A DNA stretch of 64,000 nucleotides from Dyella nitratireducens (GTDB lineage: Bacteria; Pseudomonadota; Gammaproteobacteria; Xanthomonadales; Rhodanobacteraceae). Both the position numbers and the translations under genes were made by a program. Each line of letters begins with the position of its first letter. The stretch's first letter is position 1. A model generated the notes under the pieces. It saw only the letters and a program-made list of their open reading frames with translations, ran no database searches and had not been told where the DNA came from. The stretch is taken from positions 2,328,943-2,392,942 of the forward strand of contig NZ_BMJA01000001.1 of the NCBI RefSeq assembly GCF_014642835.1. Direction: 5' to 3'. Below are positions 1 through 64,000 of this stretch, piece after piece.

Positions 1-225
1 GCCGCGGGCGACGTGAACATCAACGCGATCGCGCCGGGCATTTCCGCTGCGCTGCTGGCGACGGTAGCCGGCCTGTTCGTCGCGATTCCTGCGCTGTTTG
101 GCTACAACTACTTGCTGACGCGCAACAAGGCGGTCACCGCGAACATGCAGGTGTTCGTCGACGAATTCGTGACGCGCCTGGCCGAACTGCATCGCGCCGC
201 CGATCTCTCTACGGTGGAAAGCTGA
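1..225 (+). CDS. exbB: ExbB/TolQ-type proton channel subunit, 3' end only
   Basis: C-terminal part of a MotA/TolQ/ExbB family inner-membrane protein; the 5' end lies before the window and the frame is open from base 1. The visible 74 residues contain the typical last transmembrane helix (Ala/Leu-rich stretch after NAIAPGISAALLATVAG) followed by a short charged cytoplasmic tail. With ExbD it would form the proton channel that energises a TonB protein. exbD begins 10 bp downstream and a tonB-like gene follows, so this is an ExbB rather than MotA member. The GTG at 13 is internal, not a start. Confidence 0.85.
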   Translation, partial: AAGDVNINAIAPGISAALLATVAGLFVAIPALFGYNYLLTRNKAVTANMQVFVDEFVTRLAELHRAADLSTVES

Positions 226-235
226 GGAGCGCGCC

Positions 236-640
236 ATGCAAGTCCAGGACGAAGACAAACCCTACGACGACATCAACATCACGCCGATGTTGGACTTGGC
301 GTACGTGCTGCTGGTGATCTTCATCATCATGACCACCGCGGCGGTGCAGGGCATCAAGGTGAACCTGCCCAAGGCCAGTTCATCGGTGAGCCTGGCCAAG
401 CCGCAGACCAAGGCGATCACCGTGTCCGACACCGGGCAGGTTTTTCTCGACGCCTTTCCGGTGACGATGGGCGAGCTCGAACAGCGCCTGCGCGAACAGA
501 AAGCGCTCACGCCGGATTTCCCGGTGATCGTAAAGGGCGACTCCAACGTGCAGTACCAGAAAGTGGTCGACGTGCTCGACCTGCTGCGCCGTCTTGAACT
601 CACGCAAGTCGGTCTGGTGACCGGCAAGCAATCCAGCTGA
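236..640 (+). CDS. exbD: ExbD/TolR biopolymer transport protein
   Basis: 134 residues, normal for ExbD. A short cytoplasmic N-terminus is followed by one transmembrane helix (about residues 19-37) that starts with the conserved Asp20 in ITPMLDLAYVLL, the proton-carrying residue of the family, and then a periplasmic domain. The start ATG has GAGGAG 5-10 bases upstream, between the exbB stop and this gene. It sits between exbB and a tonB-like gene in one operon, so it should be part of a dedicated ExbB-ExbD-TonB energy-coupling complex. Confidence 0.93.
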   Translation: MQVQDEDKPYDDINITPMLDLAYVLLVIFIIMTTAAVQGIKVNLPKASSSVSLAKPQTKAITVSDTGQVFLDAFPVTMGELEQRLREQKALTPDFPVIVKGDSNVQYQKVVDVLDLLRRLELTQVGLVTGKQSS

Positions 641-652
641 CGAGCGCGCGCC

Positions 653-1324
653 ATGTTCGAGCCCGGTTACCCAAAGCGGACACGATGGCAGCGATGGCGC
701 GGACGCATCATCGCCATCGTGCTGTTGCTTGCTGCGGCATGGCTGGTGTGGATGCTGGCGGGCCACGAAGTGGGTGTGCGCCGTTCTGCACCGCGCATCG
801 CCACCATCACGCCCTTGCCACCACCACCTCCGCCGCCGAAGGAAAAGCCACCGGAGCCGAAGAAGGTGGAAGAGATCAAGCAGGAAGTGCCCAAGCCCGA
901 ACCGGCCAAACCGGTGCAGGCGCCTAAAGCGCCCGATCTCGCCAAGCAAATCACCATCAACGGTCCCGCCCAGGCTGGCAACGATGCCTTCAACATCGGT
1001 GCGGGCGAGGGTGGCGGCATGGTCGGCAGCGGTGGCGGCACCGGCGTGGGCGGTTCGTCCTACGAGCAATACCTGAGCTACGCGTTGCAGGAAGCTGTCC
1101 AGCGCGACGACCGCACGCGCCGCCTGGTGTTCGACGTGCGCGTGAATCTGTGGCTCTCGCCCGATGGCGGCGTGACGCGCGTGGAACTGATCAAGCCCAG
1201 CGGTGTTGCGAAGACCGATAGCGCGCTGCTCGAAGTATTGCGCGGCGTGCGCATCGATACGCCACCACCCCCGAATTTGAGCATGCCGGTGCGCGTTGCC
1301 ATGCGCGGCTATCGGCCTGGTTGA
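653..1324 (+). CDS. TonB-like energy transducer
   Basis: 223 residues with TonB architecture: one N-terminal membrane anchor (about residues 17-37), a proline/lysine-rich spacer (TPLPPPPPPPKEKPPEPKK, about residues 52-90), a Gly-rich linker (about 117-137) and a C-terminal domain with YLSYALQEAVQ and a VNLWLSPDGGVTRVELIKPSG core as in TonB_C domains. It should carry energy from ExbB/ExbD across the periplasm to an outer-membrane partner. It lies 12 bp after exbD. No TonB-dependent receptor is encoded in the window; the nearest outer-membrane proteins are the porin and the giant exoprotein downstream. Confidence 0.85.
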   Translation: MFEPGYPKRTRWQRWRGRIIAIVLLLAAAWLVWMLAGHEVGVRRSAPRIATITPLPPPPPPPKEKPPEPKKVEEIKQEVPKPEPAKPVQAPKAPDLAKQITINGPAQAGNDAFNIGAGEGGGMVGSGGGTGVGGSSYEQYLSYALQEAVQRDDRTRRLVFDVRVNLWLSPDGGVTRVELIKPSGVAKTDSALLEVLRGVRIDTPPPPNLSMPVRVAMRGYRPG

Positions 1325-1379
1325 GGTTTTTTATGGAGAACATGATGAAGTCTCTCGCGCAGAAGCAAAATTTACTCTG

Positions 1380-1460
1380 CCGTCATTCCCACGGAAGTGG
1401 GAATCCATCTCGCTCCTGGCGGGAGGCAAACATGGATTCCCGCCTTCGCGGGAATGACGG
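1380..1460. repeat. Family A inverted repeat, copy 1
   Basis: Imperfect inverted repeat with GTCATTCC...GGAATCCA arms and a short unique centre. It lies in the tonB-porin gap, within an open frame that leads into the porin gene. See copies at 5036, 31950, 33990, 41868 and 50131. Confidence 0.85.
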
Positions 1461-1479
1461 CAAGGGAAAACCGACTCCC

Positions 1480-3213
1480 ATGCACAAAAAGGCGCTATGC
1501 CTTGTTGTCGGCGTGTTGCTGGCAGGGCCGGCCGTCACGGCTTTCGCGCAGGACGCGGCACCATCAACCAACGCCACGATCAACCTGATCCACTTGATGG
1601 TGAAGAAGGGCTTGCTCACCCAAGGCGAAGCCGACGGTTTGCTCAAGCAAGCCAACGACGAAGCCATGCAGGCGCAAAAAGCCGCTGTTGCCGCGCCGAC
1701 TGCTGTACCGGCGGACGGCGCGCAGCCGGGCGACGTGCGCGCCGTCTACGTGCCGCAGAACGTGCGCAACGAAATCCGCGAGCAGGTGAAGCAGGAAGTG
1801 ATCGCGCAGGCCAAGAGCGAACACTGGGCCGAGCCGAATGCGATACCGGATTGGCTGGATCGCATCAGCTGGTATGGCGACGTGCACGTGCGCGATGAAT
1901 CCTGGCTCTACAGTCGCAACAATGCGAATGACTTCATCGATTACGCTGCGCTCAATCGCAACGGACCGTTCGATATCAACACCAGCACGGCAAATGTGTA
2001 CCCGCCGCTTCTCAATTCCACCCAGAACCGCACCAACATGCTGCGCCTGCAGGCGCATATCGGCATGAACGTAAAGCTCGGCGACACCATCACCGCGGGC
2101 GTGCGCATCGGTTCCGGCGGCGACAACAATCCTGTGTCGACCACCCAGACGCTGGGCGGCGGCTTGATCAAGAAAGACATCTGGCTGGATCAGGCCTGGA
2201 TCCGCTGGCAGCCGAACAAGGATCTGTCGGTGACGGCCGGCCGCATGCCTGATCCGTTCATGGTCACCGACCTGATCTATTCCACCGAACTCAATTTCGA
2301 CGGTGTCGCCGGGCATGGCGAACTGCCGTTCTCCGATGACCTGACGGCCTTTGCGACCTTGGGTGCGTTCCCGATCCAGTACACCGGCGGTACTACCGGT
2401 AACGAAGCGCCTGCCGAGGCAAGCAGCAACAGCAAATATTCGGACAACCGATGGATGAGCGCGGCACAGTTCGGCTTCAAATGGAAGTTTGCCGATGAAG
2501 CAAGCTGGAAGATGGCGCTGGCGTATTACTACTTCGATCGCATGCGAGGGCAACTGTCCGCACCCTGCTATCTCTACACCGGTATCAATTACTGCAGCAC
2601 CGACGATACCGCTCCGGACTATATGCAGTGGGGCAATACCGTGTTCTTGCTGCGCGACATCGTACCTAGCACGTCGTCGCCGACCAACTACGCGCAACCG
2701 CAGTTCGTGGGCCTGTCGTACAACTATCACATCGCCGATTTGACCAATAAGATCGACTTCAAAGTCGGCGAAACGCCGATCGAGATCCAGGCCGAATACG
2801 AGCGCAACCTGGCCTATCACGCACGCGATGCCTTCGACCGCTATCCGGATGGGCTGGGCGTGCCGGTAAACAACTACCAGGGCAGCGCCACCTCGGGTGA
2901 AAACGGCCCGTACAAGAGCGGTCCGGTAGGCTGGCTGGTGCGCGGCATCATCGGTACGCCGCAGCCGATGGCCTTGAACGAATGGAATATCGCGCTGGGT
3001 TACAAGTACCTGCAGCCCGACGCGATGCTCGACGGCCTCACCGACCAGAACTTCCACCTCGGCGGCACCAATGCCAAGGGCTTCATCCTCACCGCGGATT
3101 ACGGCATCGCGCCGCGTACCTGGTTGTCCGCTCGCTACTACGGCGCCAAGCAGGTGTACGGTCCGCCATTCACCATCGATGTGGTGCAGTTTGAAATCAG
3201 CACGAAGTTCTAA
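1480..3213 (+). CDS. Putative porin (Porin_5 type), outer membrane
   Basis: 577 residues from the ATG at 1480. This start gives a clean signal peptide (MHKKALCLVVGVLLAG...AFAQ) and a mature start at about residue 27. The frame is open back to 1321, but those 53 extra codons translate a family A repeat, so I reject the longer start. After an N-terminal helical segment (LIHLMVKKGLLTQGEADGLL, about 35-70) the rest is beta-rich with alternating aromatic strands and a C-terminal Phe (FEISTKF), the usual end of outer-membrane barrels. Resembles the putative-porin family PF16930 in layout. Substrate unknown. It sits in the exb-tonB operon, so it may be the outer-membrane partner of that system. Confidence 0.8.
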   Translation: MHKKALCLVVGVLLAGPAVTAFAQDAAPSTNATINLIHLMVKKGLLTQGEADGLLKQANDEAMQAQKAAVAAPTAVPADGAQPGDVRAVYVPQNVRNEIREQVKQEVIAQAKSEHWAEPNAIPDWLDRISWYGDVHVRDESWLYSRNNANDFIDYAALNRNGPFDINTSTANVYPPLLNSTQNRTNMLRLQAHIGMNVKLGDTITAGVRIGSGGDNNPVSTTQTLGGGLIKKDIWLDQAWIRWQPNKDLSVTAGRMPDPFMVTDLIYSTELNFDGVAGHGELPFSDDLTAFATLGAFPIQYTGGTTGNEAPAEASSNSKYSDNRWMSAAQFGFKWKFADEASWKMALAYYYFDRMRGQLSAPCYLYTGINYCSTDDTAPDYMQWGNTVFLLRDIVPSTSSPTNYAQPQFVGLSYNYHIADLTNKIDFKVGETPIEIQAEYERNLAYHARDAFDRYPDGLGVPVNNYQGSATSGENGPYKSGPVGWLVRGIIGTPQPMALNEWNIALGYKYLQPDAMLDGLTDQNFHLGGTNAKGFILTADYGIAPRTWLSARYYGAKQVYGPPFTIDVVQFEISTKF

Positions 3214-3223
3214 GGAATAACTG

Positions 3224-3865
3224 ATGAAACGTGCAGCGACTTTCGTCATCTTCCTCTGCGCCGCGTTGGCCGGCAGCGTCCACGCACAAACGCTGGAGGA
3301 GCAATTGCGTTCGCAGCTTGCCGACGCACGCAACCAATTGCAGGACTTGCAAGGCCAGCAAGCGCAATGGCAGACGGAGAAAGCCAAGCTTGAACAGGAG
3401 CGCGACGCGGCGCGCAAGGAGGCCGATGCGGCGAAGGCGGAAGCGGGCAAGCATCAAGGCATGTCATCGCAGGATGCTGCGGCATTGGCTACCGAGCGCA
3501 CCGCACGCGAACAGGCCGAGGCGCAGGTGCAGCAACTGCAAAAAGAGGTGGCTGACGCCAATGCCAAGGAGCATGCGCAGGAACAGCATGGCAGCGACCT
3601 CGGCGGGCAATTGAGCGAAGCGCAGCAGCAAGTCACCACCTGCACGGCGAAGAACCAGCAGCTGTACAAGATCGGCAACGAGATCCTGGATGCGTACAGC
3701 CATATGAGCCTGGGCAAGATGATTGCCGGCCGTGAGCCGTTTGCGGCGTCGGAGCGGGTGAAGTTGGACAATGCGGCGCAGGCTTACGGGGACCGGTTGT
3801 ACGAGCAGCGTTACGATCCGCGCATGACGACGCCTTCCGGTAAGACTGGCAGCACGGCGCATTGA
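3224..3865 (+). CDS. Periplasmic coiled-coil protein
   Basis: 213 residues with an N-terminal signal peptide (MKRAATFVIFLCAALAGSVHAQ). Residues about 25-150 are a long heptad-rich, Gln/Ala/Glu/Lys-rich coiled coil; two Cys-containing or globular segments follow, ending around YKIGNEILDAYSHMSLGKMI. It begins 10 bp after the porin stop with a good position in the operon, so it is probably co-expressed with the porin. No enzyme motif is visible. A periplasmic spacer or scaffold role for the porin/exoprotein system is only an inference from the coiled coil and the neighbours. Confidence 0.7.
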   Translation: MKRAATFVIFLCAALAGSVHAQTLEEQLRSQLADARNQLQDLQGQQAQWQTEKAKLEQERDAARKEADAAKAEAGKHQGMSSQDAAALATERTAREQAEAQVQQLQKEVADANAKEHAQEQHGSDLGGQLSEAQQQVTTCTAKNQQLYKIGNEILDAYSHMSLGKMIAGREPFAASERVKLDNAAQAYGDRLYEQRYDPRMTTPSGKTGSTAH

Positions 3866-3982
3866 CTCCCTCTACCCCTGGCCCTCCCCCGAAGGAGAGA
3901 AGGGGACTCGTAGCTGCAATCGCAACGCAATTGGCGTACGTTGATACCTTTTCAACCGCCAATTCCCACTGAAGGACCAACC

Positions 3983-4606
3983 ATGCGCATTGTTCGAACG
4001 CTTCCCGCTCTTGCCGCCATGCTTCTCGCCGTGGTGCCGGCCGCTGCCGTACAAGCCCAATCCAGCGGCGACAGCAACCCGCCACTCGGCGGCCCGGCGA
4101 TATCCGGGGTCTGCTATCTGTCGCGCGAGGCGATCTTCGCCAACGCCAAGGTCGGCAAGGCCGCTTCCGTGCGCTTGAAGCAGCTGACCGAACAGGCACA
4201 GAGCGAGATCGATGCGGAGCGCAAGCCGATCGATGCCGACGTGCAGACCTATCGCTCGCAGGCGGCATCGCTGTCCGCCGATCAGCGCCAGTCGCGTGAG
4301 CAGGCACTGGGCCAGCGCATGCAGAAAGTTCAGGAAGACCAGGCCCTGCGCAGCCGTGAGCTGGAAGCCACGCGCGTCAAGGCCATGGGCCAGATCGCGC
4401 AATATGCGCAGCCGGTGATCACCGACGTGTACCGCAGCAAGAGCTGTGGCTTGCTGCTGGATCGCAACGCCGTGCTCGGCGGCAACATGGCCAACGATTT
4501 GACGCCGGCGGTCGTGCAAGGTCTGGACAGCAAGGTCACGACCATTTCATTCAACCTGGAGCAACTTCCCGCCAACAGCGGCGCGCCGAGCGGTGCGCAA
4601 CAGTAA
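3983..4606 (+). CDS. OmpH/Skp-like periplasmic chaperone family protein
   Basis: 207 residues from ATG 3983, which is preceded by GAAGGA and gives a signal peptide (MRIVRTLPALAAMLLAVVPAAAVQAQ). The mature protein has the Skp-like order: a short strand (GVCYLSREAIFANAKVGKAA), a long charged helix pair (about 60-150) and a return segment (KSCGLLLDRNAVLGGNMANDLTPAVVQGL), as in OmpH family members. Skp holds unfolded outer-membrane proteins in the periplasm. Placed between a porin and a giant exported protein, it may be a dedicated chaperone for one of them (inference). An earlier TTG at 3941 in frame is not supported by a ribosome site. Confidence 0.75.
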   Translation: MRIVRTLPALAAMLLAVVPAAAVQAQSSGDSNPPLGGPAISGVCYLSREAIFANAKVGKAASVRLKQLTEQAQSEIDAERKPIDADVQTYRSQAASLSADQRQSREQALGQRMQKVQEDQALRSRELEATRVKAMGQIAQYAQPVITDVYRSKSCGLLLDRNAVLGGNMANDLTPAVVQGLDSKVTTISFNLEQLPANSGAPSGAQQ

Positions 4607-4620
4607 TCGGTGATGAAACC

Positions 4621-4992
4621 ATGCGCGTGGTGCATTCCGTTTTATGGCTAGGCACGTTGTGCCTCGTATCCGCGTCTGCGATGGCGCAGACGGATGCACC
4701 CGCGCAAGCTCAAGCGTCCTCGTCGTGTGTGGACGTCAGCGTCAACGACCATGCCGCGTTGTCATACGCGTGCCTCAACCAACGCTTGGCCGCGTCCACG
4801 CGTCCCGCGCCTCAACCGCAAATACAGCTTGATGCCGTCACGCAGCTGCCCAGCAACCAGCAGGTGGGGCAGTTCAATTTTTCGGCTTTCAGTCATCAGA
4901 TGGGCAGCAATCTCGGTAAATCCGTGACGCCATGGCGGCCACCGCCGTTGCAGCCGCTGCCGTTGTTTGGTGTTCCGGTTGGGGCGCATTGA
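4621..4992 (+). CDS. Small exported protein of unknown function
   Basis: 123 residues with a signal peptide (MRVVHSVLWLGTLCLVSASAMAQ). The mature part is about 100 residues, Gln/Pro/Ala-rich, with two Cys (SSSCVDVSVNDHAALSYACL) that could form a disulfide, and a proline-rich tail (WRPPPLQPLPLFGVP). Not recognised. It starts 14 bp after the OmpH-like gene and precedes the giant exoprotein, so it probably belongs to the same exported set. Coding status rests on the signal peptide, operon position and frame length. Confidence 0.65.
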   Translation: MRVVHSVLWLGTLCLVSASAMAQTDAPAQAQASSSCVDVSVNDHAALSYACLNQRLAASTRPAPQPQIQLDAVTQLPSNQQVGQFNFSAFSHQMGSNLGKSVTPWRPPPLQPLPLFGVPVGAH

Positions 4993-5322
4993 CGTGCGCG
5001 GTGAGTGTTTCAGTCTTGCGTGATATCTGATCGTCCCTCGACGTCATTCCGGCGAAAGCCGGAATCCAGTTCAAATACGTCGTGCGAAGCACTCAACCTA
5101 AAAAGATTAATGTGTCCTTCGGACGCGTAATTACACTGGATTCCGGCTTTCGCCGGAATGACGTCGAGGCAAGGAAAGACGCTCTGGATAGGGCGCAAAC
5201 AGAGACGCGCCAACGAACGACGGCATTTGTTTTCATCGTGTGAAATCCCCACGACATGCCCCATGAAATTTTGATGACACGGTTCAGTCCGTCATCCACG
5301 CGGCGGTCTACTTAACGGTGAA
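4993..5322. other. Intergenic region before the giant exoprotein gene
   Basis: 330 bp without a gene. It holds family A repeat copy 2 (5036-5169) and about 150 bp of leader upstream of the exoprotein. I could not assign a convincing promoter. Confidence 0.6.
5036..5169. repeat. Family A inverted repeat, copy 2
   Basis: Perfect 35-bp inverted arms (5036-5070 and 5135-5169) around a 64-bp centre. The centre shares GTGCGAAGCACTCAAC and GTCCTTCGGACGCGTA with copy 3, so the whole unit, not only the arms, is repeated. Confidence 0.92.
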
Positions 5323-8300
5323 GTGCCGATTAAAGACGTCCAGGGGAAGAGTTTCGTGATCACACCGGTCGGTTCAGGCAAACGTTTCCGTTCCACGCGT
5401 GCAGTAACGCTCAGACACCCCCTGGCCTATGCCATTGCTACCGTGCTGGCGATGGCCGCCTTGCCGGTGCATGCCGGCAGCAATCCGCCGCCGCTGAGTC
5501 AGGCATGGCTGCAGCAGCAGGCGTTGAATCGCAATACCACACAGCCTGCCGGCAGCACCTCGCCGGCCACGGCCGGCATTGTCCCGCAGTCGCCGCAACA
5601 ACTGCTGCAACAGCAACAGGTCCAGCAATCACTCGCCAATCTCAGTCGCACTGTGCAAGCCGTCGCCGCACAGATCGCCGCGCAACAATCAGCACAACAA
5701 GCGGCGCAGAAACAAACATCACCGGTACCAAATGGTTTGACGCCCGGCGGCCTGGTCGTCGCATCCGGCATATCCAGCAATCCGTCGCTATGGCAGAACG
5801 CCAACCTGCCCACGCAAACGACGTCGAACGGACAAACCACCGTCCAGGTAAAACAGACGGCGCAAAAAGCCATCCTCACCTGGAACAGCTTCAACGTCGG
5901 CAGCAACACCACGCTGTATTTCAATCAAAGCGGCGGCAACCAGACCAACGGCAGCAACAACAACTGGATTGCGCTCAATCGTGTGATCGATCCGAGTGGC
6001 GTGCCGAGTCAGATCTTTGGGCAGATCAAAGCCGAAGGCACGGTCTACATCCTCAATCACAACGGCATTCTGTTTGGTGCCGGCAGCCAGGTGAATACGC
6101 AGTCGTTGATTGCCAGTTCGCTGGATCTGTTGAGCAGCGATGTCGCTACCAGCAACAGCGAGTTTCTCAACGGGGGCATCGCTTCCACTAACTCCGCTCT
6201 ACCGTTCCTGGTCAACGGCGCGTTTAGCGATGGCAAGAACCACGACGTGGTGGTGCAAAACGGTGCCTCCATCACCGGCGGAACACAAGGCTTCGTGCTG
6301 TTGGCCGCACCCAGCGTCTCCAATGCCGGCAGTGTCGTGGATGACCAGGGTCAGGTCATCCTGGCGGCGGGTACGCAATTCATCAATGCGTCGTCGAGTA
6401 CGCAGCCGTTGACCGTGCTGGATACGGGAACTGGCGGCAACGCTATCAATACCGGTCTGCTGCAATCACGGCGAGGCCACGTGGAAATGGATGGCTACAG
6501 CGTTACCCAGGATGGCGTGGCGTTGGCCTCCACCAGTATCAATTACCCGGGCAGCATCGTGCTGAACGCTCAGGATGAGGGGGTCGCGAGTGGTTCCTAT
6601 CAGCGTGGTGGAGCCCTGACGCTCGGTCCCAATTCCGTTACCGCTGTGCTGCCGGAAGAGGACGGTGCGACCACGACCTCCACGGCTGCGGCTACTGCTG
6701 CCTTCGTCAGTAGCAGCCTTACCCTCACTGGCAAAACGGTCACCTTCCAGCCTGGATCGTTGCTGGAGGCGCCCAATGCCAAGCTCAGCATCAATGCCGT
6801 ACTGGATAACGCGACAGACCATACCGATCCATTGGCCGGTCGTATCTATGTCGATAACAGCGCAGTGATCGACGTGTCGGGCTTGGCTGACGTGGAGCTC
6901 CCCATGTCGGCCTTGCTGGTGACAATTCCGCGCATCGGCCAGAACGAACTGGCGAATTCGCCGCTATTGCGCAACAGCTTCCTGTACACGCAGAAGAACG
7001 TCGTCGTCGACAGCACCCAAAGTGGCGTGACGACCGATGGCCTTGCCTGGGTTGGCAGCCCCATCCTCAACGTTTCCGGCTACGTGGATGATGTGCCGCG
7101 CACCGTCGATCAGCTGATGACCAACGGCGGCAGCATCAATCTCACCGGTACTCAGGTGATCGTGCGCAGCGGCGCGCAACTTAACCTGGGTGGCGGCTAT
7201 ATCGCCTACCAGGCCGGTTGGGTCACCACGCCCAACCTGCTGGCTTCCAACGGCCGCATCTACAACATTGCCGATGCAGACCCCAACCTCACCTATGTCG
7301 GTTTTGCCGGCGAATACGACGTTGTCGACAACCGTTGGGGTGTCACCACCAACTACAGCAATCCGCTGCTGGCTGGCACTACGCGCTGGGATAGCGGTTT
7401 TGCAGTAGGCGGTAATGCAGGCACGCTCAATATCGCTACAGGCGATGCTCTGGTGCTGGATGGCCAGATCAGTGCTCAGGCGTTTGCCGGCCGCAATCAA
7501 GTGACGCAGAGTACCCAACCCAGCGGGGGCACGCTGGAGATCACTGTTGCCGGCGCGGCCAATACGGTTGGTGTAAATGTCTCGCCCAGCATCCTGTTGC
7601 AGCAATCCGTAGCGCCGCTCGAGCAGCTTGATCCCAATTTCAAGGCCGATACGCCGTGGTCGACCGTGCTCAGCGCGGACGATCCCACGGGTAGCAATAC
7701 GTATGACCTGTCGCGCTGGGTGCCGGTTTCAGCCAACCTGGCGCAGCAGGGCGGCTTCAGTACCGTCAACCTGACTTCCACCGCACCCATCGGTGGCGAG
7801 ATCCTTGAGCAGGCAGGCACCGTACTCGGCGTGCAGCCTGGCGGTTCGATCCAGCTTACGGCGGACGCCATTCATATTCTCGGTGAACTCAGCGCCCCGT
7901 CTGGTGCAATCACCTTGGCGGGATCAGGTGGCGGCTATTTGCCCGATCCCACCAGCCTTGCGGGTGCGCTCCTGCCCGGCGACATCATCATCGGCAACGA
8001 CACGGTGCTCAGCACTCGCGGGCTATGGGTAAACGACACCGGCGCTTCCACAGACAATTACATCGGCGATCGCTACATCAATGGCGGCACGATCAAGCTG
8101 ATCAACAATCAAGCGGATATTGTTGTCAACAATGCCGGCACCCCCACCTCTACCGATGAAACCGGCTCAATCGTGCTTCAATCGGGCAGCTTGCTGGATG
8201 TGTCCAGCGGCGGCTACGTCAACAGCAGCGGCCAGTTGCAGTTGAACAATGGCGTGCCCATTGGGAGTGGTGGAAGCATCAGCCTGATCGATTACGCCGA

Positions 8301-11300
8301 CCAGGGCCAAAATAAATTCGACAACGCCAATTGGGCGCCGCCTTCCTCCCTCGGCCAGGGCAAGCTCGTACTGGATGGCACCTTGCGCGCCTACGGCTTC
8401 AGCGGTGGCGGCACGCTCAGTTTGCAGGTGGACGATATCCAGATCGGTGGGAGTGCCAGCGATCTGGCGCTGAGCAACGGCCTGTATCTGTCCCCTTCCT
8501 TCTTTGCGGGCCAGGGTTTCGACAACTACGCGCTTACTTCGCTTGCAGACGCGAACATCGCGCCGGGCGCCATCGTGCGGATCAGCCGCGATAACTTGCT
8601 GCCCAATGTCACCGCCTTGCAGGCGGCTCCCACCGGTACGGACATCTATGGCCAGAGTTCGTTGACCGATAGCGCCTATGTCAGCGTTGGGCAGTTGGCG
8701 CCCTACCTGCGCTATATCACCCGTGGTGCGAATGGCCCAGGTTTTTCGCTAAACGCGGGTCAATATTTGAATTACTCGGCAACGTCGATCCTTGTCAATG
8801 GATTCTCGATTCCTGCACCACCGGCGTACCCCGGCGTCACAGGTTCGTTGACGCTGGGAGTGGGGGCGCTGATTTCCGCGGATGCAGGGGCCAATATCGC
8901 GCTGACGGGCACACAGTCCACGATTTTGGACGGCACCATCGACGCACCGGGCGGCACCATCACTACGCCCAGCAATTCCCTGGCCAGTGGCAACTTCCTC
9001 ACTAGCGTGCCGGAACTCGTGCTGGGGCCGTCGGCAGTCCTGGATGTCGCCGGCGTATCGCTGGTCAATCCCTTGGCGGAGGCAGTGTCCGGCAGCTTGA
9101 CGGGCCTGGGCGTTGCCCCGCGATATATCCCTCGCACAGGTGTGGTGCTGGATGGCGGCAGCGTAAGTCTGACGTCCGACTACGGCTATGTGCTTACCGC
9201 GCAAGGCAGCGTGATCGACGTGTCGGGCAGCTCCGATGTCTACGATCTGCCCAGCGCAAATGGCGCGTCCGGCGGAGCCGGGACGAGCTACACACCCACC
9301 CCGGTATGGAGCAATGCCGGTTCGATCGTGCTGGGCGCCGCCGCGGGCCTGTATGCGGACGGCAAGCTGTTGGGACAGGCAGGCAACGCTCAGGGTGAAG
9401 GCGGCAGCTTGCAGATTGTCGGCATGAAGCCCTTCAACAATCCCTGGGAACCAAAGTCCACCGCTATCGTATTGCAGTCATCCGGTCTGCTGGTGCCTGG
9501 TTCCAGCCTGCAACTGGATGGTGGCGACCCGACACACGTTACGATTGTCAATCCTGCTACGGGCGCAGTCACATATAGCCGTGCCACGGGGGTGCTGTAC
9601 TTCGCGCTGGATCACCTGGACGACTCCGGTATCACCAGCCTTGTCCTCGGTCCAGACGCATCGGTCAGCAGCACCATCAACAGCGCAGACAACTACGGCA
9701 TCTTGCCGATCGGTTTCGCCGGCAACATCAATCTTTCGCTCGGCAAAAGCTTCGCGGCGTATGCGAGCACATTGACCGCCTTGCCGGCAGGCAGCAAGGA
9801 TTTGTCCGGGGTCAGCGCCAGCGCCTACAACACGGGCGATGGCATCGTGCAGATCAGTGCCCCCTATGTGGAAATTACCGGTGCCTCGGGCAATACGACG
9901 GCACAGCGGAGTCCGGTGGCGGGCAGCGGCACCTTGGATATCCAAGCCGACTTCATGGACCTGGGCGGCTTAATCAATTTGCAGGGCTGGGGCAACACCC
10001 ATTTCGCCGCTGGCGACGCTATCCGCTTCTACGAACCCGTCGACCTCGAATACGCCAACGCCAACGGCAGCATGATTCCTGGAATGCTGTTCAGCACCGG
10101 CAACATCACCTTGAAGGCGGCCGAGCTTTACCCGGTCAGCAACTACTACTTCGCGATTGATGCCAATCCTTCCGGTCTGACAAGCGCACAAGGCCAGGCG
10201 CTCACTACCACGCTTACCATCCAGGGCAATGGCGCCGCCAGCGTGCCGCTGTCGGCAGGTGGCGGCCTGCTTCTGGATGCCGACACGATCGTGCAGGACG
10301 GTACGGTATGGGTGCCGTCCGGCAATCTCGTCATCGGCGTACAGAATCCCAGTACTGCGATGACCGCCTTCGGCCTTGCTGGGACCAATGTCCTTTATCC
10401 GAATCTGGTCGCCACGCAAACTGTCACGCTCGGTGCCGGAAGTCTTACGTCGGTTTCACTCGGTGGCGAAACCGTGCCCTATGGCAGCACCACCGATGGT
10501 CAGGAGTGGAATTATGCTGGCGCGGGCGGTAGTTATACCGTTTCCCCGCTGACGGCACCGCCCGCCAAATCCATCACCATTGCCGGCTCCAATGTTTCGC
10601 TGGATAGCGGCGCTACCATCGATATTCGCGGTGGTGGCAGCTTGCAGGCCTCGGAATGGGTGCCGGGTACGGGCGGCACCGTCAATGTGCTCACCCAATA
10701 CGAAACCAGCTACGCCAACAGCACTACCGGCGAGCAGGTACCGCAATACACCGATGGCCGCGCCATTTACGCCATCCTGCCGGGCTATACCGCGCCGGTC
10801 AGCGCGCAGGATGCGGCCATGAGCAATGCCGCTGGCGCCGGTGCCGGCCCAGCCGTGGGCCAATCGATCTACCTGTCCGGCATCGCCGGACTGCCCGCCG
10901 GCTACTACACCCTGCTGCCCGCCGGCTATGCGACGCTGCCAGGTGCGTACCGCGTGGTGCAGGACACCAGCACACAGAACGTCGCGCTGGGTCAGAACGT
11001 GGTCCTGCCAGATGGCACGCTCAGCGTTACGGGATATTTCGCCAATGCACTGGACGGCGCGCATCAATCCACCAACACCACCTTCCTCGTGCAATCGGCG
11101 CCGGTATGGCAGCAGTATTCGCAGTACAGGTTCACCGACGCGAACAGTTATTTCACCGCTCAGGCTGCCAGCAGCGGCACGGTTGCGCCGCTGCTGCCCG
11201 AAGATGGCGGTCATCTGACGTTGAGCGCCACCCAGCAATTGCTGGTGGATGCCACGCTGGACAACGCGCCTGCCAGCGGTGGTCGTCCGGGCTTGGTGGA

Positions 11301-14300
11301 TATCGCGGCGCAGGCGATCCAGGTGGTGGACGCCAATTCCACGCCGCTGGCCGGCTATCTGCAGATCTCTGCCGATCAATTGACTGCCTTTGACGCGGGC
11401 AGCCTGCTGCTCGGCGGGACCCGCCAGCTCACCAACAACGGCTATCAAGTCACCAGCATCGCCGATAGCGTGGTGCTGTCCAACGATAGCGCCGACCCGC
11501 TGCAAGGGCAGGAGATTCTGCTCGTTGCCAATGGCAATGGCGATCCCGGTGCGCAAGGCGTCGTGTTGCAGCCAGGCAGTTATCTTGCCGCCACCGGTAG
11601 CAGCACACCCAATACCACGCCACTGCTGTTCGGTAGCAATGCAAGCAGCAACGGCAGTGCTGCGGTCAGTGGTAACGGAGCCTTGCTGCGCGTTTCACAA
11701 GATGGCGTTGCCCCGGTCACCCGCTACGACGTTTCCGGCACCACGCTGGGCAATCTCACCATTGATGCCGGCGCCACCGTGCAGGGCGGCGGCTCGCTCA
11801 CTATGGATACCACCGGCGCCACCAGCGTGGATCCAAACGCAGTATTTACCGCACAGAACATCCAAGCCACCGCCAACCAGATCAACTTTATCGGCGCCGG
11901 CATGGCGACCGGTGCTGGCACTGGCGGCCTGGTCATCGGCCCAAGCACCTTGAACCTGTTCAACAATGCGCAGCAGATCACGCTGAACAGTCGAGGTGCG
12001 ATCGACTTCCTTGGCAATGTCAGCATCGATCTGCCGCAGGCCCTCAATCTCAACGCCAACGCCTATGTCAGCAATGGCGGTACGGTCAGTATCAAGGCAG
12101 GCACACTTGGTCTGGGCAATGCGGCCGGCACTAGTGCCGCCACCGCGGCAGCGGGCACGGGCCAGTTGATACTCAACGCGAACGAGCTGGATTTCACCGC
12201 CGGCAACAGTGTCACCCAGGGCTTTGCCAGCATTACTGGCAACGCCAGCCAGGGCATGAGAGGCGAAGGCACCGGCGGCATGGATTTCGGTGAGGCCAAC
12301 GTCAGCTTCAATACGCCGATCCTGCTGGCTGAAAGCAGTGGCGATACCGCGCTGACTACGACCGGCAGCTTCGCCGTCAACCATGCCGGCGGTACGCCGT
12401 TGGCCGATGACAATCTGGGCGGCGCCTTGGCGCTCAGCGGCGGTACGCTGATCGTGGGCTCGCAAGTGGATGCGCTGGCCGGCAAGCTCAATCTGACCGC
12501 CACCAGTGGCGATCTCACCCTTACCGGCAATGCCAACGTCGACACCGCGGGCGTCAACAAAACCTTCTATGACGTCACCACCTATGCGGCGGGTGGCAAT
12601 CTTGCACTCACATCGAACCAAGGTTCGGTGATCGTGAACTCTGGCGCGGTGGTGAACTTCGCCGGTGCGCCGTTGGGTGGCACGGCAGGCAGCCTCACCA
12701 TTGCTGCAAACAATCTCGCTACGTTGAATGGCACGTTTGAAGGCGGCGCTGCCAGCGGCTATCAGGGTGGTGACTTCACGCTGAGCAGCGGTGGTGCGCT
12801 GAATCTGGATCAACTGGCGCAACTGATCCGCAACGCAGGCATCACCGGTGGCGTCGCCATCACCAGCGACGCGGGCAACCTTTTGCTCTCCGCTGGACAA
12901 AGCTTGTCGGCGCAGGATGTGTACCTCACCGCCAACGGTGGCAGCGGTACGGTCAACGGCAGTGCCGGCGTGGTGGATATCGAAGGCACACTGAATGTTT
13001 CCGGTGACGCCGCCGGAGAAATCCAGCTCTTCGGCCGCAACGGCGTCACCGTCAACGGCAGCCTGCTGGCCACTAGCAGCATGCCGGGACAATACGGCGG
13101 CATCGTGGAAATCGGCACCAAGGGCACGCCGGACGGTAGTCTCAACGCAACTTATGGTTACGAGAACATGCAGCCCGGCAGTGCCGGCAGCATCGTGTTC
13201 GGGCCGAATGCCATGGTGAATGTTTCGGGCGGCTCCGCTGGCGTGGGCGGCGTAGTCAACCTGCGCGCGCCGTTGCTGGCCAATGGCGACGTACCGATCA
13301 GCTTCGCCACTACGGCACCGATCACCGGCGCCAGCCGTATCACTCTCGTGCCGTATGCGGTGTGGAGTACGGCTGACGCCCAATACAAGGGTACAGCCAA
13401 GTCCTTTGATGGCCTGATCGATCCTGCAGGCTGGTACACCGCCGGCGCTGGCGGCACGCCGCAGCTGGTAGGCGGTACCTGGTACGACGAGGCAGGTGAT
13501 CCGCTGGCCGCGCCTACCACGGCCGCGATGCTGCAAACCTATCTCAGCAACGATTACTTCGTGCCGACGTCGGCCAATGCGGCGCATCAGGATTTCTACG
13601 GTTATGTCGGCGGCAACACCGGCGATCCGGGCACCTTGATGAGCTATGTGGAGCAACCGGGCTACACCTTCGGCAATCGCTATGCGGGCATTGCCAATTT
13701 GCAGATCAGCCCCGGCATCGAGCTGATCAATCCGGACGCAAGCACCAATGGCGGCGATATTTCGATACTTACCAACTGGAACCTCGGTGCTGGCGTTACC
13801 GCCGCCGATGGCACCATCCAGTTGGCATATCGTTATGGCGCCAATCCTTCCGTCTCTGCCTCGGGCATTGCACCCACACTGACCGTGCTGGCCCTGCACA
13901 ACGTGAATGTCGATGCCAGCATTACCGATGGCTTCTACCAGCAGAATGATGGCGCTTCGCTTACGGCGCCCGTATTTCAGACCTTGTCGTCGGAGGATCC
14001 TCTCTACTCCCCGGATTACCAGGCGTATCTAAATGCCGTCGGTTATCTACTAAACGGCAATTCGGAATATACAAGTCAATGTTGCACATCCCCATCAGGT
14101 GGGCAGTATGACCTGTGGAACGGTGGCTACACTTATTTCTATGCGTCCGATGATGCAACAGGCCCCTCCGTCGCCACCAACATCGTCAACGACACCAACA
14201 GCAATTTCTATTTTGCGGTGAAGGAGCCACAGCAATTTCAGTCCCATGCTTACTATCTGAACTATCAGGCATACATCGATACCGTGGGATATGGCCAGCC

Positions 14301-17300
14301 CGGAAGCTGGTCATACGCTTTCAACCAAGCGGACTTCAATGTCTTTCTTTACTACATTCCCCCGGGCGTGGCTCCGCCGCAGATCGGCGCCAGCTATGCC
14401 GCGTATGTACAAGCGTATGAAAACTATTTGACCACCAATTTCCAGGGCAATGTCCCGGAGACACAGATGCAGTCGCCGCCACCCATTCTGGCGCCGCTGC
14501 AATCGGAGGCGCTCAGCAACTACACGTTGTATTCGCAGGACTACGCCCAGTACATCACGGGTTTCAACACGTACTACAACTATGTCGTCAACAATTTGAA
14601 TGGCATTACGCCCTCCGGCACCTCATGGGTATTGTTCTACGCCCCGTCTTACCCGTTCACTCAGTCGCTGCAGATACCCCGGGCAGCAAACAACTCGCCC
14701 TCGAACATGCCGAGCCTGGCCAATCCGGCGTCATTAGCCTCCGCCACCTTGCTGGGCGGATCAAGCAGCACGTATCAGCTGGTGGCAGGAGCCAATTTCG
14801 CCAGCGCCAACCCGCTCTCCGTTGTAGCGAATACCAGCGCCGGCAATATCAATCTCGACGGTCATTTCGCTGCGCAGTACACCGCGAACGGCGGCGACGA
14901 CAAAACGCTGGAATTTCCCACTGTCGTGCGTACCGGCACAGGTTCCATCGATATTGCGGCGGCGGGCGATATTGACTGGCAGGATTCGACTGCACCCGCC
15001 ACAGTCTATGCCGCGGGTGAGCCTGCGTTGGGGACGACGGCGGGCACCGGAGTGAATGTGGTCATGGCTGCTAGTGGTAGCGGACCCGTGCCCGATCTGC
15101 TGGTCACCGACCCGGTCAATCCCGTCAACGCAGGCAATGTTCTGCTCAGCGCAGGCGGCAATATCAACAGCATCGAACAGGTCTATGACACCACTGGGAG
15201 CATCACCGGCACGGCAGGTACGCTGATCAGCCAGTTCTGGTGGCCGTGGATGGAAACCGGCAACGTTTTCAACGCAAGCGGCTCCGTCGTCACCCGCAGC
15301 TCGATCAACTTTGCCAACTTCGATCAGGGCGTGATGAGCGCCGGCGGTAATGTCGCCGTTACAGCGGGTGACAATATCAGCGATCTTTCGATCTCGCTTC
15401 CCACCACTTGGTATGCCAATGCTGCAGGCACCGCCATCACCACTGTGGGCGGCGGCAATCTCACGGTCAGCGCGGGCGGCAATATTCTTAGCGGTAGTTA
15501 TTTCGTCGCAAAGGGTACGGGCAGCCTCTCGGCGGGCGGGTTGATCGGTTCCGATTTCACGTATGTATTGCCGGCGGGTAGCACGGGTCCAAACAACGAG
15601 GCGATTGACGGTTCCATTACTCCTGTTTCCACGCTGCTTGCCTTGCAAGATGCGCAATGGAACGTGCAAGCCCGTGATGGCGTGAATATCGCAGACATTC
15701 TCGATCCATCCTACGACTCCGTGCTAGGAGTTAGCCAGGCGGATGCGCAAAGCTACAGCAGCAACTCGGCAGTCAACGTGAAAACCGCTGCTGGCGATGT
15801 GACGCTGGGCAGTCTCACCTGGGAAACACAGGTGCTTGGAGATGCTCCGGCTGGCGAACTCGGCGTATTGCCTTCGACGCTTGATTTCACGGCGCTGAAT
15901 GGGAATGTCAATATCCTTACCGGAGGTGGGCTGTATCCATCGGCAACGGGGAATTTGAGTCTGCTCGCTGGCGGATCGATTCAATTTGGCCAGCAGAACT
16001 ACGATCTTTTCACTACCAATGGCGCCTGGTATGGCTTTGGCCTCATCGATGCGAATGCCTCGGTGTTGCCTTCGCCCCTTTCGCCCAACGGTTCCGATCC
16101 GGTCGACCACTCAAATCTGTCCGGACAGGTTTATCTGGATGATGGAGGCGTAAATCCTCTTTACGCTCAGGTATTGCATCAGGCTGGGCTCCACAGCGAT
16201 GACACCACGCCGGTGCGCATCTACGCGCTCAACGGCAGCATCATCAACGGCACGCCGGCACCCAACGGTACTTACGCGAATGCTTTGCTGATCGAGCCGG
16301 ACAAGCCGGCGTTGATCCAGGCAGGTCAGGATATCGTCGACCTGTCGTTCGTCGGCCAGCAAACCCACGGCTCGGATGTCACGCGGATCGTGGCAGGTCA
16401 TGATATCTACGATACGCAGTACAACCCCACTTCATTGGATTTGATTCAACCACTGGGGCTGAATTATCAATTGGTACCTGTCATTGAGTTGGGTGGCGTA
16501 GGCACGCTGGATGTCGAGGCGGGCCACAATGTTGGTCCGCTCACCAGCCACGCCGATCTTCTCAACGCGAACAATAATGGCATCAACGTTCCCACCGGCA
16601 TCGAAAGCATCGGCAACTCGCTCAACCCCTACTTGCCCCATGATGGCGCCAGTGTCGACGTGCTGTTTGGCGTAGCGCCGGGTATCGACACCAGCAACTT
16701 CCTCACCCAATACCTGAGCAACCCGAATGGTGTAGATGGCTTTGGGAGTCTCGTGCCGGATCTGGTCACCTTCATGGAGCAACAAGAAGACGGCCAGGCG
16801 GTCTTCACGGGTTTCGCCAAGGATCAACTCAACGTGGTGTTGACGCCGCAGCAAGCTGAAACCGCCTTCCAGCAACTGCCTTCCTACAAACAGGAATTGT
16901 TCGTGCAGCAGGAGTTCTTCAAGCTGCTGGCGCAGGTCGGTGCGGATTACAACAATCCATCCAGTCCTTATTACAACCAGTACGCCCGCGGCTATGCGGC
17001 GATCGAAAGCCTGTTCCCCGCCTCGCTGGGCTACACCGATAACGGCAGCGGCGCAGGTGGCATCAATGGCGAAGCCAAGACCGTCGACACGGGCGACCTG
17101 GATATTCGCAGTTCCACCATCCAGACGCAGCAGGGCGGCAATATCAGCATTCTTGGACCTGGTGGTCAGGCACTGATCGGCAGTGCCGAAGCGCCACCTG
17201 TTATTACCAATTCCCGAGGCAACGTGGTTGCCGGCCCCAACAGCATGGGCGTGATCACCCTGGAGCAGGGCAATGTGGACATCTTTACCGACCGCAGCTT

Positions 17301-17955
17301 GTTGCTGGCGCAAAGTCGCGTGTTCACTGAGCAGGGCGGCAATATGGTGATCTGGAGTTCCAACGGCGATATCAACGCAGGCCAGGGTGCAAAAACTGTG
17401 GCCGTGATTCCGCCGCCCAGCTATCTGTGTGATCAGGATGCCTTCTGCATCCTCGACGCCAAGGGTGAAGTGAGCGGCGCCGGCATCGCCACTTTGCAAA
17501 CGATACCCGGCGCGCCGACAGGCAACGTCTATTTGGTCGCGCCGCGCGGTACGGTAGATGCGGGCGATGCCGGCATCCGTGTCTCCGGCAACCTGGTGGT
17601 GGCCGCGGCGCAAGTATTGAATGCCGACAACATCCAGGTGCAGGGACAGAAGATTGGTGTGCCGGTGGCGCAAACGGTGAACGTCGGCGCACTTACCAAT
17701 GCGGCCGCTGCAGCCGGTGCGGTAAGCAAGGTGGCGCAGGATATGGCCAAGCAGCAACAGAACGATGCGCTCGGCAAGCAGCCGTCGATCATCTCGGTGC
17801 AGGTGCTGGGCTTCGGCGACAACAGCACCAGCATTCAAGGTAGCGGCAGTTATTACGACCCGAACAGCCCCGTGCAAGTGCTCGGTGCCGGCCCTCTTAG
17901 CGATGCACGCAAAAAATCATTGACCGAAGCCGAGCGCAGGCAACTCAGCGAATAA
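5323..17955 (+). CDS. Giant filamentous-haemagglutinin-family exoprotein
   Basis: 4,210 residues. An extended signal region (basic stretch, then LAYAIATVLAMAALPVHA, cleavage near residue 51) is followed by a Gln-rich segment (55-135) and a haemagglutination-activity/TPS-type domain (about 145-330) with the family's N-x-NGILFG motif (NHNGILFGAGSQVN at 245-258). The bulk is Gly/Asn/Ser/Thr-rich beta-helix sequence. Residues about 2885-3107 form a Tyr-rich island. The end (last few hundred residues) resembles the DUF3739 C-terminal region of this family. The protein is expected at the cell surface or secreted, acting in adhesion or matrix. No TpsB transporter is encoded nearby; an exbBD-tonB-porin operon is upstream. 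Start is uncertain: GTG 5356 (12 residues shorter) has a better ribosome site (AGGGGAAG). Confidence 0.9.
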   Translation: MPIKDVQGKSFVITPVGSGKRFRSTRAVTLRHPLAYAIATVLAMAALPVHAGSNPPPLSQAWLQQQALNRNTTQPAGSTSPATAGIVPQSPQQLLQQQQVQQSLANLSRTVQAVAAQIAAQQSAQQAAQKQTSPVPNGLTPGGLVVASGISSNPSLWQNANLPTQTTSNGQTTVQVKQTAQKAILTWNSFNVGSNTTLYFNQSGGNQTNGSNNNWIALNRVIDPSGVPSQIFGQIKAEGTVYILNHNGILFGAGSQVNTQSLIASSLDLLSSDVATSNSEFLNGGIASTNSALPFLVNGAFSDGKNHDVVVQNGASITGGTQGFVLLAAPSVSNAGSVVDDQGQVILAAGTQFINASSSTQPLTVLDTGTGGNAINTGLLQSRRGHVEMDGYSVTQDGVALASTSINYPGSIVLNAQDEGVASGSYQRGGALTLGPNSVTAVLPEEDGATTTSTAAATAAFVSSSLTLTGKTVTFQPGSLLEAPNAKLSINAVLDNATDHTDPLAGRIYVDNSAVIDVSGLADVELPMSALLVTIPRIGQNELANSPLLRNSFLYTQKNVVVDSTQSGVTTDGLAWVGSPILNVSGYVDDVPRTVDQLMTNGGSINLTGTQVIVRSGAQLNLGGGYIAYQAGWVTTPNLLASNGRIYNIADADPNLTYVGFAGEYDVVDNRWGVTTNYSNPLLAGTTRWDSGFAVGGNAGTLNIATGDALVLDGQISAQAFAGRNQVTQSTQPSGGTLEITVAGAANTVGVNVSPSILLQQSVAPLEQLDPNFKADTPWSTVLSADDPTGSNTYDLSRWVPVSANLAQQGGFSTVNLTSTAPIGGEILEQAGTVLGVQPGGSIQLTADAIHILGELSAPSGAITLAGSGGGYLPDPTSLAGALLPGDIIIGNDTVLSTRGLWVNDTGASTDNYIGDRYINGGTIKLINNQADIVVNNAGTPTSTDETGSIVLQSGSLLDVSSGGYVNSSGQLQLNNGVPIGSGGSISLIDYADQGQNKFDNANWAPPSSLGQGKLVLDGTLRAYGFSGGGTLSLQVDDIQIGGSASDLALSNGLYLSPSFFAGQGFDNYALTSLADANIAPGAIVRISRDNLLPNVTALQAAPTGTDIYGQSSLTDSAYVSVGQLAPYLRYITRGANGPGFSLNAGQYLNYSATSILVNGFSIPAPPAYPGVTGSLTLGVGALISADAGANIALTGTQSTILDGTIDAPGGTITTPSNSLASGNFLTSVPELVLGPSAVLDVAGVSLVNPLAEAVSGSLTGLGVAPRYIPRTGVVLDGGSVSLTSDYGYVLTAQGSVIDVSGSSDVYDLPSANGASGGAGTSYTPTPVWSNAGSIVLGAAAGLYADGKLLGQAGNAQGEGGSLQIVGMKPFNNPWEPKSTAIVLQSSGLLVPGSSLQLDGGDPTHVTIVNPATGAVTYSRATGVLYFALDHLDDSGITSLVLGPDASVSSTINSADNYGILPIGFAGNINLSLGKSFAAYASTLTALPAGSKDLSGVSASAYNTGDGIVQISAPYVEITGASGNTTAQRSPVAGSGTLDIQADFMDLGGLINLQGWGNTHFAAGDAIRFYEPVDLEYANANGSMIPGMLFSTGNITLKAAELYPVSNYYFAIDANPSGLTSAQGQALTTTLTIQGNGAASVPLSAGGGLLLDADTIVQDGTVWVPSGNLVIGVQNPSTAMTAFGLAGTNVLYPNLVATQTVTLGAGSLTSVSLGGETVPYGSTTDGQEWNYAGAGGSYTVSPLTAPPAKSITIAGSNVSLDSGATIDIRGGGSLQASEWVPGTGGTVNVLTQYETSYANSTTGEQVPQYTDGRAIYAILPGYTAPVSAQDAAMSNAAGAGAGPAVGQSIYLSGIAGLPAGYYTLLPAGYATLPGAYRVVQDTSTQNVALGQNVVLPDGTLSVTGYFANALDGAHQSTNTTFLVQSAPVWQQYSQYRFTDANSYFTAQAASSGTVAPLLPEDGGHLTLSATQQLLVDATLDNAPASGGRPGLVDIAAQAIQVVDANSTPLAGYLQISADQLTAFDAGSLLLGGTRQLTNNGYQVTSIADSVVLSNDSADPLQGQEILLVANGNGDPGAQGVVLQPGSYLAATGSSTPNTTPLLFGSNASSNGSAAVSGNGALLRVSQDGVAPVTRYDVSGTTLGNLTIDAGATVQGGGSLTMDTTGATSVDPNAVFTAQNIQATANQINFIGAGMATGAGTGGLVIGPSTLNLFNNAQQITLNSRGAIDFLGNVSIDLPQALNLNANAYVSNGGTVSIKAGTLGLGNAAGTSAATAAAGTGQLILNANELDFTAGNSVTQGFASITGNASQGMRGEGTGGMDFGEANVSFNTPILLAESSGDTALTTTGSFAVNHAGGTPLADDNLGGALALSGGTLIVGSQVDALAGKLNLTATSGDLTLTGNANVDTAGVNKTFYDVTTYAAGGNLALTSNQGSVIVNSGAVVNFAGAPLGGTAGSLTIAANNLATLNGTFEGGAASGYQGGDFTLSSGGALNLDQLAQLIRNAGITGGVAITSDAGNLLLSAGQSLSAQDVYLTANGGSGTVNGSAGVVDIEGTLNVSGDAAGEIQLFGRNGVTVNGSLLATSSMPGQYGGIVEIGTKGTPDGSLNATYGYENMQPGSAGSIVFGPNAMVNVSGGSAGVGGVVNLRAPLLANGDVPISFATTAPITGASRITLVPYAVWSTADAQYKGTAKSFDGLIDPAGWYTAGAGGTPQLVGGTWYDEAGDPLAAPTTAAMLQTYLSNDYFVPTSANAAHQDFYGYVGGNTGDPGTLMSYVEQPGYTFGNRYAGIANLQISPGIELINPDASTNGGDISILTNWNLGAGVTAADGTIQLAYRYGANPSVSASGIAPTLTVLALHNVNVDASITDGFYQQNDGASLTAPVFQTLSSEDPLYSPDYQAYLNAVGYLLNGNSEYTSQCCTSPSGGQYDLWNGGYTYFYASDDATGPSVATNIVNDTNSNFYFAVKEPQQFQSHAYYLNYQAYIDTVGYGQPGSWSYAFNQADFNVFLYYIPPGVAPPQIGASYAAYVQAYENYLTTNFQGNVPETQMQSPPPILAPLQSEALSNYTLYSQDYAQYITGFNTYYNYVVNNLNGITPSGTSWVLFYAPSYPFTQSLQIPRAANNSPSNMPSLANPASLASATLLGGSSSTYQLVAGANFASANPLSVVANTSAGNINLDGHFAAQYTANGGDDKTLEFPTVVRTGTGSIDIAAAGDIDWQDSTAPATVYAAGEPALGTTAGTGVNVVMAASGSGPVPDLLVTDPVNPVNAGNVLLSAGGNINSIEQVYDTTGSITGTAGTLISQFWWPWMETGNVFNASGSVVTRSSINFANFDQGVMSAGGNVAVTAGDNISDLSISLPTTWYANAAGTAITTVGGGNLTVSAGGNILSGSYFVAKGTGSLSAGGLIGSDFTYVLPAGSTGPNNEAIDGSITPVSTLLALQDAQWNVQARDGVNIADILDPSYDSVLGVSQADAQSYSSNSAVNVKTAAGDVTLGSLTWETQVLGDAPAGELGVLPSTLDFTALNGNVNILTGGGLYPSATGNLSLLAGGSIQFGQQNYDLFTTNGAWYGFGLIDANASVLPSPLSPNGSDPVDHSNLSGQVYLDDGGVNPLYAQVLHQAGLHSDDTTPVRIYALNGSIINGTPAPNGTYANALLIEPDKPALIQAGQDIVDLSFVGQQTHGSDVTRIVAGHDIYDTQYNPTSLDLIQPLGLNYQLVPVIELGGVGTLDVEAGHNVGPLTSHADLLNANNNGINVPTGIESIGNSLNPYLPHDGASVDVLFGVAPGIDTSNFLTQYLSNPNGVDGFGSLVPDLVTFMEQQEDGQAVFTGFAKDQLNVVLTPQQAETAFQQLPSYKQELFVQQEFFKLLAQVGADYNNPSSPYYNQYARGYAAIESLFPASLGYTDNGSGAGGINGEAKTVDTGDLDIRSSTIQTQQGGNISILGPGGQALIGSAEAPPVITNSRGNVVAGPNSMGVITLEQGNVDIFTDRSLLLAQSRVFTEQGGNMVIWSSNGDINAGQGAKTVAVIPPPSYLCDQDAFCILDAKGEVSGAGIATLQTIPGAPTGNVYLVAPRGTVDAGDAGIRVSGNLVVAAAQVLNADNIQVQGQKIGVPVAQTVNVGALTNAAAAAGAVSKVAQDMAKQQQNDALGKQPSIISVQVLGFGDNSTSIQGSGSYYDPNSPVQVLGAGPLSDARKKSLTEAERRQLSE

Positions 17956-18060
17956 CGACATACCGGTAACCAGCATAGAACCGTAAGAACAATAAAGGCC
18001 GGCGGGGCAGGCACCGGCCTTAAGGCCCCCAGCATGAATCGAACATCCTCCTTGCGGAAT

Positions 18061-18089
18061 CCGTCCCAGGGACGGGACGGGTTTTTTTT
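18061..18089 (+). terminator. Probable terminator of the exoprotein gene
   Basis: CCGTC/GACGG stem near 18061-18075 followed by eight T at 18082-18089. Another hairpin (AAGGCCGG at 17995 with CCGGCCTT at 18014) lies between it and the stop codon. Its presence argues that the next gene starts at GTG 18127 and not at ATG 18034. Confidence 0.6.
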
Positions 18090-18126
18090 CCACGAAGCCC
18101 AAGACAAAGGATTGAGGCGAATCACA

Positions 18127-18528
18127 GTGAATCAGGGTGCGCTTGTCGAAACACTGATCCAGCTTTCCAATTTCCGTCAATACACCATGGCCGAATCGCT
18201 ATTGCGGGCTTGCACGCGCGAACAGCTGCAGGCATTGCTTGAGGTGGCGGAGCGTGCTTTCAGCAAGCGGCTTACTTATTCGCTGGAGAAACAGCTCAAA
18301 CGTATAGGCAATGCAACGGATAAAGTGAAAGGTGTCCTGCTCGCCGAGCTGATGAAGATCTTGAACACATGGTGCATGGAGGGGCATCGCAGTGCGATTC
18401 GATCCGTCATGATGGAACTGGCGTTGGATGAGATCACTGCGCTTGCGCGCATGTCGGAGCTGGACAGGGAGGTGTATTCCATGTTGCACGAATACGGATT
18501 GCCGTACGAATCGTCGCTGTGCCGATGA
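18127..18528 (+). CDS. Small all-helical protein, unknown
   Basis: 133 residues from GTG 18127, preceded by TGAGG about nine bases upstream. An in-frame ATG at 18034 would place the terminator-like T-run inside the gene, so I prefer the GTG. The sequence is predicted helical throughout, cytoplasmic, with no signal peptide: LVETLIQLSNFRQYTMAESL, then basic LTYSLEKQLKRIG and LMKILNTWCMEGHRSAIRS segments. No domain recognised. It sits between the giant exoprotein and the PstS-like genes with its own spacing on both sides. A regulatory or adaptor role is possible but not shown. Confidence 0.6.
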   Translation: MNQGALVETLIQLSNFRQYTMAESLLRACTREQLQALLEVAERAFSKRLTYSLEKQLKRIGNATDKVKGVLLAELMKILNTWCMEGHRSAIRSVMMELALDEITALARMSELDREVYSMLHEYGLPYESSLCR

Positions 18529-18899
18529 CGGTTCTGGTGAGGCATTGGTGATTTCATTCGATCTGGCGTTCTAAAGAAAATTGCGCGCTTGTCCATGACG
18601 CCTGTTGGTAGATCGCATGCTTAGAAGATGAATATATAATCCCCGCCTCACTATAAAAATCAAGATGACTATAAATCGTGAAAATTCATGCAAAAGTATT
18701 CTGTGCACACATATAATGTGCGCTACCTCACACGAGGCGGTGAATTGTCAAATATGACATTAAATATTATTTCAATACGTCAATATTGTAATTTTCCTGG
18801 CATATTCAACGACACCAATACTTAATTTCCCCGTCATTGCATAGGCGTAAAAAGCCATGGCCTCCAATTCCGGAGGTAAAACCGCTATGGGGAAAAACC
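18529..18899. other. AT-rich intergenic promoter region
   Basis: 371 bp, clearly richer in A/T than its surroundings. A TATAAT at 18712-18717 and an inverted repeat TGTCA-N4-TGACA at 18746-18759 are the only candidate signals for the PstS-like gene at 18900. Neither has a fully convincing -35 partner. Confidence 0.5.
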
Positions 18900-20417
18900 A
18901 TGAGTTACGGAATGAATCGGTTTAGCACCCGCACCAAGTTGATCGCTGGTGCTCTCGCATTGGTCTTGGCCGGAGTTTCGCACGCATCCGGCACGCAAGT
19001 GGGCGGCGGTGCAACGCTGCCGTCGATTGGCTATGTTGGCGCAAATGCGGCTTCGAACCTGCAAGTGTTCGGCAGCGTTACCGGCACCGGTGTCGATCCG
19101 AATTCGCTGTTCGGCGTGTATGCGCAGCAGACGGGCAACCCCGGCGTCTCCTACTGCCTCACCGGCAGCGGCGCGGGCAAGGACATCCTCGCTGCGCCGA
19201 TTACCTTGACTGTTAACGGTGTTTCGACCAGCTTCAGCGTGCAGAATGCTTGCACGAAGAACAGCGTGGGTACTGTCTCCGGCTTCGGCGCTGATGCAAC
19301 GATCAGTGGCGTGTCGGTGGGCCGCTCGGATCTGACTCAGCCGAACTTCGCGGGTGCGGATGCGCCGCTGGCTGCTTCCGATTACGCCAACTACCAGACC
19401 GGCCACGGCAGTGCCGCCTTCCCCACTCAGTTCCCAGCCGTAGCGGGTGCGGTGGCGATTGCCTTCAACGTGCTGGACACCAACGGTGTTCAAGTGACGA
19501 GTTCGGCCACGGGCCTTTCCGACTCGATGATCTGCAAGATCTTCGCCGGTGTAGTTACCAATTGGAATGATCCCACCATCGCCAGTGCTTTCACGGTATC
19601 CAGTGGCGCCGCGATGCCGAACGCAGCGATCAACGTGCAGTATCGCTCTGACGGAAGCGGCACCTCCTTCGGCTTCAGCAACCATCTGTCGGCTGTTTGC
19701 CCCTCGTTTGTCAACAGCAGCGGTCAGACCGCATTCTTCCAGGCCAGCCAGAGCTTCACCAACGTCGTTACCGGTTTTCCGTCCGCAAGCCCTGTGGTCC
19801 CGGGTGTCCTGGTTTCCATCCCCAGCAACTGGACCGGCTCCAGCGGCAATGCGTCTGTAGCCAACGCCGTCAAAAACACGGCCAGCAGCCTCGGCTACGT
19901 GGAAACGGCCAATGCCTTGGCAATTGCTCCCAACCTGAAGTTCGCCAATGTAAACAGCGCCAGCCCGATCACCAACTTCGGCACCACGCTCAATCTTCTT
20001 TCCAGCGAGGTGGTTTATAACGAAGTGATCAGCGGCACCAACAACTCGAACGGCACCCCCGCCCTCGAGGCGATCAGCAGCATCTCGGGTGTGACGCCGC
20101 CGCCCACCGGTTCGACGTGCATCGCGCTGGTCAATCCGTCGGTCTATGCCAAGACAGCCAAGGGTGGCTTCCTCCCGCTGGGCACTTATCCGATCGTGGC
20201 TATTTCGTATCTGCTCTCGCACGCCCAGGGTGTAGAAGCGTCGGATCTGACCAACACGCAGAATCTGGTCAACGCTCCGTATAACACCACCATCACGGGC
20301 AGCGTAACGACCATCGGATCAGGCACGGGTCTTGCGTTCCTGAACCCGGCCCCGAGCACCGGCGGTGGTGCTTTCAGCGTGACCGCGGCCGGCGCCTGCG
20401 TTAACAGCGGCAACTAA
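18900..20417 (+). CDS. PstS-like secreted periplasmic/extracellular binding protein 1
   Basis: 505 residues from ATG 18900 (GGGG about nine bases upstream); signal peptide ends near LAGVSHASG. It has the PstS-type phosphate-binding fold signs: VGGGATLP near the mature N-terminus, VGRSDLTQPNF, ICKIFAGVVTNWNDP and the anion-loop motif RSDGSGTSF. Longer than classical PstS (about 320-350) with inserted Ser/Thr/Asn-rich segments and six or so Cys. Its tandem paralogue follows at 20679. No pstC, pstA or pstB is present, so it may act alone outside the cell, like secreted PstS/DING proteins (inference). A strong terminator follows. Confidence 0.8.
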   Translation: MSYGMNRFSTRTKLIAGALALVLAGVSHASGTQVGGGATLPSIGYVGANAASNLQVFGSVTGTGVDPNSLFGVYAQQTGNPGVSYCLTGSGAGKDILAAPITLTVNGVSTSFSVQNACTKNSVGTVSGFGADATISGVSVGRSDLTQPNFAGADAPLAASDYANYQTGHGSAAFPTQFPAVAGAVAIAFNVLDTNGVQVTSSATGLSDSMICKIFAGVVTNWNDPTIASAFTVSSGAAMPNAAINVQYRSDGSGTSFGFSNHLSAVCPSFVNSSGQTAFFQASQSFTNVVTGFPSASPVVPGVLVSIPSNWTGSSGNASVANAVKNTASSLGYVETANALAIAPNLKFANVNSASPITNFGTTLNLLSSEVVYNEVISGTNNSNGTPALEAISSISGVTPPPTGSTCIALVNPSVYAKTAKGGFLPLGTYPIVAISYLLSHAQGVEASDLTNTQNLVNAPYNTTITGSVTTIGSGTGLAFLNPAPSTGGGAFSVTAAGACVNSGN

Positions 20418-20449
20418 GATTCGCGTTGCACATTGCAGGAAGCAAAATG

Positions 20450-20478
20450 GAGGGGATGCCTATGGCATCCCCTCTTTT
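20450..20478 (+). terminator. Rho-independent terminator after PstS-like gene 1
   Basis: Perfect 11-bp stem (20450-20460 with 20464-20474), 3-base loop, then TTTT. Confidence 0.9.
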
Positions 20479-20678
20479 CAAGTGTGAATGTAAACCCGTA
20501 ACGGATGCCGGTTGGCTTTCCCCTTCGTTTTTGTGACTAAAGAACGCGTAACGCCGCTAGCACACTGAGTCATCAAACCGACACCTTTAATGACGCCGCC
20601 ACTTCATAAGCACGTCACGCCACCGGCGTAACGGATGCCAAGCCTTCAATGGGAAGGCGAAGTACAACGAGGTGCGTC

Positions 20679-22052
20679 ATGAACGGTAACTCCATCAGGA
20701 TCGGCGCAAGCGCCAAATGGACAATGGGTGCGTTGGCGTTAGCGACAGCTTCGGTGTCGTATGCGAGCAGTAATACGCTCGTGGGCGGTGGTTCTACCTT
20801 GCCGGTGATCGCTTATGCCGGCGACAGCATAAACAACCCCGTGTACCCGGCGGGTGTGGGCTCAGTGTTCGGCGTCTTTAGCGCCCAAGCGGGAAATCCC
20901 AGCGTGTCGTACTGCAAGACGAGCGATGCCATCGCGCTGAACGTTCTTACAGGATCACCAGGTTTCAACGTGCAGGATGCTTGCCCGGCGAACGGTTTCG
21001 GTGCGGGAACCGTAGGCCGCGCTGACCTGACCCAACCGAACTATGTTGTCCTGGGCTCGCCGTTGAACGCCAGCGATTATCTTGATTACCAGAACAGCCA
21101 TCCTGCGGGTGACTACCCCGTGGAGTTCCCGGCTATCGCGGGTGCGATTGCGATCGCGTTCAACCTGACGGACAGTCTTGGCAACCAGGTGACTTCTTCG
21201 GAAGTGAATTTCACTGACGGACAAATCTGCTCGATCTTCTCCGGTCAAGTCACCAACTGGAGCGATCCCCGCCTGACTAGCGCGTTTACTCTGACCGATG
21301 GCGCCTCGATTCCGGCAAACCCGATCAACGTACAGTACCGCTCTGATGGCAACGGTACCTCTTTCAGCTTCAGCAGCCATCTGGCGACTGTCTGCGGCAC
21401 CATTAACAACGAGGTCTTTGAGACCAGCCGGGGGTTCACCAGCGTGGTCGCTAATTTCTTTCCCTTGGGTCTTCCACCCAACTGGGTTGGTTCCAGTAGC
21501 GACGCGACATTAATCCAAGGCATTGGAAGTACGTCCGGCAGCATTGGCTATGTGGAAACAGCTAACGCCTTGGCAACGATCCCCAGTCCGCAGCTTGCCG
21601 ATGTGAACGGCAAGAGCCCGCTCATCAACTTCGGGAACCCGCTTACCATCACCGCCGTTTCCTTGCTCTACAACGAGGTGATCAGCAACGTTAATAACGC
21701 GAACGGCACCGCAGCCGTTGAGACGATAGGTGCGATCCCAGGCGTCACGAATCCCCCCACCACGCAGTGCATCGCGCTAGTGAAGCCGTCACTCTATGCC
21801 AAACCGGCCGTCCCGGGCGGTATCGTACCGTCGACCAGCTATCCGATCGTAGCGATTTCATATCTGCTGGCTAACTCCGAAGGCAATACATCAACGGACC
21901 TGATGGCAATACGGGGCTTACTGACGGCTCCGTACACCTCCAGCATCACCAGTCAAGTCACCACCGTCGGACCTGGTACGGGCCTGGCGTTCCTGACTCT
22001 TGGCAGCAATGCTTTCACCACCAATCAGATCAGGGGCTGCCTAGTCAACTGA
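20679..22052 (+). CDS. PstS-like secreted binding protein 2 (tandem paralogue)
   Basis: 457 residues from ATG 20679, with GAGG nine bases upstream; signal peptide ends at about ASVSYASS. It shares the motif order of the preceding gene: VGGGSTLP, VGRADLTQPNY, ICSIFSGQVTNWSDP and RSDGNGTSF, the last being the PstS anion-binding loop. It lacks about 50 residues of insertions found in copy 1. The leader carries TTCATAAGCACGTCA at 20603, also found at 23709 in a gene-free region. Probably an ancient tandem duplication, with separate promoters because a strong terminator separates the copies. Ligand is presumed phosphate or a related oxyanion. Confidence 0.8.
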   Translation: MNGNSIRIGASAKWTMGALALATASVSYASSNTLVGGGSTLPVIAYAGDSINNPVYPAGVGSVFGVFSAQAGNPSVSYCKTSDAIALNVLTGSPGFNVQDACPANGFGAGTVGRADLTQPNYVVLGSPLNASDYLDYQNSHPAGDYPVEFPAIAGAIAIAFNLTDSLGNQVTSSEVNFTDGQICSIFSGQVTNWSDPRLTSAFTLTDGASIPANPINVQYRSDGNGTSFSFSSHLATVCGTINNEVFETSRGFTSVVANFFPLGLPPNWVGSSSDATLIQGIGSTSGSIGYVETANALATIPSPQLADVNGKSPLINFGNPLTITAVSLLYNEVISNVNNANGTAAVETIGAIPGVTNPPTTQCIALVKPSLYAKPAVPGGIVPSTSYPIVAISYLLANSEGNTSTDLMAIRGLLTAPYTSSITSQVTTVGPGTGLAFLTLGSNAFTTNQIRGCLVN

Positions 22053-22188
22053 GTCTCACCTCTCATTCCGTAGGAACCAGTAGGAAAGAGATGCAACTGC
22101 GCAAGCCGACCGTGCAGACCGCTGACGAATGACGCAGCTATCCGTCGTTGAAGCTTGATAGGCCCATATGGTTGCATTCGACACATGT

Positions 22189-22218
22189 AAAAACGGCCAT
22201 CTCCTGAGAGATGGCCGT
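22189..22218 (-). terminator. Terminator of the YVTN gene
   Basis: 11-bp perfect stem (22193-22203 with 22208-22218), loop of 4; on the minus strand it is followed by a run of T, so it serves the minus-strand gene best. It may also stop the convergent PstS-like gene 2. Confidence 0.85.
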
Positions 22219-22266
22219 CTGCTTTGCTGCTGTAGTGATTGGAGCGCGATAGATTAAATCGCTTTC

Positions 22267-23268
22267 TCACCATTCCGGCTGGGTCGCCACGGCCATCGGG
22301 CCAGTGCCTACGGCTACCGTGGCCATCACTTGGTTGGTGAATGGGTTGATCACGGAAACGCTGCTGGAATTGGAGTTGGCCACGTACACGCGACCGCAAA
22401 GGCTTTCTGCGATGCCGTTAGGTGAGATGCCTACTGGCACGGTGGCGATCACTTTGTTGTTGAGCGGATTGATCACGGAAACGGTGTTGTCGTTGAAATT
22501 GGCCGAATACACCGGATAGCCAACCGGGCTGGTCGTTACGGCGGTGGCACCGTTTCCGGCCGTAAGAGTGGCGACCACGGTGTTTTTGGACTGGTCGATC
22601 ACCGAGATATTGTTGGAACCGAAGTTGGCTACATACACAACCGCGCCAAAAGGATCGGAGGAAACGCCGAAAGGACTGTTGCCCACCGGCACCGTTGCGA
22701 TGACGGCATTGGTGGACGTGTTGATCACGGAGACGGTGTTGTCAGCCGTGTTGGCCACGTACACATAGGTGCCCTGGGGATTGATCGCTACGCTATTGGG
22801 ATTGCTGCCCACTGGTATTGTGGCGATCACAGCGTTGCTGGCCGCATCGATGACGGAAACGGTGTTGGCATTGGAGTTGGCGACATACACCTTTGTGTCG
22901 TCGGGGCTGACCACTGCGGCATCAGGGCTGCTTCCCACCGCTACCTTGGCGGTCACGGCATTGGTGGCTGCATCCATCACAGAAACATCGTTGTCGCTGA
23001 GATTGGTCACATACACTTTAGTGCCGTCGGGGCTGACCGCGACGCCGGAGGGATTGGTCCCCACGGTTACCGTGGCCGTCACGGCGTTGGTCTTCGTGTT
23101 GATCACGGAGACCGTGTTGTTGACGAAATTGACAACGTAAGCATTGTTGTTGTTGGCAGCGGCGGGGAGCGCCACCGATACCATCAGCAAGGGGAAAACA
23201 CAGCGGGCAGCGCGAGTGAACCACTTGCGTGCCGCCGGACGGGTGAAGCTCGGTTGAACAGTTGTCAT
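22267..23268 (-). CDS. Seven-repeat YVTN beta-propeller protein, exported
   Basis: 333 residues from the ATG at 23268, which has TGGAGG seven bases upstream; the longer frame to 23322 lacks this. A signal region (FTRAARCVFPLLMVSVALPAAA) precedes seven consecutive repeats of about 42 residues, each with NTVSVI...NAVIATVPVG..P.GVA..P.G..VYVAN. Seven such repeats are what one closed propeller needs. YVTN propellers act in surface layers or as redox/binding scaffolds; no catalytic residues can be assigned. Convergent with the PstS-like pair; secreted like them. The repeat is also visible at DNA level, about 126 bp per unit. Confidence 0.88.
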   Translation of the reverse strand: MTTVQPSFTRPAARKWFTRAARCVFPLLMVSVALPAAANNNNAYVVNFVNNTVSVINTKTNAVTATVTVGTNPSGVAVSPDGTKVYVTNLSDNDVSVMDAATNAVTAKVAVGSSPDAAVVSPDDTKVYVANSNANTVSVIDAASNAVIATIPVGSNPNSVAINPQGTYVYVANTADNTVSVINTSTNAVIATVPVGNSPFGVSSDPFGAVVYVANFGSNNISVIDQSKNTVVATLTAGNGATAVTTSPVGYPVYSANFNDNTVSVINPLNNKVIATVPVGISPNGIAESLCGRVYVANSNSSSVSVINPFTNQVMATVAVGTGPMAVATQPEW

Positions 23269-23649
23269 GGCATACCTCCAGCATAAGATCATGGGCGCCG
23301 TGATGCGCCCGGCATGAAACATCTCGTTGCGTTGGCACGCGAACGTGGGAGGATGCTTTTGCAGTGTCCCGGGTCGAAGGGGTTGATATCCCCTGCCACC
23401 CTGCCGTGCGTTCCGTAGGTGATGATTGAAACGCGGAGCATCCCCTTTTTGTGCGCTTACCGGCGCTCAACTTGTCCCACTTATAATCTGTGATCCCATT
23501 TCAGCACCGGTACTTGCGAACTGCGTCCTGTCGCCGCCCGGTCCTTCGAAAGCATGCGCCTGGGCTATGAAGCGCGTATGACCTAAAAAAACCGCGGTTG
23601 CCGCGATTTGTCACATTTTTGTCATTGCGATTGGCTTGGATGAATGATG

Positions 23650-23914
23650 TGTGCTTATACGGAATATAGGCATGGTCACGCGATCGACATGTTGATCGAC
23701 GCGAAGCTTTCATAAGCACGTCATTGCAAATGCCTACAACAGGCAAGTCCTGCTTCGTAGGCATGCGTCAAGCGTTGTCGTCGTGTGCGGTGGACTCATG
23801 AGGTTCGGTCGCCCCTCATGCCACTGTAGATCTACGCTTGCTCAATTAATTGAATAATGGGTTTGTTCTGCAGGAAGCAGAAAGGGAGGAGATGCAGCTC
23901 CTCCCTGTTTTTTT
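23650..23914 (+). ncRNA. Candidate structured small RNA
   Basis: No ORF fits, yet the stretch has three hairpins and ends in a textbook terminator. Hairpins: TGCCTAC 23731-23737 with GTAGGCA 23757-23763 plus an inner CAGG/CCTG; CATGAGG 23797-23803 with CCTCATG 23814-23820; terminator 23883-23914. A weak arm pair lies at 23681-23698. A possible promoter is TTGGCT 23631, 18-bp gap, TTATAC 23655. It shares TTCATAAGCACGTCA (23709) and TGCAGGAAGCA (23869) with the flanks of the PstS-like genes, so a deleted third pstS-like copy is the main alternative. Confidence 0.4.
23883..23914 (+). terminator. Orphan rho-independent terminator
   Basis: Perfect 9-bp stem (23883-23891 with 23898-23906), 6-base loop, then G and seven T. 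No plus-strand gene ends upstream of it. Confidence 0.88.
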
Positions 23915-23944
23915 GCTGAGATGGACGGCTATTTGGAAATCAGC

Positions 23945-24018
23945 CGTAGGTTGGGGTGCAAACCCCAACGTAGGCATGCCCATGCATCGCGATGTTGGGG
24001 TTTGCACCCCAACCTACG
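23945..24018. repeat. Family B inverted repeat, copy 1
   Basis: 25-bp arms beginning CGTAGGTTGGGGTGC and its complement, each arm itself containing a small palindrome (GGGGTGCAAACCCC). It ends nine bases before the isoamylase stop codon and could act as its terminator. Confidence 0.92.
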
Positions 24019-24027
24019 TATCGGACG

Positions 24028-26385
24028 TTACTTGGCAATCAGCAACAGTAGCGACTGCCCGCATTGGCCATAGGTGGCACCTGCACCACCGATCAAGGTC
24101 TCGTTACCCGGCGTCACGAAGGTATTGGGACCGTCGTTCCAGTCACAGGTATCCGTCACGCGATACCAGTTGGTGCCGGTGGGCGGTGCCGGTAGTGTGA
24201 ACGTAACGCTGCCGGACCAGCCGTTGTAGGCGATGTACATGGAATTGCTGTCGCCGAACGAAGAGCCGTTGACCGTATACGCAATCGCGTAGTTGCTGGT
24301 GTTGTTCCAGTAGCTGCTATCGGCAACGGCGCCGCTCGGTTCGTACCACACCACCTGGCTGGAGGTGTACCAGGTGGCCGGGCGCAAGGCGGGATGGGCT
24401 TTGCGGAAGGCGATGAGGCGCTGGGCGAAGTTGTAGAAGTTCGACTGGTCCGTCGTCCAGCTGTAGTTGAGCCAGTTGGCGGTGGAGTCGAGGTTGTAGG
24501 CGTTGTTGTTGCACTTCAGTGAGCGCAAGTATTCGTCGCCACCTTGCATCATGGGTGTGCCGGCCGAGAGCATCACGAAGGCCAGTCCGGTGCGTGCGGC
24601 GCGGCGTTGGTCGACGGCGGTGCCTGTGCCGGCCGACATGCCTTGGTCCCAACTGTAGTTGTTGGAGATGCCGCCGTCGGATGGGCCATACGGCCAAGCC
24701 TGGCTGTTGTTGGGACCATTGCAGGAATACACGTCGTCCAGCGTGAGTCCGTCGTGGATGTCGATGAAGTTGGTGGAGTTCCATGGCGAGCGGCCGCTGG
24801 CCTGGAACAGATTGGAGGAGCCGGAGAAGTCGTTGGCGTCCTGCGTGATGTAGATCGTCATGTTGCCCAGTTCGTTCTGCGCCTGCCGCACGCTATCGCG
24901 GAAGAGGCCATTCCATTCGGACCAGCCTTTCGGAAATCCGCCCAGCTGATACTCGTTGCTGCCGCTTGCTGCCCACGGTTCGGCATACAAGTCCAGTCCG
25001 CTGCCACCTGCTGCGGGACGTACCGTGAACTCGCTGAGAATACGGTTGATGGCAACGTTCGGATCCGACGCGTCGAAGTTGAAGCCGCCGTTGGGACAGT
25101 TCGGCGCGCCGGACTCCGCGGCGCCGTTGAGGCAAGCGTTACCCAGGATGGGGCCTTCGTCGAAGCGGAAACCGTCGACGCCCATCGTATTGCTCCAATA
25201 GGCGAGCGAATCGATGATCAGGTTCTGGGCGACGGTGTTGTAGGTGTTGTAGTTACCGCCGACACCGGTGTTGTCGTAGAAATACTGGTTGCCGGAGGTG
25301 AGTTCGTAATAGGTGGTGTTGTCCAATCCACGCCAGGAATATTCGGTCGCCGTCGTGGGATCGGTGCTGCTCCAGGTGCCACCTTCGGCGGTGTGGTTGT
25401 AGACCACGTCCATGTAAACCTTGATGCCGGCGTTATGAAATGCCTGCACCATCTGCTGGAATTCCGCCGTGGGACCACCCGCCGATTTGTTGTATGCGTA
25501 GCGGCGATCCGGCGCGAAGAAGTCTTCGGTCATGTAGCCCCAGTAGTTCTGGTTGGCATCCGAATTGGGCACTACATCGTTCGCGTCGTTCTGTGTTTCC
25601 TGCAGCGGCAGGAATTCCACCGCGGTGACACCCAGGGTGGCGAGGTAACTGGCCTTCAATCCTGCGCCGTAGTAGGTACCCTGGTATTGCGAAGCGATGC
25701 TGGAATCCTGCTTGGTAAAGCCGCGCACGTTCACTTCATAGATCACATCGTCTTTCTGTGCGCGTGTCGGCTTGGTGCCGGTACTCTGCGTGCCGGGCGC
25801 AAGCACAATGCCCTTGGGTGCATACGTGCCGCTATCGATCAGGCGGTACGCCACGCCAAAAGCGGAATCGACCGTACCGCCCGTCGCAAAGATGTCGGCG
25901 TCCTGGTTGTTTGTATTGAGCGGATCCTGGCTGATTTCCTTCGCATACGGATCGAGCAACAGCTTGTTGGGATCGAAGCGATTGCCGCTGCTGTCGACGT
26001 CGGAAACGAAGCCGGCCGATGAGCCTTTCGTCCAGCTCGAGTTATAGGGCCAGTTTGGCCCCCAGGCGCGGTAACCGTAATACACGGAACCGGTAATGCC
26101 GGCGTTCTGGATGGCCGATACCGGCACCACCACTTGCCACACGCCACCGCTTTCATTGGTCAAGGCATAGGTGGCCGATTCCTGTACACCATAGCCGGCG
26201 CTGTACAAATAAAGCACCATGCGTGTGGCTTGCGAGGAATAAACACGAAAGGTGATCTGCGTTTGCTGCGCGTTGTAACTCGCGCCAAGGCTCATGCTGT
26301 TGATCGCTGCATGGGCAGGCATGGCGGGAATTGCCGCGAGACTGGCGCATGCCAGCAAGACGGCAAGCATCTTCGGACACTTCAT
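24028..26385 (-). CDS. Secreted isoamylase (GH13 glycogen debranching enzyme)
   Basis: 785 residues; start ATG 26385 has AGGAGG seven bases upstream. Signal peptide (MKCPKMLAVLLACASLAAIPAMPAHA), N-terminal beta domain (about 28-190), GH13 barrel and C-terminal beta domain. Catalytic residues of the clan are visible: nucleophile Asp409 (GFRFDEG), acid/base Glu469 (LYAEPWA) and Asp545 (FIDIHDGLT). Length and sequence pattern match the extracellular Pseudomonas isoamylase, which hydrolyses alpha-1,6 branches of glycogen and amylopectin. It is a single gene, not part of a glycogen operon. An inverted repeat at 26609-26626 upstream may be an operator. Confidence 0.93.
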   Translation of the reverse strand: MKCPKMLAVLLACASLAAIPAMPAHAAINSMSLGASYNAQQTQITFRVYSSQATRMVLYLYSAGYGVQESATYALTNESGGVWQVVVPVSAIQNAGITGSVYYGYRAWGPNWPYNSSWTKGSSAGFVSDVDSSGNRFDPNKLLLDPYAKEISQDPLNTNNQDADIFATGGTVDSAFGVAYRLIDSGTYAPKGIVLAPGTQSTGTKPTRAQKDDVIYEVNVRGFTKQDSSIASQYQGTYYGAGLKASYLATLGVTAVEFLPLQETQNDANDVVPNSDANQNYWGYMTEDFFAPDRRYAYNKSAGGPTAEFQQMVQAFHNAGIKVYMDVVYNHTAEGGTWSSTDPTTATEYSWRGLDNTTYYELTSGNQYFYDNTGVGGNYNTYNTVAQNLIIDSLAYWSNTMGVDGFRFDEGPILGNACLNGAAESGAPNCPNGGFNFDASDPNVAINRILSEFTVRPAAGGSGLDLYAEPWAASGSNEYQLGGFPKGWSEWNGLFRDSVRQAQNELGNMTIYITQDANDFSGSSNLFQASGRSPWNSTNFIDIHDGLTLDDVYSCNGPNNSQAWPYGPSDGGISNNYSWDQGMSAGTGTAVDQRRAARTGLAFVMLSAGTPMMQGGDEYLRSLKCNNNAYNLDSTANWLNYSWTTDQSNFYNFAQRLIAFRKAHPALRPATWYTSSQVVWYEPSGAVADSSYWNNTSNYAIAYTVNGSSFGDSNSMYIAYNGWSGSVTFTLPAPPTGTNWYRVTDTCDWNDGPNTFVTPGNETLIGGAGATYGQCGQSLLLLIAK

Positions 26386-26608
26386 ACGGGTGCCTCCTGG
26401 TTGAACAGGTTTCTTTGCGTATTTCCCTGAAGTGCACGCAGGTGTCGACCCGCGTGGCCGCAGCTCGCCGTACGCCGAATCGATCTCCCCATCGATTGCG
26501 TAGGTCGCTAACGCGTTGGTTGGCTATGCGGAAAGCTGGTGCGCTGGATGTTAGGAAGCATCGCGGTGCAACAACCAGAGTATGCATACGTATTCATTGA
26601 GAATAGTT

Positions 26609-26626
26609 GTTGTGTTTTCACACAAC
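26609..26626. promoter_or_regulatory. Inverted repeat upstream of isoamylase, possible operator
   Basis: GTTGTG-N6-CACAAC in an AT-rich patch about 225 bp upstream of the isoamylase ATG. Regulator unknown. Confidence 0.4.
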
Positions 26627-26645
26627 GCATACGCGAGCGATCACA

Positions 26646-26749
26646 GTAGGTTGGGTTAGCGCAGTGTAATCCTGCGATGTCGCGCCGAATGCATTGGGTT
26701 GCGCGTGGATCAAGAGACAGGGATCAAGTCCGGACCAACCCAACTTACG
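26646..26749. repeat. Family C inverted repeat, degraded copy 1
   Basis: Starts GTAGGTTGGGTTAGCGCAG and ends CCAACCCAACTTACG; the inner parts of the arms have diverged. Confidence 0.6.
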
Positions 26750-26834
26750 AACGACATGCAAAGCGGTAAGTATCTGGTAAGTCGCCCAGCCCGAGAGTCA
26801 GGTCCCCACCCTCGACCCTCAGGACTTCCGCGAT

Positions 26835-27653
26835 ATGCGATTCCAACGCAACCGCTTGCAGTACCTTGCCTTGCTCGGTGCACTTCCGTGGCTGCCAATC
26901 GTCCATGCACAAAGCACGGCGGAAGGGACGCCGCCCAACAATGCGCAGGCCGTTCCAGGTGCCACCGGTTTTGATGGACAGGAAGGCGCTTCCTACTGGG
27001 GGCTGGGTGCAGGCATCGCCGCGCGTGGCTTGCCGTACAAAGGTTTTGGCACACGGGTTTCTCCGGTGCCTTTTGCGTTCTACGACAGCCGCTGGATCAG
27101 CTTTGTCGGCACGGCGTTGGACTTCAAGGCATGGCAAGGTGACGGGTTTACCGTTTCCTTGCGGACCAAGTTTTCGCTATTCGACGGCTATACCCATTCC
27201 GACGCCGCGATCTTTCACGGCATGGCCGACCGCAATGGTGCGCTTTGGTATGGTCCGCACGTGGGCTGGCGCTATGGCCAATTCAGCATTTCGACCGATT
27301 ACTTGTTCAGCAGCCGTGGCCAGCAGGGCTCCCTGTCGTTCGAAAGAGGTTTCGACTTTGGCCGCTGGCGCATCGCACCGCATGTCGGTTTCCAATATAT
27401 GAATCGCAAATACGTCGATTACTATTACGGTGTGCGGCCCAGCGAAGCCACGTCCACGCGTCCCGTTTACGATGGCAAATCGACGGTCAACGCGACTGCC
27501 GGCGTCAGCGCGACGTGGCGCCTGGATGCACGCCAGTCCATCCGTGGCGACGTGGGCATCACGCAATTCGGTTCAGGTATTACCGATAGTCCGCTGGTTG
27601 GGAAAAAGACGGCGCCCAGCGTCATGGTCGGCTACATTTATCGATTCAAGTGA
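26835..27653 (+). CDS. MipA/OmpV family outer-membrane protein
   Basis: 272 residues with a signal peptide ending at about PWLPIVHAQ. The mature protein is a beta-barrel of the MipA/OmpV type: GASYWGLGAGIAARGLPYKGFGTRVSPVPFAFYDSRW near the N-terminus and a C-terminal MVGYIYRFK strand ending in an aromatic-basic pair. MipA members scaffold peptidoglycan enzymes or respond to envelope stress and metals. AGGA lies about ten bases before the ATG. It is 9 bp upstream of an OmpR-type regulator and its kinase, so the three are probably one operon and the protein may be regulated by, or feed signals to, that pair. Confidence 0.85.
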   Translation: MRFQRNRLQYLALLGALPWLPIVHAQSTAEGTPPNNAQAVPGATGFDGQEGASYWGLGAGIAARGLPYKGFGTRVSPVPFAFYDSRWISFVGTALDFKAWQGDGFTVSLRTKFSLFDGYTHSDAAIFHGMADRNGALWYGPHVGWRYGQFSISTDYLFSSRGQQGSLSFERGFDFGRWRIAPHVGFQYMNRKYVDYYYGVRPSEATSTRPVYDGKSTVNATAGVSATWRLDARQSIRGDVGITQFGSGITDSPLVGKKTAPSVMVGYIYRFK

Positions 27654-27662
27654 TGTGATGGC

Positions 27663-28340
27663 ATGCATCGTGTAGCACTAGTCGAGGATCACGAGCGCCT
27701 TGCCGAGATGATCAAGGCGGCGCTCGCGCGCAGCGGTATTGAAACGGACATCTTCCCCGACGCCGCCGCTGCGCTGTATGCGCTGGCGCGATTCGAATTC
27801 GCGCTGCTGGTGCTGGATCGTGGTTTGCCGGACGGCGATGGCATCAAACTGCTGCGCCGATTGCGCGCCAGCGGCGCGACCCTTCCATGCCTGATGCTGA
27901 CTGCCAGGGACGCGATCCATGATCGCATTGAAGGACTCGAAAGCGGAGCCGACGATTATTTGACCAAGCCCTTTTCCATGGAAGAACTGGTGGCGCGCGT
28001 CCGTTCCCTGATGCGTCGCCCTTCGGCCATGGCGCCACTTACGCCGGATTTTGCTGGGCTGACCGTCGATCCGGAACGCGCCTGCATGGGTTGCGAGGGC
28101 GAGTGGGTATCGCTATCGCCGTCCGAGCTGCAGATCATTCTGCGCATGGTGTCGGCGGGCGGAAACGTCGTCCGTCACGCGCAGCTGGAGCACGCCGCCT
28201 GGGGTTTGCATGACGACGTTACGCCGAATGCCCTTGATGTGGCGCTTCATCGCTTGCGCAAGAAATTGTCCGCCATCGATGCCGGCATCAAGATCGTGAA
28301 TGTGCGCGGCATTGGCTACCAATTGCAGAAAGACGTCTAA
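27663..28340 (+). CDS. OmpR-family response regulator
   Basis: 225 residues: receiver domain (1-118) with acidic pocket Glu8/Asp9, phospho-acceptor Asp52 (VLDRGLPDGDG), Thr (LTAR) and Lys (DYLTKPFS); then a winged-helix trans_reg_C domain (about 130-222) ending in NVRGIGYQL, typical of OmpR/PhoB members. It follows mipA by 9 bp and precedes its kinase by 28 bp. Transcription factor controlled by the kinase at 28369; the likely target is its own operon, including mipA (inference). Confidence 0.93.
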   Translation: MHRVALVEDHERLAEMIKAALARSGIETDIFPDAAAALYALARFEFALLVLDRGLPDGDGIKLLRRLRASGATLPCLMLTARDAIHDRIEGLESGADDYLTKPFSMEELVARVRSLMRRPSAMAPLTPDFAGLTVDPERACMGCEGEWVSLSPSELQIILRMVSAGGNVVRHAQLEHAAWGLHDDVTPNALDVALHRLRKKLSAIDAGIKIVNVRGIGYQLQKDV

Positions 28341-28368
28341 AAATCTCCGATATCAAGCCGGCAACATC

Positions 28369-29784
28369 ATGACCATCTCACTCGATGCACCCCAGGCACA
28401 CGTTAACGAACCGCCGCTATCGGTGATGCGTCAACGCTCGCTGTTCGATAGCCTTTCCTCGCGGCTGCTAGCGACGTGCCTGCTGGCCTTGGCGCTGAGT
28501 CTCGCTGTCGTTCTGACGGGCATCGAGTACGTGTTTGCACACTATTCTGCCGAAGTGTTTGCGAGCGAACTGATCGGGGAGGCGGCCCATCGCTTGGCCA
28601 AGTCCGTGCAGTTCGATGCGCAAGGGCGGCCTGTCTCGGTCCCGATATCGCCGAAAATCGAACAGTTTCGTGCGGCGTTTGCGGAGCAGACGGGGTATCA
28701 AGTCGTGGACGAGTTCGGCGATGTGGCGCTGGCGTCGATGCCCATGATCGTTTCCGTGCCGCATGAGGGCGACTGGATGACGACGCAGCGCTCGCGCTTT
28801 GAAAGCGCCGGCAAGGTGTTTTATGTGGAAACCGTGCCTATCCCTGGTGCACGCAGACCCTATTTCCTGCAGGTTGTCACCAGCGAGGTGTTTGATACGG
28901 CGCTTATCCGGCTCAGGCTGGGGACGGTTCCCAAAGTGATCGGGATCAGTTTTCTGGTGGCTGCGCTGATCTTCGGCGTCACCATGCTGGTGACGCTGCG
29001 ACGCCTGGTGAAACCGATCCGGGAAGCTTCGCAAGCCGCTGCCGGCATCACGCCACAGAATCTGACGGCGCGGTTGTCGCTGCAAAGCATTCCCAGCGAG
29101 ATGCGTCCGCTGGTTGATTCGTTCAACGATGCACTGGGCAGGTTGGAAGAAGGCTATCTCGCGCAACAAACCTTTCTCGCTGCGGCTGCCCATGAATTGC
29201 AGACGCCATTGACTCTGATTCGCGGCCAGATAGAAATGCAGCCGGTTTCACCTGACACCCATCAGATCCTGCATGACGTCGATACGATGTCCAGGCAGGT
29301 TCGCCAGCTGTTGCATCTGATGGAAGCCAGTGTGCTGCAAAACTACGAGTTTTCGCAGGTCGATCTGGAGCATGTGGTGTGCGATGTCACGTCCCATCTG
29401 GCGCGCAGTGCAGCGGCGCGCGGCGTGACGATGGAAACCAGCCTGCGCGCCCCCGGCATGCAGATCAGAGCGGACGAGGGCGGGTTGTTCATCCTTCTGA
29501 AAAACCTACTGGAGAACGCGCTGGCTTTTGCGCCCAGGGGTTCTACCGTCGTGATCATGGCCGATACATCCTCGATCTCGGTAAGCGACGAAGGGCCCGG
29601 CATCGATGAAGCGCATCTGCCTTTCATCTTCAGCCGGTTCTGGCGTTCACCGAACAACAAGACCGAAGGGTCCGGGCTGGGTTTGGCCATCTGCAAAGAA
29701 ATCGTGCTCGCGCATGGATGGAAGCTGGCCGCCGAGCGCACCCAGCCGGGCACACTGTTCACCATCCACTTGTTGAGATCGTGA
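28369..29784 (+). CDS. Membrane sensor histidine kinase
   Basis: 471 residues from ATG 28369. Two transmembrane helices (about 35-57 and 186-206) enclose a periplasmic sensor of about 130 residues; a HAMP-like linker follows. The H-box (AAAHELQTPLTLIRGQ) has His275. The ATPase domain shows N box (LLENALAFAP), DEGPGID and GSGLGLAIC. It is the cognate kinase of the regulator at 27663. Of the QseC/PhoQ-like class; signal unknown. The neighbouring MipA suggests an envelope-stress or antimicrobial stimulus (inference). Confidence 0.92.
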   Translation: MTISLDAPQAHVNEPPLSVMRQRSLFDSLSSRLLATCLLALALSLAVVLTGIEYVFAHYSAEVFASELIGEAAHRLAKSVQFDAQGRPVSVPISPKIEQFRAAFAEQTGYQVVDEFGDVALASMPMIVSVPHEGDWMTTQRSRFESAGKVFYVETVPIPGARRPYFLQVVTSEVFDTALIRLRLGTVPKVIGISFLVAALIFGVTMLVTLRRLVKPIREASQAAAGITPQNLTARLSLQSIPSEMRPLVDSFNDALGRLEEGYLAQQTFLAAAAHELQTPLTLIRGQIEMQPVSPDTHQILHDVDTMSRQVRQLLHLMEASVLQNYEFSQVDLEHVVCDVTSHLARSAAARGVTMETSLRAPGMQIRADEGGLFILLKNLLENALAFAPRGSTVVIMADTSSISVSDEGPGIDEAHLPFIFSRFWRSPNNKTEGSGLGLAICKEIVLAHGWKLAAERTQPGTLFTIHLLRS

Positions 29785-29798
29785 TCGGCCAAAACAAA

Positions 29799-29826
29799 AC
29801 CGCCGCGATGCTTCCATCGCAGCGGT
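29799..29826 (+). terminator. Hairpin after the kinase gene
   Basis: Stem of ACCGC and GCGATG paired with CATCGC and GCGGT (one mismatch), CTTC loop, then CCTCAGCTTTT. Located 14 bases after the stop; a plausible terminator for the mipA-kinase operon. Confidence 0.55.
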
Positions 29827-29838
29827 CCTCAGCTTTTA

Positions 29839-29921
29839 CGTAGGTTGGGTTAGCGTAGCGTAACCCAACGATGCCATTTGGTTCGGGAATGTTGGGTTAC
29901 GCTGCGCTAACCCAACCTACG
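29839..29921. repeat. Family C inverted repeat, copy 2
   Basis: Best copy of the family: arms of 31 bp (29839-29869 and 29891-29921) beginning CGTAGGTTGGGTTAGCG. It lies between two convergent genes and ends 11 bases from the DUF4142 stop. Confidence 0.9.
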
Positions 29922-29932
29922 CGGGATGCGCC

Positions 29933-30568
29933 TTACCAAGGCGCTGCCACCAGTGAAATGGGTTCCCAGAACACCGGCGCTTTCGAGCCACCGTGCGTAT
30001 CAGCGGAAGCCACTGCTTCCTGATGGTGCGGCACCGTCCAACCGGCCGAACGCAGTACCGCCATGGCGACCATCAGGTCGCCGCGCAGTGTGGGAATAGC
30101 GTCGTGGGCAAAACCTATCAGTGCGGCATTGGTTGAACTGATCTTCACGGCCTCATAGGCGGAGATCATGCGGCAATGGCTGCGTACTGCGGTGCTGGCG
30201 AAGGTCTTGTCGAACGCGTCGCCGCTGAGCGCCTGCATGCGATCCATCGTCGGGCTGTTCTCCGCTGTCTGGCTGGCATGCTCGTTGCTGCCTGCCAGTA
30301 ATTGCGTCATGCGTGCGCTGAGCGCGGTGCGTTCCTGAATGATCGTGTTGGCCAGTTGCAGCACCCGCGGGTTGGTGGACTTGGCCAGGGCCAGCTTGGC
30401 CATCGCGACCTGGCTGTCGTTGTCGTTCATGGCGCGGGTGAGGAAGGCCTGCTCATCGGCGTTCAACGGCTGGGTGGCATCAGCGGCTTGTGCAAGTCCC
30501 GCTGCCAGCGTCATCCATACCAGCACCAGCGAGATGGGAACGAACCGGTAGAAACGTACAACGCGCAT
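29933..30568 (-). CDS. DUF4142 exported protein (ferritin-like helical fold)
   Basis: 211 residues with a signal peptide (about 1-28, ending AAGLAQAADA). The mature part is helical: LNADEQAFLTRAMNDNDSQVAMAKLALAKSTNPRVLQLANTII, which is the DUF4142 pattern, and a long C-terminal helix pair around HDAIPTLRGDLMVAMAVL. DUF4142 proteins are periplasmic; their function is not settled. Convergent with the two-component operon and upstream of nothing on its strand; own promoter presumably near 30600. Confidence 0.8.
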   Translation of the reverse strand: MRVVRFYRFVPISLVLVWMTLAAGLAQAADATQPLNADEQAFLTRAMNDNDSQVAMAKLALAKSTNPRVLQLANTIIQERTALSARMTQLLAGSNEHASQTAENSPTMDRMQALSGDAFDKTFASTAVRSHCRMISAYEAVKISSTNAALIGFAHDAIPTLRGDLMVAMAVLRSAGWTVPHHQEAVASADTHGGSKAPVFWEPISLVAAPW

Positions 30569-30714
30569 GACGTATCGCCTTTATGGCTGAGCTGGACCCC
30601 TTACGGTTCTCAATCTGAACTTAGAGAAGTTCAAAAGGTGTTTAGAATTCGTCAGACTATTATGGGACTGCGCGAACAAGCACTTTTTGCTTCAGCCAAT
30701 GCTCTCTTAAGTGT

Positions 30715-31848
30715 CTAGGCGTGCACTGGGCGGCGATGGCGCATTAACAACTGCCAGGCGGCGAACTCCGCAGCAATCACCATCATGCAACTCACCGGCG
30801 GCCACCATAGATAGCCGCCGCGCAGCAGGACGATGCTCAGTACCAGCACCAGCGTCATGCTGATCCATAACAGCAGCCAGTTCCGCCCGATGCCGGGCAA
30901 TCCGTAGAGCAGCAAAGGAAGCGTCAGCATGGCGGCGGCCAGCGCGAACTCGCGCAGAAAGCCGAGCGGCGTGACGAGCATGCCGCGTTCCAGCGATTCC
31001 AATACGTTCGCCTGATATTCCACACCCGGCATGGGTGAGTCGGGTGTCTGCAGAATGTCGCCAAGGCCTTCGGCGGTGGCGCCGATCAGCACCCAGCGAT
31101 CCTTGAGCAAGCTCGCCGGCACGCGGTTGTTGAGTACGTCCGCGTACGACAGCCGCCCGAACGTGCCGGCAGGGCCGGCGTAGCGCAGCAACACGTAGTC
31201 GTCGCGCATCCACAAATAGGGCGATGCGTCGTTGCGCTCGGGATCATGCAAACCGGGCAGTGCACTATTGGACGTGGTATGACCAAGCTGCAGCAGCGCC
31301 AAGGCCAGCGAGGGCCAGTAAGGACTGCCCAGGCCGGCTTTGAGGTACGCACCACGCACCCGCTCGTCGTTGTCCTTGGCGACATCCACTTGTCCCAACG
31401 CTGCCACGCTCTGCGCGATGCCGCTGACCGGCAACGCTTCCTGCAGCGGGCCGCCAAGTGTCACGGCTTCCGCAAACACCGGCAGCACCACCTTGCCGCT
31501 GCGGTGAATGGCAGCGGCGACTTGTGCGTCGTCGTTGGGATCATTGGAAGGCGTGGACATGGTGATGTCCATGCCGATGCCGCGCACGCCATCGGCGGCA
31601 AGGCGGTCGATCAGTTGCGCGTGTACCGAACGCGGCCAAGGGAAGCGCCCGACTTCGTCCAGGCTCTTGGGGTCGATCGCGACGATGACGACGTGGTCGT
31701 CCGGCGTGTAGCGCCAGTAGCGTGCATTCAAGTCGTAGAGCGCGTTGTCCAGCGGTACGGTGACACCGCTGACGATCAACAGTACGAGCAGGCCGACGCC
31801 GGCCATCCAGAGCATGCCGCGGACGAGCCAGGCGAAGGTGGTGGGCAT
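30715..31848 (-). CDS. CHASE2-domain membrane sensor without visible output domain
   Basis: 377 residues. An N-terminal transmembrane helix (about 9-29) precedes a large extracytoplasmic CHASE2 domain (about 30-290; VIVAIDPKSLDEVGRFPWPRSVHAQL, ADGVRGIGMDITMS, LLKDRWVLIGATAEGLGDI, PMPGVEYQANVLESL are typical). Three C-terminal helices (about 295-365) end the protein with only a short cytoplasmic tail. CHASE2 is normally joined to a cyclase, kinase or GGDEF output, which is missing here. It follows the FecR-like gene on the same strand, a common pairing, with a family A repeat between them. It probably signals through a partner. Confidence 0.85.
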   Translation of the reverse strand: MPTTFAWLVRGMLWMAGVGLLVLLIVSGVTVPLDNALYDLNARYWRYTPDDHVVIVAIDPKSLDEVGRFPWPRSVHAQLIDRLAADGVRGIGMDITMSTPSNDPNDDAQVAAAIHRSGKVVLPVFAEAVTLGGPLQEALPVSGIAQSVAALGQVDVAKDNDERVRGAYLKAGLGSPYWPSLALALLQLGHTTSNSALPGLHDPERNDASPYLWMRDDYVLLRYAGPAGTFGRLSYADVLNNRVPASLLKDRWVLIGATAEGLGDILQTPDSPMPGVEYQANVLESLERGMLVTPLGFLREFALAAAMLTLPLLLYGLPGIGRNWLLLWISMTLVLVLSIVLLRGGYLWWPPVSCMMVIAAEFAAWQLLMRHRRPVHA

Positions 31849-31949
31849 CAGCGGTGCTCCCTCTCCCCTTCGGGGTTAACGGCTGATCTTGCTGCGGCGG
31901 TTAAAAGTGGCATGCGTCAGTCTGAGCCTGGCGGAATACGTAACCTTGC

Positions 31950-32080
31950 CTCGCCGTCATTCCGGCGAAGGCCGGAATCCAGTACAAACACGCTGTGCGA
32001 AGCACTCAACATCTTATGTGTGCCGTGTCCTTCGGACGCGTATTTAAACTGGATTCCGGCTTTCGCCGGAATGACGAGCG
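31950..32080. repeat. Family A inverted repeat, copy 3
   Basis: Arms around 31954-31984 and 32048-32077; centre related to copy 2 (GTGCGAAGCACTCAAC and GTCCTTCGGACGCGTA). It separates the CHASE2 and FecR-like genes. Confidence 0.9.
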
Positions 32081-32112
32081 CTTCGATTTGAGCTTGAGGA
32101 CTTATGTTGTCC

Positions 32113-33768
32113 TCATAACAACAACCACAACACCACGCCGCCACCCGCAGCAGCGACACCAATCCGGCACGTCAAACAACCTCCCAATCGAATCTTCTGC
32201 ACCGCGCCCCAAGGCCCGGCGTAACCATCGGTATCGATCGTCTGCACCCGCACATACCACGTGCCGGACCCAGGCTTCTTGGTTTGCAGCAGCGGCTGAT
32301 CCAGCGTCTGGTCGATCTGCGGATGCGCAAAGTCGGGATGGCGGTCGAGCTGGATGTGATAGCGCTGTCCCGCTGTGCCGGCTGGCCAGCCGAGGCTCAC
32401 GGCGTTCTTCGACGACTTCGGCTTGCCGACTTCCGGTGCAAGGGGTTGCGGCACCAGGTCGAACGGCATCGGGTCGGTGAAGGGGCCAAGCTTGCCCGTC
32501 TTGCTGCGCGTGGCGATGCGCCAGTAGTAGTGGCCGTACGGCAACGTATTGGGTGCACGTACGTTGTCGCCGGTGAGCTGTGTTTCGCTGGCCAGCGGTT
32601 GGGCGAATGAGTCATCGCCGGCGAGCTGCCATACGTACGAGGCAGCTTCCAGGCTTTCCGTCCAATGAAAGCGCGGACGCGTATCGCGCACCTTGCTGCC
32701 GGGCAGCGGCTCGATCACCAGCGGCGGCTGGGGATGGGCGTTGATGTGCAGCAGGCACACACCATCGTCGCCTTCCAGTTGTTGTGCATCGATGCCGCGC
32801 ACGCGCACGGCGTAATCGCCATCCGGCACGTCGGGCAGACTCAGTTGCGCGGCGCTGGTGACGTGATCGAGCAGCAGCACGGCGAATTGGTCGTTCGGCG
32901 CCAACTGCACGCGATAGTGCGCGGCGCCATCAAGCGGCGCCCAAGCGAGCACGAACGGCAGTTTGTTTACGGCTTGCACGGGACAGTGGAGCGTTGGTGC
33001 GGACAGCAGACGTTGCGCTTGGGTGGGCTTGGCGCCATCGCTCACGGCAACGCCGTGCTCCTTGGGCACCAGCACATGCGCTTGATCGCCGCCTACGTCC
33101 ACACGGCCGGTCAACACTTCGGTGCGCGACTGGCCTTGGTCGGCGGTGACGCGGAAGTGCGTACCGCGCACGCTGGAAATCGTTCCCGGCGTTTCCACGC
33201 TGAAATGCGCACCCACGCCGGTCATCGGCGTCACCGCATTGGTGACGCGGCCGTGCTGCAGGCGCAGGCGCGTGTCGACCATGCCGGTGCGGCCGTAAGC
33301 GCTCATCTGGTCCAGATCCAGCGCGCTGTTTTCTTCCATCAGCACCCGCGAGCCGTCGGCAAACTGCAGAGTGAGGCTGGTGTTGGCATCGGTGCTCAGA
33401 TGGGCGCCGTAGCCGAGCGTCATGCCGGGTGTGACGTTTTCCGCCTGCGTTTCACCGGGCTGTTGCACGTGGGCGCTACCCATCACCGCCACCACCGTGG
33501 CGCTCGCCGGCTGCACGCGCAGCCAGGCGATCGGCACGCGCAGTGTCATGCCCGGCGGCAAGTGATACGGATCGGCCACCTTGTTGTACGCCTGCAGTTT
33601 CTGCCAGGGCACGTCAGGTTTGAGATAGCGGCTGGAAAGATCCCAGATGTTGTCCTGCGGCCGGACGCGGTAAGTCCAGTCAGCAGCAAAAAGCATGGGT
33701 GCGATCGAGACAAGCAAGAGCAGCGCGGCCAGCCGTGGCAGCAACCTGTTACGGGTGGGATACATCAT
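32113..33768 (-). CDS. LysM-FecR protein with fibronectin-like repeats
   Basis: 551 residues. Signal peptide (about 1-28, ending APMLFAAD); LysM-like segment (about 30-82, YRVRPQDNIWDLSSRYL...LPPGMTLRVP); FecR domain (about 95-215, with DGSRVLMEENSALDL and VETPGTISSVRGTHFRV); two or three Ig/FNIII-like segments (about 260-520); and a C-terminal hydrophobic tail (VAAAGGGVVLWLLL). Periplasmic and membrane-held, presumably binding peptidoglycan and sensing or holding the CHASE2 partner. It is not next to a FecI sigma factor, so a classical FecIR role is unlikely. ATG 33765 is an equally good start, given AGGGGG just upstream. Confidence 0.87.
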   Translation of the reverse strand: MMYPTRNRLLPRLAALLLLVSIAPMLFAADWTYRVRPQDNIWDLSSRYLKPDVPWQKLQAYNKVADPYHLPPGMTLRVPIAWLRVQPASATVVAVMGSAHVQQPGETQAENVTPGMTLGYGAHLSTDANTSLTLQFADGSRVLMEENSALDLDQMSAYGRTGMVDTRLRLQHGRVTNAVTPMTGVGAHFSVETPGTISSVRGTHFRVTADQGQSRTEVLTGRVDVGGDQAHVLVPKEHGVAVSDGAKPTQAQRLLSAPTLHCPVQAVNKLPFVLAWAPLDGAAHYRVQLAPNDQFAVLLLDHVTSAAQLSLPDVPDGDYAVRVRGIDAQQLEGDDGVCLLHINAHPQPPLVIEPLPGSKVRDTRPRFHWTESLEAASYVWQLAGDDSFAQPLASETQLTGDNVRAPNTLPYGHYYWRIATRSKTGKLGPFTDPMPFDLVPQPLAPEVGKPKSSKNAVSLGWPAGTAGQRYHIQLDRHPDFAHPQIDQTLDQPLLQTKKPGSGTWYVRVQTIDTDGYAGPWGAVQKIRLGGCLTCRIGVAAAGGGVVLWLLL

Positions 33769-33850
33769 TCCCCCTGAGAACCATCAAGACGCCCCCTGTT
33801 CGTCATGGGCCGGCAACAGCGTGCAACCTTGGTCCTAAGGTTTGCTAGCG

Positions 33851-33861
33851 GTGCCGAATGG
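33851..33861 (-). promoter_or_regulatory. CCATTCGGCAC block upstream of the LysM-FecR gene
   Basis: On the minus strand CCATTCGGCAC preceded by AATTCCCCCA, 83 bases before the ATG. The same block occurs upstream of both S53 protease genes. Confidence 0.45.
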
Positions 33862-33989
33862 TGGGGGAATTGTGCGGGATGTGGGGGCGGGGTGCTACCG
33901 CTTTGTAAGTTCAGGGAGGTATTGCAGAAACAGACTTGCAATTACTTGCATCTTGGGCAAGGACAGTGTGCTTGCGTGATGACTCGTAT

Positions 33990-34111
33990 CGTCATTCCGG
34001 CGAAAGCCGGAATCCAGTTCAATAAACCGTGCGAAGCACACCGAAAGTTTTTATGTTGAGTGCTGCGCACAGCGTATTTGCACTGGATTCCGGCTTTCGC
34101 CGGAATGACGG
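33990..34111. repeat. Family A inverted repeat, copy 4
   Basis: Arms 33990-34018 and 34082-34110 with the GTCATTCCGGCGAAAGCC core; centre partly related to copies 2 and 3 (CCGTGCGAAGCAC). Confidence 0.9.
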
Positions 34112-34149
34112 CAGAGTGTGATGGGGGCTTTTCCCTGGAGAGCGCCCCT

Positions 34150-37092
34150 TCACCCCTGAGGGGAAAGGGCGCTGTTGGCGGGATGGGTTTGAGCTGCCAG
34201 TTCCGACAGCATCTGCTGCAAGCTTTGCAGATAACCAGGCAATCGTCGCAGCGCGTCGTCGGCCGAGTCGCCGCCAAGCGCCGCCATCAATTCGCGCCCT
34301 TCCGCAACCACTCCCCCGTTCGTAAAAAGCTGCAACGCACCCAGCATCCGGTGCAAGGTGCGCTGCGCCTGCGCGCCGTCACCTTGTGCCATGGCACGCT
34401 CCAGTTTCTCGATATCCGGGCCGCTGGTCCTAAGCATCGCCTGCAGCATTTCCGCACGCAGGTCTTCCATGCCCGGCGCGGCGAATACGTCGTCGAACAA
34501 CGATGCTTCTGTCTTGGCTGCATCGACCACGCGCGGCGCCCACATGCCCAGCTTTTCCTCCAGCTGGCGCAGTTGCACGGGCTTGCTCAGGTAATCGTCC
34601 ATGCCTGCTTCGTGGCAGCGTTCGATTTCGCCGTCGAGCGCGTTGGCGGTCATGGCGATCACGGGCAGGCGGGTGGCGCGCTGGATGGACGATTCGTGCT
34701 GGCGCCAGGCCGCGGCCAATTCGTAGCCATTCATCAACGGCATCTGGCAGTCGGTGAGCAGCATGGCGTAATCGCGCTGGCGCAAGGCATCCAGCGCAGC
34801 GCGGCCGTCGCCGACGACATCGCAGGACCAACCCAGGAGCGCAAGCTGGCGGCGGATCAACGCTTGGCTGATCGGATGATCTTCCGCCACCAGAACACGG
34901 CCCGTGGCATGTGACGTGTCCACCGGCGTCGCCATCACGCGCGGAGCCATCTCGCGCGGAGCGGATGCCGGCGGCTTCAGCGTTTGCGCGCAAACCCGCG
35001 CCACGGACTGCCATTTCAGCGGATTGGTGTTGAGCCACAGGCGCTCGTCGCGGGGGCCGCTGATGCCGTTCGCACTGGCGTCGACCAGGACCGGCTGTGC
35101 AGCAATCATCGCCGCGCTGTCGTGATCATCGTGATGGATAAAGAGCAGATTGGCCGCCACGCCACGGCGCATGGGTTGCGTCGGCGGAATCTGCTCCACC
35201 GTCAAGCCCAGTGCGGTGAGGTGGGCGGCGAGGGCATTGGCCGTCCCGACCGAAGCGAGCCGCACGATCGCATGCCGGCCGGCCAACTCTGCAAGACGTT
35301 CGACCTCGCGTTGCGCTACTGGCAGACGCAGTTCCAGCGTCACCTTGGTGCCTTCGCCCAGCCGGCTGCTGAGCTCAATGCTGCCGCCCATCAATTGCAC
35401 CAGGTGCCGGCAGATCGCCAGGCCCAGCCCGGTGCCGCCGTAGCGACGCGTGGTCCACGATTCGGCCTGCGAGAACGGCGTGAACAGGTTGGCCTGCTTG
35501 TCGGCGGCGATGCCGATACCCGTGTCTGTAACGCTGATGCGCACACGTTGCGCGTGGCCGTCGTCGCCCATCACGCGCAGGCTCACGGCAACATGGCCGC
35601 GCTCCGTGAACTTCACCGCGTTGTTCAGCAGGTTCATCAGCACCTGCCGGATGCGCACGCTGTCGCCCAGCAGCTTGCCGGCCAGCGTGGCATCCGCGCC
35701 GACATCGATGGCCAGGCCTTTCTTGTGTGCGGAGCCGGTCATCATGCCGGCCACGTTGTCGATCAGTGTGCGCAGGTCGAGCGGTGCGTCGTCCAGGCGC
35801 ACGTTGCCGGCTTCCAGCTTGGAGAAATCCAGCACATCGTTGAGTACCTGCAGCAGTACGCCGGCGGAGTCTTCCACTGCATGGACCAGTTCATGCTGTT
35901 CTTCATTCAACGGCGTACGGCCGAGCAACTCGAGCATGCCGATCACGCCGTTCATCGGCGTGCGGATTTCGTGGCTCATGGTGGCAAGGAAGTCGGCCTT
36001 GGCCTTGGACGCGCGCTCGGCGGCATCACGCGCAGCGAGCAGGGTCTGGTTATGCGCATTGATGCTGGTGGTGTCGATGACGTAGCCGATCCACTCCAGT
36101 TGGTGGTCGGAGAGTTGGCGCGTGCCCATCACCAGGTGGATCCAGCGCAGGCCTTCCGCCCCATACGCGCGAAAATCCAGCGTGACGGTGCCGCGGTGGC
36201 GGGTCGCGCGCTGCATCAGGCGGCGCAGGGTAGGGGCATCCTCCGGGTGAATGCGGTCGTGGAACGGCCAGTCGCGCAGCACGTCGTCCTGTTCCAGCAG
36301 ATCGGCTTGCTCCAAGCCGAATAGCGCGTGCAGATGGCCGGCGAGAAAGGCCAGCCGCGGCTGGTGGTCGTTACCGCGGCGCACGGCGAACACCACCACG
36401 GGAATACGCTGGGTGATGTCGCGCAGGCTTTGCTCGGTGGCGCGTGCGGCCAATTCGACCTGGCGGTACTCGGTGATGTCCAGCAGCATGGCGATGGAGC
36501 CGTTCACGCTGCCGTCCGGCGCGTGCGTGGGTGCTTCGAGCAACAGGCCGGTGCGCTGGCGGCCGTCGCTGCTGAGGTAATCCAGTTCGCAGCGCTGCAC
36601 CTTGTTCTCGCGCAGCGCATCGAGGCTCGATTGCTGCAGGCGCTGGATGGCCGGCGTGCCGTCAGCCAGCGGCACCCAGCGCTGGGTTGGCAGTTCGAGA
36701 CTGCTGTGCCCCACCATGTGTGCCGGTTCGATGCCAAGCCGCAGTTCGCACGCGCGGTTGAGTGCCAGGTAGGCGCCTGCTGCATCCTTGATCAAGACCG
36801 GAAACGGCACCGCATCCAGCTGCGCCTGCATCACCGCGGTCTGTCGTTGAAGCGCGCGTTCCGCTTGCGCCAGCTTCTCCCGTTGCACGAACAACATGCG
36901 CAGTACCGCCAGCGCGAGCAGGGCGGTAAGGCTGAGCAAGGCGGCAAGCACCACGACCGCCATGGCAATCGGGCTGGCATCGAACCAGCCGGTGGCCGCA
37001 TCGCTGAGGAGTAGGGCTAGGGTCACGTGATAAAGGAAGGTTTTGTCCCTGAGTAGCCGGCATCGCTGGCGGCTGTGGGCGCATGATGCCAT
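34150..37092 (-). CDS. Hybrid sensor histidine kinase (PAS-PAS-HisKA-HATPase-REC-Hpt)
   Basis: 980 residues. One or two membrane helices (about 20-68); PAS-like domains about 80-200 and 225-345; HisKA with His374 (MSHEIRTPMNGVIGM); HATPase with N box (LLNNAVKFTERG), DTGIGI and GTGLGLAICRH (to about 600); a degenerate middle segment (about 610-730); receiver with Asp781 (LLTDCQMP) and Lys (YLSKPV); Hpt-like end with His914 (TLHRMLGALQLF). It is the phosphorelay type that passes phosphate His-Asp-His to a separate regulator. The LuxR-type gene diverging 46 bp away is the obvious receiver. No good ribosome site is seen for ATG 37092. Confidence 0.9.
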   Translation of the reverse strand: MASCAHSRQRCRLLRDKTFLYHVTLALLLSDAATGWFDASPIAMAVVVLAALLSLTALLALAVLRMLFVQREKLAQAERALQRQTAVMQAQLDAVPFPVLIKDAAGAYLALNRACELRLGIEPAHMVGHSSLELPTQRWVPLADGTPAIQRLQQSSLDALRENKVQRCELDYLSSDGRQRTGLLLEAPTHAPDGSVNGSIAMLLDITEYRQVELAARATEQSLRDITQRIPVVVFAVRRGNDHQPRLAFLAGHLHALFGLEQADLLEQDDVLRDWPFHDRIHPEDAPTLRRLMQRATRHRGTVTLDFRAYGAEGLRWIHLVMGTRQLSDHQLEWIGYVIDTTSINAHNQTLLAARDAAERASKAKADFLATMSHEIRTPMNGVIGMLELLGRTPLNEEQHELVHAVEDSAGVLLQVLNDVLDFSKLEAGNVRLDDAPLDLRTLIDNVAGMMTGSAHKKGLAIDVGADATLAGKLLGDSVRIRQVLMNLLNNAVKFTERGHVAVSLRVMGDDGHAQRVRISVTDTGIGIAADKQANLFTPFSQAESWTTRRYGGTGLGLAICRHLVQLMGGSIELSSRLGEGTKVTLELRLPVAQREVERLAELAGRHAIVRLASVGTANALAAHLTALGLTVEQIPPTQPMRRGVAANLLFIHHDDHDSAAMIAAQPVLVDASANGISGPRDERLWLNTNPLKWQSVARVCAQTLKPPASAPREMAPRVMATPVDTSHATGRVLVAEDHPISQALIRRQLALLGWSCDVVGDGRAALDALRQRDYAMLLTDCQMPLMNGYELAAAWRQHESSIQRATRLPVIAMTANALDGEIERCHEAGMDDYLSKPVQLRQLEEKLGMWAPRVVDAAKTEASLFDDVFAAPGMEDLRAEMLQAMLRTSGPDIEKLERAMAQGDGAQAQRTLHRMLGALQLFTNGGVVAEGRELMAALGGDSADDALRRLPGYLQSLQQMLSELAAQTHPANSALSPQG

Positions 37093-37138
37093 GTCGGCCG
37101 GGGGAGAGATGGCGCGTTCTTTCGGTAGAATCCTACTT

Positions 37139-37852
37139 ATGACGGCTGGACATGCCGTCGATATGGGAATCAGAGCATCCCCGGCTATGCCCCCTAATGG
37201 CGAGATAACCCGGATCGTCGTTGCCGACGATCACCCCGTCGTGATGCTTGGCATCCGCGCGCTGCTGAAAGAACACGGCGGCATGCACGTGGTTGGCGAG
37301 GCAGGCAACGGCCGCGAACTGCTGGCCGTGCTGGCAAGCGAACCGTGCGACCTGCTGATCACCGACTTCTCGATGCCCTACGAAGACGGTTCCGGCGACG
37401 GCCTTCCCCTGCTCAAGCGCCTGCGCCGCGAGCATCCCCGGCTGCCCATCATCGTGTTGACCATGGTGCACAACGCCGCGCTTACCCGCGGCATGCTGGC
37501 GGCGGAGGTGAACGGCCTGGTCGCCAAGGTGGCCATGACGAAAGAGCTGCAGCTGGCGATCGGTGCAGTGATGAATGGGCGCACCTATATCTGTGAGTCC
37601 ATGCGCGAGCATGTGATCGATTGGTCGCCATCGGAAGGGCTCGAGCGTGCGGCTGATCCCGCCTCGCTCTCCCAGCGCGAGGCTGAGGTGGTGCGCCTTT
37701 ATGCGCAGGGGCTGTCGGTGACCCAGATCGCCGAGCAACTGCACCGCAGCGTGAAGACCGTCAGCCAGCAGAAGAACGATGCGATGCGCAAGCTGGGGAT
37801 TACCAGCAATACGCAGTTGTTCGAGTACGCGCGCACGTATGGGCTGCTTTAA
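37139..37852 (+). CDS. LuxR/NarL-family response regulator
   Basis: 237 residues from ATG 37139; starts at 37109 (GGGGGAGAG upstream), 37163 or 37187 remain possible because a TAGAAT at 37126-37131 could be the -10 box. Receiver domain with DDHPVV acidic pocket, Asp in LLITDFSMP, Thr in VLTMVHN and Lys in GLVAKVAM; C-terminal LuxR helix-turn-helix (LSQREAEVVRLYAQGLSVTQIAEQL, KTVSQQKNDAMRKLGI). It diverges from the hybrid kinase and is its likely output, as in BvgAS/EvgAS-like systems. Confidence 0.9.
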   Translation: MTAGHAVDMGIRASPAMPPNGEITRIVVADDHPVVMLGIRALLKEHGGMHVVGEAGNGRELLAVLASEPCDLLITDFSMPYEDGSGDGLPLLKRLRREHPRLPIIVLTMVHNAALTRGMLAAEVNGLVAKVAMTKELQLAIGAVMNGRTYICESMREHVIDWSPSEGLERAADPASLSQREAEVVRLYAQGLSVTQIAEQLHRSVKTVSQQKNDAMRKLGITSNTQLFEYARTYGLL

Positions 37853-38224
37853 CACCTGATCACTGCGAGAAACGTTTCCCTCCCGAGCGGGAGCGCACCT
37901 CGAGACCGTGTAGGTTGGGGTGCAAACCCCAACGCTGCCATGCACATCGCACCCGGATGTTGGGGTTTGCACCCCAACCTACGAAGCACGGCGATTCCAT
38001 TTTAGGAATCGTCCGATACAGCCACCCCACCCCCGACGCGCAAGCTTTCCGCCCGTAAGCAACGCCATCGCCATGGCGTTCGTGATTTCCCGCACGCTCA
38101 CGGATGGGTGTGTGTCGGCGAGTTAACGCCGGCGGCAGGCATGCATTACCCCCTGTGAGTACTGTCTGCCGGGATCTCCTGTTCCAAGCAACGTGTTCCA
38201 CGCAAAGGGCGTGAGGTGTCGGCA
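37853..38224. other. Intergenic region with family B repeat
   Basis: 372 bp. It holds family B copy 2 (37910-37982) and a small hairpin (CGATTCC 37992-37998 with GGAATCG 38005-38011). No ORF or strong promoter was recognised. Confidence 0.6.
37910..37982. repeat. Family B inverted repeat, copy 2
   Basis: 24-bp arms GTAGGTTGGGGTGCAAACCC... at 37910-37933 and its complement at 37959-37982. Confidence 0.92.
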
Positions 38225-39541
38225 ATGTTCAAGGACATGCAAGGAGAGGCGCTCAACCGGCTGCACGCGACGATTCACTCGCATCCGCAGTGGCAGTGGG
38301 AAATCGATGAGCGCCATCGCTTCACCAAGGTGGCCGAAGGCCTGCTCGACTTGATGGGCCGCGAACGCGAGGCCGTGCTGGGTGCGCCGGTGAACACGTT
38401 CATGACACCCACCGAGGCGGTGCGCGCCAGACGTTTTTTCGCCTCCCGACCCAAGGCATTTTCCTGCGCCATCAGCCGCCATCTGCATGCGGACGGCAGC
38501 TTGGTCGCGCTCGAATCCGATGCGGTGGCGATCGAAGACGAAAACGGCGAATTTTCCGGCTACCGCGGCGTGGCGCATGGCGTGATGGATCTGACGCACG
38601 CCGAAAACGTGTACCGCATGATGGCCGTCTACGACACCGCACCGAGCGCGTTGTGCCTGATCGGCCGCGACGGCCGCTATCTGGCGGCCAATGCAGCGTA
38701 TGCCGCGATCCACGGCGTGCCGTCGCATGCGCTGGTGGGCCGCAAGGTGGCGGAGCTGATGCCCGGCGCCGGCCAAAGCATCCGCCGCGGCCTCAAGTTG
38801 CTGGAGGCTGGCCAGGATGTGCCCGCGCAGGAAATCGAGCATCACGGCAAGTACTACCAGATGCTCGCCAACCCTGTGCACAACTTGATGGGGCAGGTGA
38901 TCGGCATCACCGCTGCGCTCACCGACATCACCGATCGCAAACAGGCCGAGCAGAAGCTCGCCGACATCAACCGCCAGCTCGAGTATTACGCCAACAACGA
39001 TCATCTCACCGGCTTGCCCAATCGGCGCCGCGTGGATGAAGTGCTGGCCGATGAAGTGCGGCGTGCGATGCGCAACCAGCATCCGCTGTCGGTGCTGATG
39101 ATCGACGTGGATTACTTCAAGAAGTACAACGATCACTACGGTCATCTGCGCGGCGACGATTGCCTGCGCATCGTCGCGGCGGAATTGCATAAATCGCTGC
39201 ATCGTTATGGTGACGTGGTCGGCCGTTACGGCGGCGAGGAATTCATCGCCGTCCTGCCTGGCACCGATGCGATCGGCGCGCTGAAAGTTTCCGGTGCGAT
39301 TCTGCACGCCATCGGCGCACTCGAAATGCCGCACGCGCAAAGCCGCTACGGCAAGCTCACGCTGAGCATCGGTGCGGCCAACCTGGGCCATGTACCGCAT
39401 GGCCATGGCGTGGAAGAAATCTGCGATACCTTGCTGCAAGCGGCCGATCGCGCGCTGTATGCCGCGAAGTTGTCCGGACGCAATACGGTGCATGGCATGT
39501 CGACGGGGGAGTTGGACACGTCGCCCGATTTTGCGGATTAA
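38225..39541 (+). CDS. PAS-GGDEF diguanylate cyclase
   Basis: 438 residues from ATG 38225, which has GAGG eight bases upstream; the frame also allows GTG 38216. Two PAS-like modules (about 10-130 and 140-255, the second ending in ITDRKQAEQKL), a short coiled linker, then a GGDEF domain (about 275-430) with an intact active site GGEEF at 336-340. RYGD five residues before it is an RxxD inhibitory site, so product feedback by cyclic di-GMP is expected. Soluble, no membrane helix. It follows the LuxR regulator on the same strand and may share its signalling circuit (inference). Confidence 0.92.
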   Translation: MFKDMQGEALNRLHATIHSHPQWQWEIDERHRFTKVAEGLLDLMGREREAVLGAPVNTFMTPTEAVRARRFFASRPKAFSCAISRHLHADGSLVALESDAVAIEDENGEFSGYRGVAHGVMDLTHAENVYRMMAVYDTAPSALCLIGRDGRYLAANAAYAAIHGVPSHALVGRKVAELMPGAGQSIRRGLKLLEAGQDVPAQEIEHHGKYYQMLANPVHNLMGQVIGITAALTDITDRKQAEQKLADINRQLEYYANNDHLTGLPNRRRVDEVLADEVRRAMRNQHPLSVLMIDVDYFKKYNDHYGHLRGDDCLRIVAAELHKSLHRYGDVVGRYGGEEFIAVLPGTDAIGALKVSGAILHAIGALEMPHAQSRYGKLTLSIGAANLGHVPHGHGVEEICDTLLQAADRALYAAKLSGRNTVHGMSTGELDTSPDFAD

Positions 39542-39543
39542 AT

Positions 39544-39620
39544 CGTAGGTTGGGGTGCAAACCCCAACGGCGTCATCTCCCATGTGCGCCGTCATGTTGG
39601 GGTTTGCACCCCAACCTACG
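39544..39620. repeat. Family B inverted repeat, copy 3
   Basis: 25-bp arms with the CGTAGGTTGGGGTGC core; begins two bases after the stop codon of the cyclase gene and may terminate it. Confidence 0.92.
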
Positions 39621-39647
39621 TCGAATAGCCGGGCTTTACGGCGCATA

Positions 39648-39691
39648 AGCCAATAGGAAGGCAGACTTTGCAGTTTACCTTCCTATTGGCT
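39648..39691. promoter_or_regulatory. MarR operator: perfect 14-bp inverted repeat
   Basis: AGCCAATAGGAAGG at 39648-39661 is the exact complement of 39678-39691, 16-bp spacer. The right arm covers most of the spacer between the -35 and -10 boxes, so a bound repressor would block the promoter. Autoregulation by the MarR protein is expected. Confidence 0.8.
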
Positions 39692-39696
39692 AGACT
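39668..39696 (+). promoter_or_regulatory. Sigma70-type promoter of the marR operon
   Basis: TTGCAG (39668-39673), exactly 17 bp, TAGACT (39691-39696). Transcription should begin about 39703, almost at the ATG at 39705, so the mRNA may be leaderless. Confidence 0.7.
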
Positions 39697-39704
39697 GCGC
39701 CCCC

Positions 39705-40151
39705 ATGGACCCATCCACCCCCGACACCGCCCTTGCCATGACCATTGCCGGCGAGCTGCGCGTGCAGTTGGGTAAGCTGAAACGCCGCCTGCGCGAGGAA
39801 ACCGGATCGCGCGGCCTCAGCTGGTCGCAAGTCGCCGTGCTCGGCCACCTGGAGCGCGAAGGTTCCAAAACCGTGACCGAACTTGCCGAACTCGAAGGCG
39901 TGCGCCAGCAATCCATGGGCGCCACCGTGGCTTCGCTGGAAACGGCCGGGCTGTTGAAGGGAGTACCGCATCCGACGGATGGCCGCCGCACCATGCTTTC
40001 GCTCACGCCCAAGGCGCGCGCCTGGATCAAGGCCAGCCGCGCCGCGCGCGAAGACTGGTTGTTCCACACCATCCAGATACGGCTTTCGCCGACCGAGCAG
40101 AAAAAGCTCGCAGGAGCGGTCGAGCTGTTGAAACGGCTCGTCGAGCCTTGA
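39705..40151 (+). CDS. MarR-family transcriptional regulator
   Basis: 148 residues with the MarR winged helix: SWSQVAVLGHLEREG, VTELAELEGVRQQSMGATVASLETAGLL (recognition helix) and the wing HPTDGRRTMLSLTPKARAW. No ribosome site precedes the ATG; the promoter position suggests a leaderless transcript. The stop overlaps the region of the next gene and an MFS exporter follows, the usual arrangement for a repressor of an efflux operon that releases DNA on binding a small aromatic or toxic ligand. The palindrome at 39648-39691 is the likely binding site. Confidence 0.92.
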   Translation: MDPSTPDTALAMTIAGELRVQLGKLKRRLREETGSRGLSWSQVAVLGHLEREGSKTVTELAELEGVRQQSMGATVASLETAGLLKGVPHPTDGRRTMLSLTPKARAWIKASRAAREDWLFHTIQIRLSPTEQKKLAGAVELLKRLVEP

Positions 40152-40228
40152 TGATTTTTCCCGTGCGCACTGACGACAGGTTGATGCGTACGGCGGCTAC
40201 CTCACCCAAGCATCACGGAGTGCTCGTC

Positions 40229-40546
40229 ATGCCATCGCCTCACTATGTGGCTTACTTCTTCGGCGGCGCGTTCCTCGCCAATGCGCTGCCGCATATCGTC
40301 AGCGGCAGCATGGGGCGAGCTTTTCAATCGCCGTTTGCCAAGCCGCCGGGGCAGGGGCTTTCATCCTCCACCGTCAACGTGTTGTGGGGTTTCTTGAACG
40401 CGGTATTGGGTTATCTCCTGCTCTGCCAGGTGGGAGACTTCGACACGCGCAGCGCGCCGGACATCATCGCGGCCGGACTCGGGGCATTGTTGCTGTCGCT
40501 ATTCCTTGCCCGCAGTTTCGGGCGCTTCAACGGCGGCAATGTGTGA
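40229..40546 (+). CDS. Small integral membrane protein, unknown
   Basis: 105 residues from ATG 40229 (GGAG about eight bases upstream); an earlier in-frame ATG at 40148 overlapping the marR stop would add 27 polar residues. Three hydrophobic helices are visible: about 3-23 (YVAYFFGGAFLANALPHIVSG), 45-65 (NVLWGFLNAVLGYLLLC) and 75-95 (IIAAGLGALLLSLFLARSF). Not recognised. It lies in the middle of the marR-MFS operon with 2 bp to the MFS gene, so it is probably an accessory of that exporter or a separate cargo-related protein. Confidence 0.7.
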   Translation: MPSPHYVAYFFGGAFLANALPHIVSGSMGRAFQSPFAKPPGQGLSSSTVNVLWGFLNAVLGYLLLCQVGDFDTRSAPDIIAAGLGALLLSLFLARSFGRFNGGNV

Positions 40547-40548
40547 GC

Positions 40549-41820
40549 ATGTTCCGCTCCTTGCGCGGCTACAACTACCGCGTATGGGCGGCAGGTGCCC
40601 TGGTATCCAACGTAGGCACGTGGATGCAGCGCATCGGCCAGGACTGGCTGGTACTCACGCAACTCACGCACAACAACGCCTCGGCAGTCGGCGTGGTGAT
40701 GGCGCTGCAGTTCGGGCCGCAGATTCTGTTTCTGCCGCTGACCGGTTATGCGGCGGATCACTTCAATCGGCGCAAGCTGTTATTCATCACCCAGGCTTTG
40801 CTCGGATTGCTGGCACTGGGGTTGGGCCTGCTTACCGTTACCGGCTTGATCAAGCTGTGGCAGGTGTATGCCTTCGCGTTCGCCTTGGGTTCGATCACCG
40901 CTTTTGACGCACCGGTGCGGCAGACCTTCGTGTCGGAGCTGGTGACGGAGGATGATCTCTCCAACGCCGTGGCACTCAACTCCACCTCGTTCAACGCAGG
41001 GCGCATGATTGGCCCGGCCGTTGCGGGTTTAGTGATTGCCGCCGTGGGCACCGGCTGGGTGTTTGTGGTGAATGCGGCTTCGTTTGTTGCGGTGCTGTGC
41101 TCGCTGGGTTTGCTGCGACCCGAAGCGTTGCACGTGAAAGCCTGGGCGCAACGCACGCGTGGCGGCCTTACCGAAGGCTTTCGTTATGTGTGGCATCGGC
41201 CGGATTTGCGCGCGATATTGCTGATGCTGTTTCTGTTCGGCACCTTCGGGCTCAACTTTGCGATCTTCATTTCCACCATGTCGGTGAAGGTGTTCCATGC
41301 CGGCGCAGGACGTTACGGCCTGCTCACGTCCAGCATGGCGGTTGGCACCGTGATGGGCGCTTTGCTGGCGGCGCGACGGGCAAGGCCGAGCGTGTTGCTG
41401 CTGATAGCGGCTGCGGCGCTATTCGGCACCGGATTGGTGCTGGCAGCGTTATCACCCAACGATGGCGTGTTCGCCGTGATGCTGCTGGTGATCGGCGTTT
41501 CCGCACAAACCTTCACCACCTCCACCAACAGCTTGGTGCAACTTGCTACCGAGCCTGCGATGCGTGGCCGTGTCGTGGCGATTCTGCTTGCCATTGCGTT
41601 GGGCGGCACCCCGCTGGGCGCGCCGGTGGTCGGCTGGGTGGCGGACACGTTTGGCCCGCGATGGTCGTTAGGCGTGGGTGCTGCGGCGGGATTTGCTGCG
41701 GTGCTGGTGGGGATGCGTTATCTCGTGAAGCATCATGCGCTGCGGGTGTGGATCGATGCGGGGCGTTTGCGCTTCAGCATGCAGCCATCGGTTCCTTCTT
41801 CCGCGAGGGGAGAGGGGTAG
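40549..41820 (+). CDS. MFS exporter (EntS/MFS_3-like)
   Basis: 423 residues from ATG 40549, 2 bp after the previous stop; the open frame upstream to 40384 is out of the coding context. Twelve hydrophobic segments, first RVWAAGALVSNVGTWMQRIGQDWLV as in MFS_3 exporters of the EntS/Bcr type, and the loop motif GYAADHFNRRKLL between helices 2 and 3. Inner-membrane drug or metabolite efflux driven by protons; ligand unknown. The last ten residues (SVPSSARGEG) run into low-complexity intergenic-like sequence, suggesting that the original C-terminus was altered. Repressed by the adjacent MarR (inference). Confidence 0.88.
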   Translation: MFRSLRGYNYRVWAAGALVSNVGTWMQRIGQDWLVLTQLTHNNASAVGVVMALQFGPQILFLPLTGYAADHFNRRKLLFITQALLGLLALGLGLLTVTGLIKLWQVYAFAFALGSITAFDAPVRQTFVSELVTEDDLSNAVALNSTSFNAGRMIGPAVAGLVIAAVGTGWVFVVNAASFVAVLCSLGLLRPEALHVKAWAQRTRGGLTEGFRYVWHRPDLRAILLMLFLFGTFGLNFAIFISTMSVKVFHAGAGRYGLLTSSMAVGTVMGALLAARRARPSVLLLIAAAALFGTGLVLAALSPNDGVFAVMLLVIGVSAQTFTTSTNSLVQLATEPAMRGRVVAILLAIALGGTPLGAPVVGWVADTFGPRWSLGVGAAAGFAAVLVGMRYLVKHHALRVWIDAGRLRFSMQPSVPSSARGEG

Positions 41821-41867
41821 CTTCTGAAGCTTCGTTTCGCCGTGAAAAAAAGTCAGTCTTGCCTCAA

Positions 41868-41998
41868 CGTCATTCCGGCGAAGGCCGGAATCCATGCTTC
41901 GTACTGGCGATGGATGATTCGCTTCGCTCACCCCTTCGGGGCCGTCCTTCGGACGTTCTCTGCGCTTCGTGCTCCGTCCGGCCTTCGCCGGAATGACA
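41868..41998. repeat. Family A inverted repeat, copy 5
   Basis: Arms CGTCATTCCGGCGAAGGCCG... at 41868-41897 and near 41968-41998; the centre differs from copies 2-4. It lies between convergent genes. Confidence 0.85.
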
Positions 41999-42058
41999 AC
42001 TCGCTTTGAAACGGTATCAACGCGAGCTTCGGTTCTTGTGACGGAAAAGTGGTAGCCC

Positions 42059-44830
42059 TTACCGCCAAGTCACACTCACCGCATCATGGATATCCTGCTG
42101 CGGTACTGTAACGATGGTCGTTGCATCCGTGTCATCCCAACGCCATTGCGTCGTCGCCTTTCCATTCACGCTCACCGATTGCGGCCTGCTTCCCCCGTGG
42201 ATGCGCACGTCATAAGAACGCATAGCTGATTGGCCTTTGTAAGTACCCTTAGCTGCCGCCACCGTCAGCTCATACGAACCATCCGCCTTGGTCGCATAAC
42301 TCATCGGCGTCACCGCATAACGGCCCTCCGCATAATCAAGCGACACACCATCATCCTCGTACAGATCGAAATGACCCTTGCCTGATCCGTACACGTTGAC
42401 GATCAACGTATCCAGCGGCTTCGCATCCGAATAATCACTCGGCTCCTGCTCCGGAATGATCGACCCCTCACGCACGAACACCGGCATCTGGTCGGCATCG
42501 TAATGCGCCGTGAAAGACTTGCCGCCGCCGTAATGCTTGCCGCTGAAGAAATCGACCCACTCGCCGGGTGGTAGATAAACGGTGCAACTGCCGCTGGCAT
42601 CGAGCACCGGCGCTACCAGCATCTCATAGCCGAAGAAGTATTCATGGGAATGCTGATAAGCCTCCGGCAACTGCGGATATTGGAGATACAACGGACGCAG
42701 CAGCGGCAGCGACAACGTGTGTGCCTGCCATGTGTAGGTGTAGATGTAGGGAATCAGCTGCGTGCGCAAGGTGAAGTATTTGCGCATCAAGGCAATGCCT
42801 TTGTCGCCATACAGCCAAGGCATGCGTGCATTGCCCTCGCGCGGATTCGCATGCGCACTATGCATGCGCAGGATGGGACTGAAGGCGCCGAATTCGATCC
42901 AGCGCGCATAAAGATCAAAATCAATCTTCGCGCCGTGGAAGCCGCCGATATCGTGGCTGATGTACGGCACCAGTACATTGCCGCCGCGTGCCGTGAGGGC
43001 AACCTCATACGCCAGCACCGGCCACTCCGAATAGGTGTCGCCGGTGAAAAAGCCGGGATAACGCTCGCTGCCCCAATCGCCATAGCGGCCAAGGATGAAA
43101 GCACGCTGGCCGGTGAACTGCTGCGTGAAATCGTAGAATACTTTGTTGGTCCAGAGTTGCGGATTGAGCCCCGGCATAGGGGTGGCGCCACCGCCACCGT
43201 CCACCCACCACGAACTCACGCCCGCCTGCATCAGCGGTCCATGCAAGTCGCGCATGAATACGTTGGCTTGCTGTTGGTTGGAAAGATCGAAATAGATGCG
43301 TGGCGGCGGTGTCACATCCTTGATTGCAACCGGTCCGCGGAAAATGCCGCCACCTTGTTCGCCCGATACCACGCGCAAGGCGATCTCGTTGGCTTGGCCA
43401 GGACGAACATAAGGCCTGATGTCGGCATACGTAAGGCGTCGCGGCCACTGTACGTGGGTATGCTCCACTTCCTTGCCGTTGACGAAGATACGGTACGTTT
43501 GCGCCACCTCGCCCAGATACAGGTACAAAGCATCCGGCAATTTGGCCGGCAGCGGCACCGAGGTGCGATACCAACCGATGCCTTGGTAATCCGGATAGCC
43601 TTGTTTATTCCACGATTGATCCGTGTGGATCGACTTCCACGCATGGTCGTTATGATCGACGGCAAACCAGTGCTGGCTCAATCCTTGATCCTGCGGATCG
43701 GGCATGAACTTCCAGCCGGCGGAAACATCCAGATCGAACGAGGGCTTCGGTGGCAGCGGCTGCTTCAGATCCGTCAGCACTTCCGACGCACGGCTATCGT
43801 CATGGGAAAGAATGCTTTCCTCCGTGCCCGCATAGCCCGGATGATCGTTGAGGCTGAGCTTGATGCCGCGGTCATGCAGCCATGACAGGAACTGCGTGGG
43901 TTGCGAAATCAGCGGACTCCAGTCGTAGCCACCCTGCCAACCGTAGTTGTGCCACGCGAAATCCAGCACCAGCGTGTCGAAGGGAATATGGTTGTCGCGC
44001 AGGCGCGATAGTTCGTCTTCGAGATACTGCTGGTTGTAGTGCTCGAATGCCGGCGTGTGCGCTTCTGCCGTATCCGGAAAATATTCAAAGTTGAAATCGG
44101 TGACCCAGTTGCCCAGCACGTAGCGCGGGATCATCGGAATGCCGCCGCAAAGCTGCGCGTATGCCTGCAGCACGCCCTGGTAGTCGCGTTCGTAGGTAAA
44201 CAGATACCAATCCTGGCCGTAAGCTTGGGGGCGCGGCGTGATCCACGCCGTTTTCTCGTCCCACAACGGCGTCTGGCTGTCGTCGATAAAGGCGTAGCCA
44301 CTGCGGCTGAGCAGGCCCGGCTTGGCCGGCAGCAAGGGAATGTCGATGCCGGGAATGATGTCGTTGACCGGGCTCTGGGTGTCGTCTTGGGTCAAGTTGC
44401 TGCCGCTGACGTGATCGAGCGAATAGGTGAGGCCACCAAGATTCTGCGTGTCCACCTGACCGGGATGCCAGGTATGCGATGCGCCGCTGGAATTGGCCCA
44501 GCGCACCTCAAGGTTGTCGGCCTTGAAAGGGCCGGAGTTCAATCGATAGCGCAAGCTCATACTGCTGGTGTGCACCACCAGCCAACCGTTTTCTTTGGAA
44601 GATTGAGCACTCACTGCCGGCCAATCGCGTTTCTGCACCACGGCGGTCGGTTCGTCCGCAAAGCGGCCATTTGGCGCGTATTCCATGCGCACCAGCGAAG
44701 CGGTGAGGAATTCGAAACGCGCATTGCCGGCAACGATCGTGGTTGTGTTCTGCGTCCTTGCATAAGAAACGAGCGGGGTCGATACGAATCCAACCAGCGC
44801 CATAAGGAGCATGCTGCGGAACACTTTCAT
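42059..44830 (-). CDS. Secreted GH31 alpha-glycosidase (alpha-xylosidase/glucosidase type)
   Basis: 923 residues with a signal peptide (MKVFRSMLLMALVGFVSTPLVSYA). N-terminal beta domain (about 30-220); GH31 catalytic barrel with nucleophile Asp544 (WWVDGGGG) and acid/base Asp598 (FFTGDTYSEW); C-terminal beta domains to 923. Residues about 360-505 form a GH2-like sugar-binding insert (GWYRTSVPLP, IFVNGKEVEHTH) inside the barrel, after the first catalytic strands. Substrate may be xyloglucan side chains, isoprimeverose or other alpha-glucosides; sequence alone does not decide. Single gene, flanked by repeats, near secreted proteases. Confidence 0.9.
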   Translation of the reverse strand: MKVFRSMLLMALVGFVSTPLVSYARTQNTTTIVAGNARFEFLTASLVRMEYAPNGRFADEPTAVVQKRDWPAVSAQSSKENGWLVVHTSSMSLRYRLNSGPFKADNLEVRWANSSGASHTWHPGQVDTQNLGGLTYSLDHVSGSNLTQDDTQSPVNDIIPGIDIPLLPAKPGLLSRSGYAFIDDSQTPLWDEKTAWITPRPQAYGQDWYLFTYERDYQGVLQAYAQLCGGIPMIPRYVLGNWVTDFNFEYFPDTAEAHTPAFEHYNQQYLEDELSRLRDNHIPFDTLVLDFAWHNYGWQGGYDWSPLISQPTQFLSWLHDRGIKLSLNDHPGYAGTEESILSHDDSRASEVLTDLKQPLPPKPSFDLDVSAGWKFMPDPQDQGLSQHWFAVDHNDHAWKSIHTDQSWNKQGYPDYQGIGWYRTSVPLPAKLPDALYLYLGEVAQTYRIFVNGKEVEHTHVQWPRRLTYADIRPYVRPGQANEIALRVVSGEQGGGIFRGPVAIKDVTPPPRIYFDLSNQQQANVFMRDLHGPLMQAGVSSWWVDGGGGATPMPGLNPQLWTNKVFYDFTQQFTGQRAFILGRYGDWGSERYPGFFTGDTYSEWPVLAYEVALTARGGNVLVPYISHDIGGFHGAKIDFDLYARWIEFGAFSPILRMHSAHANPREGNARMPWLYGDKGIALMRKYFTLRTQLIPYIYTYTWQAHTLSLPLLRPLYLQYPQLPEAYQHSHEYFFGYEMLVAPVLDASGSCTVYLPPGEWVDFFSGKHYGGGKSFTAHYDADQMPVFVREGSIIPEQEPSDYSDAKPLDTLIVNVYGSGKGHFDLYEDDGVSLDYAEGRYAVTPMSYATKADGSYELTVAAAKGTYKGQSAMRSYDVRIHGGSRPQSVSVNGKATTQWRWDDTDATTIVTVPQQDIHDAVSVTWR

Positions 44831-44907
44831 GCGAGAGTCTCTTGCCGGGTCAAGGAAAGACCCCGCACTTATACTCGCCGAGCCAAGTCAAGCACAGCCT
44901 CGACGGT

Positions 44908-44979
44908 GTAGGTTGGGGTGTAAACCCCAACGTCGCGATGCGTGAGCAGCTCAATGTTGGGGTTTGCACCCCAACCTAC
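44908..44979. repeat. Family B inverted repeat, copy 4
   Basis: Arms 44908-44931 and 44956-44979, one mismatch (GTGTAAACC in the left arm). Confidence 0.92.
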
Positions 44980-45011
44980 AAAAAGAACGGAGGCCACGCA
45001 TGACCTCCGTT
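44980..45011 (-). terminator. Terminator of S53 protease gene 1
   Basis: 8-bp stem AACGGAGG (44986-44993) with 45004-45011, 10-base loop; on the minus strand it is followed by CTTTTT. Begins 23 bases after the stop codon. Confidence 0.85.
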
Positions 45012-45033
45012 CCACTGCCTTTCTACGACGCGC

Positions 45034-46749
45034 TTATTGTCCGTATTGCGACATGAAGCCCGAACCGATCATGCTGCCCCAGCCCGTCACCAGGTCATAG
45101 CCCTTCACAGCCGAATAGCTGCCGGACTTGCCGCTGGTGATGTCATGGAACGTCGCCGCATAGATGGTGGGACTGTTTATGTTGTTGCTGTAGATGGTGG
45201 GCAGGAAGAAGCCCAGGTTCGAGGCGCTATGGCTGGCCAGTGACTCGTCCACCAGGGCGATATAGCCCGCCCACATCGGCGCCGCAAAGCTGGTGCCGCC
45301 GTACTCGTTATAAGTACAGCTGCCGTTGCCGCACGCCATGAAGGTGAAGTTGGCATTGGCCGACACATCCGGTCCGTTGCGGTATGTCTTCGAGCCCTTG
45401 TTGCTGGTGTTGATCGCGCCCGTCTGCCAGGAAGGAATGGCGATCTTGTCCGGCGAGATGCCGCCTCCGCTATCCACCCACGCTGTTTCGGATGCCCAGG
45501 GACCGGCCGCGCCGCTGGTGGTCAGGTCGGTGCCGCCGACACCAATCACATAGGCCGCATCCGCCGGCCATGCTTCATTGCGCGACGACCAGGTCGAGCT
45601 ATCACCCGATGCAGCGAAGAAGCTCTGGCCTTGAGCCGCCATCTTTTGCCAATAGGGATTGAGCGTCGACGGATCGGCCGGTGTCCAGCCCCACGAGCAA
45701 CCGATGGTTGCCGGCGGTGCATAGCCATCTGTCGTGACGGTCATGGCGCTGATGATGGCCGTATCGGTGGCACCGACATACATCAGCACATTGCTCAGAC
45801 CAGGCGCCATGCCTTGGGCTTGCGTCACGTCGAGCGTCTGCTCGATATCGGAGCAGCTACCGCTGCAGCCGGTCGAGGAGCCGTCCGTCGAGAGCACACG
45901 CAAGTTGTTGGGATTGGTCTGCCCTGCCGTCGAGTAGTAAAGCGACACGTCGGAGGTATTGATGCCGTAGAACTCCCATAGGCCGACGCTCTCCCCCGTG
46001 CCGGTCAGCGTGGCGCCGTGATAATAGGCCGCGCGCATATCGCTGCCCAAGAACGACGCACTGGGACCCGAGCCGGTGGTTGCATGGCTCACCACCGCGT
46101 CCGGACTGATGCCATGCGCCGCTGCATATTCGCTCTTCTTGACGTAAAGCGGATGCGGCAGTGAGTAATTGTCCAGGCCCGAAACATGCCACAGCGGAAT
46201 CGCCAGCGACGTGGTGGGCTCGCGATCCGGGCTGTAGAAAGTGCGATTCTCGGTGGGATGCCGATACGTGCGCATCTTCACGTTGAACGCCGATTCGACG
46301 GCTGAAACCGGACCGACCACCTGGATGTCCATGCGATCGCGGCTGCCGCCCGCCACCACCAATCCATGCTGCTTGAGATACGACACGACGGTGTCATAGT
46401 CGTTTTGGGTCGGACCGAAGCGTGCGGTGAATTCCGCCGGCGTGACGTAGTTGTGATAACTCAAGCTCATCGGATCGGTGACTTGCGCCACGAATGCATC
46501 CAGGCCCGCCTGATCGCGGACCGGAAGCACTACGTCGATGCTCATGAGCTTGCCGGCGGGAAGACTTCCCACTTGCTGTGCCGTATTGCTGGTCACCACA
46601 TCACGCACATGATGCGTGTACACCTGCCCGGCATTCGCCGCCGCACTTGCACCGAATGCCATCGCAATGGCCAGTGAAAGTGCGCAGGTTTTGCGTGTCG
46701 AAAACATTCTGCTTGTCTTGCGTGTTCCAATCGAATCTTGTCTGGTCAT
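45034..46749 (-). CDS. S53-family pepstatin-insensitive carboxyl protease (pro-kumamolisin type), copy 1
   Basis: 571 residues from ATG 46749, with GAGGAG upstream; five extra codons are possible. Export signal (about 20-45, ALSLAIAMAFGASAAANA), an activation propeptide (about 50-205) and a catalytic domain. Catalytic residues of the family are in place: Glu303 and Asp307 (DIEQTLDVTQAQGMAPG), Ser487 (GGTSFAAPMWAG) and the oxyanion Asp in ASGDSSTWS. S53 enzymes are acid endopeptidases, secreted as zymogens that self-activate at low pH. A similar copy is at 48048. A CRP-type site and the CCATTCGGCAC block lie upstream. Confidence 0.93.
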   Translation of the reverse strand: MTRQDSIGTRKTSRMFSTRKTCALSLAIAMAFGASAAANAGQVYTHHVRDVVTSNTAQQVGSLPAGKLMSIDVVLPVRDQAGLDAFVAQVTDPMSLSYHNYVTPAEFTARFGPTQNDYDTVVSYLKQHGLVVAGGSRDRMDIQVVGPVSAVESAFNVKMRTYRHPTENRTFYSPDREPTTSLAIPLWHVSGLDNYSLPHPLYVKKSEYAAAHGISPDAVVSHATTGSGPSASFLGSDMRAAYYHGATLTGTGESVGLWEFYGINTSDVSLYYSTAGQTNPNNLRVLSTDGSSTGCSGSCSDIEQTLDVTQAQGMAPGLSNVLMYVGATDTAIISAMTVTTDGYAPPATIGCSWGWTPADPSTLNPYWQKMAAQGQSFFAASGDSSTWSSRNEAWPADAAYVIGVGGTDLTTSGAAGPWASETAWVDSGGGISPDKIAIPSWQTGAINTSNKGSKTYRNGPDVSANANFTFMACGNGSCTYNEYGGTSFAAPMWAGYIALVDESLASHSASNLGFFLPTIYSNNINSPTIYAATFHDITSGKSGSYSAVKGYDLVTGWGSMIGSGFMSQYGQ

Positions 46750-46845
46750 GAACCTACTCCTCAAAGTTAAGTAGTCAGTGACATCGAAAGAAAGAATCGA
46801 GGAAAACTAGAAGACGTACTGTTCCCTGTACTCCCCTCCCCAGGG

Positions 46846-46856
46846 GTGCCGAATGG
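46846..46856 (-). promoter_or_regulatory. CCATTCGGCAC block upstream of S53 protease 1
   Basis: Minus strand CCATTCGGCAC preceded within 40 bp by AATTCCCCCC, about 97 bases before the ATG. Shared with 49847-49857 and 33851-33861. Confidence 0.5.
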
Positions 46857-46951
46857 CCGGCGGAGGGTAGGGGGGAATTTGTCGTTTTCGGGTGAATGAA
46901 GCGGCGTTCTTTACATATCTATACGCAGAGAGCGGCGATCTGACATGAATT

Positions 46952-46967
46952 TGTGCCCCAGATCACA
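46952..46967 (-). promoter_or_regulatory. CRP/Clp-type binding site candidate
   Basis: TGTGC-N6-TCACA matches the CRP consensus (TGTGA-N6-TCACA) at nine of ten positions; a TATAGA/TATGTA stretch lies just downstream on the minus strand. About 210 bp upstream of the protease ATG. Confidence 0.5.
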
Positions 46968-47313
46968 TAGTGCGCGGCCCGCGCCACGGTCGGGCACCTG
47001 TGCAGAGTCTTGCGAACCATTGATAACGGCTGCGCAAGATTCTGCAGGGTGGCCTAAAAAGACAAAAAATTAGAAGCCAAAATGACTTCTTTATCGATCT
47101 GCTTGAGCTGCTTGAGGTGATTTCGCCAGGCGCAGAAGCCTGATGCTCGATACGCCCGATGCCGCTCCGAGCAAATCGGCAAGCTATCGGAAATGAGTTT
47201 TCAGAGATCGCCAAAAGCGATATTCAAAGTCCGCATCACCGCCCACTGAGTTTCGAGAAACATCGCGGCATTTTTTGAAATGGATGCAGACGAGCACTAT
47301 GCCTGGTTGTGAT

Positions 47314-47348
47314 CTATAGTTGACATATTGATAACTATAGTTAACAAT
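47314..47348 (+). promoter_or_regulatory. Promoter/operator of the toxin-antitoxin pair
   Basis: Perfect -35 TTGACA (47320-47325) and about 17 bp to AACAAT (47343-47348). An inverted repeat CTATAGTT (47314-47321) with AACTATAG (47333-47340) overlaps the -35 region, so antitoxin binding would shut the operon off. Confidence 0.7.
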
Positions 47349-47354
47349 GCCGCC

Positions 47355-47651
47355 ATGATAGAAATCGTCAAGAGCGAGACATTCGACACTTGGCTGCAGA
47401 GTCTGAAGGATCGCCAAGCACGCGTACGGATTCAATCACGCATCGATCGCCTGGGGCTCGGCAATCCTGGTCAATATCGTAACCTGACACACGGCATCAG
47501 TGAGATGAAGATCGATTACGGCCCCGGCTATCGGGTGTATTACACGATGCGTGGCGCCTTGCTGGTCGTCCTGCTTTGCGGCGGTGACAAGAACAGCCAG
47601 CAGGCGGACATTGCCAACGCTATCCGCATCGCAAGCGCTTGGGAGAACTGA
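47355..47651 (+). CDS. Type II toxin, RelE/HigB-like addiction module killer
   Basis: 98 residues from ATG 47355 (frame could begin at 47328). Pattern of the HigB-like addiction module killer family: IEIVKSETFDTWLQSLKDRQARVRIQSRIDRLGLGNPG, then ISEMKIDYGPGYRVYYTMRGALLVVLLCGGDKNSQQADI. Expected to be a ribosome-dependent mRNA interferase. It is directly followed (1 bp) by its antitoxin, the toxin-first order typical of higBA. Autorepressed through the palindrome just upstream. Confidence 0.9.
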   Translation: MIEIVKSETFDTWLQSLKDRQARVRIQSRIDRLGLGNPGQYRNLTHGISEMKIDYGPGYRVYYTMRGALLVVLLCGGDKNSQQADIANAIRIASAWEN

Positions 47652-47652
47652 T

Positions 47653-47952
47653 ATGGCAACCAAGAGGGAAACGTTCAGCCGCTATGATTCGGCTGATTAC
47701 CTGAAAAGCGAAGAAGATATTGCCGCTTATCTGGAAGCATGTTCCGATGAAAACGATCCGGCCCTGATGGCGGTAGCGCTCGGTGCGGTGGCGCGTGCGC
47801 GCAACATGAGCCAACTGGCTCGCGACACGGGTCTCACTCGCGAGGGGCTCTACAAGGCGCTGTCAGCTGATGGCAATCCAAGCCTCGCAACGACAATGAA
47901 GGTTGCCAATGCGTTGGGCTACCAGCTTCGGTTAGTGCCTGCTGGCCGGTGA
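47653..47952 (+). CDS. HigA-like antitoxin
   Basis: 99 residues from ATG 47653, 1 bp after the toxin stop. The C-terminal half is an HTH of the putative-addiction-antidote type (ARNMSQLARDTGLTREGLYKALSADGNPSLATTMKVANALGYQLRLV). The acidic N-terminus (SADYLKSEEDIAAYLEACSDENDPAL) should wrap the toxin. It neutralises the toxin and represses the operon. Confidence 0.92.
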   Translation: MATKRETFSRYDSADYLKSEEDIAAYLEACSDENDPALMAVALGAVARARNMSQLARDTGLTREGLYKALSADGNPSLATTMKVANALGYQLRLVPAGR

Positions 47953-48001
47953 CCGTTACGTCACAACCGTCGAGTTCACCAAGAGAAGATGCCAAATTTC
48001 G

Positions 48002-48032
48002 GAGAGGTGAGGGCAGGTAACCCTCACCTCTC
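48002..48032. terminator. Convergent hairpin between antitoxin and S53 protease 2
   Basis: Perfect 12-bp stem (48002-48013 with 48021-48032) and 7-base loop. No long T-run on either strand, so bidirectional termination is likely but weakly supported. Confidence 0.55.
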
Positions 48033-48047
48033 GTCTATCGATTTGCC

Positions 48048-49775
48048 TTACGGCGAATTTGCCAACGTCGTAATGAGTCCAGCTTTCGGACTACCCCAGC
48101 CTGTCACCAGGTCATAGCCTTTCACCGCCGAATAGCTGCCCGAGGTGCCGCTGGTAATGTCGTGGAAGTCGGTGGTGTACGTGGTGGTCAGCTTGCCGCC
48201 GGACTCATTCTCCGGATAAACCGTCGCATTGAAACTGCCGACGCGCTTCTTGCCATCCGCCACGCGTTGCTGATTGATCAGCGCGACAAAACCGGCCCAC
48301 ATCGGCGCGGCGAAACTGGTGCCACCGTAGTTGTTGGCCGTGCAGGTGGTTTGATCAGCGCAGACGTAGAAGGTGAAGTTGGCATTGGCTGATACGTCGG
48401 GGCCGTTGCGATACTTCGTCGATCCCTTGTTGCTGGTATTGATCACGCCCGCAATCTTCTGCCACGAAGGAATGGCGATGCTGTCCGGCGAAATGCCGCC
48501 ACCGCCATCCACCCAGGCTGTTTCCGATTTCCACGGGCCGGCCGCCTTGGTGGTCGTGAGATCAGTGCCGCCGACCGAGATCACATAGGCATCATCGGCC
48601 GGCCATGCTTCATTGCTTGCGGACCAGGTTGAACTGTCGCCCGATGCGGCGAAGAACGTTTGACCTTGTGCAGCCATCTTCTCGAAGTACGGATCGAGCG
48701 TGGTGGGATCGGCCGGCGTCCAGCCCCACGAACAGCCGATGGTGGTCGGCAGTGGGCTGTGCGTGGTCATCTTGCTGATGATGGCGGTATCGGTGGAGCC
48801 GACGTACATCACCAGACTGGCCAGGCCTGGCGCCATGCCGAGTGCCTGCGTCATATCGAGCGTCTGCTCGGTGTCGTCGCAACCGGACGAGGCCACACAG
48901 GCAGTGCTGGTGCCGTCCGTCGACAGCAAGGTGACCGGCACTTTGTTCGTTTGCTTCACGTTCTTGTAGTACGTATTCAAATCGGCGAGGTCGGTGCCGT
49001 AGTACTCCAGCAAGCCAAGGTTCTGGCCTTTGCCGTTGAGCGCCGTACCGCCGTAATACGCCGCGCGCATATCGCTGCCGAGGAACGACGCCGAAGGACC
49101 TGAGCCCGTCGTGGCGTGCGATACCACCTGATCCGGGCTGATGCCGTGCGCTGCGGCGTAATCGCTTTTCTTCACGTACAGCGGCTTGGGAATGGAATAG
49201 TTGTCCAGGCCGGAGATATGCCACAGCGGGATCGCCAATGACGTGGTCGGCTCGCGATCCGGACTGTAGAACGTGCGGTTTTCCGTGGGATGCCTATAGG
49301 TACGCATCGTCACGTTGAACGCCGCTTCCACGGCGGAAACCGGGCCGATCACCTGGATATCCATGCCGTCGCGGCTGCCGCCGGTGACGGTAAAGCCGTA
49401 GCGCTGAAGATACTGCACCACCGTGTCGTAGTCGTTTTGCGTGGGACCGAATTGCGCGGTGAATTGCTGCGGCGTCAAATAATTTTGATAGTTCAGGCTG
49501 TTCGGATTGGTGACGTCAGCGACGAATGCATCAAGTCCCGCCTTGTCGCGCAAAGGCAACACCACATCCAGGCTCATCAGCTTGGCGGCAGGCAAGCTGC
49601 CAACTTGCTGTGCAAGATTGCTATGCACCGTCTCACGCACGTGATGCGTTTCAACGTCGCCGGCATGGGCAACCGCACTTGCGCCGAATGCGAGCGCGAT
49701 GGCCACTGAAAGGCCGCATGTTTTGCGCGCCAGGCCATTTGAAAAACGTGTTCCCGTCGAATCTGTGCTGGTCAT
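48048..49775 (-). CDS. S53-family carboxyl protease (pro-kumamolisin type), copy 2
   Basis: 575 residues with signal region (about 18-40), propeptide and S53 catalytic domain. Glu303 and Asp307 (TEQTLDMTQALGMAPG) and Ser487 (GGTSFAAPMWAG) fall at exactly the same residue numbers as in the first copy, and much of the sequence is shared (propeptide RTYRHPTENRTFYSPDREPT). The two genes are therefore recent or conserved duplicates with no frameshift. It differs near residues 255-300 and in a lengthened C-terminus (NQQRVADGKKRVGSF). Secreted acid protease with separate promoter, carrying the CCATTCGGCAC block. Confidence 0.93.
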   Translation of the reverse strand: MTSTDSTGTRFSNGLARKTCGLSVAIALAFGASAVAHAGDVETHHVRETVHSNLAQQVGSLPAAKLMSLDVVLPLRDKAGLDAFVADVTNPNSLNYQNYLTPQQFTAQFGPTQNDYDTVVQYLQRYGFTVTGGSRDGMDIQVIGPVSAVEAAFNVTMRTYRHPTENRTFYSPDREPTTSLAIPLWHISGLDNYSIPKPLYVKKSDYAAAHGISPDQVVSHATTGSGPSASFLGSDMRAAYYGGTALNGKGQNLGLLEYYGTDLADLNTYYKNVKQTNKVPVTLLSTDGTSTACVASSGCDDTEQTLDMTQALGMAPGLASLVMYVGSTDTAIISKMTTHSPLPTTIGCSWGWTPADPTTLDPYFEKMAAQGQTFFAASGDSSTWSASNEAWPADDAYVISVGGTDLTTTKAAGPWKSETAWVDGGGGISPDSIAIPSWQKIAGVINTSNKGSTKYRNGPDVSANANFTFYVCADQTTCTANNYGGTSFAAPMWAGFVALINQQRVADGKKRVGSFNATVYPENESGGKLTTTYTTDFHDITSGTSGSYSAVKGYDLVTGWGSPKAGLITTLANSP

Positions 49776-49846
49776 CGGAATCTACTCCCGTAGCAGTCAG
49801 TGACAGTGACGAATCGAGGAACAGCGATCGTGTTCCTCTCCCCAAC

Positions 49847-49857
49847 GTGCCGAATGG
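49847..49857 (-). promoter_or_regulatory. CCATTCGGCAC block upstream of S53 protease 2
   Basis: Same core and flanks as at 46846, 72 bases before the ATG, including AATTACCGCCCTACGCTC upstream of it on the minus strand. Confidence 0.5.
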
Positions 49858-50130
49858 CTGGGCGAGCGTAGGGCGGTAATTGTCGTTTTCAAGTGAAACG
49901 ATGGGTGGGTGATGCGTGTAAACGTTTTGCATTGCGGTGCACGACGAAAAAGGCTGCATGCAACGTTGGAGATCACCGTTTGCGCGAAAATGCGTCGACT
50001 CCATTTCGGAGCGAGTCGTCATTCCGGCGAAGGCCTATTGCTGTCCGGGGAAAATTCGTCGCGCTCCAGACAGGTATCTGCAACTCAACCGAAGCCTCCA
50101 TGTTTGCCAGCCCATTCGACGCTAGCGAGT

Positions 50131-50208
50131 CGTCGCCCCGGCGAACGCCGGGGCCCAGTGTCTTTGACGATCTGCAAGTCGCTGGGTCCCGGCTTTCGCC
50201 GGGACGAC
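50131..50208. repeat. Family A inverted repeat, variant copy 6
   Basis: GC-richer variant: CGTCGCCCCGGCGAACGCCG... and its near-complement. Detached half-arms (50018-50034 and 50270-50283) flank it and suggest nested or broken copies. Confidence 0.8.
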
Positions 50209-50299
50209 GAGCCTTTTAGCCAAGTCGCTAGAACAAGCAAAACTTTCCCCGGGCAGCAGTGGGTCTTCGCCAGAATGACGTCGAGACACGGCTAATGAT

Positions 50300-51370
50300 T
50301 CACGAAAAGCGCCGAAGCAGCGCCATGCCCGGCGCACAAGCCGATTCAAGGCGCGCCCGCTCCTCGTCGGGCAAGCTCACCCACTTCGGTGGATTCTTCC
50401 GTACACGCCCCGCCGCCTGTATAAGCCACGCAGGATTGTCGAGGCCAGGATCCATAAAGCGAACGATGCGCTGAAGTTCGGCATGCGGCGCTTCAAGCAT
50501 CGACTCGTAGCGCACATGCAGGACGCGTTCGGCGGGCAGCTTTTCCAGCAGGCTCAAGCCCACGGCGATCATCTCGGACCACGCACTGCCGATCGGCTCG
50601 ATCGGCAGTGCGAAGTTTTGAAATACCTCGACATCGAAGCTCTCGGGTACCAGCCCACGCCACTCTGGCGGCAGGTCTTCAGGCACTTCGTACGCCGGCG
50701 CGAGATAGGGAGCGGAACCGAACTTCCGCTTGAACATGGCGCTGATCATGCCCATCCGCATCAGCGGAAAACGGCTTGCCGAAACGGCGAACTCACGACC
50801 GTCGCGAAAAACATGGATGAACTTCGCATCCGGAAAGAAGTGTGACAAGGGATGGACCAGGCCGAGCGAAGCGCCCGAGCGCTCGCACCAGAATCGTCTG
50901 CCAAGCCGGGTGCATAGCCATTGAAAGACGCGCAGATATTGGCGATGGACCCGGTCTTGCGGCAATGACTGCACGAACATGCCCAGCTCGTCGTGCAACG
51001 CATCGGGATGGTCGGTGAGCGGTGGCAAGGTCATCGCCAGCAGCGGTGGAATGCCTGTATCCCGAAAACGCAGCGCGGAGGCGACGGGATAGCGAAACTC
51101 ATCGATAACCAGGCCGCGCTCCATCAGGCGAAGCCAGGCCGTATGGCGTGGACGCGGCTCGCTCAGCACCGACCAGAAAGTCGGACCGTCAACGGGATCT
51201 TTCTGGAAGCCAAGCGGATGCAGCGCGTTGAACAGCTCGGAGAGACTCAGAATATCCGGATGCAGCGACAGCAGATCAGACAACATCGTTGAGCCGGAGC
51301 GGCCCGTGCTGACGATGAAGAGAGGCGTTTGAGGCGATGCTGTCACGATCACTACTCGCAAGACGCCCAT
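50300..51370 (-). CDS. PAPS-dependent sulfotransferase family protein
   Basis: 356 residues from ATG 51370; the frame extends ten codons further, into a family C repeat, so I prefer the later start. 5'-phosphosulfate loop STGRSGSTMLSDLL near residue 18-31 and 3'-phosphate motif FRDGREFAVSASRF near 185-198, with a C-terminal SLPDEERARLESACAPGM segment. Cytoplasmic enzyme transferring sulfate from PAPS to an unknown acceptor, perhaps a polysaccharide or lipid. A hexapeptide acetyltransferase diverges 110 bp away, a pair that could act on the same surface polymer (inference). Confidence 0.85.
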   Translation of the reverse strand: MGVLRVVIVTASPQTPLFIVSTGRSGSTMLSDLLSLHPDILSLSELFNALHPLGFQKDPVDGPTFWSVLSEPRPRHTAWLRLMERGLVIDEFRYPVASALRFRDTGIPPLLAMTLPPLTDHPDALHDELGMFVQSLPQDRVHRQYLRVFQWLCTRLGRRFWCERSGASLGLVHPLSHFFPDAKFIHVFRDGREFAVSASRFPLMRMGMISAMFKRKFGSAPYLAPAYEVPEDLPPEWRGLVPESFDVEVFQNFALPIEPIGSAWSEMIAVGLSLLEKLPAERVLHVRYESMLEAPHAELQRIVRFMDPGLDNPAWLIQAAGRVRKNPPKWVSLPDEERARLESACAPGMALLRRFS

Positions 51371-51373
51371 CGC

Positions 51374-51438
51374 AGGCTGGGTTGGCGCAGCGTAACCCAA
51401 CGGATTCCAGGGGTGCCATATTTTTGGGTTACGCTGCC
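51374..51438. repeat. Family C inverted repeat, degraded copy 3
   Basis: CAGGCTGGGTTGGCGCAGCG... and TTGGGTTACGCTGCCTGCCTG; both halves are shortened. It lies between two divergent genes, so promoters must lie inside or beside it. Confidence 0.65.
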
Positions 51439-51482
51439 TGCCTGCCGGAATGCAGGCTCAACGTGGATAAAGGCAATGACAC

Positions 51483-52043
51483 ATGTCGAATGAGGATGGC
51501 GCCAGGATCATTCACAGGAGAACGCTGGAATCCGCGGCCATGGTGGCAAACGTCAAACGGGCGATGGCGATCACCGCCGCACTTAATCGTTTGACATTCA
51601 ACGATGCAGACGAAATCCGCGCCCTGTTCAGCGAACTCATCGGTAAAAAGGTAGACGAGAGCTTTTCGCTGATACCACCGTTCTATACGGCTGGCGGTGA
51701 TGAAATCCGCGTCGGACGCAATGTCTTCGTCAATCAGAACTGCACGTTCTATGACCTTGGCGGCCTCGACATCGGGGACGATGTGATGATCGGGCCGAAC
51801 GTGAGCATCATCACGGCCGGCCATCCGCTTGAACCGTCACGGCGCCACGCTCTTACCATCGGAAAACCCATCGTGATTGAGAGAAACGTCTGGATCGCGG
51901 CTGGCGCAACGATTATCGGTGGTGTGACGGTCGGCGAAAATTCGGTGGTGGCCGCGGGTTCGGTCGTCACCAAGGATGTTCCGCCGAATACCCTTGTCGG
52001 AGGAAATTCGGCGCGTGTTATTCGTTCGATTGGCGATGACTGA
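51483..52043 (+). CDS. Hexapeptide-repeat acyltransferase (maltose/galactoside acetyltransferase type)
   Basis: 186 residues. N-terminal helix pair (about 15-50), then left-handed beta-helix repeats: VFVNQNCTFYDLGGLDIGDDVMIGPNVSIITAGHPLEPSRR, IVIERNVWIAAGATIIGGVTVGENSVVAAGSVVTKDVPPNTLVGGNSARVIRSI. The GPNVSIITAGHP His is the catalytic base of this LacA/Maa family. Trimeric acetyl-CoA enzyme; acceptor sugar unknown. AAGG lies about ten bases upstream of the ATG. Confidence 0.92.
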   Translation: MSNEDGARIIHRRTLESAAMVANVKRAMAITAALNRLTFNDADEIRALFSELIGKKVDESFSLIPPFYTAGGDEIRVGRNVFVNQNCTFYDLGGLDIGDDVMIGPNVSIITAGHPLEPSRRHALTIGKPIVIERNVWIAAGATIIGGVTVGENSVVAAGSVVTKDVPPNTLVGGNSARVIRSIGDD

Positions 52044-52057
52044 AGGGTGCGAACGGT

Positions 52058-52130
52058 GTAGGTTGGGGTGCAAACCCCAACATCTGGTGCGTACTTGTAT
52101 CCCGACGTTGGGGTTTGCACCCCAACCTAC
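52058..52130. repeat. Family B inverted repeat, copy 5
   Basis: 24-bp arms 52058-52081 and 52107-52130. Its right end supplies the stop codon of the ppiC-like gene (TAG on the minus strand at 52127-52129). Confidence 0.92.
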
Positions 52131-52843
52131 TGTATGAGCGGCGATGTCGCAGCATCGAGCTCCACGCCTTGCACCTCGGCCTGACCGGCCAGCACACGCA
52201 CGTATTGGCTGAGCGCACGCGCTTCGGCATCGCCGTGCAAATCGTCGGCAACGCGATCGTGCACGTGCTCGAAAGGCAACGACTTGCCAGGAACGCGCTG
52301 GTCGACGGCGACGATGTGGAAACCGAAGCGTGTCTTGACGAGTTGCGGCAATACCCCAAGCGCCGTGCCTTCGAACAGCGCCTGTTCGAATTCCGGTACG
52401 GTGGCGCCGCGTTGCAATTGCCCCAGCTCGCCGCCGAGCTCGCCGGAAGGGCAATTCGAATGGCGGCGTGCGCGTTCGGCAAATAACGCCGGCTGCGCGC
52501 GCAGTTCCGTCAACATGGCTTCTGCCATGGCGCGCACGGCAGCAACCGGCGCGCCTTGGGTGATCTGAAAAAGAATATGCCTGGCAAAGACCAGTTCATC
52601 GCTTTGGTAGCGCTGGGCATGCTGTGCGTAATAGCGCCTGCATGCGGCTTCGTCGACATCGGGTATGCGCACTTCTTCGGCCAGTACGCGCTCGATCGCT
52701 TCGTTGACGGCAGCAGGTTCCGCTTCGTGATCCAGCCAGCCCAATGCCACCGCGCGCTGGCGCAACAATTCGTGCACGGCGGCCATTTGCGGTGTGGGCC
52801 AGTCCTGATCGGTCACGGCTACGCCATTGACGAGGATGGTCAT
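52127..52843 (-). CDS. PpiC-type peptidyl-prolyl isomerase in the nar operon
   Basis: 238 residues from ATG 52843, overlapping the narI stop by ATGA; the frame reads further upstream but inside narI. N-terminal helical part (about 1-100), then a parvulin domain (about 110-210): ELVFARHILFQITQG, NCPSGELGGELGQLQRGATVPEFEQALF, TRFGFHIVAVDQRVPG. No signal peptide, so cytoplasmic, like NifM-type proteins. Its position, last in narGHJI and translationally coupled, suggests a folding or assembly role for the nitrate reductase. The stop is in a family B repeat, so the original C-terminus may have been altered. Confidence 0.88.
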   Translation of the reverse strand: MTILVNGVAVTDQDWPTPQMAAVHELLRQRAVALGWLDHEAEPAAVNEAIERVLAEEVRIPDVDEAACRRYYAQHAQRYQSDELVFARHILFQITQGAPVAAVRAMAEAMLTELRAQPALFAERARRHSNCPSGELGGELGQLQRGATVPEFEQALFEGTALGVLPQLVKTRFGFHIVAVDQRVPGKSLPFEHVHDRVADDLHGDAEARALSQYVRVLAGQAEVQGVELDAATSPLIQ

Positions 52844-53547
52844 GTGCGTACCGTGCGCTTGCGCGTACGTACCAATTGATAGGGCCGGAACAGATAAGCC
52901 AGCGCGCCTGCGCCACTCCAGATGTGCACCATGCGCGTAAACGGCGAGATCAGGAAGATGGTGAAGCCGAGCAGGATGTGCAGGCGATAGACCCATGAAA
53001 CCTGCAGCAGCAAGGCAGCCACACCGCTCTGGAAAGTGACGATGCCCTTGACGTACGCCGTAAGCAGCTCGAACTTCGCGCCGTCCATATGCTGGGCCGA
53101 AAGCGGCACGGTGATAAGGCCGAGCAGCAGTTGCAGCCACAGCATGATGACGACGGCGATATCCCATTTGCGGCTATTGCGGCGGATACGTGGATCGGCG
53201 AGGCGGCGATAGATCAGGATGCTCAATCCGATGATGGCCACCACGCCGGCGGTGCCGCCGCCCACCATCGCCAGCAACTGATGCTGCGCGGGGTCCAAGG
53301 CCCAGTCGATAGCCCAGTGCGGCGTCAGGAAGCCCAGAAAGTGTCCGATCACGACCACCAGGATGCCGTAGTGAAAGAGATTCGAGCCGAACTTCAACTG
53401 CCCTGCGCGCAGCATTTGCGAGGAGTCGCTCTTCCAGGTGTACGGCTCGCGGTCGAAACGTATCAGGCTGCCCAGCAGCAAGACCGACAGGCAGATATAC
53501 GGGTAGATACCGAACAGGAACAGTTGCAGGTGGGTGGCGGCGTTCAT
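52840..53547 (-). CDS. narI: Respiratory nitrate reductase gamma subunit
   Basis: 235 residues, normal length for NarI. Five transmembrane helices with the heme b ligands expected of the family: His in FHYGILVVVIGHFLGF and in YRLHILLGFTIFLISPFTRMVHIWSG. It anchors NarGH to the inner membrane and takes electrons from quinol. It starts 1 bp after the narJ stop and overlaps the ppiC-like gene by ATGA, so these genes are translated as a unit. Confidence 0.96.
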   Translation of the reverse strand: MNAATHLQLFLFGIYPYICLSVLLLGSLIRFDREPYTWKSDSSQMLRAGQLKFGSNLFHYGILVVVIGHFLGFLTPHWAIDWALDPAQHQLLAMVGGGTAGVVAIIGLSILIYRRLADPRIRRNSRKWDIAVVIMLWLQLLLGLITVPLSAQHMDGAKFELLTAYVKGIVTFQSGVAALLLQVSWVYRLHILLGFTIFLISPFTRMVHIWSGAGALAYLFRPYQLVRTRKRTVRT

Positions 53548-53548
53548 G

Positions 53549-54193
53549 TCAGCCTCGTTTCACGAAATCAGCTGGACGGCAGGGCGGTGCCCTGTCGTTG
53601 GCGAAGGCGGGGCGCTCCTCCCACGTGAGGTCCAGATCTTCCGGCGCAGGAACGGGAGCATGCGGATCAAGTCCTTCCGCACGGGCGAGTTCCAGCAATG
53701 CCCGGAACACGGCGGCATAGCGGCTGCGGCGGTGGAGCAGGCGGTTGCCGATCGCTCTCAGAATATGCGCGCAATCGCGGAGGGTCTCACGCACCTCGGC
53801 TGCATCGCGGCAACTCAGGTATTCCAGCAGCATGGGAAGGTGGTCGGGCAACTCGTTGCCGCTGGGCTCGAGCCCGGCTTCGAGATAACGCTGGCGAAGA
53901 TCGAGCATCGCCGGGCCGCGATCGCGCCCATCGCCGTGCACGTGCTCGAACAGATTCAGTGACGTACTGCGTCCGCGATCGAACAGGTCCACGAAGCGCG
54001 CCTCGATGTCGAGTGCATCGCCGCGTGCGAGTTGATCGATCAAGGCGAGAAGTTCTCCACGCGTTGCCGTTTCCATATCGCGTGCTTCGCGGATAACCGT
54101 GCCGATTTCCGGCAGCGCAGCGCGCAACGCCGCATCCGGATAAGAGAGCAGCGCAGCAAGCGCGCGAAGCAAGATGACGTGATCGGTTCGCAT
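53549..54193 (-). CDS. narJ: Nitrate reductase assembly chaperone
   Basis: 214 residues from ATG 54193 (1 bp after the narH stop); the longer frame overlaps narH. Helical NarJ/TorD-fold sequence: LLRALAALLSYPDAALRAALPEIG, FVDLFDRGRSTSLNLFEHVHGDGRDRGPAMLDL and LPDHLPMLLEYLS, which are family hallmarks. Cytoplasmic chaperone that inserts the molybdenum cofactor into NarG and lets NarGH join NarI. Confidence 0.96.
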   Translation of the reverse strand: MRTDHVILLRALAALLSYPDAALRAALPEIGTVIREARDMETATRGELLALIDQLARGDALDIEARFVDLFDRGRSTSLNLFEHVHGDGRDRGPAMLDLRQRYLEAGLEPSGNELPDHLPMLLEYLSCRDAAEVRETLRDCAHILRAIGNRLLHRRSRYAAVFRALLELARAEGLDPHAPVPAPEDLDLTWEERPAFANDRAPPCRPADFVKRG

Positions 54194-54194
54194 A

Positions 54195-55730
54195 TCAGTG
54201 ATCGTCGAGCAGGCGGATGGGAATGATCTTGCGGCGGCCCATGCGTCCGCCGAACAGGCTGGATTGGGTGTCGACGCCATCGCAGCCGTTGCCGAAGCTG
54301 AACCCGCAACCGCCGCGCAGCGCATACGCGTTTTCCGCCTCCTCGCGATGGGCGGTGGGAATCACGAAGCGATCCTCGTAGTTGGCGATCGCCAGATAAC
54401 GGTGCATGGCCTCGATCGTCGTCACGTCCAGCTCGTTGTCTTTAAGCAGCGATGGATCGGGCTCGTCACCCAGTTGCAGGGCGCGGAACCAAGCCCGCAT
54501 CGCGAGCATGCGCTTGAGCGCACGGGTCACCGGCACTTCGTTGCCGGCGGTGAGCAGATTGGCGAGGTAGCGCACCGGGATGCGCAGCGACTCCACATCG
54601 GGCAGGCCGCCTTTGCTTTCGATGGCGCCCGCGTTGGCGTGCGATTGAATCGGTGAGAGCGGTGGCACGTACCACACCATCGGCAGCGTGCGATATTCCG
54701 GATGCAGCGGAAACGCGATCTTCCACTCCACGGCCATCTTGTAGACCGGCGACTGCTTCGCCGCTTCCAGCCATGCCTCCGGCACGCCATCGGCCAACGC
54801 CTGGCGTTGCACCTGTGGATCATTGGGATCAAGGAACAGATCAAGCTGCGACTGATAAAGGTCATGCGGATTTTCGACGGCTGCCGCCTGCTCGATGCCG
54901 TCCGCATCGTAAAGCAGCACACCGAGGTAACGGATGCGGCCCACACAGGTTTCCGAGCACACGGTGGGCATGCCGGCTTCGATGCGCGGATAGCAGAAGG
55001 TGCATTTCTCCGCCTTGCCGCTGGTCCAGTTGTAATAGATTTTCTTGTACGGACAGCCGGAGACGCACATGCGCCAACCGCGGCACTTGTCCTGGTCGAT
55101 CAGTACGATGCCGTCTTCCTCGCGCTTGTAGATCGAGCCGGACGGGCACGACGCCACGCAGGCCGGATTGAGGCAGTGCTCGCACAGGCGCGGCAGATAC
55201 ATCATGAAGGTGTTTTCGAACTGGCCGTAGATGTCTTTCTGCACCGCTTCGAAGTTGTAGTCGGCGCTGCGCTTGTCGAATTCGCCGCCTAGGATTTCCT
55301 CCCAGTTCGGACCCCATTCGACCTTGTCCATGGTGCGCCCGCTGACCAGTGAGATCGGCCGGGCGACGGGCGCGGTGGGCAGCTCCGGCGCGGTTTGCAG
55401 GTTCTCGTAGTCGAACGTAAAGGGCTCGTAGTAATCATCGATATCCGGCAAATGCGGATTGGCGAAGATTTTGGCCAGCACCGCCAGCCGGCCGCCTTGC
55501 TTGGGCTGCAGGCGGCCATTGGGCTTGCGCACCCAACCGCCGTGCCAACGTTCCTGGTTTTCCCAATCCTTCGGATAGCCGACGCCTGGTTTCGTCTCGA
55601 CGTTGTTGAACCAGGCGTATTCCATGCCTTTGCGCGAGGTCCAGACGTTCTTGCAGGTGACCGAGCAAGTGTGGCAGCCGATGCACTTGTCCAGATTCAA
55701 CACCATGGCGATTTGCGCGCGAATCTTCAT
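54195..55730 (-). CDS. narH: Respiratory nitrate reductase beta subunit
   Basis: 511 residues from ATG 55730, with GGGAAACG before it. Four cysteine clusters for iron-sulfur centres: KCIGCHTCSVTCKNVW near residue 16-31, CEHCLNPACVASCP near 180, KCRGWRMCVSGCP near 210 (the Trp-containing cluster typical of the 3Fe-4S site), and KCTFCYPRIEAGMPTVCSETC near 240. It conducts electrons from NarI to NarG. 10 bp after narG. Confidence 0.97.
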   Translation of the reverse strand: MKIRAQIAMVLNLDKCIGCHTCSVTCKNVWTSRKGMEYAWFNNVETKPGVGYPKDWENQERWHGGWVRKPNGRLQPKQGGRLAVLAKIFANPHLPDIDDYYEPFTFDYENLQTAPELPTAPVARPISLVSGRTMDKVEWGPNWEEILGGEFDKRSADYNFEAVQKDIYGQFENTFMMYLPRLCEHCLNPACVASCPSGSIYKREEDGIVLIDQDKCRGWRMCVSGCPYKKIYYNWTSGKAEKCTFCYPRIEAGMPTVCSETCVGRIRYLGVLLYDADGIEQAAAVENPHDLYQSQLDLFLDPNDPQVQRQALADGVPEAWLEAAKQSPVYKMAVEWKIAFPLHPEYRTLPMVWYVPPLSPIQSHANAGAIESKGGLPDVESLRIPVRYLANLLTAGNEVPVTRALKRMLAMRAWFRALQLGDEPDPSLLKDNELDVTTIEAMHRYLAIANYEDRFVIPTAHREEAENAYALRGGCGFSFGNGCDGVDTQSSLFGGRMGRRKIIPIRLLDDH

Positions 55731-55740
55731 ATCGTTTCCC

Positions 55741-58700
55741 TCAGGCCGACGCACTCTGCTGCGGCGCTTCGCGCTGCACGCGATCCATCCAATCCACGTT
55801 CGCCATCTTGCGCACGATCACGAACTCGTCGCGGTTCGAGCCGACGGTGCCGTAATAGTTGAAGCCCCAGCTGAGCTGCGCATAGCCGCCGATCATGTGC
55901 GTGGGCTTGAGCACCGTGCGCGTCACCGAGTTATGGATGCCGCCACGCATGCCGGTGATCTCCGAACCTGGCACGTTCACGATCTTCTCCTGCGCGTGGT
56001 ACATCATCACCATGCCTTCCTGCACGCGCTGGCTCACCACGGCGCGCGCCGTGATCGCGCCATTGATGTTGAACAGTTCGATCCAATCGTTGTCCACGAT
56101 GCCGCCACGCTTCGCGTCCGCCTCGGACAGCCACACGATCGGGCCGCCGCGCGACAACGTGAGCATGATCAGGTTGTCGGTATAGGTGGAATGGATACCC
56201 CACTTCTGGTGCGGCGTGATGAAGTTGAGCGTCAGCTCGGTGTGCCCGTTGTCGCGCTTGCCATGCAGCGCGGCGACTGAACGCGTGTCGATCGGTGGGC
56301 GATACAACGCAAAGCCCTCGCCGAAATCGCGCAGCCATGCATGATCCTGATAGAACTGCTGGCGACCGCTAAGCGTGCGCCATGGGATCAGTTCGTTGAC
56401 GTTGGTCCAGCCGGCGGTATAGCTGACGCGTTCGCTCTCGATACCCGACCACGTCGGCGAACTGATGATTTTGCGCGGCTGCGCCTGGATGTCGCGGAAG
56501 CGGATTTTCTCGTCCTCGCGTGCTTCGGCGAGGTGGTGATGGTCGCGGCCGGTGATGCGCGATAGCGCCTCCCACGCCTTGACCGCCACCTGGCCGTTCG
56601 TTTCCGGCGCGAGGTAAAGAATCGTTTCTGCCGCATCGATATCGCTGACGATGCGCGGCCGGCCTTTGGTCGGGCCATCTTCAACGAGATAGTTCAGTTC
56701 ACCGAGGCCGCGCACTTCCTCTTGCGTGTTCCAGCCGATGCCCTTGCCGCCATTGCCGAGCTTGTCCATCAACGGACCCAGTGAGGTAAAGCGCGCGTAG
56801 GTGGCCGGGTAGTCACGCTCGACAACGCTGATATTCGGCGCCGTCACACCAGGGACGAACGCACACTCACCCTTCTTCCAATCACGCACCTCGAACGGCT
56901 GCGCCAACTCGCCGGCCGTGTCGTGCATGATCGGCGTCAGCACCACATCGCGTTCCACGCCCAGATGGCCTTGTGCAAGCTCGGAGAAACGCTTCGCCAC
57001 GGCCTTGAAGATTTCCCAGTCGCTCCTCGACTCCCATACCGGATCGACCGCAGCCGACAGCGGATGGATAAAGGGGTGCATGTCGGAGGTATTGAGATCG
57101 TTCTTCTCATACCACGACGCGGTCGGCAGCACGATGTCGGAATACAGGCATGACGTGGACATACGAAAGTCCAGCGTCACCACCAGATCCAGCTTGCCCT
57201 CCGGCGCCTGCGTGTGCCACGCCACTTCTTCGGGCTTGTGGCCACCATCTTCGCCGAGGTCCTTGCCTTGCAGGCCATGGCGCGTACCCAGGAAATGACG
57301 CAGGAAATACTCGTGCCCCTTGCCGGACGAACCGAACAGGTTGGAGCGCCAGATAAACAGATTGCGCGGAAAATTGACGGGATCGTCCGGATCTTCACAG
57401 GCCATGCGCAACTTGCCGGTTTGCAATGCATCCGCCACGTAATCGCGTGGATTCATGCCGGATTGATCCGCCTCGCGGGCGATATTCAGAGGGTTGCACG
57501 CCAACTGCGGCGCGGACGGCAGCCAGCCCATGCGTTCCGCGCGCACGTTGCAATCGATCAGGCTATGTCCGTATTTGCCGCGTGGTGTCAGCGGCGAGAG
57601 CAGCTCGTCGACATCGAGCTTTTCGTAACGCCATTGATCCGAATGCGCATAGAAGAACGATGTGCCGTTCATCTGCCGCGGCGGCCGTGCCCAGTCCAGC
57701 CCGAATGCCAGTGCCGTCCAGCCGGTCTGCGGACGCAATTTCTCCTGCCCGACGTAATGCGCCCAACCGCCGCCCGATACGCCGATCGTGCCGCACAGCA
57801 TCAGCATGTTGATGATGCTGCGGTAATTCATGTCCTGGTGGAACCAGTGGTTCATCCCTGCGCCGATGATGACCATCGAACGTCCGCGCGTTTTCGCGGC
57901 GTTCTCGGCGAAGGCGCGTGCCACGGCGATCGCGTGTTCTGCCGATACGCCGGTAATCGTCTGTTGCCATGCAGGCGTATAGGGAACGTTGTCGTCGTAG
58001 CGCTTCGCGCACGCGCCACCCAAGCCACGATCGAGTCCATAGTGGGCGCACAACAAGTCGAACACGGAAGCGACGATGCATTCGCCATCGCGCGTCGCGA
58101 CGCGCCGTATGGGAACGCGGCGCAACAACACATCGCTCGCTTGCGCGTTATTCGGAAAGTGCGCGTGCTCAGTGCCGCCGAAATACGGAAAAGCCACTTC
58201 CAGCGTGTCGTCACACTGATCGATCTGGCTCAAGACCAGTTCGATCGACGTGCCATCGGATGCTTTCTGCTCGAGATTCCACTTGCCGTGGTCAGGACTA
58301 TCCTGCCCCGGCCAACGGAACCCGATGGCGCCTTGCGGAATCACCAACTTGCCGCTCGCATCGAACCCCACGGTTTTCCACTCGGCATGCTCGGGACTGC
58401 CGAGTGCATCGTCGAAATCACTGGCGCGCAGATAGCGGTCGGGAACCCAGCGCTCGCCATCGCGACGTAGCGCGACCAGCAGCGGCAGATCCGTATAGCG
58501 CCGGCAATAGTTCTGAAAGTACTCGCACTGGCGGTCGAGAAAGAACTCGCGCAACACCACGTGCCCCATCGCCATCGCCAGGGCGGCATCCGTGCCCTGT
58601 TTGGGATGCAGCCACAGGTCGGAAAGCTTCGACACTTCCGCGTAGTCCGGCGTGATCGCTACCACGCGCGTGCCGTTGTAGCGTGCTTCGACAAAGAAGT

Positions 58701-59490
58701 GCGCATCGGGCGTGCGCGTCTGCGGCACATTCGAGCCCCAGGCGATGATGTAGCCCGCGTTGTACCAATCCGCCGATTCCGGCACGTCGGTTTGTTCGCC
58801 CCAGGTCTGCGGGCTCGACGGCGGCAGGTCGCAGTACCAGTCGTAGAACGACAGCAGGGTGCCGCCGATCAGGCTCAGATAACGCGCGCCCGCAGCGTAC
58901 GAGACCATCGACATGGCGGGGATCGGCGAGAAGCCCACCACGCGATCCGGCCCGTGCTGTTTGATGGTGTGCACATTGGCGGCCGCGATGATGTCCAGCA
59001 CCTCATCCCACGTCGTGCGCACGAAGCCGCCAAGGCCGCGCACCGGTTTGTAATCCGTGCCGTGCGGATCGGCCATCAACGCGGCCCACGCGTCCACCGG
59101 CGCCATCGTCTTGCGCGCTTCGCGCCAGCGCCGCAACAGGCGTCCGCGCACCATCGGGTACTTCAGGCGATTGGCGCTATACAGGTACCAGGAATACGAC
59201 GCGCCGCGCGAACAGCCGCGCGGCTCATGGTTCGGCATGCCGGCACGCGTGCGCGGATAATCCGTCTGCTGCGTTTCCCAGGTCACCACGCCGCCTTTCA
59301 CGTAGATCTTCCAACTGCACGAGCCCGTGCAATTCACGCCGTGCGTGGAGCGGACGATCTTGTCGTGCTGCCAGCGGTTGCGATAACCGTCCTCCCACTG
59401 GCGATTCTCTGCGCGTACCTCGCCGAGACCATTCGCAAACGGCTCGCGACGCTGCGAGAAATAGCGCAGGCGGTCGAGGAAATGACTCAT
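55741..59490 (-). CDS. narG: Respiratory nitrate reductase alpha subunit (molybdenum)
   Basis: 1,249 residues, full length for NarG. The FS0 iron-sulfur ligands are present: His50, Cys54, Cys58 (HGVNCTGSCSW) and Cys93 (PRGCSRG). The Mo-ligand Asp is expected in YDWYCDLPPSSPQTWGEQTD near 217-221. It reduces nitrate to nitrite on the cytoplasmic face, with NarH and NarI. No Tat signal is seen, in line with cytoplasm-facing NarG. It starts 22 bp after narK; the order narK-G-H-J-I is conserved. Confidence 0.97.
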   Translation of the reverse strand: MSHFLDRLRYFSQRREPFANGLGEVRAENRQWEDGYRNRWQHDKIVRSTHGVNCTGSCSWKIYVKGGVVTWETQQTDYPRTRAGMPNHEPRGCSRGASYSWYLYSANRLKYPMVRGRLLRRWREARKTMAPVDAWAALMADPHGTDYKPVRGLGGFVRTTWDEVLDIIAAANVHTIKQHGPDRVVGFSPIPAMSMVSYAAGARYLSLIGGTLLSFYDWYCDLPPSSPQTWGEQTDVPESADWYNAGYIIAWGSNVPQTRTPDAHFFVEARYNGTRVVAITPDYAEVSKLSDLWLHPKQGTDAALAMAMGHVVLREFFLDRQCEYFQNYCRRYTDLPLLVALRRDGERWVPDRYLRASDFDDALGSPEHAEWKTVGFDASGKLVIPQGAIGFRWPGQDSPDHGKWNLEQKASDGTSIELVLSQIDQCDDTLEVAFPYFGGTEHAHFPNNAQASDVLLRRVPIRRVATRDGECIVASVFDLLCAHYGLDRGLGGACAKRYDDNVPYTPAWQQTITGVSAEHAIAVARAFAENAAKTRGRSMVIIGAGMNHWFHQDMNYRSIINMLMLCGTIGVSGGGWAHYVGQEKLRPQTGWTALAFGLDWARPPRQMNGTSFFYAHSDQWRYEKLDVDELLSPLTPRGKYGHSLIDCNVRAERMGWLPSAPQLACNPLNIAREADQSGMNPRDYVADALQTGKLRMACEDPDDPVNFPRNLFIWRSNLFGSSGKGHEYFLRHFLGTRHGLQGKDLGEDGGHKPEEVAWHTQAPEGKLDLVVTLDFRMSTSCLYSDIVLPTASWYEKNDLNTSDMHPFIHPLSAAVDPVWESRSDWEIFKAVAKRFSELAQGHLGVERDVVLTPIMHDTAGELAQPFEVRDWKKGECAFVPGVTAPNISVVERDYPATYARFTSLGPLMDKLGNGGKGIGWNTQEEVRGLGELNYLVEDGPTKGRPRIVSDIDAAETILYLAPETNGQVAVKAWEALSRITGRDHHHLAEAREDEKIRFRDIQAQPRKIISSPTWSGIESERVSYTAGWTNVNELIPWRTLSGRQQFYQDHAWLRDFGEGFALYRPPIDTRSVAALHGKRDNGHTELTLNFITPHQKWGIHSTYTDNLIMLTLSRGGPIVWLSEADAKRGGIVDNDWIELFNINGAITARAVVSQRVQEGMVMMYHAQEKIVNVPGSEITGMRGGIHNSVTRTVLKPTHMIGGYAQLSWGFNYYGTVGSNRDEFVIVRKMANVDWMDRVQREAPQQSASA

Positions 59491-59512
59491 GACTTTCTCC
59501 TGGTGACGCTGC

Positions 59513-60751
59513 TCAGGATGGCGACGTGGTGTTCTGCCCGCGGATATCGATGCGCCGCACTTCCGTGAAATAAATAAGGATCAGCGACACCCACACGACG
59601 CCGTACAAGAGCATGAAGGCGCTGGAACGAATACCGAGCAGATCCAGCAGGCCACCCCACAGGATCGGCAGCAGAAAACCGCCGAGACCGCCGGCAAGGC
59701 CGACGATGCCGGTCACGATGCCCAGCGTTTCCGAAAAATCGTCGCCCAGGTACTTGAAGGTGGAGGCCATGCCGAACGCGAGTGCGACACCCAGCACGAA
59801 CAGCAAGGGCGTAAACGCCCATAGATTCAGCCCGATATGCAAGCTCGACGGCCCGTGGATGGTCTGTACGACCAACTGCGTTTGCGGATACGACAACAGG
59901 AACAGCGCGATCCACGCCAGCCACAGCACCCACCACGTCAAGGCATGTGCACCGAACCGATCGGATAGCGCACCACCCACGGCACGCAGCACACCTGCCG
60001 GCAACGAGAAGCAGGCGGCCAGGGCCGCAGCCGTGGCGATACCCAAGCCGTATTCGCCGCCGAAATACTGCGGCATCCACACCGACAAGCCGGTGAAGCC
60101 ACCGAACGTGAGCGAGTAGTACTGGCAGTACTTCCATACGCGCGGATCGCGCAGCACCTGCAGTTGCTGCTTCAAGCTTGGTGGTTGTTTTCCGCCGACG
60201 CCCGGATCGGGTGCCGATAGCAACCAGAAGATCGCTGCCGTGGCGAGCAGCGCCACCGCGTAGATGCGCGGCACCGCACGCCAGCCCAGCGAATCCACGA
60301 TGGCCGGCGCCACGAACATGTTGAGCGCCGCGCCGCTGGTGCCGGCACCGAAAAAGCCCATGGCAAAGCCACGGCGGTTGGCCGGAAAGAAACGCGCAAC
60401 GTAAGGCGTGCCTACCGCGAACGACGCACCCACGGCGCCAAGGCACAGGCCGATGGCGAGGAATTGCCACAACACCGTGGCATAGGTGACCAGCCACACC
60501 GGTATCGCCGCCACGAGCAGAAGTAGGGTCATGACGCTGCGTCCGCCGAAGCGGTCAGTCCAGATACCCAAGGGAAGCCGCAACAATGCGCCGCTGAGGA
60601 TGGGCGTTGCCGTCAACAGACCGAATTCCGTGGCATTGAGGTTGAGTTCCTGGCGTATCGGGATGCCGATCACCCCGAACGCCATCCACACGGCGAAGCA
60701 GACGACAAACGCAAACGTACTGACGAACAACACCCTGTATGCGACGCCCAT
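59513..60751 (-). CDS. narK: Nitrate/nitrite MFS transporter
   Basis: 412 residues from ATG 60751, with GGGAGC before it. Twelve hydrophobic segments and the NarK/NasA marks: FAVWMAFGVIGIPIRQELNLN in helix 1, ATPILSGALLRLPLGIWTDRFGGR between helices 2 and 3, GFFGAGTSGAALNMFVAPAIV and GIVTGIVGLAGGLGGFLLPI, a second nitrate-signature Gly-rich segment. Supplies nitrate to, or exports nitrite from, the reductase encoded next to it. First gene of the operon; an FNR/ANR box lies 120 bp upstream. Confidence 0.93.
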   Translation of the reverse strand: MGVAYRVLFVSTFAFVVCFAVWMAFGVIGIPIRQELNLNATEFGLLTATPILSGALLRLPLGIWTDRFGGRSVMTLLLLVAAIPVWLVTYATVLWQFLAIGLCLGAVGASFAVGTPYVARFFPANRRGFAMGFFGAGTSGAALNMFVAPAIVDSLGWRAVPRIYAVALLATAAIFWLLSAPDPGVGGKQPPSLKQQLQVLRDPRVWKYCQYYSLTFGGFTGLSVWMPQYFGGEYGLGIATAAALAACFSLPAGVLRAVGGALSDRFGAHALTWWVLWLAWIALFLLSYPQTQLVVQTIHGPSSLHIGLNLWAFTPLLFVLGVALAFGMASTFKYLGDDFSETLGIVTGIVGLAGGLGGFLLPILWGGLLDLLGIRSSAFMLLYGVVWVSLILIYFTEVRRIDIRGQNTTSPS

Positions 60752-60870
60752 GCTCCCGTTTCCTTGTCCAGGCAGGAATCCGTACTTCGACTGGCGTGTG
60801 TTTACCGCTCCCCGCACATCGAACTCGCAAACCGCTTCGTCAAAGGTAACGGAGCGCCGGAGCTGCGATC

Positions 60871-60884
60871 TTGATCCTTATCAA
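60871..60884 (-). promoter_or_regulatory. FNR/ANR box for the narKGHJI operon
   Basis: TTGAT-N4-ATCAA with N4 = CCTT, a perfect match to the consensus. Assuming the -41.5 position, transcription starts near 60836, and TACCTT at 60843-60848 on the minus strand is the matching -10 box. Confidence 0.88.
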
Positions 60885-61048
60885 GTTACCGCCGAATAAA
60901 ACCTCGGCGGGCCATACCATCGTCTTGCACAAGTTAAGGATGAGTGACGAACCTGTGAACGAGCGGTCGGCCAGAAAACGAAACAGGCGGTGTGCTTTTC
61001 GCATGGTCGTGCATCATGGTGACGGTCCGGATTAAGCGTGATGCAGCG

Positions 61049-61885
61049 CTAAGAACGCGTCGTCACCAATCCAAGCTCTTGGGCTGCGGGTGCCCACAGC
61101 ATCCAATCGGCCAGCACGCGCTCCTTCGGCATGTCGCGGGTTGCCACGCGTTGTGATGCCTGGTGCACATCGCATCCCTGGCGTAGTGCATCCAGCATGC
61201 TGTATTGCCAATCGGCCAGCGGATGAGCCGATACGCGGTAATGCATGCGGCTGATGGCAACGAGGCTGTTCTCTGGCTGCGGGCAAGCTGCTATGTCGTC
61301 ACTGGTCACCATCACCTGCCAGAACGGAATCAGGGGAAGCTTCAAATCCAGCAGCCGTACGCAGGGAGGAATTTCCCAATGCGTCGCACTCACCGATGTC
61401 CATGGTGATGCCGTCAGCGCTTGATGCTGCACACGTTCCGGTCCGTGATCGCGCATGGCTTCCAGCCAGGCTCGCTCGAAACGCGCCAATTCGGCAGGAA
61501 GCAGCCATGTGCCGTCGGTCGCGTCGGTTTGCGGTGGACGATGTTGGGAGAGGAAGGCGGGAAACCCTTCGCCGAGATCGTAGAGCGTGGGAGAGTGCGA
61601 AGGGCACTCCCACAGGTAGGCGCGCGCAAAGAAGCCGAATACTTCCTCGCCCATCACGCGTCGAAGCATGGGATAGTCGGTGGCCAGGCAATCGTAGAGC
61701 CGCAGCAAATAGCCATCGGCATAGACGCCCAATCGCCGCATCGGATCGGCAATGCGGCTGGCGTGAATCATGCCAGCCACCGTGAGCCCGTTGGTTTGGC
61801 GCGCCAGCATGGCACCGCGCTCGGCGCCACCAGGGGTGGTCATGACGGTGAGCAGCCAATGTTGAACGTCATGGAGCGACGGCAT
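61049..61885 (-). CDS. DUF2063 (HvfC/BufC-type) partner protein
   Basis: 278 residues; start ATG 61885 has AAGGAAG upstream. Family marks: [61 protein letters not shown] near residues 50-115. DUF2063 proteins are the usual partners of DUF692 oxidases and are thought to bind the precursor or the enzyme. The start lies inside the 3' end of the DUF692 gene (17-bp overlap), so synthesis is coupled. Here the C-terminal half (about 140-278) is less conserved in appearance. Confidence 0.88.
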
Positions 61886-62819
61886 GTTCTTCCTTCAGTT
61901 GAAACGCGATCGGCGTGGAGTAGCCGGAAGACATGGCTGTGGCATTTGCATCGATCGCTGGCGCGACGATGTCGCCGTGCAGCGCTTGGCGAGCCTTGTC
62001 CAGTTCGGCCAGCAGTTCCGGATAGCTGGGAATGTTGGCATCCCATTCGAGCAAAGTGGACACCGCGCCGTTGCTGGACGCATCGGCACCGCAGCGCTGT
62101 TGTGCCAACACATAGAGTTGCCAGACACGCGCGGGTACCGGTTGGTCATGCGTATCGATCAGCAGATCGCCGGTATCGCTGGGTCCGGCAAGATGGATCT
62201 GCACGATGTGCTCGGGCGGCAACTGCCGAATATAGTGTTCGGGGTCGAAGCCATGGTTGTGGCTGGACACGTAGACGTTGTTGACGTCGAGCAACAGGCC
62301 GCAACCGGTTTCCCGTGCGAGGCGCGCGAGGAAATCGCATTCGGCCATGGGTGAGCAGGCGAATTGCAGATAGCTGCTCGGGTTTTCCAATACCAAGGGC
62401 CGCTGCAGCAGTTCCTGCACGGCTTCCACCCGCTGCCGTACGTGCTGGTAAGTGGGTTCGTCCAGGGGCAGCGGCAACAGATCGTGCGCGTTGATGCCTG
62501 CCACGCCCGTCCAGCACAAGTGGTCGGAGATCCAGACGGGCTCGATGTCCTCAGCAAGTTGCTTGAGCTTGGCCAGGTACGTGCGGTCCAACGGATCAGC
62601 ACTGCCGATCGACATGGAAACACCATGCATCACGACAGGAACCTGTGCACGAATGCGGTCCAATGCATGGCGCGCGTAACCGTGATGACCGATGAAGTTC
62701 TCGCTGATGATTTCGAACCAGTCGACGCCGGGACCGTGGCGCAGGATGTGATCGAGATGCGCATTTCTCAGGCCAACGCCGAATCCGAGATTGGGCAGGC
62801 CGAGCCGGGGAGCGGTCAT
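61869..62819 (-). CDS. DUF692 multinuclear non-haem iron oxidase (MNIO) family enzyme
   Basis: 316 residues from ATG 62819 (GAAGG upstream; frame continues to 62897 but that part lacks a ribosome site). TIM-barrel family with the known landmarks: [79 protein letters not shown] and [11 protein letters not shown], whose His/Asp/Glu residues hold the two or three iron ions. MNIO enzymes modify cysteines or backbones in a precursor peptide. The neighbour upstream is a large Cys-rich protein, not a short peptide. Confidence 0.95.
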
Positions 62820-62893
62820 GATGTACCTTCGATGCGGGAAGGATGGTTGGATCTCGCCCTCGATGACGAGAGCGAGATCCACGTTCCTTGTTC

Positions 62894-64000
62894 TCAAGTA
62901 GAAGGAGGCAAGGCGATGCGCAGGTCGGTCGCCTTGGGCGGCGTGCCGACCGGTTTGCCGCGCTGGCTCATCACTTTCTGATAAGCCTCCCAGGCCTTCT
63001 GGTACACGGAGTCACCCAAGGCAAACGTCATCGTGCCGATTTGCTTGGACTGATGACGCGGACCGACGAAGTCGTACAGCACCATCGTGCCGCCTTCGGG
63101 ATACAGCTGCGAGGCGGAGATGGGAACCGCACAGCCACCAAACGTGGCGCACTTGTTGTCACTGGGTGAACTGTAATTGCCCGTGGATGGTGGCGGTCCG
63201 CCGCACAGATTGCCTTCCGCGACGTCGTTGTGGCTCTTGCGTCCGCGCAGCATGTAGGGTGCATGGCCTTCCGGCACGCTGGCCGTCATGCCACAACCGC
63301 CGCTGTGACCGCATGATCCGCCGCCGCTGTCGAGTTGCGCGAAGCCGCAACCGCCTTGTGCTTTGCAAGTGTTGGAACCGCGGCAGGTGTGATAGACCTC
63401 GATGGCGGCGCAACTGCCGTCGCTGCCTTCCCACGCCATGCCCTGGCATGCGTGATAGAGCTTGTTGGGATTGACGTCACCGATGCCCAGCGCGAGGTTG
63501 GGTGCTCTCCCGAACACCGCCCAGCAAAGCGACACGCGGTCGCCGGAACCAGCCATCGACGGATAAGGGAACGTGGTGCTGGCATTTTGCCAATAGTCGT
63601 TGAGCACCGTCGTGACACCTTTGATGGCACCCACGGCCACCTTGCTCAATACGGCATGTTCGGCCGGGCCTTGTGCTTTCAGCCGGTTCAGCGCGTCGGC
63701 AATGTCCTGCGGTGGTGGAATGGGAGACGTTGCGGGTGCACTGTATTCGTTGGTAGTCAGCATCGCCGCGGTCCAATGATTCTTTCGGTCGGCGTGCCAC
63801 TTCTCCCAGGTCATGATCTTGTCCAGCTTGCCGTGCAGCGACTCGAATCGCTCGAAGTGAGTCTCGGGCGCGTAGCGTGCGCGAGCTTCGGCATCGGCCG
63901 AAGGGGCTGGCCCACCGTTGGCGTTGTAGGATAGGTAATCCACCTCCAGCGCGGACCTGTCTTCGCGATATTTCTCCTTCACGTCGGTCAGCGGTGCGGG
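62894..64000 (-). CDS. Large cysteine-rich protein upstream of the MNIO gene, 5' end beyond window
   Basis: The frame is open to the window edge (base 64000), so the N-terminus is missing. Counted from a GTG at 63982, 362 residues remain. Residues 1-140 are polar and partly helical ([19 protein letters not shown]). Then come 11 Cys at 153, 179, 191, 200, 206, 212, 224, 230, 260, 278 and 284, in motifs such as [18 protein letters not shown] and [10 protein letters not shown], resembling Cys-Gly motifs of DUF692-modified peptides. A conserved-looking tail with [10 protein letters not shown] follows. The stop is 74 bp before the MNIO gene, same strand. Probable substrate, but a catalytic role cannot be excluded. 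Confidence 0.75.

Follow-up and report, generated by a model that had tools for sequence, protein, structure and literature searches.

Which protein does an MNIO (DUF692) enzyme with a DUF2063 partner act on when the gene in front of it codes for a long Cys-rich protein? The question is raised by the end of a 64,000-nucleotide stretch of the Dyella nitratireducens genome (G000:C1:2328943-2392942), referred to here as the window. Most of what is known about MNIO enzymes comes from short peptides, of which the bufferins are exported. An earlier note on this DNA had described an open frame with 11 Cys in about 130 residues, followed after 74 bp by a DUF692 gene and a coupled DUF2063 gene, and had suggested that the Cys motif is built into a much larger protein. 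The frame (64000..62894, minus strand) is indeed open for 368 codons, continues past the window edge and holds 11 Cys in 132 residues. A possible ATG of the MNIO gene at 62819 lies 74 bp past its stop, the MNIO and partner genes overlap by 17 bp, and both products pass the Pfam cut-offs. The features of the locus are as follows.

62894..64000, minus strand: C-terminal 368 residues (317-684) of the ferritin-like protein; open frame, the gene extends 948 bp past the window end
63131..63526, minus strand: Cys-rich region, residues 475-606; 11 of these 132 residues are Cys (count in frame; 10-sequence alignment)
63347..63385, minus strand: motif C522-x5-C528-x5-C534, BufA2-like (H-x-C-x-G-S-N-x-C-K-x-Q-G-G-C-G in the window protein; alignment, hhalign)
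63131..63157, minus strand: motif N598-x-C600-x5-C606, then A-V-P-I-S (10-sequence alignment)
62897..62938, minus strand: conserved C-terminal tail, ending in LRIALPPST (homologue comparison)
61869..62819, minus strand: MNIO enzyme (DUF692), BufB-type, 316 residues (PF05114; NF050167 MNIO_BufB)
61049..61885, minus strand: DUF2063 partner (PME-type 1), 278 residues (PF09836), overlapping the MNIO gene by 17 bp

Extension of the contig upstream, which the note had proposed as a way to reach the N-terminus, yielded the complete gene (L003:2894-4948, minus strand), which starts with ATG and codes for 684 residues. Its only Pfam domain is the ferritin-like PF12902, presumably the VioB family, at residues 37-303 (E 2.3e-24; 87 bits against a cut-off of 22.3), and a search of NCBIfam returned no profile at E 1. 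Because the window starts at residue 317, this match lies wholly outside it, in the 948-bp part of the gene past the window end. The solved structure found by sequence search was 3hl1 alone, which is also ferritin-like. AlphaFold reached a pLDDT of 29 for the D. acidisoli homologue and the window fragment. The domain order is ferritin-like domain, linker, Cys-rich region and conserved tail; the Cys motif does belong to a much larger protein, as a C-terminal region separate from the ferritin-like part. In the alignment the ferritin ligand positions E43, E103-x2-H106, E179 and E300 are invariant in all ten homologues and also in two controls, and H364 is invariant in the alignment with controls; in two other alignments one homologue (G096) is unaligned at that position. 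Since the ligand positions are invariant, we expect a working metal site in the ferritin-like domain. None of the ten proteins has a strongly hydrophobic N-terminus (best 12-residue hydropathy, a crude measure, 0.14-1.63 as against 1.70-2.43 in four BufA2 proteins). With no evident signal peptide the 684-residue protein should stay in the cytosol, and the ferritin-like MNIO-linked protein is thus apparently cytosolic.

The Cys-rich region is strongly conserved at particular positions. All ten aligned sequences have C501, C522, C534, C600 and C606, and likewise N526, N598, P609 and I610, without exception; C513 and C528 are Cys in nine of ten each. Both spacings, C-x5-C-x5-C and N-x-C-x5-C, are present in 9/10 homologues; the exception is G436, where His stands in place of C528 and the first spacing motif is missing. 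Shuffling the last 260 residues of the window protein brought both spacings together in 3 of 5000 cases. The over-threshold BufA2 proteins found here read C-x5-C-x5-C-x5/6-C-x5-C, and the two motifs of the ferritin-like protein match the two halves of this pattern. Alignment of the Cys region with BufA2 by hhalign gave 75.5% over 19 columns, a short match that points to a resemblance and is no proof of descent. The C-terminal tail (LRxAxPPST or similar) was found in 9/10 homologues and is absent from G096. The G096 protein (L026:4806-7034, minus strand) is the most divergent homologue (24% identity); it carries the additional Cys motifs HACMGLNSCK and NDCAGQGYC, and its C-terminus differs.

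The MNIO scored 344 bits against PF05114 (cut-off 25) and 347.9 bits against the NCBIfam equivalog NF050167 (cut-off 310), above which all 9 homologues scored too. H65, E145, D178, H209, D222, H224, E258 and D260, which we take to be the MNIO active site, are invariant among the letters of a 30-row MNIO alignment. The partner reached 64 bits against PF09836 (cut-off 27.2), again with 9/9 homologues above (57.2-73.5 bits), and its length of 278 residues suits a two-domain protein. NGO1945_C, the RRE-type C-terminal domain, gave no match at E 1 in the window partner and 18.5 bits in one of seven homologues (cut-off 27). According to PMC12452194, PME-type 1 partners pair with Sec-exported precursors, and in the case of Buf1 the signal peptide seems to be part of what the enzyme recognizes. 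The cassette departs from this pairing, as the crude hydropathy scan revealed no Sec signal peptide in any of the ten proteins. Hence, with a DUF2063 partner and a substrate lacking a signal peptide, recognition should rely on something else. The conserved C-terminal tail is a candidate recognition element.

As a further check the earlier note had called for a survey of genomes for the same gene triple, and it had named a lack of co-occurrence with DUF692 elsewhere as grounds for giving up the idea. This case did not arise. In all ten loci with the Cys-region protein, the window locus included, the MNIO and DUF2063 genes follow directly downstream in the same order, and the products passed the cut-offs of PF12902 (10/10), BufB (10/10) and DUF2063 (10/10). 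The loci are spread over about seven genera of Pseudomonadota. The gap between the ferritin-like gene and the MNIO gene is 5-81 bp (6 loci with an ATG start used) and the MNIO/partner overlap 1-17 bp (5 loci with ATG in both); these spacings leave out L025 and L033, where the MNIO start is no start codon, and for the partner start likewise L019, L025 and L033. The D. acidisoli homologue (L005, 89%) was the sole relative from the pattern scan of genome contigs, and the Pseudoalteromonas piscicida homologue (L010) is located on a megaplasmid; a near copy in Pseudoalteromonas strain NC201 was left out of the count of ten. Other strong relatives were found in G436, G448, G096, G727, G897, G1121 and G1195, with G096 appearing as a weak match in one search and at full length in another.

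The genome searches were confined to Pseudomonadota and took up 1984 genome slots, counting repeats and two surveys by family; plasmids, phages and viral contigs were searched too, and GTDB contigs in one pattern scan. Strong and weak matches together were obtained in 2/200, 3/117, 4/369, 4/398, 3/240, 2/78, 6/180 and 2/175 genomes, and in 2/16 inside the genus. The Cys-region ferritin-like protein is rare and scattered. The phages and viral contigs searched held no relative, and the Cys segment of G096 had no match among plasmids. The plasmids contained 359 records with an MNIO match, of which the annotation of three and of the Pseudoalteromonas copies was looked at. The two MNIOs from Pseudomonas plasmids (51-52% identity) follow precursors of the BufA2 type and have genes for metal or copper resistance alongside; the one from an Azospirillum plasmid (43%) is located behind DUF2282.

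The weak matches served as controls. These are PF12902 proteins of 320-580 residues from Gloeothece, Ruegeria and nine further genomes; all 11 exceed the PF12902 cut-off and none of the 11 has either Cys spacing motif. No MNIO or partner match was found in the stretches fetched around these 11 loci, three of which are short at contig ends (L035 6.1 kb, L038 6.2 kb, L091 7.2 kb). One of the PF12902 proteins (L089:4849-6591, plus strand; G1254; 580 residues) carries Fer4_19 and zf-CDGSH iron-sulfur domains in its C-terminal half, and the PF12902 domain is therefore joined to differing metal modules across bacteria. In a cyanobacterium and in Ruegeria the PF12902 gene lies directly behind a GMC oxidoreductase gene (L011:2987-6113, L012:3142-6131), a recurrent pair.

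At the cassettes themselves, a simple pattern scan found no other precursor-like ORF with Cys motifs in 10/10 loci, and two DoxX queries gave no match in any of the ten. Inspection of the neighbouring ORFs in the window genome showed no copper gene adjoining the cassette. Directly downstream of it (window 55741-60817, minus strand) we recognized, by eye, a NarK-like MFS transporter and a NarG-like large molybdopterin-type reductase; the neighbours of the cassette in D. acidisoli are unlike these.

The phylogenies provided further information on what the MNIO follows. A single branch (97/96, recovered in each of 200 bootstrap trees) separates the ten cassette enzymes in a tree of 34 MNIOs from the sampled Buf1 (9 rows), EGKCG (4) and Buf2 (7, not a single group) enzymes; four rows of no group were left uncounted. 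The placement of Buf2 relative to the cassette clade varies between trees, and our claim is therefore limited to the clade being separate. For the ferritin-like domain, G096 is placed among other PF12902 proteins, away from the remaining nine, and constraining the ten ferritin-like domains to one clade was rejected (AU p 0.0138; 0.0016 without four long rows). Because long branches meet here and the test was chosen after the tree had been seen, derivation of the ferritin-like domains of the ten loci from two lineages is likely rather than shown. Taken at face value, the trees suggest that the MNIO clade remained associated with the Cys region through a change of the ferritin-like domain. Identities of the ferritin-like protein and of the MNIO co-vary over 8 loci (r 0.94, or 0.86 without the Dyella pair; 28 non-independent pairs).

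The residue after the catalytic Asp has been described as a substrate-contact site, with Phe in the Lys-Cys (EGKCG) enzymes and Asp in the Cys-Lys (BufA2) enzymes (PMC13097082). In our alignment it is Phe in 4/4 EGKCG enzymes, Asp in 3/5 and Ala in 2/5 Buf2 enzymes, Ala in 2/9 and Gly in 1/9 Buf1 enzymes, and Ala in 7/8 and Gly in 1/8 of the ferritin-associated enzymes. Since some Buf1 and Buf2 enzymes have the same residues, Ala or Gly at this position was ruled out as a mark of the cassette clade; judged from the alignment, the site separates the clade from the EGKCG enzymes only.

Taken as a whole, these results make it reasonably likely that the gene triple constitutes a self-contained cassette for protein modification, in which the MNIO and its partner act on the Cys region. 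The ferritin-like protein is very probably the dedicated substrate of the MNIO, and the conservation pattern makes it likely that the modification falls on the conserved Cys (C501, C513, C522, C528, C534, C600, C606). The MNIO, bound to the DUF2063 partner, would oxidise one or more of these seven residues, most likely to a copper-binding 5-thiooxazole by analogy with bufferins and captophorins. From this analogy the chances that the product is specifically a thiooxazole appear about even, and those that the bound metal is specifically copper somewhat lower. In the weakest step, the modified segment would work together with the diiron-type ferritin-like domain, as a module that binds copper or another metal or takes part in redox chemistry. 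The composite could function as a redox enzyme that carries its own metal module, or as a cytosolic metal buffer.

A bolder version, which we put forward as a speculation with the chances against it, is that the MNIO and its partner equip a cytosolic enzyme of full size with a heterocyclic cofactor that binds metal. A thiooxazole-type site for copper or another metal would then work beside the diiron site, giving a genetically encoded mixed-metal enzyme, built after translation, and not a peptide metallophore. This combination would have arisen at least twice, on different ferritin-like lineages, and be recognized without a signal peptide.

On the main reading, the arrangement suggests that MNIO enzymes may build metal sites into whole proteins too. 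A dedicated MNIO clade with a cytosolic ferritin-like protein as its apparent substrate would bring these enzymes into protein maturation. It would also break with the pairing of DUF2063 partners and exported precursors described in print, so that another recognition signal would be needed.

Three other explanations have to be weighed against this reading. The one that survives best accepts the modification and differs in the function of the product, which would passively buffer or store copper in the cytosol, with the ferritin-like domain as a mere scaffold or free of metal. Csp3-type proteins reportedly store copper in the cytosol, which counts in favour of this explanation, as does the buffering of copper by bufferins (PMC12452194). 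We nevertheless regard it as rather unlikely, as the invariance of E43, E103, H106, E179 and E300 in ten homologues and two controls argues for a working metal site.

According to the next explanation the MNIO modifies the ferritin-like protein in some other way than to a thiooxazole on Cys, by another MNIO reaction or at a different residue such as Asn 526 or Asn 598, both invariant. The chemistry of MNIOs is diverse, with Asp, Asn or Phe as the target of some (PMC12452194), and the residue beside the catalytic Asp is unlike that of the EGKCG enzymes. All 10/10 sequences keep N526 and N598, but five Cys equal them in this respect, and all ten MNIOs pass the BufB profile. Such a different chemistry therefore seems improbable.

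Still less probable is an ordinary structural role of the Cys region, through disulfides or zinc, with the ferritin-like protein itself a pathway enzyme that acts together with the MNIO on a precursor encoded elsewhere, e.g. the BufA2 of a second locus. Ferritin-like enzymes do exist in biosynthesis (VioB, RebD), and a bufA2-bufB-DUF2063 locus is present at another place in the window genome. That locus, however, has a BufB of its own, and the pattern scan detected no precursor-like ORF in 10/10 cassette loci. Furthermore, PF12902 proteins without the Cys motifs had MNIO neighbours in 0/11 cases, and the MNIO tracks the Cys region over apparently two ferritin-like lineages. A decayed or chance neighbourhood is ruled out by the triple being kept in 10/10 loci, and a hidden small precursor at the cassette was not found by the pattern scan of the 10 loci.

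The reading as a protein-modification cassette can be set beside systems already described. MNIO substrates of protein size have been published, as have bufferin fusions of other kinds; a ferritin-like one was not found in print. The word ferritin is absent from the main text of PMC12452194, the matches listed from the open-access literature include no report of a ferritin-like MNIO/DUF692 or bufferin substrate (supplements may hold one), and DUF692 is unmentioned in passages of a paper on LodA quinoproteins that names PF12902. PMC12452194 already proposes MNIO modification of proteins and describes bufferin-domain fusions (Buf1/Cytochrom_C/FGE-sulfatase, MerC/Buf1, MerC/Buf2 and Buf_EGKCG/EF-hand). 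As far as described there, these fusions share with the ferritin-like protein a bufferin-type Cys segment within a larger metal-related protein. They were collected by bufferin profiles, whereas the BufA2 profile misses the ferritin-like protein, which differs further in lacking an evident signal peptide and in having an MNIO clade dedicated to it. The TIGR04222 proteins that occur with MNIO are likewise large putative substrates lacking a Sec signal peptide, and a subset of them is Cys-rich C-terminally. In PMC12452194, however, they are membrane proteins, mostly of Actinomycetota, and rather have PME-type 2 partners, in contrast to the DUF2063 (PME-type 1) partner of the cassette. PF12902 proteins (PDB 3hl1) share the ferritin-like domain and the same ligand positions, but at the 11 loci examined they lack the Cys motifs and the MNIO neighbours.

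The closest likeness is to Buf2/BufA2 with BufB and DUF2063, copper-binding RiPPs, in the order substrate-MNIO-DUF2063, in both Cys spacings and in the BufB profile. In contrast, the cassette substrate has 684 residues, compared with precursors of 51-367 (PMC12452194); it has no evident signal peptide, a ferritin-like domain and a motif split by an insert, DoxX is missing, and the MNIO forms its own clade. Against the BufA2 profile NF050166 (cut-off 60 bits), one of seven members scanned appeared at E 0.17 and none above the cut-off. The six-Cys spacing C-x5-C-x5-C-x5/6-C-x5-C ... C is not found as such, its halves occurring in 9/10 proteins with a variable insert between them, and the bufferin traits of a Sec signal peptide, small size and a DoxX gene are absent from the cassette. 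An ordinary bufferin is ruled out by these tests of profile, six-Cys spacing, signal peptide, size and DoxX. The window genome has one other MNIO gene (locus L004:4174-6850, at about 1429.2-1431.9 kb of G000:C1, outside the window). Here a BufA2-type precursor with a hydrophobic N-terminus (64.4 bits against 60) is encoded together with BufB and DUF2063, with DoxX on the opposite strand, and by these sequence features the locus is an ordinary bufferin operon. As it holds its own BufA2, BufB and DUF2063, the ferritin-like cassette is a second, separate system.
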